From: Odontesthes bonariensis
Taxonomy: Eukaryota; Chordata; Actinopteri; Atheriniformes; Atherinopsidae
Direction of reading: 5' to 3'
Length of the DNA stretch: 64,000 nucleotides
Assembly: GCF_027942865.1 (NCBI RefSeq)
Contig: NC_134510.1
Coordinates: forward strand, 13,358,743 to 13,422,742
Part shown: positions 1-64,000 of the stretch, piece by piece
How the letters are laid out: each line of letters begins with the position of its first letter
Numbering within the stretch: position 1 is the stretch's first letter
Position numbers and translations under genes: made by a program
The notes under the pieces: generated by a model
Database searches by the model: none
Told to the model about the DNA's origin: nothing
Seen by the model: the letters and a program-made list of their open reading frames with translations, nothing else

Positions 1-45
1 GTTGTGGAAGACATTTTATCATGTTCTGGTACCTAAAATATTTCT

Positions 46-285
46 CATCCATCTGCTCTCAATGGCTACAGACCAGTTGCCCTAACAACCCACATCATAA
101 AAGTTAGGGAGACACTGTTCCTGGTGCATCTCAGTAAACAAGTGAACATCTTTCAAGACCCAGTACTGTATGAGCCTGCGGTGGAGAGTGCCATCTACTT
201 TGCAGCCATCTGTTGGGACAGCGGCATCAGATCAAGTGACTCTAAGAAACTAAACAAGCTGACACAAGGCTTGCTTTTGAGCCCA
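46..285 (+). mobile_element. Non-LTR retrotransposon (LINE) remnant, internally deleted
   Basis: One stop-free frame runs through this stretch. Its first part carries the YRPVALT motif and a following helix typical of LINE reverse transcriptases. Its second part carries FAAICW and SSDSKKLNKL, which are typical of the C-terminal tail of the same polyproteins. The palm region with the catalytic FADD-type motif that should lie between is absent, so two distant parts seem to have been joined by an internal deletion. It lies upstream of the first rspo2 exon seen here, probably in an intron, in the same orientation as rspo2. Family assignment is from motif memory. Confidence 0.6.
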
Positions 286-3200
286 TGAAGCTGAATATTT
301 AATCCCTTACAATTCAAAACGGAAGTTCCAGAGACGACGAAAAAATGATTTATCTTGGATTCTTTTAAATCAACTTTTCAAATGTTTAATGAAGACTTTG
401 CTGGCAGTCTTTCATCTGTAGTATAAATATGGAAATAGAGTTAGCTGCGGGTTGACGTACACTAACATAAGTTAGCCTGGCTCTGCCCAATTTTGGCTAA
501 ATATCCCAGTGAGTGCCTATAAAATTCCCCAGTAAACAAGTCACATCTATATAAAAGCAGTAGAAATTTGGTAGCTTTACATCTTTTTATTTACTCTTTG
601 ATGTATTTATACTTTTGTGCTAAAGTAGACAAACTACCATTCCGTGTTAAAGTAATTTAACTGGCAGGTGCTTCATATTCACACATCCATGTTTCCAAAA
701 TGCTAAATTATTCTTTTAAACGTATACATAATGTAAACCTCCTTTTGTAGATGCAAATTATCAAAGTGTTATTTCACTTCATTTGGAATCACCGCTGTCA
801 TTGTTTTACTGATGGCTGAGGAAGAGGATGTGAGAGGGGTCCTTCATGTGGTTCCTCTACATCAGCAGCAGATTTGCCTTGTAGACATGACACATTGAGG
901 CACTTATTAAGTCTTTGTGTTAAGAAGTTCTGTGTAGGCTTCCTCAGTGATGTCCATATGGACTCTGGCTTTTTGTAAATACAATACTTGAGGCTCAGAG
1001 GGAGCGTTCAGAAGTGGGAACTGTGGATTTGTTTTCTTTCATGTAATGTGCACTTTGTGGTTGAAACTGTAAACGACATGACTTTATCTACACAGAGAGT
1101 GCAAGGAGGGCCACTTTTAATGCAGTGTGCTCCTCTTCTGTCTTGATGTTAAACCTGGGATCCTAATCTTAAAATGACTACTTTCTATACTTTCTGTGTC
1201 TTCAACATGTCTGACTCACTTTGGATTCAAAGCGTTTGACTGAAAACATTTCATGATCTGTTACTGTAACAAAAAAAAAAAAAAAAGCCATTGTGGGCCG
1301 GGTCAAAACACAGTTTGAATTCATATGCATTGGATTAGACGAGCTAGAGTATTCAAAACAAAGGCCTCATCGACAACGCTGACTTCATTCCACAACACAC
1401 TGACCATACCGCTTCATGTTCTCGCCAAATTAGATTTAGATGCAACAGCGATAAAAAGACTTCTGCACCTCTTTGTTTGATTTTCTTTTTCTCTTTTTTT
1501 CTTTTTTTTCCTTGAGAATGGCTGAAACCTGCTGGCAGTCAACAGATTGATGTAAAGTGCGCTAGACATTATGCCGGTAGTGTGGGATGGGAGTTGGACC
1601 GCGTAGCTCCAGACACTGTGAATTGTGGTCTTTTTCCTGACATACCTGTGGCCTGAACCTCCAAACCTTTCCACAGACACACACAAAAGCTAATCTCCCA
1701 AGATCAGCAGCAAGAGTTTTTCTCTACCGTGAGCTGCCATTTTTTTTTTTCCTCAGTGATACGATAATTCCAGGATGTGGAATATGCCTCACTCAGACGT
1801 CGTATGGTTATGTTGTCCACAATCAGCGTGGATTGCAAGATTAGCAACCACCAAAACAAATGTTTGACAACAAAAAATGAGCGGGGTCTTTGAGCCAGAC
1901 TTATGAAGAGGCTTTTCAATGACTGTAATTTCCCTGTTGATTGACTGGCCAGTGATCTAATGACCACATGCCCATAAAGTACTTTCTGTCGTTCTTGTTA
2001 GGATAGTATTGTTAGAACACTGTAAATAGTGACAGAATCAAACCCAGTGAAAATGGTCTGGAGAAAGAAGCTTTCCAGCCTCACAGTTGTTTGCTTTTGC
2101 CAAGTTGGCTTTCCCTTTCTGTCAGTGTGGTGTTCAAGTTTGGCGAGCGCAGCTGCAGTAGATGTGACCAAGTTAACGTGACTGTCAGTTTGTTGTAAAC
2201 ACATATAGGCTGCGTATCATACAGAAATATATGGTTATATGGTGAGGAATGAGGTTAAGTCTTGTGGTGCACCTTAATTTTACAAGATGCAAGGATTGAA
2301 AGAATTAGATATGAGAAAAATGTAGCAAATGTTGATAGTGGTAGTTACCTGATGGCAGCTTTTAATGCAAGTGCAAGAGCTAGACACCACAGCACCTGCA
2401 CATTAGTAGCTGACTCTAAGGATGCTGCATTTAATTGAGACAAAACATGTATCAGCAAAACTGAAATCAGAAACAATAATGTCATACGCACTGGATTGAC
2501 AGTTCATCGTGAGACACAATTTTCCATTTGTGAGTTGGAGGGGCAAAACTAGTTATAATTTGGGGTTTCCATTCCTCCTTCACGTCTTACTGAGTGAGTG
2601 CAGACTGGAGATGAACCATCACTCGACTGTGTGATGAATCGACTTGGAGTGCACATCGCGGTGTTGCTGTGATTCATTGAGTGTCGCTGTAGACCTCATC
2701 CCTAAAGACCGTCAGAGACACCTTCTGATCAGCCCTTAATCTTCCTTCCATCCACTCTGGCTTCAGTAGGATGAATGCAGTTTGGCCACGCTGGCATACT
2801 TCTCTAAAGACTGTCTCCAGGCACTCCAACAAAAGAAAAAAAAATAAAGATGAGGCCGAGGAAGCTCTGAAATCCGCTGACTGATTTTCACCTGATTACT
2901 AACTGATGCTTGCACTAGGCCCACTTAGCATTCACTTTTGCCTTTGGGAATGTGTTCAGAGTAACCTAATATGTGGATCTATGGGCAGTAACGCAGATAT
3001 GCTCATCTCCCTCTCTTAGGCTTTGTGTAGCTTGCTGCAAGGGGTTTAGTATCGTGGTAGGTCCCTTAGTATGAGCAGGGCAGTTACTCGTTCCCTGTTT
3101 GTGATATTCAAAACTTGGCTCGGATCAACTCAAGCGCCGATCGTTTGGATTCGCCCAAGGACATTTTCCTTTAAATGGGATGCTAAGGAGTTTACAGTGA

Positions 3201-5137
3201 AAGTCACTTATTGTGGAATGGACCGTCTTTTTACTGGCTCCTTTGTCTTCCGCAGGCAACTCGAGCCTCGGCCAGAGCCACTGCGGTTGTGGGGGCTTTC
3301 ATCAGCTGTCTCAACACAATCGTTTAAGAGGCCAGCCCTGACCAGAATTAATGAAATATTCACATCTATAACCAATCATCATTTTAATGTTGAGAGGGGA
3401 ACCAGAGTTTGCATGAATGACAAATTGTACCGTTGGACATATTTACGATGGGATAAAGAATATCCTACTGATATATCTATCATGGTTTTGTTCTTAAATT
3501 TGGGTTGTATTATACTGGCCAGCCCTCCCACAGTTAAACGTTGCCTCAAGTTCTCCCTGTCTTTGTCATCGGGTAAGGTTAGGGTCAACCAGAGATGAGT
3601 AATGGCGCATAAACCTAAAAGAACTTTGCCGTTCTCTTAGTGATGAATTCATCTGAACAACCATAGTACAGTAGATGCATTCTCCCGTGTGTCTGCAGCA
3701 GCACTGACCTCGTGTTTAAAAAACAAGAGGGCACTGACAGCAATTCAGATATTTAAGTTAAAGATTAATAAGGGACATTGATACTCACACCCTTTTTGAG
3801 AATCATTGATTTCTTTTACGTTCATCATGGTCTGACTGCTTTCTCGTGATGAATATAATGGCTGTGCTTACATGCAGTTATATTCTGATATTAACCCAAT
3901 TAAGGTTGTGCTCTGAATAAGAGAATATCTGAGTTTCTATGAACGTTTTTGATTTGCATTTAGAAGATGTAAGAAAATGTCCACTGATGAAAAAAAACAA
4001 ATGTTTTTACTCTTTTTTTTTTTGTTTGTTTGCTTGTTTCAAAGAAGGACAGGATGGAAACAACTTTGTCAGTTGTGCCAGATTTGGTAAAGACTGAAAT
4101 GACGTGACACCCAGATGTTTCTGGTCTAAGCGTTCAAACAGTAAACTCATGTGTCTGACTGGCGTTTTCGCAGATATTAGATGACCTTCCAGAGATGAAA
4201 GTATCTCCTGAAGAGGAGATTTCTCCCTGTTGATGAGTGTCCACTGCAGTTGTCTTTTCTTTTCTTTTTTTTTTTTTGAGGTTTGTTTCCATTTAGGACA
4301 ACTATTTTTCTACTGAATTACAACCACTAGCAGCAAAGACTATACCGCCACTTTCTGGCAACACTACACAGCTTAGTTTGTTTGCTTGAAACCAGTCGAT
4401 GGAAATGTGCCTGATTCTCGTGTCTTTTTTTTGCGGGTTTTCGAAAGATCATTTTAGATTTGCTTCGATAACAAATGGAAACCCAGCCACTGCCATGAAA
4501 ACAGTTTTTTTTTTTATAATAATCTAACAAAGCTATGTGAAGTATATTAGCTGCCTCATCGACACACCTTAATTTTGGCTCTTTAATCCTGCTAAAGATT
4601 TCATGGCATCTTGCAACACACATTGCTGCTTTACAGCTCTTGTTTTGGCCTTGTTTTGATGGACTGGGTTGCTTGTTACCGTGTCAAGATCCGGCATAAC
4701 GGGCTCAGGCTGAGTTTAGTACAGAACAAAAAGGCTACGGTAACACACTTTTTCACACACTTTTGTGGTGAGGGAAAAAACTGTGTTGGCCAATGCCCTG
4801 TGGTTTGGGAGTTATGGATGAAATTAAGACTTCGGATGGGAGCAAACATTGCAACTATATAGGTGAACGGGATGCGGGCATGAGTCATTAATCGTACGAT
4901 GCTTTGTAACATGTAACTGGGAATATGAATGGAATATCCGCTCTGCAAGATTAATGTCTTAATGACATTAAAGTAACTAGTCTGAATATTGCTCTGCATG
5001 TAGACATTATTTCATGAATTAAGCTAAAAGTTGTGAGTGTCACCAGTGAATATTTTTCCATCGAAGGATACCCTCACTTTGGCGCATTTTCAGTTTGATT
5101 CCATGTAATGAATCACCTTTTTTTCTCTGTCTTGCAG
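286..5137 (+). other. Intron or upstream sequence of rspo2, no gene seen
   Basis: AT-rich sequence before the first recognisable rspo2 coding exon, ending in a good polypyrimidine tract and cttgcag acceptor. I searched for an exon encoding the R-spondin signal peptide and found none. The longest open stretch, 3071-3598 on the plus strand, has no recognisable domain. Poly-A and poly-T runs occur near 1271, 4012 and 4264. Confidence 0.6.
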
Positions 5138-5326
5138 CTAGCTATGGAGCATACCCCATCTGTAAAGGCTGCTCTGTGTGCTCCAGGGATAATGGCTGTG
5201 TAAATTGCCAACCCAAACTCTTCCTGTTCCTGCGGAGGGAGAGGATGAGGCAGTACGGGGAGTGTCTTCACGACTGTCCAGCCGGGTACTATGGCATGCG
5301 CAGCCCAGAAGTCAACATGTGTTCCA
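5138..5326 (+). CDS. rspo2: rspo2 exon: furin-like cysteine-rich repeat 1
   Basis: 189 bp between a cttgcag acceptor and a gtaaga donor. It encodes [12 protein letters not shown] through a YYGMR segment to NMCS. Six-plus cysteines sit in the spacing of an R-spondin furin-1 repeat (CKGC, CSRDNGC, CVNCQPK, GEC, DCP). The beta-hairpin RERMRQ holds the Arg and Gln needed for ZNRF3/RNF43 binding in R-spondin structures. The frame continues past the donor in genomic DNA to 5502, but that is intron read-through. Confidence 0.93.
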
Positions 5327-8300
5327 GTAAGAGCTTCCCTGGGTTAACTCACCCACACTCCATCACACTCCACCTTTATCCCTCAGACTTTCTCCCCCCG
5401 CCATCCCAGCCACACAGACACAATGCTTCAACTTCCCTTTTTCCCACAGCCCAAGATTTATTGGCAGTTATCCAGTGGAGACACACATACCTCACAGTTT
5501 GAACATCTTGTCTGTTCACACAGGTGAATGCTCTAGTCCCTCGGGAATTAATATTGAACTCTTGCTATGATGAGCCTGTTGCTTCTCTTTATTTTTTTCC
5601 TTTCACACCCCCCCCACCCGAATTACTAAACATCCTGTGCATGAGCTTGAGTCTGAAGCCATGAAATCCGGGTGATGGAACCAAGATGCGCCAGTGTTAC
5701 ATTATATGCAACATAGATAAATCATCCCTTTTTTTAATGTCTTCAAAGCAATGTTTTTCATTCGAAAAGAAAGCAAGCCACAACTGAAGTGTCCATATCG
5801 TGCAGCACCAAGCTGAACAAATCATTAAGAGCAGCATTTATGCTTTCAATTGGTAGTGTATAAATGAAGGAGGCCAATTTTTAATCAAATCTATTTGGCT
5901 TACTTTAATTTGCTTCTTTGTTTCTCAGATTAAACCATATCAGATTTTTTGCTAATGTTCTCCTCTTTGTAACACATTTTATGGACTGCAGTGATCTTGG
6001 ACTCTTGAGAGACCGCCCTTTTGGTCTGACACGATCTGAATTTGGTTTTACTGTTAATAAAAACTCCAAACAAGAACAATGACAAGTCAAAATGTTTTCA
6101 ACAATTCCCGTTTAAGACTAGCACTCAAATACAATTAAAGAAGTCTACCTTTCTCCTCCTCATGTAGCCGCCTGATCTCATAACCTGATGTGAACATGGA
6201 AAATGCTCTGAGAGACGTAGAGAGACTTTATAGGTTTACACAGTGCCTGAGGTGTTGGCTGAGTGTTTCATATGAAAACAGAGAGAAACCTGAAGCTTTT
6301 TAGTTCCCTGAGCCAAACTCCTGACAGAAGCACAAAAGTGAATACCCAGAGGAGGGTGTCCGAACCTTTAGGCCGAATAATATCAACGTGTAGCAACTGC
6401 AGGAAGAGAAAAGAACTACGATACATTTTGCTTAACCAGTCTCTGCAAATGCAAATACTGCTGGCTCCATTTTGTTATGACAATGAAAAACATGTTAAAG
6501 CTGCAGTTGCCAGTTTCGGACTGTTCTCATAGAAGACTTTGAATTCAGTACCCCAGAATCTAAAAGGTCAATGTCTGGTATCTTCTTTTTTTACCAAGTT
6601 AAAGGGGAAGTTCGTTTTATTTAAACCTGGACCTTATTTCTGGCCTAAAATACGTTGATGCTCATTCACTCCGTGCTCTGTGGCGGTCGGCTATCTTTAC
6701 ACGGAGTTTGCTACTGCTAGTTTTGTGCAACATGGCCCCCCGCCCGGTAAGCCCCCAATAACAACAACACGGCAGCTCTGAGCAAACAGTGCAATAGTGC
6801 GCTTTCATTCATTCATTCGTCTTAAAGTATTGGTGAAATAAAGACAGATAAGGCCTTATTTAGAGGCTGTATTGTCAATGCCCTCCTCACTCCCGTTATA
6901 TGGATGTACGCGGATCTCGAGTAATCTAAATAGCATCCGAAGGACGGCGACTTTCACCAAACTGTTATCGGTCAGTAGATGAACTTATTCTATGCCAGAA
7001 ATAAGGTCCAGGTTTAAAAAAAAAAAACAAAAGACTTCCCCTTTAAGTTTGGATTCTGCATCAGTCTAGCGCAGAATTCATTGGCATCATGTTGATTAAG
7101 TGTGTATATTTTTTTCCTTCAGAAGAGTACGGTTTCACAATTATAAAATCTTAAATGAAATTGAAGTAATTGATCACAAAAGAATATTTGACGTTTCGCA
7201 TGCTCTTTCGAAGTCAGGTACTTCGGTTGTGTTAATTTTTCTGTGTTCAGTGCCAAAACTGCCAAGTGTCAGCTTGGACTTAGAGCCGGAGGTGTGACAG
7301 TTAACGTATACCATCTTCCGCAGCTTCATTCCCTGAACACACTATGTGTCATTAGCTTGATGGTGGAAAATTAGCCACCATCAAGCCTATGTGCAGGAAT
7401 CACCTGGTTTTGTTCAGAAATTAGCTAGAAATTGTGAATTCCAGATAACAAGCCACACGTCATATTGTGTGCTATCATTATACGTTTTTATTTATAACTT
7501 TATAGGTCATTATCATGCTTTAAAATGAAATGCTAAAATTTTACAAAGTATAAAAAAGTCTAGCAATATATGCCTGATATGCTGCCTTGAATTATGTTAC
7601 AGAGTTTGAGGTCTTTTTAACCCATCAGCTTTTCTGTGGGGGGCAGCACTTCTTTATGCCCATGATAAGCTAGTTGTTGAGGATTTTTAAATACCTCCAA
7701 ATTGTTTGCTCTTACTGCAGAATGCACACATTTGTTTTTATTAGTAGCTTATGAAGATTAGCTGCATTTTACAAGTACCTTGTTCCAGATTTTTTAATAG
7801 AACAAACACAAAACTGAGACTAAATCTGATTCATTGGATTCTTTTGCAGTGGAGAGACTTTTCAACACTTACCAAGACCAATCAAGGGTTAACAATCAGG
7901 CATACCCTACTATATTTCTGCAAACTAATGAAAATTAATGTCTTATTGATTTTTACACCAGTCTCTTTTAGCAACCTTCTGGTATCGACCAGATACCCCC
8001 CACACAAAACACATGTTTTCTGCATGCCCATCTTCATCCTCAAATTCAAGTTTATCAAATCTCCCCACATAAGAGGAAAAACCTTAAAGAATCCACAGTC
8101 ATTTCACCCTATTTTCATAACTGAGATAATTGGCAGAGAAAAACATCTTGTTCTCTGGTTTGAAAAAAAGACTCTGCCATCTTAACCACACGTTGATTTG
8201 AATCCCTTGCCATACACACTGCTGTTAGAACAACATCTTGTATTGTCACATAGCATCAGATCTCAGAGCGAGACCTACTTTGATGTGATAGCTGCTTCAG

Positions 8301-11300
8301 TCTTTGCTCTCTAATCCAGTTTCCCATTTGACCCTCTTTGTCAGCTGCGCTCCATGTGTCATTTTGACAAAGCATTTCATGACCACTCTTCATAAACGGA
8401 TATTTTATTGGTTCAGAAGTTAGCGCTTTCTGAGCCGGTACAGGCAACGGGTACCCAAAGGGCTCAAGTACACAGTGGGTACACGACGCTGTGGATTTCT
8501 CCACTGCTGTTCACAAAGCTGCCGAGTGCTCTTGCTTTCCAAAGGTGCCTGGAGCTTGATATTACTTCTCTGTTGTCATGAGCTTTTTAAACACTGCCTC
8601 TGAAATCACTTAAGGAGCAGCTGCTTATTATTACACCAGAGTTTGTCTGTGTGATCTTATCTCATTCAAGAATATTTTTGTGGACTGCCTGGGTAAAGGA
8701 AAGCAAACAACAAGAGCTAGACAAGCGAGAGGCTTATACACTCAGCTACTCGCTGGCTGAAACCTCGCTTAGAGTTTTTCTGAGGGGGCTCCGGAGGACT
8801 CAGACAGCTATTGGGTGGAGAGATAGAATGAATGCACTATTTACCTTTTGAGCTTACAATGTGATGCAATATCAGGCAAGGAACGCCTAAAAGATCAGTG
8901 AAATTTGTCTGATAAGGATAAGACCATCACAACAGTGATGAATATACAGGCATTTTTTTTTCTTTTTCATTTTTCAATGGCTGGCAAAAGGCATATTTAA
9001 ATATTGTAAATTCAAGGATGAAGTGTTTTTCCTCTGTCATTACCCTTGTTGAGAGTTTTCCAAAAGTACCATCCGAACACTCTCACCACGTTCTACCCAG
9101 CTTTAACTTGCAGCGGGCTTTCATCTGACCGGCATGTCTTTGGACTGTAGATGGATATACGATTGAGTCGTGTCTAAAGGGATATACCTGCCTTTTCTGA
9201 ATTGAAGTTGTGTGTAGAAGTTATGAGTTATCAGTGTCTTACCTACAGTATTCAGAGCACTCTCAATTTTGGAGAGTCAGAAAGTTTCCTTTCAGGCGAG
9301 CTACGCTAGATGCTACTTAAAAGGGGGCTGTGAGAGGAGCAATTTTTTGCCATCTAAAACAATTCAAACCTCACAAATGTAACAGGTTTGAGCTAATGCT
9401 ATCATCTGGATTGTCACTTTTTTCTGAATCTAATTCTGTCTCTGATTCTCCTAACTGAGAGCACTCTGACTGCTGTCTTCTACAGATAGAGTAGTTAGCT
9501 GCAATGCTGCCACTGATTCACAGCACTTCCCTGTTAAAATCCAATTCACTGCTGCTTTGAATGTCTTTAGTTTGAGGGGGAACCACATGATACAGCTTTT
9601 GTAAAACGACATAAAAGCCCATAACCATTCTATTTTACCCAAATTTGACATATTAACTGATCAACTAATCTAAATCAACTGGTCATTATAAACGTTCTGC
9701 TTTCTCAGAACAACTTGAGTAATTGCGCCTTTGATAAAGAATTTTAGATTCAAGACACTGAGTCAGTACTGGGAAAATAACACCATAATTAAAGACAAAA
9801 ACAATGGGAACTATTCTTTCCACAATATAACATAACTTGAGGCCCATTTGCAGCCACAGTTAAGCTGTTTTCCTTAAAATGCTCGAGGCTCAGGAGCCAC
9901 AGTGTTAACTACCATTACAGAGTTGGAGCTGGTTTGTTAGCTATGTATTTTTGTTACAAGATATCTTTCTTCCTGAGCATATATTTCATTACTGGGACTC
10001 ATCTGTAACTCCTTTCAGCAGCTAATGGATGGCTTGATTAGAGTCATAAACCATATGCTGGAACTCCAGTGTTATCCACGGGGGCTCTTATCATTTGCCC
10101 AGAGGAGGCCCCACGCTGGTGTCTGTGGGTGTCACCCCACCACACTGCAGGGAAGATTTGTAGCAGTGGTCACACAGTGTGCTGCTTTATGTACAGCCAA
10201 ATCCGCATGAATGCGGTGCAGTCATGCTCTCGCCTAAGTCACAATTCATAATACTTCAGTTTTAGCACACATTCCCAAGCCAAAGCACATTCTGTCATTC
10301 TGCATCACGAGCGAGCTCTCTGGCTAACAGAATTATGAGCCGAAAGACGGCTATAAGAGCTGTCTACTATGTGTGACAAAGCGCCGAGAGGGTCAGCATG
10401 AGTGTAAGGCTGCATTCAAGACTTCCTCCCTCTGGGTGTATTTTGGACCCCCCACAGCTATGTTCACACATTTTCCAGCCAGCAACCAGTTGCCTTACCC
10501 CACTGTAGCATCTTTAGAAGCTTACCAGGTCTGGTACCAGCCAAGGACCAGTCTGAGCAGAGCCTGAAAATAGCTCATATCCTGCAAGTGCGGTTTGAAC
10601 GTCAGAGCCCCTTCAATATAAGCCTATATTGCAAAAACAAATTTGCTGGATGCCTTTGCTTTATTGTAATCTTGTTTGTGAACATTTTATTTGTTGAACT
10701 GAGGTGCCCTTTTATTGAATCCAATTTTTATACTTTACTGGCACATTAAATTAGACTTCCAAGTAGAAGCTGGCTGGTGGTATCTTTGTAGACCGTTTTA
10801 GATAACAACATGGTAATCTGTTGGGTTGGAATTGGACAAGAGCTTTGCATCATGGGCCCCGACCAAATGGCCATTAAGGGTGTGTAAGGGAAGTATCTTG
10901 GGTTTTTGCTAACCTTCAGCTAGCAGTGCTGCCTACTCTCTCCCTCTCATCTCTTTTTCTCTTATTCAAGTTCTTTATTTCTTACTCTAATTCTGAGCTT
11001 GTGGGTATTTCTATTGTACACACTAACCAACAAAGGGACCAGTTGCTTTTGGCCTTTAAGATATACCCAAGGACATCTAACATCACAGCTTTACGAACCA
11101 AAATTTCAGATCAGTGCAATGGATCCATCAAACCAAGCCCGTTCTCATGGGGGGTAACAGCTGCATGCAGAGTTAAACTGGGTGCTTTCTTGAAATACTG
11201 TGTAGTTCTTCATGCTATTCTATAAGCAGAAGGGCTTTCTGTGCTTGACCCCCTGTCTGAGACCTGAGCTGTGTGAGTGGGTGTGAGTGTCAGGGCTGGC

Positions 11301-14300
11301 TGAGCATGTACAGAAGTAGAAGTGGGTCTATCCCAGACTGTGTCACCTTGGGTGAAGAAGCCAGGAGTACCACTGACACATCTGTCATCCCTGATCCTTC
11401 TCTTGGAGCTGCTGACTGACAGGAACACCACCTCTGCTTCAACTATCTCTCTGCCAGCGAGCAGAGGAGCACCCATGTGGAAAAAACACCAAGGAGAGTT
11501 GAGAGGAACATGGCAGCTCTAGCCTTTGCCATGAACTCCTGCCTTCCTCAGCCCCACATGACATGGCTGGGTGACAGCGAGCAAGTCAGCGCCTCCGTGT
11601 CAGCCAAATCTGGGGTCTAGAGAGTAGGTCAGGGCTTTTCGACTTAGCTTGGAGGCAAAGGGTGGAAAAACAGGGTTTGTTTTCCCCTCTCGCACTGCCA
11701 GGCCTTTTTACAAGGTGGACTCTCCTGCTGTGCCGCATCAAGGCTTTTTAGCTTTGTGGAGGAGGCTAAGGCTCTCTCTGTGGACCGGGTACGGTCTGAC
11801 AACCCATCTCCAGCTCTGTGCGGAACATTGAAGATTCGTCGGTCTTTGCAGAGCAATCTAGCACTCTTTCTTAACACAGTCACCATTCATGTCAAGGAAT
11901 GGACTGATTACACATGGCACTGTCAGCCTGTGGAGGAGCAGCAGTCGACTGAAGCTGACGTCGTGAGGCTTTAGTGTCCGTGATAAAATCAGTCGGTTCC
12001 CCATCCAGACCACAGCTGAGGGACCAGCTTCTGCCAAGCATGCACTATTAGATCACACGTGACACTTGGTGACTCATCTCTCAACTTCACATTCACTTGA
12101 CATGCAAACCACATTAAAGCTCGAGCGCAAACAATCCAACAAAAAGAGTGTAATGGCGATACGGGGTAATGGTGGAACTGGTGCACTGATGGCATCTTTT
12201 TCAGTTGAGCACCCTCAGCCACTTTAATGACATATTTTGCTCTGTTCCTCTCAGAAGGCATAAAGCTTCCCTGTCTGTGTTCATAATACAATAACTCATG
12301 GCCAGAACCAGGCTGAGAGATAATGATGTTAATACGTTTAAGTCCAAGAACACCGGGCCTTCAATGGGATCTGGTGTCCTCATTATTTCATATTAGTCTC
12401 CCTGAGGCACCTGGATGAAGACTTTAAAGGTGGTCCTGAGGTTAATCCCACTGGTGGAATGAACCCGCTCCCCTGTATCTGTTTCTGGCACTGCCGGACA
12501 AACTGCCTCATTGCTGATTAAACCAGTGGTTAGCGTAGGAGCTCCTCCAGTGTCCCAGATAGTCTTTTGGCTGATAGCTGGACGGAGGGATCAGTGTCTG
12601 TCATGGTGATCCCTTACTACCCACCTCACTCTCTGATGACCTCTGACCTTGCAGCTTTCGCTCCCTGCATTCTATTTCCCATGGTGCCGCACTCGTGTCA
12701 TCCACCTCATCCATCTCACAGAGTGACATTACAACTTATCATCTATTTAGCAAATAAGATTTCCAGACCACATCTGAATCTTGAACCAGAAGTGATGTTT
12801 TAATCAAAAACCTTGTCAAGTGCTACTTCTGCGGCTGGTGCAAGATTGAAATATTCAGTACATCTGTGTTGGTCATATTTACTGTCAATAACAAAGAATT
12901 TCACAACAAGCCCAGTGCTGAGAGTGCTGCCAGATGTTTCTGGTCTCCCTCTTGCTCTCTTATTTTTTTGTTTGTGAGCTTAATGTCTCTCAGGTGATGA
13001 CAGGCCTGGGAAGTGTGACTTGTAAAAGACAGTTTTGTGCTTTTAAACTTGCTTTGTGATTTACAGGCGCGCTCCCGGCCTTGGACTTGTTTTGTATCAA
13101 GCCCAAGCGCTACTGATTTTATACGATGAGAAATAGAGGCAGTTTCTTCCAGACAGAAATGTACGAGGGGCAAAGAATTCATTCAGTCACTAAAGTGTGA
13201 ATGGAGCAACAGAGCCTGAAATTATGCAGAAGAAATGATGATATCAGATGACTGAATTAACACCAAAATTATGAGAGAAGACATTAAACTGCTAAAGAAA
13301 TCAGTGATTTATGCTCACTTTAGGTTTTTCAGAATGTAGATCACAGCTTTACTGTAGATTGGGCCTATCTCTGACCATATCTTTTTGGTATGTGTATGTT
13401 TGTGCATATGTGTGATTGTGTGTCCACGGTTTGTTTAGACTAGTCGGGAAAAGCGTGAGACCAGAGTGAGTGGGCAGAGGCCATACTTTAGGGTTCAAAG
13501 TGAAGCGGGGAGGGACCCCTCGTTTTGCAGGAATGTCGAGGAGGAGGCCTGATGGTTAGTTGGAGATGGCGTAATTAAGGGGTGTGATTGTGAGAACCTT
13601 CCCATCTCTGGGCCCTGCAAGGGTCACAGATAAAAGAGCAGCCTTCAGCCTCTGACGCTCTCACATCACAGAATCACTGTCAAAGCATTGAGAGAAGTGT
13701 GAATCCTAATGCATGGTTGCTCCCTCATGCAAGGCACAATCAGAGGAGGAGATGACACCCTACCTGGGAAGCCCCCTGCAAGGGGGGAAATGGTGGCTGC
13801 AGGTTGTAGATTGAGGTTATTGGGCAACAGGGCCACATAGAGTTCCTGAGAAGCAACATAAATTAGATAGCTCTGGGAGGCTCCTTCTAATCATGTGGGC
13901 CTGTGCGTCGCCCTGTCGGTGTGGTTGTTGTAATTTGGCCCTGCTTGACGTGCTATTTGCAGAGAGCTTGATGACACATTGAGGAGCCTTTCTTTGCAAG
14001 TGCGGCGCTGTGTCATGCGCAGCAGCAGCAGGGTGTGGCGTGAGAGGATAAGAGTGCTGCTGTGTTTGCTGACTAAACCATTCTGTATTTATTTGGCAAG
14101 ATGTTGTCGTTTCCCTCCTGCCTCCCTGTTACAAACCCACCTTCCCTCCGTTAAATCCCAGCCAAAACCGAAAGGATCCACGCAGATGCCCAGCTGTGTG
14201 ATCATTAGCCATCATTCACATTTTAATGAAAACCTCACTTTTCAACAATCGTTCAGTTATGGAAAAAGACAGACTTCAGCAGTGTGGAGTGATAAGATGG

Positions 14301-17300
14301 ACACTATTTGTCTTGATACTGCTCTTTATAGTTGAAAACATGTGAGATGTTTGTGTCCATCCACATTTTTGGATCAAACTGTTGCACGAGGTCAGTGTTG
14401 CTAAGTTCCTCACCTGCGGTTGAGTTTTGACCCTTTTGATTTGCTCACTTTGAACAAGAACCGGAAGATAAGGATAAAACCGTGATGTCAGGCAAAACTA
14501 ATTTTTCTGAAATACACTTGAGCCCCGCTGAGAAATGATTCACAGACCATTGTCGGCCTTATTTGAGGGAGAGACACTATAATTCCTCCAAGAACCCTCC
14601 TTTCCCCAAACTCTGTAGCTCTCAATCAGCTCCAGATGAGAGGGTTTCTCAGACCCTTCTGATTCTCTTCTGTTTCTTCCTCTAGGGTGCAGGATAGAGA
14701 ATTGCGAGTCCTGCTTCAGCAAAGATTTCTGCACCAAGTGCAAGTCGGGTTTTTACCTACACAAAGGGCGCTGCTTTGATAAGTGCCCCGAGGGCTTTGC
14801 CCCGCTGGAAGACACCATGGAGTGTGGAGGTATGTGGATATAAACAAATATACAGAAGAATTATGTGAACCCCCCTTTTTTGTTTCATACCCTTCTTTAG
14901 CTGTAAACACTTTTCTATAACTTCTCATTTGGGCTGCTTATTTTGGACCTAAAAAACAAGCAGTTCAACTGGGACCACACACAAAGGGGTGATAACATCC
15001 CAGTAAAAGCTCCCTCAACCTGCATTAAAGCTTGACCCGGAGTTTTCTCAAAATGGCACTGTGGTTTCACTGCACCTCACTGTTTCTGTGTCCCCCTGCA
15101 GAGGGCTGTGAGGTGGGTCAGTGGAGCGAATGGGGAGCCTGCACCAGGAGAAACAAAACCTGCGGCTATAAGTGGGGTCTGGAGACCCGGACGCGGCACA
15201 TTGTAAAGAAGCCACCCAAGGACACAATACCCTGTCCGACCATCGCTGAGTCCAGGATGTGCAGAATGGCCATGAGACATTGCAGAAGAGGTAAGGACTT
15301 TTTTAAAATTTTTTTATTAGCAATATGCTGAAGTGGATATGAAGGAAAACAGCCCACTTTTCCCAACAGAGATCTCTTCTCAGAGTTTCACCTGTGTCGT
15401 GTAACCCTTGCTCCTCACATTGTTTTTTCACCGTCTGTGTTGTTAAGGTTGACAGTGGCATTTCCTTGCATGAAATATCAGTATTTTTCCATGGCAGCCT
15501 TCTTCTGGACAGCTCTTTTCCAGAGGTATATTTCCCACCACTCTCTTCCATCTCCCTTCATCTCCTCAGTGGAATTCTTCAAAGTACGAACTCCAGGTTT
15601 CCTCAATGGCCGTCTCTGTTTCCTCCTGTCAGCTTGAGAGATTTTTGTGGTGCACGTAGCATGTATGTCAGGCCATTAAATGAAAAGTCGGTGGAATTTC
15701 TCCGTGCGCAAATACAGCTAAAGGAAATATTTTTTTCAAAGAGTAAACCATTTCCCTCAGATGGTCCAAACACACCATTTGGGGTGAGGGCCTCACTTAG
15801 TGCTTTTAAAATAAATGTCTTCTCCCTTAATGTACTTTTACATCTCTCATAAACTTTGGATTAGGATAGTCCAAGTGTAAATATTTAATTCACCAAATAA
15901 GGAAGCGATTACGGTGGCAGATATCATTCTGTCTGTAAAAAAGAAAAACCGTTGTGTAACAGAAAAAGGAAAATATTCTAACCTCGAGGATTTCTCTCCA
16001 TTTTTGGCCTGGTGTGCTGAATGGGAGGGTCACTTAGTGAAGTGTTGAAAGAGTAAATAAACTTGAAATAAACCCTGATAGTTTCTCATATTTCAGCACT
16101 ACCAGGGCAGTCGCTGCTGTCTTGGTTGGAAACTATGATCCCATGGCACATTAAGTTCTTGAAGCCCAGTCCTGTCAGGATGTCAGGGAAATTCTCCCCA
16201 TCCCCCCACCCACCTCTGCATGACTTTGACATGTCTGCTTGACCTTTTCCTAGAAACTTTATGACCCTCCTTAATTAAAACTTGGCATTGTTGCACATGG
16301 ATACGGTCGTCAGTTATCCCAGGCGTCAGTCACTGACGGGAAGATGCTGTTTAGGATCATTTATAAATACATAGAAAAATACTCGGTTCTGAAGAAAACC
16401 ATCCGCTGACTCCCCATGTCCGTCTTACTTAAAACTACTGCTGCCTGGTCATGTGGTCATTGTAAAGTTCTCAGTACAGTTCCTCATCCAGTGACTGAGT
16501 TACATCTCTGGTGGCTACAAACTGTGTGTAAAAGTGTCAATGTATATGCATCGTAGGACTCTCTGGGCTTGTGAAGTGCTGTGGTGGCCAGTTTAATAAA
16601 GGCAAATTTCAGACTCAGGCATGTGTTGTTAATTCCCCACTGCTAGTGAAAAATCCCCACTTGGCACAAGCCAGTGAAATGCAACACTCTACAGTTCAAA
16701 TAAATACAGGGAAAAATGTGAGCCACTGAAGCTAAACAGGAGAAGGAACACTCCGCAGATGCAGGCGTGTCGCATTGATGTCTGACCGACTTGTGTTGTA
16801 AAATAATCACTTGTCGTGAGTGATGACAAAGGGTTCTCCAAAAAAGAGGCAAAAGGCAATCTCTGAAAAGGAGGAGATTGGAACGAGTACTTTGAGGCAC
16901 AGTCCTTAACCACATCGGGTCACCATTCCCTGGACAATTAGGTTGCTGGTGACACACCACTCTCCCTAATCTGAGGCTAAACTTGTTCCTGAATTACACT
17001 GAACGCAGCATTTTATGCTGTAATGACAGTGAACGCACGATAGCCTCCCTGGAACACTATCATGCTCCCTCCATAAGACCCCGTATGTTTAGTAGCAGGG
17101 CAACAAGCTGACGGCTCCTGCTTTTTCAGTGCAATTAGTGAGTTGTAATTGTTTTAAACATACAAGAGAAAGTGATTGTCAAACATTAGTAATTTAGTAT
17201 GATGACATTTAAACGACAGCGGTTGGAAATAGCTTTAGTAATGTGTTTGTATCGATTAACTAATTATCCGTGTGCTAAGTACACTAAAGAATGCTATACC

Positions 17301-20300
17301 CCAGCTCCAGCAAAAAAAAGTAACGTCACTATGACAACCAGTCCGCTGTGGGTTGGGGACCGCTGGTATAAACCATTTCTTTGTCTAAAATGGACTATTT
17401 TTCTTCAATGTTTTTATCTTTTATTTAGTGGTGGGCATAGATTAATTTTTTAAATCTAGATTAATCTCACTGAAATCTTGAAATTAATCTAGATTAATCT
17501 AGATTAAAATGGCTCATTCAGGGGTCCGACAATCCGCGGGGTTCGCGGAAACAGACGTGTAAACTTTAGTTCCTATCCAAACAATAGTCGTTTAATCCTG
17601 AGACTGTTGCAATTGCCGTGTCGAGTGCTTCAATACAATAGTGTAGTAACCCCACGCATACCTTTCTCACTGCAATTAAGTTTTATTTCGGATTTATTTC
17701 GGATTTTATTTCGAATTTAGTTTCTTTTTCACAGCTGCCTCTGCTATTCCTGCTCTTCTCAGGTGTACCTAATGTAGTTTTACATCATTTGTAACGTGAT
17801 GTATATCTTGTATAATAAATTGTAAATAACAAAACGTTTATTCGTGTCCCTGCCCTCACTTTCCTCATGTTTTTTTCCGCGGGGGTGCTGCACAGCCGCG
17901 GGGCCTTTAAGAATTGAACATTCTAAATGTGACGTCACGAGCTACCAAAGCTACCAAAGCAAATTCTCAAGCGAAGCTTCTCCAGCGAGGTCGCTCTTGG
18001 TGAACACGCAGCATTAGGGCAGACCAGCTTATTCACATGCATGGCTCCAGCAGTTTCTCTAGCTTCGCCAACTTCTCATATTCAGCACTTGTTGGGAGGG
18101 CCAGGTGGTGCTGCTGTTGAGATAGCGTTGTGTGCAGTGCGTCTCTGTTGCGCCACACGCGCAGTATCCTCCCTGCGGCCACCATATTAGGAGCGCTGTC
18201 TGTTCCAACAGAGCAGATTTTGTCAACTATCCCCCACAGATTAGCGATCTCCATAAACTGCCTAGCACAGGCTTCTGCAAAGTAGCGTTCTTCTGTTTTA
18301 ATCACACCTAACGGCAGACAAAGTACATCAGCCCACACCCGAGCTAAAATATCAAGGTAAAACTCATCACAGTTTGCTTAGGCCACCTATTTTGACCCAG
18401 TTCCCAACCCAACTTTGAGAATAGATTAACGGCGATATTTTTTATATCGCCCGATAAGACTCTCAAATTATCGCAGCACGTTAACGCCGATAACGGCCCA
18501 CCACTAGAAAAAACGCAATATGTTTTGAATAATCATTTCAAAGCAAATCGGTCTTAAGATTAACTTTTATTTTTATTTTACTAGACACCAGACACAAATG
18601 TTTAGGATTAGCATATTATTGAATTGCATAACCAAAGTCTGTAAAGATGCTGTGGATTAAATGGATACAGGAAATAAGAGAAAGCTGAAAGCATTTATGG
18701 ACTATTCACGGCAATGCTTATTTGATTCAATTCTATACATTAACAAATTGAGATTACATTGAACGTCATTGATAGAACTCGGTCTCCCAGCTTCATCAAA
18801 AAGGCACAAAGAGGTACGCGTTATCTTCTTCCTGGCCATCTCTGTCTACAACAATTTAGTCCGGCTATAAAAAATAAAAAAAATTTGAAAGTAAAGCCTA
18901 GATTATGTCAAAAAGGGAGGCTTTTTCTTAGCAAATATGATGGTTGCATGAACTGTACCTTATATAAATCAGCATCTCAGATTTTTGGCTATCTGCTAAA
19001 TCTTTTACAATAAAAATATGCTATTTATCACATAAAATGACTGGAAAACAATCCAGCATTTAATTATCACAGAATAGGCAGCAGTACTAGATGAAAACCA
19101 TTAAAAATCATTCTAACTTTGTTGCTGTACGACTTGTTTGTGTGCTAGCCGTACGCATTATACCCCTGAGATATTTAAACACACTTCTATCTTCTGGATC
19201 CCTGAAGTGCTTGTCTGAAGAGGCTAGAAACAATAAAGAGACTTTATTAATAGCTGCTCCGGCACTATCAGCATTGATAGAGATGGGTTCCACCCTTCTG
19301 TCTCACGAGCTGAAGGGAGGAGAGGAGAGGAGGGGAAAGCATTAACACTGCAGCAACCAGCTACTCAGCGCTAATGTTTTCAAGGAACGTCCTACAGAGA
19401 TTTCCCAGCAACCCCCGTCATCGTATTCACTGGTTTGCAAAACGGTGTGTGTGACAAGTGCGATGCTCCTTTGTGGTTCTGTTTCGCGCTGCCTCTCTAT
19501 CTGCGTGTTTTCCTCATTTTCTCTCTTGCCACCAATATTCTATGAGCAAAGGCTGCTTTCGCCATGTCAGTCACATTCGGTGTGGTGTAAACAACATGAA
19601 GCGTTAAAGTGCTGGAAACTCCCACCCTCAATGTGATCCCTGATTTGGCATTTAAGAGGGTGTAAAGTCCAATACAAGTGCAGCATTACAACACGGTCTC
19701 ATTTCCAACTGTTTCTACAAATCGGCTTTCAGATTCTAAGACGGTCTTAATGGCAGCAGGCAGGAGTGACATTTGTGTATAGCTCTGCTTGTGAGATTTG
19801 TAGGTAAAAGTGGATTTGTTTCGGAGGTGTTTGTGGTGCAGCAGGAGTTCAAGCCCACAGTTAGACCAAACATCAGCAGAAGTTTTACAATACGAAGTTA
19901 TGAAACAGCAAAAATAATCAAAACTCAAAGGAGATCAGGCTTTCCAGAGCGGTGCGGTGCAATTTATGCTCAAATTGCCTCAAAGACTTTTTGGCTGAAC
20001 GCAGAAAGACTCAGAGACAATGTGCTGACCTCATGGAAAGAGAGAGGGAAAGCAGAAAGAAGCGAAGACATGAAGAATAAAAGAGAAGAAACATCTAGTG
20101 GTTATCGTGGCCGTTGGATCACTGTATGTACCTGAGCTTGCAGGCCTTTGAGGAAGTATTGATCTCATGTGTGTAACCAGAGAAGCCCTTTCTCTGGGGC
20201 CAAGCCCTCCATCCCATCAGTCATCCGACTGCAAGTATCCAGCCACCACTGATCCTCTTTGCCATAACTTGTCTGAGCAGTTTGTACTGTAACTGTGATT

Positions 20301-23300
20301 CTTGCCTCTGTTCCATTCCCACTGCAGCAAAGTTTTCTATTTGAAACCTTGAAAGCTGTTGCTCTGCAGCAGGGCTGTAACAGACGAAAAAAAACACCAA
20401 CCTAGACTCAGTGCGCCACCTCATCACTCCTCTGCTCTCTGACATCTCAAGACCTGCAACTAATTTGTATGCATTCAACTCTGCTTGGCATCACAGAGAA
20501 GTAGGCAGTTTGTTTCTATCACTGCACAAACACCCACTGTGGAGTGCAGGGGACCAAAATAATACCCAGATCAAATCCCAGGAGGATTTGGTAGACTGCT
20601 GGGGTTTTTGCCAGGTTCTGTTTGAAGCCAGTCTGCTTTTGCGGTGAATCCACAGTGCTGTGGACCTCCAAGTCCTCACCGTCTGCAAACCATCTGCTCT
20701 GAAGTCCCTGCTCCTGTAAAGTGATGCACAGAGCAACAGTGATTGCCTCTGAATCCGCTCTGGAGGAGGCTCAACTGCTTTGTCTGTGGTGCACACAATT
20801 TGCAACCCCAAACAATTCCGGTCTCTGGCAGTCCTTGCATATGAGCATGCGGTTTATGCTCATGCATGTGTTTGACCGTGTGGCACACAATTTAGCTGTT
20901 TATTACAACTGAGCCAGGAGGTTTTAAGCTCTGGCGAAAGATGCCACTCGCTTCTGAACATTTTAGTTATGCACTCAGCCTGTCCACGTCAGAGTCTGGC
21001 CTGTGTATGGGTTGGAAAGTCTGCATTCAAACACATTTCTGGATGCTTCATGTGTCAGATGTAGCCTCTTACTGTCGGGTCTGCTTTTTTTTCTTTCTTC
21101 TTTAAACAGATGCAAGCTTCCAATCTGAGCCTAATGGATGGAGCGTGTTCCTCTCGTCTCACGAAGCGGTTTGTTCATGTGTCAGATGTGACCGAGGGAG
21201 AGCCCTAACTCTCTGACCAAAATGAATATGGCTGCTGTTATTTTGTCAGAAATCGTCTTCAGAGTGCTCTGCTCAAGCCACCACTCTGAACTCTACTCAA
21301 TGTCTTTGCGAACAGAGTTTCCTGTTCTGTTCTCCTTTGATTATTACGTAAGGGCTGGTGTGCAGACAACAAGTCCTGCTCTGATTTCTGCCACAGTGGA
21401 ATGGCAGGTGGTGATTAACGGTGATCTCTGGCCTGGCTAATATCACAGACAATCCGGATCAGTTCTTCCCGCCAGCGGGAGTGGAGCAAGAAGCGCTTTC
21501 CCAGGACAGAAGGAGAGCACTAATTGGCAGTCATCCTGTCATAGTGATTATTTGCGCCCCTCACTCCAGCCTATTGTGACTGATGGAGCCACGGCTTAAT
21601 CTTCATTTAATAAGGCTGCTCCATAGGGGCAGACACAGTAGCTGGTAAGAAGGACTCAGAAGCACTCTGCTTCCTTTGGACCGCATTGATGGCTTGGCTC
21701 CGGGCACAAGGTCTGGGTAGGTGTCTGACAGGGCGACGCCCACCTGCTACCACCACCCACCATGTCAACTTTCATTATTCATTAATTTGATTAAATCCAG
21801 CCCAAATCTGGTGGTGAAGATGTGAAAGAAAAGACTCCCTGTGCTCTACACTGGACTGTGAAACTGTGATGACAGAGTATTTTGAAAGCTTTGCACTGTG
21901 TAAGCATATTTGTTTAGAGGAAGACCCATCAACCTGTCATCGACTCGGCCAGTTTTCAGCAACTTACTGCAGATTTCAGTCCTGCCCAACACCGCTGCCA
22001 CACTCACAAATGAACCCAAGTTCGGATTCAGCTATCCAGTATTTGAAAATATTCATAACTCTGACTATCTGTCCTCTCTCTTATCTGAATATCTGACCTT
22101 TATGGTCTCAAACAAAACTTTTGGGTTTGCTTTTCTGCCTCGCGTGTGATCTGCCAGTGTTCAATCTTCCATTTCAAGAGAAAGTCATTAGCAGAAGTCT
22201 CTGAGACTTCTCTGTCCCGGGAACATTCCTTATTTGGGGGAGCGAGGGGGGAGTTTGGGATGCTGGAAGCCAGTGGAAGGTGGGGTGGAGTGTGGGCGGA
22301 GGGGGTAAGGGGGGAGTTCTCTGATTAGCTTCCCACAAAGTACCCCTGCTCTCTGACCAAAATAAATATGACTGCTGTCATTTTGTCAGCAACTGTCTTC
22401 AGAGAGCAATATTTGAAACACCCCATGATCCTGCTGGCTTTTATATGGAGAATCCATCGTCATACCACAGGCATGAGCCATAAACATATGGAGGCCTTTC
22501 AAAGACCATGGGGTGGAGGGAGGTGGAAGAGGAGGGGTCAGCGGCACTCACCAGGGCTCCATACTCCACGTTATTGTCATCTGGTCTTTTCCAAGCAGGA
22601 AGAAAGAGGAGGGGTGTGAGCAAAGGTTTTTTTTCACACTCTGTGGAGTTTTGCTGAACTGCCGTTTGTAGGGCTCATGTACGCAAATTAGATACAGACG
22701 CCGATATTATTGCTATTCTTTGCTGGTCTCAAATCCACCTAGAGTATCTTTTGTTGCTGAGTAGTTGTTTGACAACCAGAAACGGTGTGAATGTTTGTAG
22801 TCATCTGCGACGACTACTAAGCAATGATTACTTAAAGCAATCGTCGCAAAGTTTAAAGTCCTGGAAATACATGCTGACAGTGTTCCGAGTCTTGCGAGGC
22901 TGCAATCTTATGAGACATGACAGCTCCATCATAAATAGACGGACAGTACGCAAACAAACAAAGTGCACAAAAAGTAGAAAAGAAGAAGGCAAACAAGACA
23001 CTACACTGAAGTGGAATGTTTTCTTGTGTCCATGCCCACAAACGGGAGTTATTTCCCCCCACTGTGCAGTATGTGGGCTGATACTGCCTATGACACGGTC
23101 GGGGCCTAAAGCGAACCTTCAGTGAATGCAGCCTCCACGGGTAGATGAAGCGGTTACTCCCTGTGATTTCTTTACAGCAGTTGCAGCACACTCTGTCTTT
23201 ACAAGTACGGATGGCAGCAGCTTGTTTTGACATCTTTGAAGTAGGGCTCTAGTTTTTATGAAATATGTGGCTCCAGATGCCCACTTTTGATAACGATGGA

Positions 23301-26300
23301 GGTTTGCCTCTGACTATATTTCTTGATTATTTATTTATTTATACATTTATACATGCATATATATATACATACATATATATAAATATGTATGTATATATCG
23401 CTTTACATTCAATGGCTGATTGGTTTTAAAAGAACCGCTTCTGGGGTGGCAATCTGTAAAGCTGCTAATGAAACCTACTCACCTTTTTAAAGAAAAGGTC
23501 ATTCGGTCAGATGTGGAGTGTACATTTACGATGCGAATGCGGTTTTTCAAGGCTTTCTCACCCTGAAATTTGCAGCAAACATGAGGCTGTGTACTTCATT
23601 GTTTGTTTAGGGCAGAAAATTTGATCAATTTAACAACAGCACATACAGGCATACAGTATCAACTGTTCTCCACTTCCTTTCAGTTTTAGATTATCAACTG
23701 CCCGTATTGGGCTAACCTCACGTTTTAAGAAGGCCCTTGTATCTGAGGTTTTCACCTCATCTTTAGATAACCCGAGGTGGTTCAAATGGGATCTGTCTGA
23801 TTGTGCCGAATCCCACCACCTCCCTTTTCTGTCTGCCAGACCTCCAGTCGGTTTCTGCTGCCAGCTCTCCTGTGGGCCTGCAGACTCTTTCATCTCCACA
23901 TCAACAACACACCAGACGGATGAGGATGCACGCGCACACAGACATCCACACAAACCGAGTGTGAGAAACGTGTAATAGACACCGACAAATAGTTAAACAG
24001 ACCTCACAGGCAGAAGAAGTCACCACATCATCTACTCTTTTCCTCAGCCCTATTTCCATTCTCCTTTCCTGCCTCGCACTCGAATGACACGTTCTTTCTC
24101 GCGTATCACATATCACTGTGCATGGCAGGGAGAACAATGTGCGTGCCACAGTGGAGGATGAGTACGCGTGGCGCGCATCATTTGAAGCAGCACTGCCGGC
24201 ACTGAAGTCTTCCCTCTCCAGTGGTCTGGCTGGAGGAGAAAAGAAGGAAGGCGTTGAGTCAAACAGGGGAGCCTGAAAACATCTGGTGAACAGTTGCACT
24301 GGTTCAGACATCAGGAGCTCCTCTCCACTCCACTTTCCAACAGCCTTCCCTATACTTCTCCATCTCTGGTTTGTGTCTTTATAGAGACATCACAGGTTTA
24401 CTCTTAACTCTCAACCATAAGTATTCAAAACGATTCAAGTAATAGCGCTGAGTAATTTTAAACCTATTAATTCAGTTCTATACTTGCTTATTTAGTTTTA
24501 CACTTATTTTAATCTTCTTTCTGCATGATCCACTGGAGAAATGTAGTTTATTTGTACACTGTTGACAATAAATGCACTGAATTGAATTTTGATTACAGCA
24601 AGCAATTCAAAGATAAGCTGTGGCTTCTGACCCACTCATAGCAATGAGCGTGGACCCAGTGTGTAGACATACAGACACAACAAAGATTCAAGTATAGGCC
24701 TGCTGGCCCTCGTCTGCCTGGGTGTTTTTCGTGCACTAACAGTGACAAATACAGGAGGTGTAGATTAAAAGCACTGCCATTACAGTGGTAAGTAGAGACT
24801 AGGGCTAACTCACCAGGGAGCACTGCACTCTCATCAACACACACAAAAAAATCCCAACACAAAGTGATGTCATAGGTTCGCAATGTTAGTGGCCCTAACA
24901 TGTTTTGTCACAACTGGCTTCTTAAAGCCTACTGGGGGAAAACACAACCCTGAACATTGCTATGTCACTGAAGTTGCATTGGCTGCTACATTGGCAAACA
25001 TTACCCATTTAGTCGTTTTCATATACGCCATCTTTAACATGCATTTTAAGATTTCGAATGCTCCATCATGGCAGAAAACCCTGGTGAGAACTCAGAGTAT
25101 GATGGCTTTCCAAAGGAAATCTCAAGACATGATTAACTGGTCAGAGTCATGAAACCCAACCCATTCCAAGTACCGTATCAAATCCCTTCAAACATAATTC
25201 CACCTTCCCGCTGGGTGGCATAGTTCAGGACCACGATCCCGACAGGCCTTGAGACAGTTCTTTTGAATTAGCGGGAGCTTGAGTCTCCCTTTGATTTGAT
25301 TCCCCTCTCCTTCCTACGCTGCATCGCTTAGACATACAGCTGCCATCTGGAGTACACAAACCTCTCCTTGGTGAGGTGAGACCCTGAAATGGCCGTTGAA
25401 ATTGCACTGTAATCATACACAGCTAAAAACAACATGAAAATGTGTGCCATATGCTTTAAAGCCCTGTGTTTGTGTTCTGGTGAATAGAAGGGGATTATTG
25501 ACAGGAGTATGACTGGTGCCTTGATAGAGGAGCTGAGCAGGCGGTGACTCTTATTGCCCCTGTCTGTGATCATATCTGTCAGAGCCTCTCAGCTGTCTGT
25601 CTGCCTGGTGTATGACAAGTGTTTGATGCAGCACAGGCCTTATAGAGGATCAAGCCCTTCCTGAATTGGCTTTACCTCTGTCCCTGTGCAACAGGCGTTC
25701 TGCGAACACATCAAACACATCTACTCCCTTCTCCTCTGCTGTCAACTAATTAACTATTTTTATCAAAAAGCATGTGCAGTACGATGGATCATCACCGGAG
25801 ACTTAACAAAAGCTACCTTTGAGAGTTAGTTGAACACTCAAAGAAAACAAACAGCATCTGCCCAGCTTGATTCTTTCATCATTGGCCATTGCATGGGGAT
25901 TGCAGCATGATCCTGATGGCCCCTGTCTCTGTTTTCGTGTCTAAGCCTGTCTGACGTAGCTTGGCTTCTCACTGGTTAGAGGCTGGCCTTACTTTGGGAC
26001 AGTTGCGCTCCATGTCCATGTCCAAGCATTTCAGGGATTTCCTCCTGAGTTTCGCAGTAAAGGTAAAGAGGCATGAAAGGAACCATGCAGAAATAGGATT
26101 TAAAGAGGGAATCAAGCTGGACAATTTCCTATTTTATATCCTCCATCCTTCCCTTACAGACTCACTAAGACCAAGAGGATTCAGACTTAGATTTAAAGAA
26201 TGAAGAGTGCACACACACATGAATAGACATACTCAGACACACTGATGTAGGACATAGCTGTAAGCATTCATGTTGAAGATACCAACCGCATCAATCACAC

Positions 26301-29300
26301 ATGGTCATGGTTTTTGTTTGTGTACCAAGACTGTAAGTGGACTTTGCAGCCATGATGTCATCCACTGGTTTGTAAGCTGCAGTTTTTTAAAACCTTGGAG
26401 CTTTTTGAGGCTGGAGAGGGTGGAGCTGAACACTAATCATTGAAAGCTGATTGGACAAAAAAAAAAAAGCATTTCTTTGAGGTCAGTTGAATCATTTTCA
26501 GGGCCACCAGCGTACAGATCAGAAGAACTGTCGGAAACAATTTACTGACATAGCATTTCATGAGTAAAGTTGACTTTGTTTTAAGTTTACTTTCCAGTAA
26601 ACTTTGTGTTGTGTTGACTACAAATCATCTTTGGTAAAGTAAACTGAAAGTTTGTAGTCAACACCTAACAGCTGTCAGTCAGTTGTGCAACTCTTGATTG
26701 CTGCCTGACTGAGACAATGTTATCTGTTATTTTAACCAAATTCCTCCTGGCCACTCAGCTGCCCTTTTGGAAGAGCTTCCAGGCAGCTAAGGTAGGCAAC
26801 TAAACTTCTCCTCCTCCTCCATCCTTATTTTAAGTCTTTCTAGTCCCCGCCACTATGCTGTTGAAACGATTGTGAACCTAAACTGAATCAGTGCAACAGA
26901 AATGTTTCTAGATACTGGAGGCGAATGGTGTTTTTTACATAATCCCCCATTGGATTCTTATTCAAGATTATTTAGGTGGCATGTCTCTACTTTACAATGT
27001 ATCTGGCTCAAGAGAAGACGATCAATCTAGAAAGCATGGTAATGATGCAGCCCCTTATATGAAATTGTTTTTGTGTTGTCCCACAGAGGTGGTTACCCCA
27101 GTGTTTTAAGGATCGTAAGGGAAGAACAGATCACTACTTTATTGCATTTCAAAATGAGTTTTTGGCAGCTATATGTACATACTTGTTGGTATTTCCCAAT
27201 ACTTCTTTTTATGTTACACCACACAAGGCTTTTTGGATGTGGACGAATATTGTCTTGGATAACAGGTATGGAGGGGATCACTCATCCAACATGCTAACCC
27301 GACATCTAGGAGCAGTTTACACACAGTGGAGGAATAGTGCTTTTAATATGCGGGTCATGAACAGAGCTTTTTCTCTCTCTTTCTTTTTTTTTCAATGAAA
27401 CAAATTACCTTAGAGATATTGGTTAACCTCCTGTTCTTAGTCTTAGTCTCAATGCTGAGTGTGTTGATTGGCTGGTAATGCCACTGATTGCAGATTATGT
27501 TCATGCAGATTAATGCTTGAAAGAAACACTGCTTGCACATGGTTTACACCGTAGATAGTTTGTAGAAACTTTCACCCAGTCTCTCACCATATAACCCCAA
27601 AGGCATGTTAAAAGTACAGTACTCTCAGGGCTCCTTCTTGCGTGCCCCTTCACGATTTACTTAATGACTATTTTATTCCCTTTAAAACTTGAGCTCAGGC
27701 GCTGTCATGCACAGGGGCTCTTGGTCAAGACTTACAGGCACATGGGAGGTGATCCAGGTAAATCTAAAAGCTGTCCCCTGGGGGAGGTGACCCCCCCCCC
27801 CCTTCTCTCTGTTAATTGAAATACATTATACACCAGAGAGCCTGGAATTTCAGATTCCCCTCCACAGAGAAATAATGAATGTTCCAAATATTTGGTTAAT
27901 GCCAGTGGGAAGGGTTCCCTTCATAACAGGGTGCTTTAAAAATTGCACAGTTAATCCAAGTGAGGTGCTGTTTTTTGCAGACGAGAAGGTTGATGAGGTC
28001 TTCTAAGGAGAGCATACCTTATGGGTTCTATTAGTCAGATGATGCCAAGCCTGATTTTCTGTAGAAAGTAAAATGGTAGATGGATGATGTAGAATTATAC
28101 CAAACTGAACTGCCAAGTCCCCTTTTTATTATCTCTATCCATAGCATAGCAAAGATAATGAATGACTTAGAGTGATAGTACACAATGTTAGTGTGAAGCC
28201 ATGGAGATGTATATGACAGTCATACCTCACAAGCTTAAGGGTATCTTGTTATCAAGGACTAAACAGAGCAAATAAATCCTTGCTGAATCTTATGTCTGTT
28301 TGAAAATAATTCATTTCATAAGCTCAACACAGTGCACTTATCGGAAACTGAGATGGATGACTATCATAACTCTGCAAGACACTTCCTGCTTTATATCACA
28401 GCATGTGGGGATTATGGGATGGATCAAAGGCTTGGAGGAGATCTCATCTCACCATAGAAGACATGGAAATGAAAGTGGAGCTCTTTGGCTCTTCTCTGAG
28501 TAAAGACAAACAGAGTTCACATCTGCAGTAACTTACCAGCTTGAATGATAAATTTGCTACTGTATATCTCAGCATGCTTCCTGATCTTTGGTTCTGCGGT
28601 CACATGTCAAACCACTCCCTGCAGTGCCTTGCCCCTTTGCACACAACAAATAGAAAAACAGACCCACGCCAGCAGCAAGCCCTCAGGAACATCAGCGCGG
28701 GGACTCATTTTGATAAGTGCCTAACTTTATATTTTTCTCATCAGAAATCAAACACAACATTAAGCCATTCATTAAAGTCAACTAAAGCTAATTATCCCTA
28801 ATTTTCCCAAGTGCCCTGAGGGGCAAGAGAGCCCCCATATACTTAGGGCCAGATGTGTCGATGAGTCAGTTGGGAGATAGCAGACCGCAGAGGGGGCTGC
28901 TCGCTTCTCTTTGAGTCCTGTGGTTTCAAGGCGCATCAGACTCAGCATGCCGGTCGTGAGGCCTGTTCTCTGCCTGGCTGCTGACATTAAACTCATGACA
29001 AAACGAGTCATGTTAAAGCCTCTGTATACAGCGAGGCTCAGTTTTCTGGAAACAAGTCAATAACCATGACGCCTTAAATCGAACTGACAAATGAAGGGTG
29101 AGTTAGGTTCTCCACCAACTGGCATATTTTTCCAAGTTTTGCACAGAATGAGTCACATAAACAGGAGGCCTCCATTCAGGTGACCTCTTACTGCTGCAGG
29201 GGGCGCCAGTGTGTTTACGCATTTCTGCTCTAAAGCTAAACTACAAGCCTTTTTGGCAGCACCAAGTGGAAGTGGGAAAATTGTAGGAGTTGGCAGGATG

Positions 29301-32300
29301 TCATAAACCAGAAACCATATTACGTCATGTGATCTAACAATGCTGACCTAGTTTCTTTCTTTTTTTTTTCTGTGTCTGGTACCCCCACCAAACAATTAGG
29401 AATAAAGACTGAATTGTTTTACCACTAGGGGTGGGGAAATCTACCTTTCTGTTGTTTTGTTCACTTCGGCTGAGCCATTTACTTATTGCACTTCAAAAGA
29501 AGCATCTATGTTGAATGAAGTACTCTAAAATGATTTGAATTAATGGGATACTAATCCTTCTTTTCAGTTTCCTGTCCATGTAAATCGTGCACACTGTGCG
29601 CTACGTGTCTTTCAGGAGATTGACTATATATATTTGGAGTTTATATCAGTCTATGCTAACCCTTAGGGATATCAGTGACATACAAGCATGCTAGTGTCAA
29701 ATCACACACCAAGTTTTCAACTTTGAAATCTGACCCAAGAAATTGTTAAATTGCCTTAATTCAAGAAATTCCTAACTTTCCAGCATTTCTGAAGCACAGC
29801 ATGAGTGTTTGTGTGTAGGTGCAGTCGAGGAAATAGCATTGGAAAGCCAAAGCTCCCCTTTGAGTCTTTTTGAAATTGGTCTAATTTAACATCTGCCATG
29901 GAGGGTTTCTTCTCGATAACCTCCCTATGAGAGCTTGAGCCAGTAGTGGTAACCCAAACAGCACAAGGGAGCAGTTACCATATTGTGAAAAGCAGCAGAG
30001 CGTGACTTTGAACTCTGTGTGGACTGATGGAGAAGCAGTTTAATGCTCAGGGTCATCGTCTGTTCTGTAGCCTCCCTGAGCAGGTTGTGGCTGCTTCTCG
30101 CTGGTGTGATGGACCATTTCCAGAGGAGGGGGGGGTCTGCACTCGCCATTGAGAGTAATAATCACTGTGTCAGTCATGCATGTTTTGCTGGGACTGCTCC
30201 TCTCGGAGACGGTAATCCCAGAGATGGCTTTTCGCTTTAATTTACTGTCAGTAAAACAAGGTATCAAAGAAGCGAGCCGTAAGCTAACCTGCTTTTTTAA
30301 ATCTCCGGGCAGATCTAAATGAGAAAATAATGAGCGACCTAATCCCAACATTAGCTCTTTAAATCGGAATGTGTATGTTTTAAATCATTTTCGCCGAGCG
30401 GCGCGGTGATAGTAAGCAGAGCTCGGGGGAACTGGAAGAAAGACTGAATGAAAGAGTGTCATCCAGAATAACCTTGTTAGGGCTAAGTGACGCTGTGCAG
30501 AGAGCCTCTTGTCAGTTGGTTGGCAAGATGAGCTTCTTGTAAATGATTGTCCTCTCTGTCAAAAGCCTGATTTCTTTTTTCCTACTTCTGACGTCTGTGT
30601 CTCTGCCACATTCATTTTCTTTTTTAAATACTGGCAATTTTTCTCCATTCGGTCTCGTATTTGTTCGAAATTTCTGTCGTTTTACACGTATACTCATAAG
30701 TATCAAGTTCTCCTCGGCCACAAAAGTCAAATCAACCTTCTCCAGTATTTCCTTGCAGACAGACAGCAGTACAAAGCTCCATTATAAGTTAAGGCTTACC
30801 TCTGGCCTGCGTCTTAATGAACTGTGGGTCACTTGAGGTCATATTGCTGTGTCGCAACTATAAATCAACTGCAAACTAAGTTCAGTGGTAATATAGGGCA
30901 GTGTCAGCGTTCGTAACCTTTTCCCAGACAGAGGAGTTGTCAGTGTGTGAGTAAAGGGAGCACTGGCTGGCTGCAGATCCTTTCCCCTTCACAGCATTAT
31001 AAATGTATGTGTGAGGAGGCCCTTAATGGCTGCTAATCCAATTTCTGCCACTGAAATCAAATCTCACTGGCGCCAGTAGTTTTCTCCCTCACTCACAAAT
31101 AATGGCCTCCGCTTTGGCCTGTTTATGAAAGACAAGCCTCCAAAATTTCCAGCTCTACCTTCCTCACGCCCACTAGAATCTTTTTCAACGATGTTAAGAT
31201 GGTTTTTCTTGTTGTTGTTGCTCTTCCTCCGCCAGCCCCACACATCTTCTCCATGTCACATGAAAATTATTAATTGACCGTCTGTGTCCACTGGAGGGAT
31301 GGGGGTAACAGGAGAACGAGGGCGCATTTTCAGCAACATAGAATCCCATTTACCGTATGTCTTAATGCCTTCTCGAGGTCAGCCATCGATTTCTCTCAAT
31401 CCGCAAAGCAGTGGAGATAAGATTAGGCCTTCGACTCCTGCGCTGCCACCGGAGCGTTAGTGCATGAAGGTACTGTGCTGACGGTCGGTGCTTTACTCTG
31501 TCTTACTGGGTCGCGGCCTCTCTTATTATATGGTAATATGAGGATGCTCGCACAGTAGCCTGTCGGGCAGCAAAGAAAAATTACTTTTCCTTCTACTGAG
31601 TGGAGAAATTTCACAAACTGTAGGGTGACAAAGTAAACATAGCACTGTATTTCAGGGGAATACAACACTTGAGCATATTCTTGAATATGGTCCCTTTTTT
31701 CCAAAACAAAGATATTAGTTCTGACACAGATGGAGGGAGCTTTGGCTTTGGCTTCCTTCCCCCTGGATATGGATTTGACTGATTATCTTTCAGTGCATCA
31801 GTTGGACAAGCAGTGTTAATGCCATTCCACAAGGACATACTCTATAGTGCAGGCCTAATAATATGATACACCTAATAATGGTAAAATCCTAGCTGGGTCT
31901 TTATCATGCAGTCATCTCAATCATTGAAGAGAGCTTCAACCAGCATTGCTGTGACACAAGGAGGGAAGAAGAAAGAGGGAAAGGATTGGGAAGAAAAGGA
32001 AAAAAGTCAAGCTAGCTTTGAGAAGTTATTGAGGAACGTCCACCACAGTGCGAGAGAGGAGTTATATTTCTTTGCACTCTAGTTTTGGCCCCTGAAAAGA
32101 TTGGAAATGACACTAAGTGTTTCTCCAGCTCACATAGGTGATATTGACGCCATGGACATGGAAGCCATGGAAACAGTCATGGACATGCAGGTATAAAGGC
32201 CATACATCTCAATCACGTCTAAGCGGATTCATACTGTAAAGACTTTTTACAAAGGTCAGTTCTGACAGCGGTAAACAGCCATCGCACCACAGGCTCAGCC

Positions 32301-35300
32301 TCTGATTCAGAAAAACAAAAACAGTTTGATTTGCTCTCGAGATCTTTGTTTGTCTTGACATATTTGTTTCACTTACCTTCTCATTTCCAAGTCAAACACA
32401 AACGTCAAGCCGCCCTAAATCTATGAAGAGAAACCAAACATTGGTGAACGTGTGGTTTGCTGCAGTGATAGTAAATGCAGGCATAACGGAAAAAAAGTCT
32501 GTGAAGAAGGATTGGAATTTACATACAAAAGCCATCCTGCTTTGATTCCAATCATTCAGTGCCAGATACGACGCAAAACAAGGACAGAATATTATGTCAA
32601 ACCCATAAGTCTTTCAACATAAAATTATCTCTACATGCTCAAGATTTATGAATTTGTTCTTGGTTTTGAGGCAATTGAGCAAATTAAACTGTTTCCTGTG
32701 TGAACCCTGGAAATCAGCTTAAGTGATTACATCGGTTTTAAATATGAGATGATGAAAGCTCAGTGTTCACAATGTTTGGTGCCCTGAGGAAAGGCTAAAT
32801 GGGAGTAGATATGATGGACCATCTCACCACAACTGTATCTGATGCAGGGGGAAGGGGCTTATGTGGGGATTGGTTGCCCTCTAGCTGTCAGCACTGAGAC
32901 TTGGAATATGAAATATTGTCCTAAATTGCTGTTGAGGTGAGTTTATGTAGTGCCATCAGTTAGTTTTGGGGGCTTTCGACCTAAGCTTTTGTATTTATTT
33001 ATCGTGCAGCTGTGGAAGAGTGTAATAGCAACAAATCAGTCTCTCCTGAGAGTGCGGTGGCTTATAAAAGTCAGAACATGTCGACATCTGCTAAATGAGA
33101 AAAACAAATCTTCTATGTTTTGGAAAAAGTCAGATCGTTTTAAGAATACTGGTACAGAAAAAAAAAAAAGAATACTGGTACAGACTGGATGTCAGGCATC
33201 AGCTTACAAAGGGAATTTTGTGTCTGCTGTAAAGGCTCACATACCTTTTTCTGTGTCGCACAGTATAGACCACATGTGGGGTGATGATTTTACTTGTACT
33301 TTGTCTTGACAGCTGTCATCGACTCATTGAAGCCACAGGCGAAAAAAGCCCCCTAAACAAAGCTGCCCTACAAAGCAAGCGTTTTTTTGTTTGTTTGTTT
33401 GTTTTTTTTTCCGAAAAGGAAATTTTGTGGCTCACTGGATTCTTTCATCTGAATGAACGTCTATGTTATACGTACAGATAACACGCCCCGATTTAAAATG
33501 TCTGAAAAACTCATTTCCATAAAAGAAGGATCAGTTGAAGCAAATGTGTTTTGATTGCAAAATGTAGTCATGCATAATTAAGAATTTGTGGTGAATAGCT
33601 CTGATGAATAGCGACAACATGTAAGCAAAGGAGACTTGGATGAACATACGGGATAGGAACAGGAACTTAGGAATCTAGACGCTGTTGATGACCAGGACGA
33701 GACATTTAAGACGTTTAAGAACTCCGATTTTGCTAGTATATCGCAGTATAGTATATAACCTAACAATCCACTGTGTTGTCCATGCTTTCTGCAACATGCA
33801 CAGAAATGTGGCTCCTATTCAGCTTCTTTGTAAAAAACATACGTGCCTAGTACCCATGAGTATGAAATGCAGCAATTAATATGACACATAATCGTGTGTG
33901 GCCAGCGATGTCCATCCGTCTGTGGTTAGAGAAAGTGTTGTATCCTTTAGTTTGTATTGTCTTGGTATTTTCCCGTGTTGGGTCATACAGCTGTAAGACT
34001 TGATGGAGTTGCAGCACGAATTGGAATTTTATATCATGACTCGCACTACCTTGTCTGTGATTTTTACAAGCACCTGGCAAAGGCCGATTGTGCCAAATTT
34101 CAGACTTTCAGATAACGTTGAACACCCAACTTTAACTTGTTTTTATGTGCTGGCTCCATTGCTTCACTTGGGTGGCAGGTGAGTCCACAGATTTGTTGTC
34201 ATTGTAGGGGGAGGCAGGACAGACCACCTTGTTTATCTTTACTTCTCTAAAATTTGTATAAAGTCTAAAATACTTCCAAATGCCGCTTCCTAGCTTATTT
34301 GATGTCGCGTTTGTTCCCTTGCGGCATTGCTCGTTAGCTTCTTTCATCTTTGTGGCAATGTAGCAAACAGTTTATTTTAACCAGAGGTCACCAGGGCGTG
34401 CATTACGTCAAGCTGATACTAGAGCGCACAACTATTTCTAATGGTCTGTTACATCAGTCTATACAACCTATGTTCCAAAGCACATACAGACTGACATGTT
34501 GTAGTTTGCAGGAGCATTACATGACATTCATAGTTTCTGAATGTTCCAACGGAAATTTCAAGAAGAAGCAAGAGCCGTAGCTTACACTGAGAGCCACGGA
34601 CATTCAACTGAAGGCGATCAGGAAAAACATTTGGGGCTTTGTCCTCATGTTATAGTTAAAACGATGAAAGAAGGGGTGTACATTATGGAACAGAGGGAGT
34701 TAAGTTACTGTATAATTGATCCTGTTCAATAACACATCTTTAAAAAGCAGACCAGTGTTGCTATGAAGTCGGCCTGTTTTTCCCTCATGCATGTGTATTT
34801 GTTTCTGTACCGTATGTGTGTTTGGTTAGTCCTGGATTAAAGATCTCCTGCCCAGTAAAAACTACTTTTTAACTTAACTCCCACATATTTATTTGTGTTT
34901 CAAGCAATTGCTGTAAATGCAGGCCTTTTCTGTTTAAATGCAGCCTGGCGTCCATGGAATGGCCCACGAGGGCTTTGCCTGTTACAGAGGGAGTTTAATG
35001 CTGTACCGTGTACTTTATTGCCATCAAATGTAATTCACGTTGAGGTGATTGCACTGAAAGCCGTGTTTACCAGGCACCTAGCAACACTGTTTTGAATGAA
35101 AATTACCTCTTTCAAGAGCAATTAGGAAAATGAACCTATAGGCCAAATGCCTTTGAGCTTCAAATTTGATTTAACAAACATTATTGTACAGTAAGTCACG
35201 CAAAAAAAAAATCTAAAGTCGAATCAGCTAGGCAAGTGTACAAAGTTCTCTGACAATCTTTTTCAGCTGAAGAGCGTGAGAGTTTGATGGAAGAGATGTG

Positions 35301-37089
35301 AAATTCTTGTTTTTTTTTTCCCCCAAAGGGTGATTCAAGGAGCTGTGTGCGAGAAACTTTATTGCAATGGATCAGATTGGCAATGCAAAAAAACAAGATT
35401 AGATTAATTGCAGGAAATGACTCCAAGATGGTATGATGGTTTGCATGCATCTGCATTATTCATTGGGAGACCTTATTAGCAAAGCAATATCTTTCTTTCT
35501 CATGCATGTCAACTTAAAGAGTGATTTTTTTTTCTTTCTTTTTTTTCAAATTTACTTCACAGTGGAGTCCTGAGAATGGGGAAATAGGTCTTTTGTAGGG
35601 GTGGTTAAAGGGCCACCGTAATGCTAGCCGATCTGAGAAGGCAATTAGAGATAATGCCACATTTCACACACAGTTACCTATTTCTTGTGAGAGAAAAAGC
35701 TTGAACAAGTGCAATAATAAGACCCAGAATGAGGCGGCAAAAGCCTGCATTTGAGACTTTATTTTTCTCCTGTGCCTCCCCCCTCGGCAAACCATAGCAT
35801 GGGTTGTTTCTCTGTGTTCTAGATCAGGGTCCAGATAGTGTCTCATCATCCAAGCTTTACTCCACTTTTCCCCCCATTAGATTTTCTTTTCCCTTAAATT
35901 CCCTCACAATCATTCCCCCCTCACACACGAGCATCTCACACACACACCTCGTTATCTCATTTGTGGCCTTGGCAGCTGGATTGTTGCTTTGTGGTTCAGT
36001 AGCCAAAGTTTTCTCTGTCACAGAGAGTCATGGGTGCAGAACTTCCACCACACAAAGTTCCACGAGAGCAGGAAGTCAGTTCCCAGCATGCTTTGCCCAT
36101 CCCAGTCAAACCTGGGATGGATTAACCTTGGGCAGGGGGACCTTTCCAACTTGGAAAGAGAGTTACGCAACTTCCCACACTTATCTCCCCCATCTATTCC
36201 TGTGACAGTGAAAAGTGTTGGCTAAGAAGACATTTGTTTAAAACTGAGGTTTGGTCCTGAACGGTAAAGTGAGCTAAGACCTGATATGCGATATTCCGTC
36301 CTTTAAAGTTATTTTTTTTTATTCAAAGAAGACCGTTGCAATGATTCAAGTTTTGTACAACATTGTTTAAAGAAGCCTGAAGTTACGATACAATTTCACT
36401 TTTATATTTCCTCAAACTCCTGGTTAGTGCAGTGAAACACAGGCTCAGTTCCTATATTGTGACTTCTTCGACCAAAATAAGTAGAGTACAAGCTGTGGCT
36501 CTGTTTTTCCATACTGTTTTAGAGGGAAAAAAAGATTGTTGGTCATCAGACAAATGCTTAAAAAGCAGTCCATTGCACCCAACAGTTTGCTGGATCATCA
36601 TATTGGTTGGTAGATATGAGAAACTGTCCAGGTTCTGAGTCTGACTGTGTGAATGTAATCATTATACTCACTATACATTTTCACCGTGCACTAAAAGCAA
36701 ATGAGCTTAGCACAGCATAAAGTAATTGCCAACAGTTTCTTGATAATTAAGCCTGGTTAAATAAAATAGTTTTCTGCACAGATTGTTTTTCGTTCCAAAT
36801 GAAATACACCATAAATGCTCCACTCGTGAAGGCCTCGGAGAATCTAATCAGATTCCTTAAAGAGTGTGCAAAGACACAAGAGGCTAACAATACAGACCGC
36901 ATGTCATTGTAAAGCAGTAGGAGGAGTCACAGTAAGAGATTATTAAAACCATCTTCCTTTATTTTTTTCCCAGGTGGTTCAGGGAAGCACCGAACCAAAG
37001 AGCCAAAGAAGAAGAACAAGCAGAGGCTGCGGTTTCGGGCTCAGAACCAGCACAGCGACCACTTGGCCTCTGTGCGCTCCAGCCAGTGA
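5138..37089 (+). CDS. rspo2: R-spondin 2, four 3' coding exons (5'-partial in window)
   Basis: Secreted Wnt/beta-catenin agonist that bridges LGR4/5/6 and the ubiquitin ligases ZNRF3/RNF43. Exons: 5138-5326, 14686-14829, 15102-15290 and 36974-37089 (stop TGA 37087-37089). All introns have GT...AG ends and all junctions are phase 1. Domains in order are furin-like repeat 1, furin-like repeat 2, TSP1 and a lysine/arginine-rich tail. R-spondin 2 is chosen over paralogues by the runs [27 protein letters not shown] and PTIAESR, and by a short tail ending like mammalian RSPO2. The furin-1 Arg/Gln pair (R-x4-Q in RERMRQ) and the two furin-2 phenylalanines (CFSKDFC), known contacts for ZNRF3/RNF43 and LGR respectively, are present. 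The signal-peptide exon is not in the window. The last intron is about 21.7 kb. Confidence 0.93.
6603..7042. mobile_element. TTAA-flanked MITE, piggyBac-type, about 440 bp
   Basis: The ends are imperfect inverted repeats of about 45 bp. The left end begins AGGGGAAGTT and carries AAACCTGGACCTTATTTCTG; the reverse complement of the right end begins AGGGGAAGTC and carries the same AAACCTGGACCTTATTTCTG. TTAA flanks both ends (6599-6602 and 7043-7046), the target duplication of the piggyBac superfamily. There is no coding capacity, so it is non-autonomous. Confidence 0.8.
7355..7386. repeat. Perfect 12-bp inverted repeat (hairpin)
   Basis: GCTTGATGGTGG (7355-7366) and CCACCATCAAGC (7375-7386) pair perfectly around an 8-base AT-rich loop inside an rspo2 intron. 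Confidence 0.75.
14686..14829 (+). CDS. rspo2: rspo2 exon: furin-like cysteine-rich repeat 2
   Basis: 144 bp after a tcctctag acceptor, ending at a gtatgt donor. It encodes [15 protein letters not shown], then [14 protein letters not shown] and the [10 protein letters not shown] end of the repeat. The two phenylalanines in CFSKDFC are the LGR-contact residues. It is separated from the TSP1 exon by a 272-bp intron that shows nothing else. Confidence 0.94.
15102..15290 (+). CDS. rspo2: rspo2 exon: thrombospondin type 1 domain
   Basis: 189 bp after ccctgcag, ending at gtaagg. It encodes [28 protein letters not shown] and [10 protein letters not shown] through RHCRR. The W-x-x-W motif (WSEW) is the expected C-mannosylation site. 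Six cysteines follow the TSP1 pattern. In R-spondins this domain binds heparan sulfate and boosts signalling. Confidence 0.94.
17426..18506 (-). mobile_element. hAT-superfamily transposon, degenerate
   Basis: The left end TAGTGGTGGGC (17426-17436) and right end GCCCACCACTA (18496-18506) form an 11-bp perfect terminal inverted repeat. Inside, on the minus strand, 18033-18338 encodes a fragment with [13 protein letters not shown], the type of motif found in the catalytic domain of hAT/ZBED transposases. The remaining transposase is missing, so the copy is internally deleted. I could not see a clean 8-bp target duplication. Confidence 0.78.
18033..18338 (-). pseudogene. hAT transposase fragment
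   Basis: About 100 residues of a hAT-type transposase. It contains an aspartate-bearing segment [14 protein letters not shown], followed by [11 protein letters not shown] and a region rich in glutamine and histidine. The BED zinc finger and the C-terminal dimerisation domain are not found nearby. The frame is intact over this length but starts and stops within the element, so it is a remnant rather than a gene. Confidence 0.7.
21209..21266. repeat. 58-bp direct repeat, copy 1
   Basis: Starts CTCTCTGACCAAAAT and matches 22349-22406 at 51 of 58 positions without gaps. Flanking sequence is unrelated except for a nearby TGTGTCAGATGT. Confidence 0.7.
22349..22406. repeat. 58-bp direct repeat, copy 2
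   Basis: Second copy of the segment at 21209-21266, 1,140 bp downstream in the same orientation. No terminal inverted repeats or target duplications are visible. Confidence 0.7.
23326..23400. repeat. AT-rich simple repeat
   Basis: Runs of TTTA and then TATATA/CATA units in an rspo2 intron; nothing coding. Confidence 0.7.
26583..26664. repeat. Two adjacent perfect hairpins
   Basis: AAGTTTAC (26583-26590) pairs with GTAAACTT (26597-26604) over a 6-base loop. Immediately after, GTGTTGACTACAAA (26611-26624) pairs perfectly with TTTGTAGTCAACAC (26651-26664) over a 26-base loop. Possibly the ends of a small non-autonomous element. Confidence 0.75.
36974..37089 (+). CDS. rspo2: rspo2 terminal exon: basic C-terminal tail and stop
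   Basis: After a tttcccag acceptor the frame gives [20 protein letters not shown], then a [11 protein letters not shown] segment and ends VRSSQ-stop. The lysine/arginine-rich tail matches the place, composition and length of the RSPO2 tail, which binds glycosaminoglycans. The AQxQHS motif parallels mammalian RSPO2. The phase (one base from the previous exon plus two here) is exact. Confidence 0.92.
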
Positions 37090-38890
37090 GGACTGAAACC
37101 AACCAGTGAACAAAGAACCAACGCGAAGCTGCTAGCCGCTGCTGCACCCATATTCTGACTGACAACTATCATGATCCCCACCACCTCCCCACCAGCCTCC
37201 CCACCAGCCTCCCAGCCCTCCCCCACCTCCGCTCTGCCCACCAGGACGCAGCCACGCCTCACAAATCCGTCACTCCAAAATAAATATGTGCTGTATAATG
37301 AGCGATATCAGTACCATAAACACATGCTCTCCACCCCCTGCCCCACCCCTTGCCTTCTGGACCTTTATAGCTGACATAACTGAACTCATTTCCTGTCATT
37401 ATCCATGCCATTAACCGTCCAGGGTGACAAAAAGATGGAGGGGCAACCAGAGGTAACATGGAGGTGGGAGAGCTAGTCAGAGGGTGGCGGATAGGTGAGG
37501 TAGAGAGTGGGTTGGCAAATTAAACAGCTTGGGGAAGGATGAGAATGTGCTGTGGGATGAAGAAGCAGAGGAGGTTCAGTTGAAGCAAATGATGCTGATG
37601 GACTAGAAAATGGCATCTTGAACTAAGAGAGACTGTTTTTTGTTCCTATATTTATGTCAGAACCTACCCTCACCTTCCCCTGGAATGGAGACAGAGTGTT
37701 CCCATGTGTGGCCTTTATGTTATGTACATTTTTGAGAGTAATATTAAAGAAATTACCATGCGTAGTTGCAAAATATTTTATTCTCAGCACAAACTGTTTA
37801 CGTTCAGACCGCTTAATGCTGTAACTGTATAGTGTCGAATAAAACAAACAAAAAAAAAAAAAGATGAGATTTAGTTGTTCGACTAGCATGGCAACAGACT
37901 TGTGTACATAGTTGATCTAATTATAAAAGCTTATTACTGTATTTTCAGTATTGACTCGTTCACCGTTCTAAATGTTTTAGAAATATAAAAAAAAGGTTGT
38001 AATACAAGCTACAGAATAAAATGATTAAAAACAATTAATAAACTTAGCCACCTCATAGCTATTTCATTTATATGGTATATATATATATTTGATTTATTTA
38101 TTAATTCAGTTTTGTACTTTATTTTTTTTTTGTTCAGTGAGAACTTTTGCCTCATACTGTTACTCCTATATGCTGAGATATTCTTTGACTTCCTTATAAC
38201 ATTTCATATCTGTAACATGCAGAAAAGGTTTTCATCTGTATTACAAGTGTTGTAGCCTGTTACATTCATTTGACCTCATCTACTGATTTTGATGCTTTAA
38301 AGAAGAAGAAGAAGAAAAAAAAACGACTAATGAAACTATGCTTTCACATATTCTAGGTTTATTAATTAGGCTCCAGCTAATGTATGGTCATTGGACTGCA
38401 TATGTGTACATTGTGTTTTATTAAAACTACATTTCATGTGACTGCATGATAAAGCCTCTCATTATTGTCTGTGGCTATAATATATGTGGCTAAACTCTGA
38501 AAATGCCGTATCCTTGTCTCACTTCTGAGTACGATTAAGTGATTTCAAAAGCATTTGGGAAATCCATTATGTCGCACTGCATGACACAACTTCAACCTCC
38601 AGCCAAAGGATTGGATATGGTCGATTGGGCTTTAACAGCATGACGGTACTGGTAACGGTTTGTAATTCACAGTGACGTATCCCTGTGAATGTTGCAAAAC
38701 CAGCACGTGTCGTTGGTGGCTCATCCATGTCCTACATCATACTGTAATTCCCTAATGACTTGTATTTGGCTTTGGCAATTGTCTTTCATCATGCATCACC
38801 TAATCTATCAACCTCCTGGTTAGGATAAGCACATGTGTTCACTTTTATGATCTTCAAAGCATCAAATAAACACATAAAAGTTCTCTGTAT
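37090..38890 (+). other. rspo2: rspo2 3' UTR and candidate poly(A) signals
   Basis: Non-coding sequence after the rspo2 stop. AATAAA hexamers lie at 37279-37284, 37838-37843, 38015-38020, 38037-38042 and 38865-38870. I favour 37838 or the 38015/38037 pair, because the sequence around them is AT-rich and UTR-like. The true cleavage site needs RNA data. A short tandem CCCCACCAGCCT repeat lies near 37190-37215. Confidence 0.55.
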
Positions 38891-41800
38891 ACTATTTATG
38901 TTTAGTATGGGGGCAAGAAGAAAAATGCTTTACTGCAAGTCATGCCTAATTTAGCCCAAGATCCACACTGTATAATCACCCACCCAAAAGAGGAAGAAAA
39001 TCAAAATCTGCCAGACAGCTTATAGATGCACAGTAGCAGATGAATAACATTGTGTCACATATCATCCTGGGAGAAACAGACCGCAGTCTTCCTGCTCTGG
39101 TTAGCCCCCCCCACCCAGAAAAACTGCACACGATAATTCCATCGGGCCGATGTCAGTGTGGAAATATCCTACTCTCTATGTGCTCTGAGTCTTTCTTGAG
39201 TGCTAATATTGTAGAGGTTTGAAGTGGCTGAACACCTTTCACAGGTGTTCCCTGTGGCAGCATGTTCATTTTCACAGCTAAACACTTCCACTGAGTCACA
39301 TTTCACTTCACTGCAAAGCCACAAAACTGAGTGGTGAAAGGCTACAAGAAAAGTAGAAAACATTTCTTTATATATATATATATATCATACAACTGAAGCC
39401 AAGTTCTGTCATTAAACTCGACAAAGCATTACATTTAATGTCAATGTGTCAATGTCAGCTACATTTCTAAACACATTTTGCACAAACACAAGTTGAGCCA
39501 AACTGTTGAACAGCAAAAGTTCGAGGAATCAAGAGCAGTAATACATTCCATAAAGCCACAAAAAAAAAACTAATGGGTAAAATCAATAAACTGATAAAAC
39601 TATCTAAAATAACTCTCCTATTAAAACATAAAAAGGGAACGATATCAGGCTATACTTCAATTGAAAGTCAATGTGAAGATGTAAGTCTTCAGTTACGTAT
39701 GAATGTTCAAAACGAGTACTTCTTTGGTCTTGATGAGACATTGTGAATTAAATATATATCATCCTCTTTTGGTCCCGCCAATAACATATTCTTCTTTCAC
39801 CACCCATTTTAGGTAATTCCAGAACCTTTCTAGGTTTCATTGGACAAACGAGCTGTATGAGTGGGTTCACACGTATATACATAAATATATATACAGTAAT
39901 TGTGTATCAAAACCCCAATGATAAAATAATTCCACATCAACTAGCGAAGAGGGTGAAATAAACATCTGTCAGAGTTTCCTCAGGTTAAGTGTAGCCCAGT
40001 GAGTCATATGTTTGACCAAGGTACAGTTCAGGCTGAATACGATCCTCGTTAGTGCACAGATCCTCAGAGGGTTGGATATTCTCATAAATAACATCCTCAT
40101 TACTAAACGGGCCACCTATACCACAATAAATAGCAGACATTTCCAGATACCACTTCATTCAAAGGAATGTTTTTTGCCAAACCAAAGAAATTCTGTCAAG
40201 GTTTTCATGAGACACTGCTTTTAAGGGGGATTGGACATGTGTTTGTTGGAACAAGCTGACAAACTGAAAATGTAATCCCTTTTACTGCAGCTGCTGCCAG
40301 GACGGCGGCATAAAAAGTTTTTTTTTTACTTTAAATTTTCTAATTGAATGTACACGTAAGTTTTGAGGAGGGAAAAAAAAGAATAGAACAGTCTTAGGGA
40401 TCCGTATCAAAATTTATCGTAGTCATAGAACTACCCAATTCTTTCAGAAAATAATTCATACAGCACAAGTAAGATCAATAAACAGTCAGTTAGGTCCAGC
40501 AGCGAGTGAAACAAGGCAAAAATTACTTTTGCGGGGCATGAAATAAGGCATAGAGGTAGCAACTTTTTTTTAAGGACATCTGCTGCTGGTTACAAGTTAA
40601 TGAACGATTCACAGATGTCATCCTCTGGGCCAGACTATCACTGCTCCAGACTGGGGGATTAAACCGAAAGGCTTAGGGAAAGGAACTGCACTGAAGTAGA
40701 TTCATTAAGCACACAACCGCCACTAAAGCACACATTGCAGCATCCACAGCGGAAAAAAGAAGGAAAAACCATGAATGTCATCGCACATTCAGATTAATGG
40801 AAATATATATTTCCTTTCAACTTTCGCCTTTCACATCAGTCCAGTCGTTTGCTTTCTGCAACTGATGGCATTCTCAGTGTTGTTAAGAGAGTTAACAGTC
40901 ATCCACACATCAGAAGGAACGGTCCTCCCTGTTTAAACCACTTCTGTAAACTGTGTGTATGCCTGCCTCTGAGTGTGTTTTAATGTTTGTGCTGAATGCG
41001 GTTAGGTGGCTGAGACTGAAGCTCCCTTTTAATCTGACAGAGAGCATTTTCATTAGTTCTGTTGGGTCCTATTATTAAAGCCTCCTTCAAAGGCACAACA
41101 AGTGAAACCACTAACAGGAAATGACCCAGTGGGCTTGAAACTGTATAGATCAGTGATAGCAATCTGTGCTTTTAAAGCAGCTTGGCACATAATTGCATTC
41201 ATCGTACACCCTGTATGCAACTCACAAGACAGTAGGACCTCTGCTCTACATTCACATACTGTAAATCTTCAAGTAGAGTGCAGTTGCGGGATATGTGACA
41301 CATACGTTCCAATGCAAAGGGCCGAAGTGGAAGTTATGACATTGGTGGGGCAAATATGATTGCTGGCGGATAATAAATGTTACAATAATTTGCTGTTTTT
41401 AATAACTGTATAATGAGCCATCGCTTGCTGTTTGAGTTGAGGGGAAATCTGGAGTCATTAATCTTCACATGGGTTAGCCATGGCGTTTGGCACAGCAGCA
41501 GTGAGTTGGAACATAGTGGTGTCAAAGGAGTAACAGATTTTAATATTTAAAACAAGTTTGCCATATGTTAGACATCCCAATGTGTACAAGCCTGCTAAAT
41601 TGTGGCATTAATGGTTGACTTTTATTACCAAACTCACTCCTAATTGCAACAATTCTATCCAAAGTCAACTCTCAAGGCAGGATTTGGCATCATTTTGGAG
41701 TTGCTAGGTAACAACTTAATACCTAAAATAAACATGTTCTTCAATAAAAGCTAATTGACTGTGACAGCCATTTGCTTTGCGGCAGAAACATTAGAAAAAG

Positions 41801-44800
41801 GAAATTGTAAAAAGATTCAGAGCTGGACAAGCACCGTACTGGTAACGCTGCATGGATGGGGATCGCAGTTAAGTAGTCCCCATCAACATTTTCCACACCT
41901 GCAGGGGACAGGAAGTGTAGCTTCATGCTGACCTTGCAAATTAAAACCACCAAGCTTTGACATTGGACCAATCAGCCACAACATTAAAACGCCTGACAGG
42001 TAAAGAAAGTGACACTGCTCATCGTGTTGGATGGATCTAACTGCAGTCTGGCATTCACATTGATTTACTTTGACACTTGACACTTGACACACACAAACAC
42101 ACACACCATATGGCAAAACCACTCCCCTTACGGTGTTAACCTCCCCGAGCAGGACAGGAGTTGACTCCACAAAACTGCTTAGGAAAGGCTCAAAGAACAC
42201 ACAAAAAAAGTCTGAGGTCTTCCCCTGACCTCCAAACTCCCCAGAAACCAATCTGATGGGATCGGATCACATCCTATGAAAAAAGTCCAATCCATTCCAC
42301 CCCATACCACAACCCACAGGACCCAAAGGACACAAATGTTCAAGTACCAGACACTCCAGGACACCCTCAGATGTCCTCTGTCCACACCCTGAGGACTATG
42401 AGGAGTCAATATTAGTCAGTTGGTCATACTGCTATGTGTTTTTAGATAAAAATCTCAGATGACACATTGGTGAATTGTCAGGATTGACTCTGTATGTTTC
42501 AGTTGTGCTCCATTATAGCAGGTGCAGTGGCAGGAAGCTGGATTTTTTTTCTTTAGTTTAGTTTTCACCAATTATTGCATGGAACTGTTATAAGAATTTC
42601 CATACCAATCTGGAATGATGTTTCCTCAGGGCACAGTAAGACTTTTTTGGGGGGGGCTCATTTAACCCCATGTTTCTCTGGCATATCCGGCTTTTTTTTT
42701 TTTTGCTCCTTTGGGATCCAAACACAACACAAGGCCATTGTCCCTGTTCACTTTAGGGGGATATATGCAGAGCAGCTCTGTCCTTCCACTCAGGATGTGA
42801 CACTCAAGGGCTTTATGAGTTGAACTGAGTCATACTGCGCACCTTAAACACATTACAGACTGGGCAAACATTTCCTCTCACTGCTGCTTTGAGAGCCATG
42901 GGCACAGCCATTATATTGGACTGGAGAGCCAGCTGGTGAGGACAAATCCACAAGGATTCCCATATCCCCCTCCTGACTCTCTGGCAGCCCTGCTCCATTC
43001 ATTCAAAATTTTATATGTGCCCGCTACCTAGTAGCTGTGCTACTACCGGTTTCAAGGGAGAATTAATCGAAAACAGGTCTTATTAAAATATATTAAGACC
43101 AGTCAAACTGGATATTATGTGCACACTAAGGGCCCAGAAGGGTTGTATGTGAGCCATAGCTGACACTTGTGGCTTCTACGATCAGCGATATGTTGTTCTG
43201 TAGAGGCACTGTGTTGGTTCCAGGGGGGGATATTCACTTGAGTCAAATGTTGCATTGTGGGTAAGCAGATTTTAAGTGGGCATGAGTACAGCAGGGGGTA
43301 AAGGAGGGTTTCATTGTCCAGGAATGTTTATCCCCCACCCAGCCTTCCTTCAGTGCCGGATTATGCAGCAGCATGCCTCAGAAGCAACCTTTGCCTCCAC
43401 TTGGAGGGTCTGTGGAAGAAATATTCATTCATACATATACACATGGACAAACAGTTGTTATCCTTATAATAAGAAGCCAGGTTGATTGCTCCCTCAGGGC
43501 ATGGTGAGTGGGTGGAAGTGGAGCCGCTGCAGGAGGCTGCTGTACCTAAGTCTCGCTCACGGGGCTGGATTCTCGGGGAAAGCTGGGGCCAGTGATGCTC
43601 CCAGTGAGCGCAACACAGTCATCATCCTCAGCACAGCAGATTTTATTGGGCTGTCTGTGGGGTTGCAGAAATGTGTTTAATCAACTCAGCTATAGGGGAG
43701 GTCTTGACCTCGTGGCAGTGGTTCCCCGCCTTGATAGTGTGTGTGTTTGTGTGTCTGTCTGTGTGAGAATAGTTCACAGCCTTCGCTGTGGAGTGTGACC
43801 TGCGGTGAAGCCTCTAGTTCACACTCCACTCTCCGCTCTTGCTGGATTGGGTGATTAAGTGTAGAAAGTGATGATTAATCTTTTGGTTAAGAGGTGGAAA
43901 CAATTACAAACAAATGGGCTATTAATGAAATGTGTACATAGTGTGGCCCTCATTTTTAGAAAGGAGCAGGAAATACTAAGTGATTTAATTCTTATATTAG
44001 TATGAAGAGATGAGCAATACGAAGAAAAAATGCTTTACAGGCACCAATACATATGATCTAAAACTTTATCTGCCAAAAAGCCCACTGCCTCTCCTATCTG
44101 ACACCAGTAGGAAACCATCAGGGACCTCCACTTCCTTAAGACTTAATGTATTCCAAGAATAACTTTTTAAACATTTCCAGATGTAATATTAAATTCTTAA
44201 TTTTTACCAAAATGGAAAACAAACTTATTGAATTGGTCCATGAATTATTTGCTGGAATGTGAAGTTTTAATTTAAAGAATAAACGTAATCGTCCTATTTG
44301 ATTTCATCCAGTTCATCCTTGCTGAGATGGTAATGGTATTGCTTTCAGTTCTGTGATTGGTGTTCCTTCTGTAAAATTATAGAGGGCTAACGCTAGATCT
44401 TCTCTGAACACTTATTAAGTCATTTCGCTCCACTGTACCACTGATTTCATGGCAAAATAAAGTAAAAAAGGGCAATGGTCTCACTCAGGTTACCCATACC
44501 TGCTAACATCAGCATCGTTGCAACCTTCCTGACTTTAGAAGTTACTTCATCACAACAGCGATGTATGTGCAAAATTCCAATGTCTCAGTGAGGATCTGAA
44601 GGTCTTTTTTCATTTTATTTTTTTATTAATCCGGCTGTATAAAACTTCAACCCAAGATTGCCTACTAATCTAACGATTAAAAGCACCAACATCCTGTAAA
44701 TTCCTCAGCTTACCGCTGGAGAATTTAAGTTTGTTCTTTAAAACACTAGCTTGAAGATTTTATAGAGCTACTGTACTGTAGCGCACCAATGAACAGGCCC

Positions 44801-45794
44801 CTAATTGCTGCCTGCCTGCCTGCTCTGCATCTTCTACGTGTGTATGCGGGTATGAGTCAGATAAAATAAACCACATGTTGTGTGAGTGTGTGTGAGGAGG
44901 CTGACTAGAACCCTCTGCACTCATTTACTATCTCCTTGTGTGGTTTGGCAGCAGCTCTGTTGGTATGGGGGTGTACAACGGGCATCCGTCTGGACGTGAG
45001 GCAGGCCTGGCACATTGCACAGCCCCCTGCAAGGCTGCACGAGGGTGGGATCAGAGCAGGAGTCCGCCAGGCTCCAGACTGGTAGTCTGTGCATATGGGC
45101 ATATCCACAGCTTTGTGTACTGCAGTAATTAAATTGAAATCACAGAGGCAACCTGGCTATTGTTCCGCCTGTCCCAATGTGTTGACCTCCCTGTGTGTTC
45201 CTTCACCATTCATTGCTCCAACACATAGTCAGTGTGAGTCTGTGTGTTCCCTAATCATTTGTTTTGCAAAAATCCAACACCAGACCATTTATATTACCTT
45301 TGTGGTCACTGTAACTGTGAGGCGCGATCCAGCAAAGCTGAAGGTAACGCAATAGTATCGACGGTGTTGGCCAGAGGCCATACCTCCCTGTGTTCTTCTG
45401 GAAATAAAGTGAACCACCACAAAGCTAAGCCTGGTTTGGACTCAGACAGCAAAACACCCTTGGAAAATAATATTATGGCTGGAAGTGTTTGTTTGTTGGA
45501 GGTTAATGGAGGATATTATCTCACAAATGTCAGATTGCTGTAAACTATGCCCCAACAATCTCCCTCTCTGTTTATCAGAGTTATTGAATGAATGTTTAAA
45601 TGAACCTCAAACACACATATATACATACACATGTTGTATGCACAAAACTCCTTTTGATGCGGTACTTTCACAGTAAAAATTTATGTTAAAATGAAACATC
45701 ACTGCATTCAATTTTAATTTTTAATTACATTTTAATTTAAGACACAGGAAAAAAAACCAAAAAACTTATAAATATAAGCCAGGCAGATAAATCC
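38891..45794. other. Intergenic region between rspo2 and the hepcidin cluster
   Basis: No gene supported on either strand. It contains a short TA repeat (39369-39385), a dispersed-repeat fragment (about 41960-42410) and T-, G- and A-rich runs. The rspo2 (+) and first hepcidin (-) transcripts converge towards this interval. Confidence 0.6.
41960..42410 (-). repeat. Dispersed teleost repeat fragment, unclassified
   Basis: Begins with a CCAATCAGCCACAACATTAA segment that I recognise from a widespread fish interspersed repeat. On the minus strand it continues with a GAGGGTGTCCTGGAGTGTCT-like block. The latter is shared with the hepcidin spacer copies at 59711-59980 and 63054-63320, where GAGGGTGTCCAGGAGTGTG is seen. 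No intact ends or coding frame are visible; the class is not assigned. Confidence 0.5.
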
Positions 45795-46325
45795 TCAGGT
45801 ACAGCACATGCCGCAGACACCAATGTTGCAGCAGCCACAGCAGAACTGGCATCTAATGGGGGCAGCAGAACTCCTTCCCCTGATGTCATATGGCATCTGT
45901 GTGACAGACAAGAGACATGGGTCAGGTTATTCATTCTTACCAAATTCTCATATGCAGTATTTCAGGGCTTATTCATTGGGATAAACACACTGAATTTAAA
46001 TTATCACTTGAATTGAACATGTTGAATGACATATTCCTATGTAATCATCTGAGCATACCATCCATGTTTCCACTGATGTCTCCTCTTGTGAGGCAGCTGG
46101 ACTGTTGGCGCTTGTTGCCTCCTCCGGCTCCGACACCTGTTGATGAGTTGTGCACATTTAGGAACAACATTATATCATTCTAAAACAGAAAAGAACAGTC
46201 GCCTACAGAACAAATGAGCAAAGTAAACATTTGAATATATTTACTTTGGGAAGTGGTGAGGACGAGTTCCTCTGAAAGCAGATAAAGGTGAGTGCAAAAA
46301 CAACTGCAACTCTCAATGTCCTCAT
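45795..46325 (-). CDS. hamp2: Hepcidin (type 2), eight cysteines, furin site weakened
   Basis: Three exons on the minus strand: 46245-46325 (27 codons), 46059-46136 (26) and 45795-45896 (33 plus stop), giving 86 residues. Donors are GTAAAT and GTATGC; acceptors end ACAG. The signal peptide starts MRTLRVAVVFALTFIC. The pro-region starts VSEPEEATSANSP. The mature part has PIRCQFCCGCCNIGVCGMCC-T, the full eight-cysteine hepcidin pattern with four residues between C5 and C6. The usual R-x-K-R before the mature peptide is reduced to RGR (MPYDIRGRSS), apparently by loss of one codon, so proprotein processing may be impaired. No Q-S-H-x-S hamp1 N-terminus. It is the most diverged gene of the cluster in the signal and pro-regions. 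Secreted peptide; antimicrobial or ferroportin-related function is inferred from the family. Confidence 0.9.
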
Positions 46326-46413
46326 TTTCTGAGCAGCTTGTCAAAAGATTCGACTCTTGGTTCTGCAGTCAGCTCGTGTGTGTGTGATCATTCAGAGTAT
46401 GAATCGTAATTGT

Positions 46414-46420
46414 ATTTATA
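46414..46420 (-). promoter_or_regulatory. TATA box of hepcidin gene 1
   Basis: Minus strand reads GAGTATAAATACA about 90 bp upstream of the ATG, the same context as in the other hepcidin genes of the cluster. Confidence 0.7.
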
Positions 46421-46508
46421 CTCAACCTGGGATAATGTTGCCTCATCAGTGACATACTTGCCTCCATAGAGGGGGCCAAATACCTCCTGTGATGTTGCAA
46501 TGGTTGTA

Positions 46509-46517
46509 GGAAATTCC
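46509..46517 (-). promoter_or_regulatory. kappa-B-like site upstream of hepcidin gene 1
   Basis: Minus strand AGGAATTTCC, one base from an NF-kappa-B consensus, about 185 bp upstream of the ATG. Similar motifs occur at similar distances in three sibling genes. Confidence 0.4.
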
Positions 46518-47240
46518 TGTGGACTAGGAATGTTCTGCATGGACAGGTTACTTCCCACGTTTGTATATGTTGTGCATTCATGTGTTACAAATACTTCTAC
46601 AGAATCAATAGTTTTAGGTGAAACTATAAAAAAGATTAACATTAAGACATGAATCTTCACATAGTGAGGTGCACATCTGCATCGACTTACAGTTGACTGA
46701 ATTGCAGATTTTAAAACTATTCCACGAATGTTTCTTTTTGTTGTTGTTTAATATAAAATCAAAACATCAGATTACAATACAAAAACTGACCTTAAATAAA
46801 GTCGGCACGTCTTGAAAATCTTATTTACCATGTGTCTATCTGTAACAAAATGAAGAACCTAACATCCAAAAAAATATGTTACCTAATCGACAAACTTGCT
46901 GATCTTTCACACGATACCATTTTCAATTGATTCAATATCACATGTGCACTGCGTCATATGTATGTCAATATGAGCATCTTGAGATTGTGTGTCAATGTGA
47001 GGTTCAAGCTGTAAATAAATACGGAAATCAATGATGGTACGAGTTATTTAAAACAGCTGTGTGCAGTTAACCCAGGTCAGATGCCATTGAATTTTTAATA
47101 CCAAACATCTTGTGTCACACTATTCTGTCTCACGAACTGATAACCCTTCTGATCCTTCGTACTCAATTCAAGTGATCAAGTCAGCAAATACTACAATGAA
47201 TGGCTCCATATCTGTTAGACTATAGCATGATATAATTATT

Positions 47241-47242
<2 letters not shown>

Positions 47243-47293
<51 letters not shown>

Positions 47294-47303
47294 GTGTATA
47301 TAC
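47243..47303. repeat. TA microsatellite
   Basis: About 60 bp of alternating TA with a few CA and TG interruptions. Confidence 0.9.
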
Positions 47304-49219
47304 TTTTTTTTTTGCTATCGTGAAACGGTGGCATTGACTTCAGCACCTTTTTAAATATTGCAATAAGCTGTTATGGGATATGTTCCCCGACTTTATATAA
47401 AAAATACTGGTAACTTCTAACTGGCTGAAGTATTCTAGTAGAGGGCAGCTGTCACAGCAAAGATGATTTAATCAGCACCCATTTCCTTTACATCAGAACT
47501 ACTCTTTTGCTTTTCATGTCTGATGCGACTTTCTACCTTGTAGGTTATAACAATTAAGTTTGAAATTAAATATTTAGTGGTTTAAGATACTTTAGCTGGA
47601 CCAGGTCTTCCAACCCATTCAACCTCATGGGTCCATCATACCAGGAAAGTGGATCTTGCGTTATTCATTGGATCTAAATGCACAAATTCAGAGGAAGAAG
47701 GCGGCATTCAGCACTCTCTTAAACACAAGTTTTTTGGATGCACTGTGTGCAGGGAAAGACATTTGACTTCACATATGCTTCTGGAAGCACAAATGTGACT
47801 GTGTGTGGCATTCCTTTTAGACAGGAGGATAAAGAGCCCATAGATTTTATGGACTTCCAGATGGGATGTAGAACAGTTTGAGATTGATTGCAGATAGCAT
47901 TTCACTCCGTGCAGTGGCTTATACTGCCAGGACGCCAATTTACAAGAATTATTAACACACAGTGCAGGAGCACGAAGGTACAGTAACTGTGCAAGGTATG
48001 TGTTTTTTCTAATTTAACTGTTTGTCTTGCATTTATTTCTTGATTTAGCCTTCGTCATCAAATCCAGAATTGCCATTTTGTTGGCTAATTTGTCATGACT
48101 AATGGTCCATCAGCTGATAAATGGAGCATCGCGTTAGTTCTGGCAGACCACGTAGTCAACGCGCCCTTTGCCTCTTGGCTGACGCCGACCCAACCCTTAT
48201 GATCAGCTGCGCTCGCAATTGGATGCTGGCATTTGGGGCACTTCATTTAAACTTGGTTTGCTGTCACTGCTTTTTTTTGCTCTCTGCTTGCACCCACCAC
48301 CTCCCCTGCTCCACCGACTTCTCATTGCCAACAATGTCATACTGTTGTTCATTGTTGCTTGCTCTGTTCTAGGGGGTTTGTTGCCTTTACAGCAAATGGA
48401 AGGCACTCCACCTGAGGATGCTGCTGTTCCCTGTCTGGCTTCAATGGAGTTAATGGAAAAGTCGGGAACTTCCTCCGAACAGAGCCATACCGCCAAACAT
48501 AATTGTATGCATTCAGAATAAGCTTCTGAAATTCATCTCTGTTTCTCGTCTCGTTTTGACGAGAGTGGTTCTGACAGAACTGAGTATTAGGTTATGATTC
48601 CTGTTTAACTCACCAGCACACACGCTCAGTTCACCACAGATAACACCACAAGTTTTTTTTTTTTTTTTAAATCTAACTAATAATGGTGGTCTGCCATGTA
48701 TGTGTGCATTTATATTTGTTTATATACTGTTCTCCCACTCTGGCCTCATAACTCACAGTACTACGTCCACATGCATTCAGGAACAAGCCTGCAAGGGGTA
48801 AAAAAAATGCTTGAATGCCAGATAAAACTAACTGGGATTTCAGTGTTTCGTTTTAAAATTGGTTGACGCAGTCTAGACTTGTAAGAGCTTTTTCTCACAC
48901 AAAAAAAAATCTGTTATAACATCAACATGTCAAAACACACTCTTCAGTTCATTTGTTAGTTGAGTTTTCCAATCTCATATTTCATGGATGTGTTTTTCAA
49001 ACATTTTTATGTTTTATTTCAAATGTTGTAAATATGGGACTCAGCCTGCTGTGTGCTTCCAACAAGATGGCTCTTGAACGTCATTGAGCTGGCAAATGAA
49101 TAAATAAATGCAAAAAAGTGATAATGTTGCGGTAATATTATTGTGGACACGATAACTGGAGTATGACATCAGGAAGTGTTATCAACTCACAAAATGAAAT
49201 ACAGTTCCAAGTATTAGAG

Positions 49220-49560
49220 TAGATTTATGATGGGTATTTTCTCATTTCTTAAAACTTGGAACACTTTGTGAAATATGAAAAAAATAAAAACAGAATGCAA
49301 TGATTTGCTAATACAATGTTTTATTCACAATATTGAAAAGATATCAGATAAAATATGACATTTTATTATTTCATAAAAAATCATACACCCGTCCCGAATT
49401 TGATGGCGGCAACAGATCCAAAAAAAGCTGCAAGAGTGAACAAAGAAACAAAAAGGCTGGCAAGAAACTGTTACTACAAAGAAGCAGCTGGGGGAGCACG
49501 TTGCAACAAAAAAGGTAAAATGGCAACAGGCCAGTAACATGACCGGGTATAAAAAGTTAA
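49220..49560. repeat. Dispersed teleost repeat fragment, probably DNA-transposon derived
   Basis: Segments AGAATGCAATGATTTGC, TTTTATTCACAATATTGAA, AATTTGATGGCGGCAACA and AACATGACCGGGTATAAAAA occur in the order I recall from a very common fish interspersed repeat. No ends can be defined and no transposase is encoded. Identification is from memory and needs a library search. Confidence 0.5.
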
Positions 49561-49736
49561 CCTTAGACAGGTAGAAATTGGGATGTGCACCAGTTTTGGG
49601 AATTTATACATTGCAGTTTGTGAAATTAATTTAGTTCATTTCATTGAGAATTTTACCAATGCACTTTTCCTTTTTCAACATACATGACAATGAAAATTCA
49701 GAACAAAAAGAAGTTTACACAGTCTTATTTTAATGT

Positions 49737-49742
49737 TTTATT
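49737..49742 (-). promoter_or_regulatory. Poly(A) signal of the six-cysteine hepcidin gene
   Basis: Minus strand AATAAA about 115 bp after the stop codon. Confidence 0.55.
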
Positions 49743-49854
49743 TTTCACGCTGTCTGCAGACACTTGAACTCTTTCGATCATGTGATTACATCATCACCAA
49801 ATTCTGTAACATCTCCAAGGTTTCAAGGAAATGACAAAGAAAAAGAATATCAAG

Positions 49855-50298
49855 CTAAGCATAGCAGCATTTAGTGCAGACACCATCAGTGCAACATCTG
49901 TAACAATAGGCGCCACGCCTTTTCCTGCCTTTAAACAGCATCTGTATGACAGAAAAGAGACATGAGAACAATATTCATCTCCTGCATTATCAAATACACT
50001 TTGTGGGACAGAAATATCTAAATTAGCTCACTGATTAATCTAACTTGACATACCTTCGGCATTTCGAAAATCACCTCCTCATCTGCAGCAGCTGGAGCAT
50101 CGACACTCATTGGCTCCTCCATCTCTTGGCCCTGTTGATGAGTTGGACATGTTTACAGTTGGAACCACATTTGAGCCATTTGCTGCTAAAAGTTTTGGGA
50201 CTATTTCTTACTTCAGTAACTGGTACAGCAGAGCTCTCCTGGGTACAGATGAATGTGAGCGCGATGGCCACTGCAACTGCAACGGTGAAAGTCTTCAT
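49855..50298 (-). CDS. hamp: Hepcidin-like peptide with six cysteines
   Basis: Exons on the minus strand: 50212-50298 (29 codons), 50054-50131 (26) and 49855-49941 (28 plus TAG), total 83 residues. Donors are GTAAGA and GTATGT. The signal peptide is MKTFTVAVAVAIALTFIC and the pro-region begins AVPVTE then GQEMEEPMSVDAP. Exon 3 starts MLFKGRKRRGAY; RKRR is a good furin site. The mature part is only about 19-20 residues, with CYRCCTDGVCTKCC ending YA. Compared with the canonical C-xx-CC-x-CC-x4-C-xx-CC pattern, one x-C-C triplet is missing, which removes two cysteines without breaking the frame. Splice sites, TATA-like box and poly(A) signal are intact, so I call it a gene, not a pseudogene. 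It was probably derived from a type-2 hepcidin. Confidence 0.85.
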
Positions 50299-50417
50299 CT
50301 TAGGTCAATTTGAGAAGCTGAAGTATTTTAGTGGACCAGATTTCTCTTGATCCCAATGACTGTTGTTGGCTCCTTGGACTTCTCCTGGCTGATAGCTGAG
50401 TGTGGAAGCTGAGCTGG

Positions 50418-50425
50418 TATTTAAA
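50418..50425 (-). promoter_or_regulatory. TATA-like box of the six-cysteine hepcidin gene
   Basis: Minus strand TTTAAATACCAGC, aligned with TATAAATACCAGC in the 56.3 and 61.1 kb genes, about 120 bp before the ATG. Confidence 0.6.
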
Positions 50426-50483
50426 CTCACTTTGGCAGCTGTTGTCTCATCCCTGTCCCTATCCGATGCTGGGAATGTGTGTG

Positions 50484-50493
50484 GGGAAATTTC
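50484..50493. promoter_or_regulatory. kappa-B-like site upstream of the six-cysteine hepcidin gene
   Basis: GGGAAATTTC on the plus strand followed by AAAAGAATGG, the same block as in the 56.3 kb gene (57062) and, inverted, the 61.1 kb gene (60869). Confidence 0.4.
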
Positions 50494-52572
50494 AAAAGAA
50501 TGGTAAATCCTGAGCTTTTGGATGTTTTTTCTGTTCAATCATTAACTTTTGCATTTATCTGAGTTCAGATGAGCGCTATTATGTAATTTGATTGAAATTT
50601 TATGCCTGATCTTCAGTATTTTCTCTATAAAAAAAAGGAAAAGGAGAGCATGATTCCCATCTACTTGGTCTCATATGGCAAAATAATGTGTGTGAAATAA
50701 TCACAAAACCAAACTGTTACGCCTTTAACGTCTGTCATGATGTTGTCTTAGTGACAATATGTGAAACAGTGACAAACGGTGACGGAGAGCAGAAAAGACA
50801 GTGGGGAAAAAGAGAAAACCCATTGCAAAACAAACTTGTTTTAAATTAAGGTTGGTAAGAGATACTTAGTTTTTCAACTGAACCCAACCAAGACCTTTTA
50901 CCTCCAAATACAGAGTCTGTCACCTGCTGAGTGTGATGCAACAGTCATTTAAGTGCTTGATGTACTGCAGTGAAGACTTTAAAGTCCTCGAGGTAGCTGT
51001 TTTCATGTCCATTAGCATGAAAAAAAGAAAAACAGCAACAATGATGCCCAGACATAAATGAACAGATTCCGTTTTCAGGGTTTGCTGCGAGACTGGGTTG
51101 TTCATATACAAATAAGAAAATAGCAGCTTGTTTTCAAAGGAAAATCAGACTGACAAGAGTCAGACACACTATCTTTTGCAATGACTGAAATCCCCAACCT
51201 TGCTCTTTTTTTCCCAAAAAGCCTTTTTGACCTGTGTACAGGTCATGTGACAACCAAACTGTCAATAAACAGTCCAGTGTGTGTTCACATGTGAGGAAAT
51301 TTGGGATATTTATCAATTAAAGGGGGAGTCTTAACTCACCTTTGAACCTCTGTGTCATTATGTAAGCCGACACAGATATTTGTCATTTAATCTTTTTCAT
51401 CATTTTTTTTATTAATTAAATCTTATTGTTTCTTCCTCGTGTTTAAAGCTTATTGCTCTTTGAATATTGATAATAAATACGTAAAAATGTAATACTCAAA
51501 ACATGAAAAAGCACTGTGTAGGCACAGTGTTTAGCTTGATCCAAACATTTCTAACTGGCAGATTTGTTCAGTTTTAGGTTTTTGTGGGAAAATTGAGGGA
51601 TGATTTTTTTTTTTTGCTTCTTATCCGTGTTTTCAAACATGTGATATTGAGGAAAAACATTCTTCTTTCTGTGCTTTTTGCAGCATCTGGTTGTTTAAAA
51701 AAAACAGACATTTAATGTGTCATAGTTGGAAATGCAGTGATGTTTCCAATGACATTAAAAGAAGCATGTTGTTCCCTTTTATGGGTTCTCTGGTTGTCAT
51801 CATGTCTAGCTGAGCTGTTAGCCATCATATTCAAAGATTAGCATATAAGTTGTATGAATACCAGGTGAAAATAAGTAAGCTTGACAGTAGAAACAAAATA
51901 TCCACACACTTTGTTTTAGTACTGATGAGATTTATTCTGCCCTACAAAGGCAAAGAGCAGTATGTGATTTTTTTCAAAAAAAAATTTTTTTGCAGAAATT
52001 CAAAGTGCAGGGTCAGCTCTTCAATCTGTTAAAATTGTATGTTGATCAATAAACAGTTTCATGTAAATATTTGTGATTTTAATTTGCAGTGTGTATAGAA
52101 AAGTAGAGTAAAACCAAGCCAAAGTGCAGTATGTGTCTTTGCTGCAGTTTGCCTTGGTTCTACATGCTTTTACTGCAGTTTGCCTTGGTTCCAGTCATAT
52201 TTTAAACCCATTTCGTCTGTTTCATTTGTCTAATATAGATGAAATAAATGAAATAAATACAACTGACTCTGTTAGCCTTGATATTACAGCTATGTGAATG
52301 CTAACAAGTGTGTATACACTTTCTAGAAAGTGTCAGGCAACACACCTTAAGTATGGCATTTAAAGAAATTGAGAAATTGTAATTACACTTGTTTTGTCTT
52401 GTGCTAGGTTCAACTAGCTAGCTTGCTAACTAGTGTTTCTCATATGCTTGGTAGCTAGAGAGACAGAGAAATCAGAGAGAACTTGTGTATTATTACAAAT
52501 TGCTCCATTAGTTTCCAGTTATACAAAGGTGGTAATTGGAAATTAACTGTTAACCAGGGAATTAAATAACAG

Positions 52573-52747
<175 letters not shown>

Positions 52748-53011
52748 TTGGAGGTGACCCTGCCCACACTTTCAATTCAATACTTTTATCTTTGCATGTT
52801 TCATATACGTAACTAAAATACAACAATATAATAATTCTTGTCTCTTTTCTTGTGAAATATATTTATAATTCCAAGGTGGATGAAAACTGAGCTGTACAGA
52901 CTTACTGACAGTATATAAAGAAGATAGAAGGTATACAAAATCAAGAAAAGTATACAGAGTGTGTTTTCACTGCATAACACAGTGGTATGTCATTTCATTA
53001 CAGTGATTCCC

Positions 53012-53113
53012 TGTGTGTGTGTGTGTGTGTGTGTCTGTGTGTGTGTGTATAGACACACACGTGTGTGTGTGTCTGTGTGTGTGTGCGCGCGCACACGTGC
53101 ATGCGTGTGTGTC

Positions 53114-53147
<34 letters not shown>
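53012..53147. repeat. GT/CA repeat folded as a palindrome
   Basis: A GT tract, then 53041-53061 (ending TATAGACACACACG), a core of GT and GCGCGC, then its perfect reverse complement at 53104-53124, then a CA tract. Alternating purine-pyrimidine throughout. Confidence 0.9.
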
Positions 53148-53149
<2 letters not shown>

Positions 53150-53158
53150 GTAATTTAA

Positions 53159-53542
53159 AGGCATGGTTGGTAATCCTGTTCAGAAACACATTTTGTAATA
53201 CTGGGTGAAATGGTCCGTCTGTCCTGAGAGAAATCTATACAAGATGTATTTAGAAAAAGGGACGAAAATAATCAGACCTCTGTGGCAGCTGCAGGACTGA
53301 GAAAAAGCTGAAAAAGCGTCCCGCTGATCTCGGATTGGAGCGCCTACAAAAACCAATCAGATGCCTCTGCTTTCTGCCTACGCCCCCCTCTGTCGGCTCC
53401 CTGCTCCGTGTGCGCATGCGGTTCTACCGGCTTTGGATGAAGCACTGACGGAATGGGGAGGGGGGGGTGGAGCTTAGAGGAGGGGACACTTTCGAATCTT
53501 GCTAGCTCTCTTGCTAGCTCTCTAGGATTACCTACCATAGCT
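53159..53542. mobile_element. TTAA-flanked MITE, about 384 bp
   Basis: The left end AGGCATGGTTGGTAATCC and the reverse complement of the right end AGCTATGGTAGGTAATCC form an imperfect 18-bp inverted repeat. TTAA flanks both ends (53155-53158 and 53543-53546). No coding capacity. piggyBac-type target site. Confidence 0.78.
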
Positions 53543-53546
53543 TTAA

Positions 53547-54246
53547 TATCCAATAAGGGTAATAGGCTGTTGTTAATGAGCATATACTTTCAGAAATGAG
53601 TTGCTTGGTTAAATTCTGTCAAAGATCATATTTCGGTATGCAGCAAGACGATATCTCTGACATTATGATGCAAAAATATAATCTTGCTTCATTTTTACAC
53701 TAATGTTTACAAAATACACATTTGTTCCATTGCTTAGGCATCAAGGAACATTTTTACATCAAAAATATTGTGCGTGCCTACTGATTTTTCCATAAAAAGA
53801 GTGATTATGGTCATCTTACTGCAATACCTTAATGTATGCTTGTGTAATTTTAAGCAGTAATACAAAGGCAAAACGCAGTATAGCCTATAAAATTACCAGA
53901 TTTTGCAAAAATGTAAAAAAACTAAAAGGGTGGTGTTCACCTCACTTTAATCTATCTAATAATACATTTTGTTGTTAAATATAATTTAAAACTTTTACTT
54001 GGTGTAAAAAAAACACAAAAAGCTGTTTTTCTCAGTTTGGGGTTTTTGCACTTACTGCTCTTTGGCTTTGTAGGGCAGTATTGTTCACACACTGTTCAGG
54101 TATTTAGAAACCCTTTAAAATCCATTCATACATTTCTAGCAACATTCTCAAAACATTAGATGTGTCATGAATAGAATTCAAAGAAGTATGCTTTTTAATG
54201 ACAAGAAAAAAGACATTTGAAGCCAACGTTCCATCAGCAGGAAGCC
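53547..54246. other. Spacer before the four-cysteine hepcidin gene
   Basis: AT-rich, nothing coding seen. An ATTAAA hexamer on the minus strand at 54194-54199 could serve as the poly(A) signal of the next gene. Confidence 0.5.
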
Positions 54247-54712
54247 TCAGAGACTGCAGGAAATTCCACAATGAAATCCGTTGGGTGTTGTCTCACAGTA
54301 AGGTGTACAATGTATTCCACGTTTCTGTCTACTGTTAATCATCATCTGTGTGAAAGATGAGACATAAAACACAACATCTCACATCCCTTCACGTACACAC
54401 AGGAAAAGTTTGTTAGAAAAAATATTTACACAAGTTATTTATTCATTAATCTTTACATACTGTACCTTAACCAAGTCTACGGATGGATCTTCAACTGCAG
54501 CAGATTGAATGTCAGCACTCACCGGCTCCTCTGCTCCTCTAACCTTTGAATGAATTGGTCATGTTTACAATATTTTCCTATTTTAGAAATTCTTTTAGCT
54601 GTTAAAAGTTTAGTCAAGCTCTTACTGCGATGACTGGGACAGCACAGCTACCCTGAATACAGATAAACGTGAGCACAACAGCGACAGCAACTGCAGCACA
54701 GAATGCCTTCAT
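54247..54712 (-). CDS. hamp: Hepcidin-like peptide with only four cysteines
   Basis: Exons on the minus strand: 54626-54712 (29 codons), 54466-54543 (26) and 54247-54345 (32 plus TGA), total 87 residues. Donors are GTAAGA and GTACAG; acceptors end AAAG and ACAG. The signal peptide is MKAFCAAVAVAVVLTFIC; the pro-region has AVPVIA then VRGAEEPVSADIQ. Exon 3 has SRQKR, a clear furin site, followed by GIH and CTPYCETTPNGFHCGISC-SL. Aligned to the eight-cysteine pattern, C2 is Tyr, C4 and C5 are Thr-Thr and C7 is Ser, while C1, C3, C6 and C8 remain. In hepcidin structures C1-C8 and C3-C6 are disulfide partners, so two complete bonds are kept and two complete bonds are lost. The promoter is degraded relative to its siblings. 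Frame and splice sites are intact; either a specialised peptide or an early pseudogene. Confidence 0.85.
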
Positions 54713-54816
54713 CTTAAGAGAATTTGAGATGCGAGGTTTTTGATCCGGATGAACTTGATGACTGATAACAGCAACTGTGAGTTCTGTCTGATGGCTGAAT
54801 GTGCAAAATATGCTGG

Positions 54817-54824
54817 CATTTGTA
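54817..54824 (-). promoter_or_regulatory. Degenerate TATA position of the four-cysteine hepcidin
   Basis: Minus strand TACAAATGCCAGC stands where sibling genes have TATAAATACCAGC, 105 bp before the ATG. Two substitutions destroy the TATA consensus. Confidence 0.55.
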
Positions 54825-55018
54825 CTCACAGGGGCAATTGTTGCTTCATCACCAACAGTATGTACCTGCAGTGGCGACTGGTCATTAGGGGCAAATTAAT
54901 GTTTAAACTTCTATTTGAACATTAAGTTCAATGGGCTGCCAGACATAACTTCAGTATTTTAATCATTAAATCATTAGAATTTTAAGTTTGGCCATAACAA
55001 CAAAAACTGACTCATTAA

Positions 55019-55439
55019 AGTACTACTATGTAACTTCTCAAAAAGCCCATTATGGAGCTCCCCCTACAGGCTTAGAGGTAATGTACGGTTACACTGTCGT
55101 AAATACAACACCCTTTCGCTTTCACGTTTCACGTTTGTTGACGAACCGGCGAGGAGTCAGAAGGTGCAAGCTATGTCGACCGAGAAGGTAAGAGTAATCA
55201 AATGTACCTGGGAGCGTGAGAGGGGTCTATTTGTTTTTGCGGTAGGTGTGCCAGAAAGCAAGTCGAAGTACTTCCGCTCAGCTCCCGGGCCGGTCCAGCA
55301 AAGTTACATAGCGCAGTTATTCCAACTCAGACCCCCGAAGGGCATAGGAGACAGGCCAATCGTAATATTAAAACTCATTCTAGCCGCACAATTTTTTTCA
55401 AGCTGTTATTTTAAGGTAGAAATGTTACATAGTATTGCT
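55019..55439. mobile_element. TTAA-flanked MITE, about 421 bp
   Basis: The left end AGTACTACTATGTAAC and the reverse complement of the right end AGCAATACTATGTAAC form an imperfect inverted repeat. TTAA lies at 55015-55018 and 55440-55443. Non-coding, piggyBac-type target duplication. Confidence 0.78.
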
Positions 55440-55782
55440 TTAAGGGAATGGAGATCAATAGTGACCCTGCCACCCTTCTTACTGCTATGCAATGGCCAAG
55501 ACTAACACTGGGGTATAGACGTTTGAAGTAGATAGTGAATCTCAGGAAAGGAAGCTGAATTAAAAAAGGTTGCATGCAACTGAAAGGACCTGAATGAATA
55601 TGTGATCACTGTATCACTCTGTGTTGCTTTTGAAAAATTTGACGAACCAGTTAATTTATCAATTACTAAATCTATTTTTCTTTAAACAAACTTAAAACTG
55701 AGTCACTATTGTCACTTTTTTTAATGATCTATTTTTAGTCATTCTTACATTTATGAATATGTGTATATCAATCAGTTTACTC

Positions 55783-56140
55783 GAAACAAATCTGTATTTG
55801 TGTTAATAATAATGGAAGGATTCCATGAATCTTCTCTCTGATAGAAACAATTTTACCGGTAAAGAAGCTTATGAAATCATCCCTACTGAGAGTTAAAGGA
55901 ATACGTGGCTCAACGGAGCTCGGACTCTTCGTCAGTCTGGCTACAGTGCTGAAAAGAAACCTGGGATTATTCTTATTCTCTTCTATCAATGATGAACAAA
56001 AAGCAGTTCTAGTTTTACAAAGGGTTTTCTTATATGTTATTAGACTATTTTTCCAGACTAATTGAGACTCTTCTAAACAAGAGGAACACCATTGTCTCTC
56101 CAGCTTTCTTGCAGCCTGCTTTAAAGCATGCAGCTGAGAA
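55783..56140 (-). mobile_element. L2-like LINE fragment (linker before the RT domain)
   Basis: A stop-free minus-strand frame carries a basic helix (ALKQAARKLERQW), then NPRFLFSTVARLTKSP and FISFFTGKIVSIREKI. This arrangement is typical of the segment between endonuclease and reverse transcriptase in L2/Rex-type non-LTR elements. Neither catalytic domain is present. It lies between hepcidin genes 3 and 4. Confidence 0.7.
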
Positions 56141-56257
56141 TTATAGCAAAGAGCCCCATCTCATTCAGCCCAACTCAGAAGAGTTACAATATGAATAAAT
56201 CCACTCACATCCTCAGATATTTACAACCACAAAAACAATTATAATAAACAAATGACT

Positions 56258-56263
56258 TTAATA
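56258..56263 (-). promoter_or_regulatory. Poly(A) signal (ATTAAA) of hepcidin gene 4
   Basis: Minus strand TTTATTAAAGTC stands where the sibling at 61664 has TTTAATAAAGTC. Confidence 0.55.
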
Positions 56264-56341
56264 AAACTTTGTCAAGAAATAAATTTTTTTTCTAAACAAT
56301 CTTGTGATTGTTGAAGGAGCTCCAGGCTGATGCAGGACTCC

Positions 56342-56856
56342 TCAGAAATCGCAGCAGACACCACAAAGAGTCATGCCACAGCAGTTACAGCAATATCTGC
56401 ATTTAGCAGCAGCGAGGCGCTTCTGTCTGATTCCATACGGCATCTGTGTGGGACAAGAAGAAGGTTTTCATCACAGTCTGATCAGTCACTCTCCTTCTCC
56501 TCTTTATGAAACAACAGAGCACCAGGACTCTTCACAGTACAACCCATTCATTCACATTATAGATGATATTTCAATTCATTCATTGGGTTAACTAAACGTA
56601 CCTTCCAAAATTCCACTGGCATCTCCTGATTTCCAGCAACTGGACTGTCCTCGGCCATCTCCTCCACCCTATCATGCACCTGTTAAAGAACGTGTCAGAT
56701 TCAGGAATAAAGTCTTGACTTGTTGAGAACATTTTCATTGCACTGAAAGGGTTTAAATAGAGCTCTTACTTCAGAGCTCGGAGCAGCAGAGCTCTCCTGA
56801 ATACAGATAAATGTGAGCACGACGGCCACTGCAACTGCAACGCTGAATGTCTTCAT
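56342..56856 (-). CDS. hamp2: Hepcidin (type 2), eight cysteines, inverted-pair copy A
   Basis: Exons on the minus strand: 56770-56856 (29 codons), 56602-56679 (26) and 56342-56443 (33 plus TGA), total 88 residues. Introns are 90 and 158 bp with GTAAGA and GTACGT donors. The signal peptide is MKTFSVAVAVAVVLTFIC; the pro-region has APSSE then VHDRVEEMAEDSPV. Exon 3 reads MPYGIRQKRLAAAK, with RQKR as the furin site, then CRYCCNCCGMTLCGVCCDF, the full eight-cysteine pattern. No Q-S-H-x-S N-terminus, so type 2. Exons 1 and 2 are identical at every base to the gene at 61084-61598; exon 3 differs at seven bases. Family role: a secreted cationic peptide made as a prepropeptide, induced by infection in many fish, and able in some types to regulate ferroportin. 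Confidence 0.95.
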
Positions 56857-56966
56857 CTTAGGAGGGTTTAAGATCCTGAAATAAGCAGATTTCTTCTGAT
56901 CTTGATGACTTTTGGGAGCTCCTTCGACTGATGCTGTCTGATAGTAGAATGTGAGAAATGTGCTGG

Positions 56967-56974
56967 TATTTATA
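56967..56974 (-). promoter_or_regulatory. TATA box of hepcidin gene 4
   Basis: Minus strand AGTATAAATACCAGCA, 111 bp before the ATG; identical spacing in the inverted sibling. Confidence 0.8.
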
Positions 56975-57061
56975 CTAACTTGGACAGCTGTTGCCTCATC
57001 ACTGTCAGCAAATACTGAATTCACTGGGAAAATCTCTCTGTGTAATGCTGGAAGTGTGAGT

Positions 57062-57071
57062 GGGGAATTTC
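57062..57071. promoter_or_regulatory. kappa-B-like site upstream of hepcidin gene 4
   Basis: GGGGAATTTC followed by AAAAGAATGG, about 206 bp before the ATG; one base from GGGAAATTTC in the sibling gene. Confidence 0.4.
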
Positions 57072-57330
57072 AAAAGAATGGAGAATTCAGAGTCCTTGAA
57101 TGTGTTTTTTCATCTCAATCCCAGTCAAATCATTAACTTGTTCTTCCCTCATGGTTTAGAAAGAACATGGTGCAGTGGCAGACCCTGTCAGCTGCTGAAT
57201 ATGCACAGTGTTCTCTCAAAGTGATCATAGATATTTCCCAAATCAGAGCACAGTTTCTGGTCTTTTTGACCTATATGGATGGTATTTTTGTGAGGTGATG
57301 AAGGCCTGGTAATGCTGCATGCAGCTTTAA

Positions 57331-58500
57331 CCCTTATAGGGTCCTCGTCTTTTTGTTACACACGGAGTCCTGCTGGGTCTGGTGGACCCATTGCTTTTTG
57401 GGGCTTTTAATTCAACATAATCAAACCTTTTTTTGTTAAAATACTCTGCAGATGTTTACTCCATCCCAATAGCAAGTATTATAAACAACACATATGTTAA
57501 ATTTTTTCCCTTTACCTTTGTTAAATTCAATTTATGAATAAAAATGCCACTTGTTTTTGTTATTTTTTTTTATTAAAATGTAACAAAATAAGGAAATGCA
57601 TAATATAATAGGCATAACTGGAAGTAATCAACAAATGTACAAATGAAGCATGTATTATTTATTTGAAATTTCATTAGAAATTCAACCTAGTCAGGTCAGT
57701 TTACACATAACATCTGTCTGAACAACACATTAGCCCCATTGAACACGGCTATTTTCATACCAGACTATACCACATGAGGGGCAGAGTTTCACTGTGTGTG
57801 TATTGCATATGTACTTCTTGCACTGGGTGCATGTATATTGTGTTTTTCTGTGCTTCTTGGGTCCACACACTTCACAGCGCTTCTTTTTGTTGTTGCCGGC
57901 CATCTAGAATAATGAAAAGATAAGGATCTTTACTAACACTGCTCTCTCTCAGAAATATGAATTATTATACTGCAACAGCATCAAACACTTACCTCAGGCT
58001 CTGCAGATGCTGGTTCTGTAATTTGGGAGGATGTGGCACCATCATCTTCCCCCTGAATCCTCCTCACAATGGCTGCAGAGATTGGGGTTCTTGGAAGATG
58101 TCGTCTTCTCTCAATCGGAGGTCTCACCAACATTTTCCCCAATTCCTCAAGAAAGCAGCTTTCCCCCATTCCACTCTGGGCTCAGTGACATCCAAATGAC
58201 GAAGGTGTTGTACAAGGAGATATCCAACATATCAAAGAATATCACCAGAGGCCATCGTAGGGTCTTCCGTTTGCAGCTGTAAGCAGTCACCAGCTTATCG
58301 AGGTTGTCCACCCCTCCTTTTGTGGCATTATGGTCCATGATCATTTCGGGTGATCCTCAGATTCTGCTTCCTCTGCATCACCATCAAAACCCTCTGTCTC
58401 TTCAACTATCAACTGTAAGGCAGCCTGAACAGAGAGTCGCTTTGACATCTTGATCAGTTGTGGTATGGAACCACGCTGACAGAGCTACTTATAGTGTCAG
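57331..58500 (-). mobile_element. piggyBac transposon remnant, right end not defined
   Basis: The left terminus CCCTTATAGGGTCC follows TTAA (57327-57330) exactly where the hepcidin inverted repeat stops. Inside, on the minus strand, are the N- and C-terminal parts of a piggyBac-type transposase. A matching right terminus with TTAA was not found, so the far end is lost or has decayed. Confidence 0.75.
57730..58448 (-). pseudogene. piggyBac-type transposase pseudogene (PGBD-like)
   Basis: The N-terminus starts MSKRLSVQAALQLI at 58448 and runs into an acidic stretch that meets a stop after about 35 codons near 58343. It then joins directly a C-terminal segment with DHNATKGGVDNLDKLV and YSCKRKTLRWPL, the end of the DDE_Tnp_1_7 domain, so the catalytic core is deleted. 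Near 58150-58170 the frame shifts by one base between WNGGK and FLEELGKM. A GTAAGT donor (57992) and TTCTAG acceptor (57904) bound an intron of about 89 bp. After it, KKRCEVCGPKKHRKTQYTC, CTQCKKYIC and CPSCGIVWY form the cysteine-rich zinc-ribbon seen at the C-terminus of PGBD proteins, ending at TAA 57730. Not functional as a transposase. Confidence 0.8.
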
Positions 58501-58672
58501 GTCCCCAAGATTGGTTCCCGCAAGACAAAGAGTGAAATGTGTGGGAATCTGGGTTCAGACAGTGTTGGGTGCTCTAATTTTGCAACAATCTTACCAACAT
58601 TGGTAATTTTGCACTTGATGTCTATCACCTGTGGGTGCTCACACCAAGGGCCCATTCTCTCTCTCTCTCTTA

Positions 58673-58681
58673 CACACACAC

Positions 58682-58767
<86 letters not shown>
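58673..58767. repeat. CA microsatellite
   Basis: About 95 bp of CA units with two CG interruptions. Confidence 0.95.
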
Positions 58768-58769
<2 letters not shown>

Positions 58770-58878
58770 GCCCAGAGAGGAGTAAGGGAAAATATGGGTG
58801 CACAGGACCTATGATTTCTACACTTTCACTGGCCCCGAAGACCCTGTATGTAATATAAATGTAAAGGGGGGGTATACA

Positions 58879-58899
58879 GGGGGGGGGGGGGGGGGGGGG
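58879..58899. repeat. Homopolymer of 21 G
   Basis: Twenty-one consecutive G, with another G7 just upstream at 58866-58872. Prone to quadruplex formation and to sequencing or assembly length errors. Confidence 0.85.
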
Positions 58900-58995
58900 T
58901 CATTGAAAATTAAATTCTTAGTTTTTCTTCAAATAATCTAAAATTCCATTTCCAATAGTTTTCCAAGAAAAATCAGAGAGACCTACTTCAGTTAA

Positions 58996-59310
58996 AGGGA
59001 TAGTTCGCCTCTTTTGACATGAAGCTGTATGACATCACATATTAGCAATATCATTTATTAACATTGACTTATCCCCTGCTGTGTCCTGTGAGCCGAGTCC
59101 CAGCTGAGTTTTGGCGTTGACGAAGGTAGTCCGGCTAGTTGGCTGGGGTCGCAAAAATAAAGCGTTTTGTTTCTCAAAACAATATGCGTTCAAAATAGTA
59201 ATACATTTGCATCACAAAAAAGTTCTCCAGAAAAAGTTAGACCTCACAATCGCTTGGCGCTATTTCTCTCTACTTCGTATCACTGCGGGCTGTGTAAACC
59301 GTACAGACCG
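58996..59310 (+). mobile_element. Truncated TTAA MITE abutting the duplication breakpoint
   Basis: After TTAA (58992-58995) comes AGGGATAGTTCGCCTCTTTT, the start of a fish MITE I recognise (GACATGAAGCTGTATGACAT follows). The element lacks a right end. It stops at 59310, where the hepcidin tandem unit begins. Confidence 0.6.
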
Positions 59311-59710
59311 AGGTTAATCATGTCCTTCATGATGGAATTTAAAAAAGAAAAAGCTAATGAGAATGAGAAAAAAATAAAAGATAAAATAAGAATAAAAGTG
59401 TTTTCTGTTCAAGCAGGAAGGACAGAAAAGTTCATTATTTAACAGGCACGTTATGAAAGATTGAAAAGTTGAAAGGTTTCCATTCTTTGATAAGTCCCCA
59501 GTCACATTTGCAGTGTCACTTAGTGAGAGATGCCAAATCCATTGCTGGAAGAACATGCAGTCTGCCATTGATGAGGCAACACCTGCTCAAGTGAGAGAAC
59601 AACAGCCAGCAGCAAAAACTGATCAGGAAGGGTTCAAATCCCAGCAGTGTCTGAGAGCTTTTCCTTAAATTTCCCAGAGGGAACCTTCTAAGGTATCAAT
59701 AAAGTTCTAT

Positions 59711-59980
59711 CTATGTATCGAAATAACTCCAAAAGGAGTCTGAGGCAGTCACCTGGCTTCCAAACTCCACCGATACTGGATGTGAGAGGATGTGAAAGCA
59801 TTTTTGGGGAGAAAGCCCACTCCTCAAAGACCCCCGTCCCAACCCACACAGTTTAAAGGATCTATTGCCAACTTCCCAGAAACACACACTCCTGGACACC
59901 CTCATATTTTTTGACTTCATCAGTATGAGGAGCGTGAGCCCTGTTGTGGAGTCAGGTGAACATACTGAGCTTAACAATGT
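59711..59980 (-). repeat. Dispersed-repeat fragment in the hepcidin unit, copy 1
   Basis: Matches 63054-63320 closely as part of the tandem unit, and distantly matches the repeat at 41960-42410. It gives an open frame on the minus strand in both copies but no recognisable protein. Confidence 0.55.
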
Positions 59981-60868
59981 TAGAATATTGACTTGATGAT
60001 TTTTTTTTTTTTGGTTCTCAAAAAAAAAGATGTTTTAGAATTGTTCTCATCACTTGTATTTTTTTCTGATGGTCAGAATAGTTTTGTGAATAAACAATAA
60101 ATTTCATCAGTACTAAAAAGAGTTGTGTACATATGTTTCCTGTGGTTAATAAATTATTTTCATGTAGCATTTGAAACGTGATTTGTTAAAACTTTAACTA
60201 ATTGTTTGAAACCAAAAAAAAGAAAGACATTTTTCAACATGCCCTTTCAAAATGTCCGATGAAGCTGCCACCTGTGGTATGAAGCAGGCTCAACACATGC
60301 AGGGTATCCTGAGGTTATCTGGGTTAACTAGCTCTAGCTTCATCAACCAGCATCCTGACTTTGCACTGAGTGGTGTCAAAATGCTGCTTATAAACCTGGA
60401 GAGTATAGTCAGGTATTTCTGACTTTGGATGTGTGCATGTTCTTATAATAAGGCTGGTGTTGTGGAAGATGGCCAGACATTGAGGCCCCTGGTCTCACTA
60501 ATATCTAGAAAATAACTGAAATCTTCAACTCTGCATCACATGATGGTAGCACCACCATTGTTTGAAAGTGTTTGATATCCCTACATTAACAATAAAAATG
60601 TAAAGTCAGTTAAAGCTGCATGCAGCATTAACAGGCCTTCATCACCTCACAAAAATACCATCCATATAGCTTAAAAAGGCAAGAAACTGTGCTCTGATTT
60701 GTGAAATATCAATGATCACTTTGAGAGAACACTGTGCATATTCAGCAGCTGACAGGGTCTGCCACTGCACCATGTTCTTTCTAAACCATGAGGAAAGAAC
60801 AAGTTAATGATTTGACTGGCATTGAGATGAAAAAACACATTCAAGGACTCTGAATTCTCCATTCTTTT

Positions 60869-60878
60869 GAAATTTCCC
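60869..60878. promoter_or_regulatory. kappa-B-like site upstream of hepcidin gene 5
   Basis: GAAATTTCCC, the reverse complement of GGGAAATTTC, about 206 bp before the ATG. Confidence 0.4.
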
Positions 60879-60965
60879 ACTCACACTTCCAGCATTACAC
60901 AGAGAGATTTTCCCAGTGAATTCAGTATTTGCTGACAGTGATGAGGCAACAGCTGTCCAAGTTAG

Positions 60966-60973
60966 TATAAATA
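60966..60973 (+). promoter_or_regulatory. TATA box of hepcidin gene 5
   Basis: TATAAATACCAGC, 111 bp before the ATG. Confidence 0.8.
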
Positions 60974-61083
60974 CCAGCACATTTCTCACATTCTACTATC
61001 AGACAGCATCAGTCAAAGGAGCTCCCAAAAGTCATCAAGTTCAGAAGAAATCTGCTTATTTCAGGATCTTAAACCCTCCTAAG

Positions 61084-61598
61084 ATGAAGACATTCAGCGT
61101 TGCAGTTGCAGTGGCCGTCGTGCTCACATTTATCTGTATTCAGGAGAGCTCTGCTGCTCCGAGCTCTGAAGTAAGAGCTCGATTTAAACCCTTTCAGTGC
61201 AATGAAAATGTTTTCAACATGTCTGGACTTTATTCCTGAATCTGACACGTTCTTTAACAGGTGCATGATAGGGTGGAGGAGATGGCCGAGGACAGTCCAG
61301 TTGCTGGAAATCAGGAGATGCCAGTGGAATTTTGGAAGGTACGTTTAGTTAACCCAATGAATAAATTGAAATATCATCTATAATGTGAATGAATGGGTTG
61401 TAGTGTGAAGAGTCCTGGTGCTCTGTTGTTTCATAAAGAGGAGAAGGAGAGTGACTGATCAGACTGTGATGAAAACCTTCTTCTTGTCCCACACAGATGC
61501 CGTATGGAATCAGACAGAAGCGTCTCGCTGCTGCTAAATGCAAATTTTGCTGTAACTGCTGCGGCATGAGTGGTTGTGGTGTCTGCTGCGATTTCTGA
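61084..61598 (+). CDS. hamp2: Hepcidin (type 2), eight cysteines, inverted-pair copy B
   Basis: Exons: 61084-61170 (29 codons), 61261-61338 (26) and 61497-61598 (33 plus TGA), total 88 residues. Donors are GTAAGA and GTACGT; acceptors end ACAG. Signal peptide and pro-region are identical to the gene at 56342-56856. Exon 3 reads MPYGIRQKRLAAAK, with RQKR as the furin site, then CKFCCNCCGMSGCGVCCDF. Relative to the sibling, Arg is Lys, Tyr is Phe, Thr is Ser and Leu is Gly; all four changes lie in the mature peptide, with two silent changes in exon 3. It is the only hepcidin on the plus strand and heads a tandem unit that restarts at 62595. AATAAA at 61664-61669 serves as poly(A) signal. A secreted, furin-processed antimicrobial/iron-axis peptide by family. 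Confidence 0.96.
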
Positions 61599-61663
61599 GG
61601 AGTCCTGCATCAGCCTGGAGCTCCTTCAACAATCACAAGACTTTTATTTGTTGAAAAAGTTTT

Positions 61664-61669
61664 AATAAA
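61664..61669 (+). promoter_or_regulatory. Poly(A) signal of hepcidin gene 5
   Basis: AATAAA, 66 bp after the stop codon. Confidence 0.7.
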
Positions 61670-61740
61670 GTCATTTTTTTATTAGAATTGTTGTTGTGGT
61701 TGTAAATATCTGAGGATGTGAGTGGATTTATGCACATTGC

Positions 61741-62594
61741 AATTCAGGTTCTGAGTGAATCATCCCAACTCTGCTAAATATCTGCAGATGCTACAGAGTG
61801 TTTGCACAAAAAAGTTCAATCTTACTAAGAAAAAATGTGTGGAAGTAGTCGTTTCCTCATCGTTACCAAGTCATGTTATTTCCTAAACTCAAGCAGCAAG
61901 TGATAAAAGTGCTTCATTAAACTGTTGTCGTGTTGTTAATGGAACTTATGTTGGTCTCAGTCTTTGATCACACAAAAGATCATGTTTGAAAGCACGGTGC
62001 TCGACTGCTCCATCCACCCTCCCTCCTTTCCCTTGTGAGGACTGTAAATTGTAAAAAATACTGCTGTATGATATATACTGTCCTGTAAGCCAAAGTAAGA
62101 GATCACATTATCATTTAAAGGGAAATCATGGTAAAACATGATCAAATATAGAATGAATTAAAGCAGTTCTGCTGATTCCTCCTTTAAGTTGATACCTTTC
62201 ATTGGGAAACTTCTGACGTGGTAGATTAAACAGAGATTTGAAGAGTCCTGTTTTAAAGCAGAACCTTCAACACATAGAGACTATTCACCCTCCTTTTTAT
62301 TGACAGCATGGTTGTAGTATTATGCAGTCACACAGGTCAACAGGCTTTTCAGTAAATGAGATAATGAAGTCAGGGATTTCAGGTATTACTAAACATACAG
62401 TTTGAGTTAAGACTACAATAACACAGATACAGCTTTAATGTATCGATCGCTTTGTTAATCAGCAAATGCTGAAATGATTTGATATGAAATGATCAATTAG
62501 TCTTTATCATTTAATTATTTCCATTGAGCTTATTTGAAGTTATGCTATATTCAAATGAAAATGTTTATAAAACCATCTTCCATTTATCTTTTGC
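61741..62594. other. Spacer after hepcidin gene 5, unique to this copy
   Basis: AT-rich. No gene or recognised repeat seen. It ends where the tandem unit restarts. Confidence 0.55.
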
Positions 62595-62921
62595 AGGTTA
62601 ATCATGTCCTTCATGATGTATTTAAAAAAAAAAAGCAAATAAGAGTGAAAAATAAATGTAGTTAAAATGACAGAATAAAAATGTTTTCTGTTCAAGCAGG
62701 AAGGACAGAAAAGTTCATTATTGAACAGGCACATTATGAAAGATTGAAAAGTTGAAAGGTTTCCATTCTTTGATGAGTCCCCAGTCACATTTGCAGTGTC
62801 ACTTAGTGAGAGATGCCAAATCCATTGCTGGAAGAACATGCAGTCTGCCTTTGATGAGGCAACAATTGCTCAAGTGAGAGAACAACAGTCAGCAGCAAAA
62901 ACTGATCAGGAAGGGTTCAAA

Positions 62922-62995
62922 GGTGCTGTGGTTTAGTTGGTCAAAATGCCCGTCTAGTAAACAGGAGATCCTGGGTTCATATGCCAGCAGCACCT
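62922..62995 (+). pseudogene. tRNA-Thr(AGT)-like sequence, degenerate, probably a SINE head
   Basis: 74 bp with a perfect 7-bp acceptor stem (GGTGCTG with CAGCACC). The anticodon loop is CTAGTAA (anticodon AGT) on a CCCGT/ACAGG stem with one mismatch. The T-arm CTGGGTTCATATGCCAG has a decayed T-loop. Downstream AGGGATCAAAAAAGTTCTAA and TATCTATCTA (to about 63066) look like a SINE tail. Likely a tRNA-derived SINE or tRNA pseudogene, not an active tRNA. Confidence 0.6.
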
Positions 62996-63053
62996 GAGAG
63001 CTTTTTCCTTAATTTCACAGAGGGAACCTTCTAAGGGATCAAAAAAGTTCTAA

Positions 63054-63320
63054 CTATCTATCTAAAAAACTCGGCAAGGAGTCTGAGGCAGTCAGCTGGC
63101 CTCCAAGCAGATACCAAATGTAAGAAGATGTGAAAGCATTTTCGGGGAGAAAGCCCAATCCCCAAAGACCCCCCCATCCTAACTCACACAGTTTAAAGGA
63201 TCTATTGCTAACTACCCAGAACCCCACACTCCTGGACACCCTCATATTTTTTGACTTCATCAGTATGAGGAGCGTGAGCCCTGTTGTGGAGTCAGGTGAA
63301 CATACTGAGCTTAACAATGT
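63054..63320 (-). repeat. Dispersed-repeat fragment in the hepcidin unit, copy 2
   Basis: Second copy of 59711-59980 within the restarting unit, with scattered substitutions. Confidence 0.55.
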
Positions 63321-64000
63321 TAGAATATTGAATTGATGATTTTCTATGATTTCTTTTTCTCAAAATAAAAAATATTTTAGAATTGTCCTCATCACTTGTA
63401 TTTTTTTCTGGATGTTCCTGAGATGTATGAACAGTGATGGAACCTGATGGTCAAAATAGTTTTGTGAATAAACAATAAATTTCATCAGTACTAAAAAGAG
63501 TTGTGTACATATGTTTCCTGTGGTACATAAATTATTTTCATGTAGCATTTGAAACGTAATTTGTTAAAACTTTAACTAATTGTTTGAAACCAAAAAAAGT
63601 AAGACATTTTTCAACATGCCCTTTCAAAATGTCCGATGAAGCTGCCACCTGTGGTATGAAGCAGGCTCAACACATGCAGGGTATCCTGAGGTTATCTGGG
63701 TTAACTAACTCTATCTTCATCAACCAGCATCCTGACTTTGCACTGAGTGGTGTCAAAATGCTGCTTATAAACCTGGAGAGTATAGTCAGGTATTTCTGAC
63801 TTTGGATGTGTGCATGTTCTTATAATAAGGCTGGTGTTGGTGGAAGATGGCCAGACATTGAGGCCCCTGTTCTCACTAAAATCTAGAAAATAACTGATAT
63901 CTTCAACTCTGCATCACATGATGGTAGCACCACCATTGTTTGAAAGTGTTTGATATCCCTACATTAACAATAAAAATGTAAAGTCAGTTAAAGCTGCATG

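Follow-up and report, generated by a model that had tools for sequence, protein, structure and literature searches.

A four-cysteine hepcidin paralogue with an intact reading frame in the hepcidin-2 cluster of Odontesthes bonariensis

In a 64,000-nt stretch of the Odontesthes bonariensis genome (hereafter the window; C6:13358743-13422742 of a 945-Mb assembly) we found a complete three-exon hepcidin gene, gene C, whose predicted mature peptide carries four cysteines. We consider it, with a probability of about 0.68, an intact HAMP2-lineage paralogue of the known four-cysteine type, whose product would be a secreted, two-bond hairpin peptide acting in host defence. Four-cysteine hepcidins are already known from groupers and other fishes, and gene C is a modest addition to them.

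Gene C occupies positions 54247-54712 of the window on the minus strand and encodes an 87-aa prepropeptide. Its introns (82 and 120 nt) both have GT-AG borders and all phases are 0, the coding sequence is free of internal stops, and an RQKR site directly precedes the mature peptide. The first-pass annotation had placed a four-cysteine hepcidin here and described its splice sites, frame and furin site as intact, and our reading of the gene agrees with it on both points. The convertase site was called from the RXRR/RXKR motif, as described in the available part of PMC9039748. The elements of the gene are as follows:

54626..54712, minus strand: gene C exon 1, signal peptide MKAFCAAVAVAVVLTFICIQGSCAVPVIA
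54466..54543, minus strand: gene C exon 2, propeptide VRGAEEPVSADIQSAAVEDPSVDLVK
54247..54345, minus strand: gene C exon 3, MMINSRQKR followed by the mature peptide and the stop
54319..54330, minus strand: predicted RQKR proprotein-convertase (furin-type) site of gene C, from the motif
54250..54318, minus strand: gene C mature peptide GIHCTPYCETTPNGFHCGISCSL, 23 aa with four Cys and an N-terminal Gly-Ile-His (ATCUN-type)

The exon layout, common to 12 paralogues, and the presence of RQKR are those of the hepcidin (HAMP) gene family. In tblastn the gene C signal exon is 67-77% identical to those of three further hepcidin genes in the window (E 6e-9) and more weakly similar to that of gene A (E 0.005), and we therefore regard it as homologous to them rather than alike by chance. 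Against the Pfam Hepcidin family (PF06446) gene C scored 20.6 bits (E 5.7e-4), below the curated cut-off of 27; the six-cysteine gene B scored 22.2 bits, and genes A, D and E1 scored 60.9-64.4 bits. The mature peptide has four cysteines instead of the canonical eight with their four bonds, and gene C is thus a hepcidin by descent, not an eight-cysteine hepcidin; with a HAMP-type prepropeptide and exactly four mature cysteines, it belongs to the four-cysteine type. A direct genome search with its mature peptide returned no second copy, a PDB sequence search with the same peptide gave no match, and no relatives were found in viral and prokaryote genome contigs, as expected for a vertebrate gene.

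The surrounding cluster, read between 13.395 and 13.505 Mb of the same contig, comprises 13 hepcidin-2 genes within 62 kb (C6:13404537-13466371), each with an open frame. Mature cysteines number eight in genes A, D and E1-E9, six in B and four in C. E1-E8 lie on the plus strand, with E1-E6 spaced 3.38 kb and E6-E8 3.9 kb apart, and E9 lies on the minus strand; E1-E6 are six tandem units with identical mature peptides and E9 is an inverted copy. The cluster is a large recent expansion. The cluster members that share the window with gene C are:

45795..46325, minus strand: gene A, eight-Cys hepcidin-2 paralogue without an RXXR site before the mature part
49855..50298, minus strand: gene B, six-Cys hepcidin-2 paralogue, mature peptide GAYCYRCCTDGVCTKCCYA
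56342..56856, minus strand: gene D, eight-Cys hepcidin-2 paralogue
61084..61598, plus strand: gene E1, eight-Cys hepcidin-2 that opens a tandem array running past the window

Several of these genes show peculiarities of their own. Gene A reads DIRGRSS before its mature part, and its processing may differ; gene B may lack C4-C5, by deletion, or C1 and C3, and its bonds may be rewired; in E8 (C6:13444523-13445037) RQNR replaces RQKR; and the intron 2 donor of E9 (C6:13465856-13466371) is GC, not GT.

Gene C belongs to the HAMP2 lineage both by its position inside the tandem cluster and by phylogeny: in the best of the five codon trees tried it joined gene B, and then D/E1 (lnL -1403.1; next -1408.9). 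The available part of PMC6240063 reports HAMP2 only from Percomorphaceae and Ovalentaria, and on this ground the fish is probably a percomorph. Of 16 globin exons detected in the assembly, four were compared with the PDB. Three were nearest to 1xq5 (yellow perch), at 78, 83 and 76% identity, but for the one at 78% the next entry, 2aa1 (a notothenioid), stood at 76%, a poor separation; the fourth matched fused human constructs first and then 9tpz and 1out (trout). The assembly contained no COX1. Instead of the QSHLSL-type N-terminus that precedes C1 in HAMP1, the gene C peptide begins GIHC. A canonical HAMP1 with a QSHLSLC start is present at C6:30896098-30896205 (mature peptide QSHLSLCSLCCNCCKSYKGCGFCCKF), and together with 11 places in the cluster it accounts for the 12 places above cut-off in a Pfam search of the genome; genes B and C are not among these 12, and other diverged copies could be missed likewise.

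The cysteines of gene C are spaced C-X3-C-X8-C-X3-C and, judging from alignments, very probably correspond to C1, C3, C6 and C8 of the eight-cysteine pattern. Aligning the peptide pairwise to 13 reference hepcidins at three gap settings returned this register with six or seven of the 13, depending on the setting, and at every setting with all five references that have an 18-residue core (bass, three croaker Hamp2 and the HAMP1 of the same genome). Its scores were highest for bass (38.5), followed by croaker Hamp2 (30-35) and the fish's own HAMP1 (16.5-21). When residues were shuffled with the cysteines held fixed, the similarity to sea bass Hamp2 was reached in 122 of 20,000 shuffles and that to two croaker Hamp2 peptides in 86 and 241; for two HAMP1 peptides the counts were 2606 and 2648 of 20,000. 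A small profile HMM of 12 eight-Cys cores was uninformative, since it covered no more of the peptide than its CG..C end (1.0 bit).

The same four positions had been named in the first-pass annotation, and the Hamp2 alignments make them the most probable ones, but a default, unanchored MAFFT alignment with the window paralogues sets the cysteines at C2, C5, C6 and C8. If that register, or C1, C2, C6 and C8, were the true one, the bonds of gene C would be rewired rather than inherited. Six or seven of the 13 pairwise references, by gap setting, likewise return another set: two four-residue-loop paralogues, gene B, human and crocodile hepcidin and croaker Hamp1, joined at two of the settings by golden pompano, with C1, C2, C6 and C8 obtained against genes D and E1 and C2, C5, C6 and C8 against human hepcidin. 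All of these contrary alignments score at most 23.5, as compared with 30-38.5 for the 18-residue-core Hamp2 peptides, against which the C1, C3, C6, C8 register is gap-free and constant over the three settings; in addition, the GIHC start resembles GIKC1 of golden pompano hepcidin-2. A wrong register appears to us highly improbable.

Hepcidin bonds are given as C1-C8, C2-C4, C3-C6 and C5-C7 in the available part of PMC10253267. In the preferred register Tyr, Thr, Thr and Ser stand at C2, C4, C5 and C7, and the retained residues make up two whole bonds, C1-C8 and C3-C6, as the first-pass annotation had pointed out; its further argument that random decay would hardly leave such a pattern is weak, as 6 of the 70 four-cysteine subsets of eight make two whole bonds by chance (p = 0.086), and the statistical test was made only after the pattern had caught attention. 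A neutral gene C branch would leave two or more whole bonds and no unpaired cysteine with a probability of 0.039 at the whole-CDS branch length and 0.010 at that of the mature part, and the retention of at least four cysteines is not unusual (0.59 and 0.15, respectively). Given these chances and the 6/70 subsets, the pairing alone is compatible with decay, and we regard it as suggestive, not strong. The peptide would most likely form a two-bond beta-hairpin, with C1-C8 near its ends, C3-C6 nearer the turn and Pro-Asn-Gly in the loop.

Selection was assessed with a branch codon model on six of the 14 genes (A, B, C, D, E1 and HAMP1; E2-E9 were omitted as near-copies of E1), using an alignment anchored by hand to the preferred register and comparing five out of all possible topologies. 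Over the whole coding sequence, omega on the gene C branch was 0.37, with a likelihood ratio against 1 (6.97) that was reached by one of 60 neutral simulations, and for the signal and propeptide it was 0.34 (likelihood ratio 7.0, reached by 0/60). Neutral drift across the whole branch is thus rejected, and the signal and propeptide of gene C have been under purifying selection on its own branch. The mature part, with an omega of 1.28 that is indistinguishable from 1 (likelihood ratio 0.05, 16/40 simulations), could be relaxed or changing under selection. The difference in omega between gene C and the other branches was non-significant (likelihood ratio 2.63, coding sequence). Pairwise omega for the gene C signal was 0.19-0.39 against B, D, E1 and E8 and 1.06 against A; pairwise dN/dS was set aside for the branch model, as dS of exon 3 is saturated in several pairs and branches are inseparable, and intron divergence was too noisy to date the gene C branch.

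The surroundings of the coding sequence contain three further elements:

54817..54824, minus strand: altered TATA box of gene C, TACAAATG, identified by eye; TATAAATA stands there in A, D, E1-E9 and HAMP1
54194..54199, minus strand: candidate polyadenylation signal ATTAAA of gene C, identified by eye
55013..55200, no strand assigned: left-hand portion of a young dispersed repeat that begins about 300 bp upstream of the gene C ATG

At the place of the TATA box gene B reads TTTAAATA. The repeat has at least 39 other copies, with 95-98% identity among the matches listed. Because of the altered TATA box and the young repeat upstream, expression of gene C may be reduced. By eye, most E genes have an NF-kB-like GAAATTTCCC at some 215 bp upstream, and gene B has it at some 195 bp; the 220 bp upstream of gene C lack it.

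These upstream changes bear on the possibility that gene C is a decaying duplicate, constrained over most of its branch, which lost its function recently, with the cysteine losses and the TATA change as early decay that has so far spared the frame. Such a history would also account for an omega near 1 in the mature part, a value expected under relaxed constraint; the many paralogues could render gene C redundant; and the neutral retention of four or more cysteines is, as given above, common enough. Against it stand the rejection of whole-branch neutrality and the state of the gene itself: in simulations that ignore indels and assume the branch length, only about 2% of neutral runs still have an open frame and intact splice sites after 0.2 substitutions per site. 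The missing cysteines, moreover, correspond to whole bonds in the preferred register, and the Thr-Thr at C4-C5 (ACA ACA) needs several substitutions per codon, so that the change is not very recent. On balance we consider recent decay unlikely.

If gene C is instead an intact four-cysteine HAMP2 paralogue, its product would be secreted by way of the signal peptide, and cleavage after RQKR would release a peptide of 23 residues. Ferroportin would not be its target, and a part in host defence like that of other HAMP2 peptides is the more plausible role; no action on ferroportin is expected because the peptide is devoid of a QSHLSL-type N-terminus and the genome contains a canonical HAMP1. Its computed charge is -1.13 at pH 7.4 and 0.0 at pH 6, as compared with about +0.8 in the other cluster members, and it does not have the net positive charge of the cationic beta-hairpin antimicrobial peptides. 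With a charge between zero and slightly negative, the peptide probably does not lyse membranes strongly in the cationic manner, and binding to microbial surfaces, or of Cu(II)/Ni(II) at Gly-Ile-His, is more plausible than membrane attack.

The latter possibility derives from the N-terminus, which fits the ATCUN rule (free N-terminus, His at position 3, no Pro at position 2) if the precursor is cut after RQKR. With the mature start of gene A assumed, gene C alone among the 13 cluster genes has this motif, and HAMP1 of the same genome carries Gln-Ser-His at its mature N-terminus. ATCUN sites have been studied in human hepcidin-25 and in trout hepcidin (the latter in PMC4690011, in the part available), which, like the loss of charge, would be in keeping with a new job for gene C, in which a non-cationic two-bond hairpin binds copper or nickel instead of acting on membranes. 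Yet a lone His at position 3 may be due to chance (by our estimate, with a probability of roughly 1/20 to 1/40), cleavage after RQKR is itself a prediction, and trout hepcidin retained antibacterial activity when the motif was removed, according to the same portion of PMC4690011; a new role of this kind seems to us decidedly unlikely. Just as doubtful is the broader scenario in which the cluster scaffold was pared from eight cysteines (A, D, E) to six (B) and then four (C), the last gaining an N-terminal copper site and losing its positive charge; the resulting hepcidin would depend on copper, would not be cationic, and would serve neither iron control nor membrane attack but a task of its own. 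The only literature found to join hepcidin, ATCUN and four-cysteine forms was the review PMC4690011, which in its available part treats the two apart.

As for the four-cysteine type, EC-hepcidin3 of the orange-spotted grouper was reportedly described by Qu et al. in 2013 as a four-cysteine hepcidin, with a mature sequence reported to start APAKC. In that reported form it would share with gene C the C-X3-C-X8-C-X3-C spacing, the CTPYC...CGxxC arrangement and 10 of 18 core residues (an identity reached by 3 of 20,000 shuffles), but would have no ATCUN motif and would contain Lys and Arg, which are absent from gene C. We take this likeness as a lead. Should the reported sequence be right, gene C would be a relative of EC-hepcidin3 and the four-cysteine form an established type. 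Xu et al. are also said to have described, in 2008, a hepcidin with four cysteines in Antarctic notothenioids, as well as a variant that arose independently in an eelpout; these resemble gene C in their reduction to four cysteines. The activity of EC-hepcidin3 is in print, with reported effects on S. aureus and P. stutzeri (PMC4407539, in the part available), whereas gene C is known here from its sequence alone. Available parts of the literature further report four-cysteine hepcidins in E. akaara, E. coioides and rainbow trout (PMC4690011) and in the notothenioid D. mawsoni, whose genes range from three to eight cysteines (PMC9039748). The first-pass annotation, which had attributed four-cysteine hepcidins to some cold-water fishes, was right that the class is known but drew it too narrowly, as groupers also have them (PMC4690011, same part).

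With the eight-cysteine fish HAMP2 (sea bass Hamp2, croaker LcHamp2, genes D and E), gene C shares gene structure, signal peptide, RXKR site, cluster position and, for the 18-residue forms, core length; it differs in the replacement of C2, C4, C5 and C7 and in its lost charge, and has 7 of its 18 core residues in common with sea bass Hamp2. A more distant parallel is offered by the arthropod beta-hairpin peptides tachyplesin, polyphemusin and gomesin, which are cationic and have nested bonds in a C-X3-C...C-X3-C frame. We know of no common descent between these and gene C, whose loop is longer and whose peptide is not cationic. Common to them and to the structure predicted for gene C are two bonds (PMC13001179, in its available part).

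If expressed, gene C would add a four-cysteine hepcidin with its full genomic context, beside six- and eight-cysteine sisters, and would show in a natural setting which two of the four hepcidin bonds are enough to stabilise a hairpin. Taken with the peptides of groupers and trout, it bears on the question of whether polar cold is what drives the loss of cysteines.

Other features of the window include R-spondin-like exons at 5050-5502 and 15029-15331 (plus strand), on one side of the hepcidin cluster, with a Furin-like_2 match of 78.8 bits and a spondin-type TSP1 match of 39.8 bits, just below the cut-off of 41. A tRNA-Thr (AGT) was predicted by ARAGORN at 62921-62996 (plus strand), within the tandemly repeated E region; of the two repeat units that the window contains, only one yielded this prediction.
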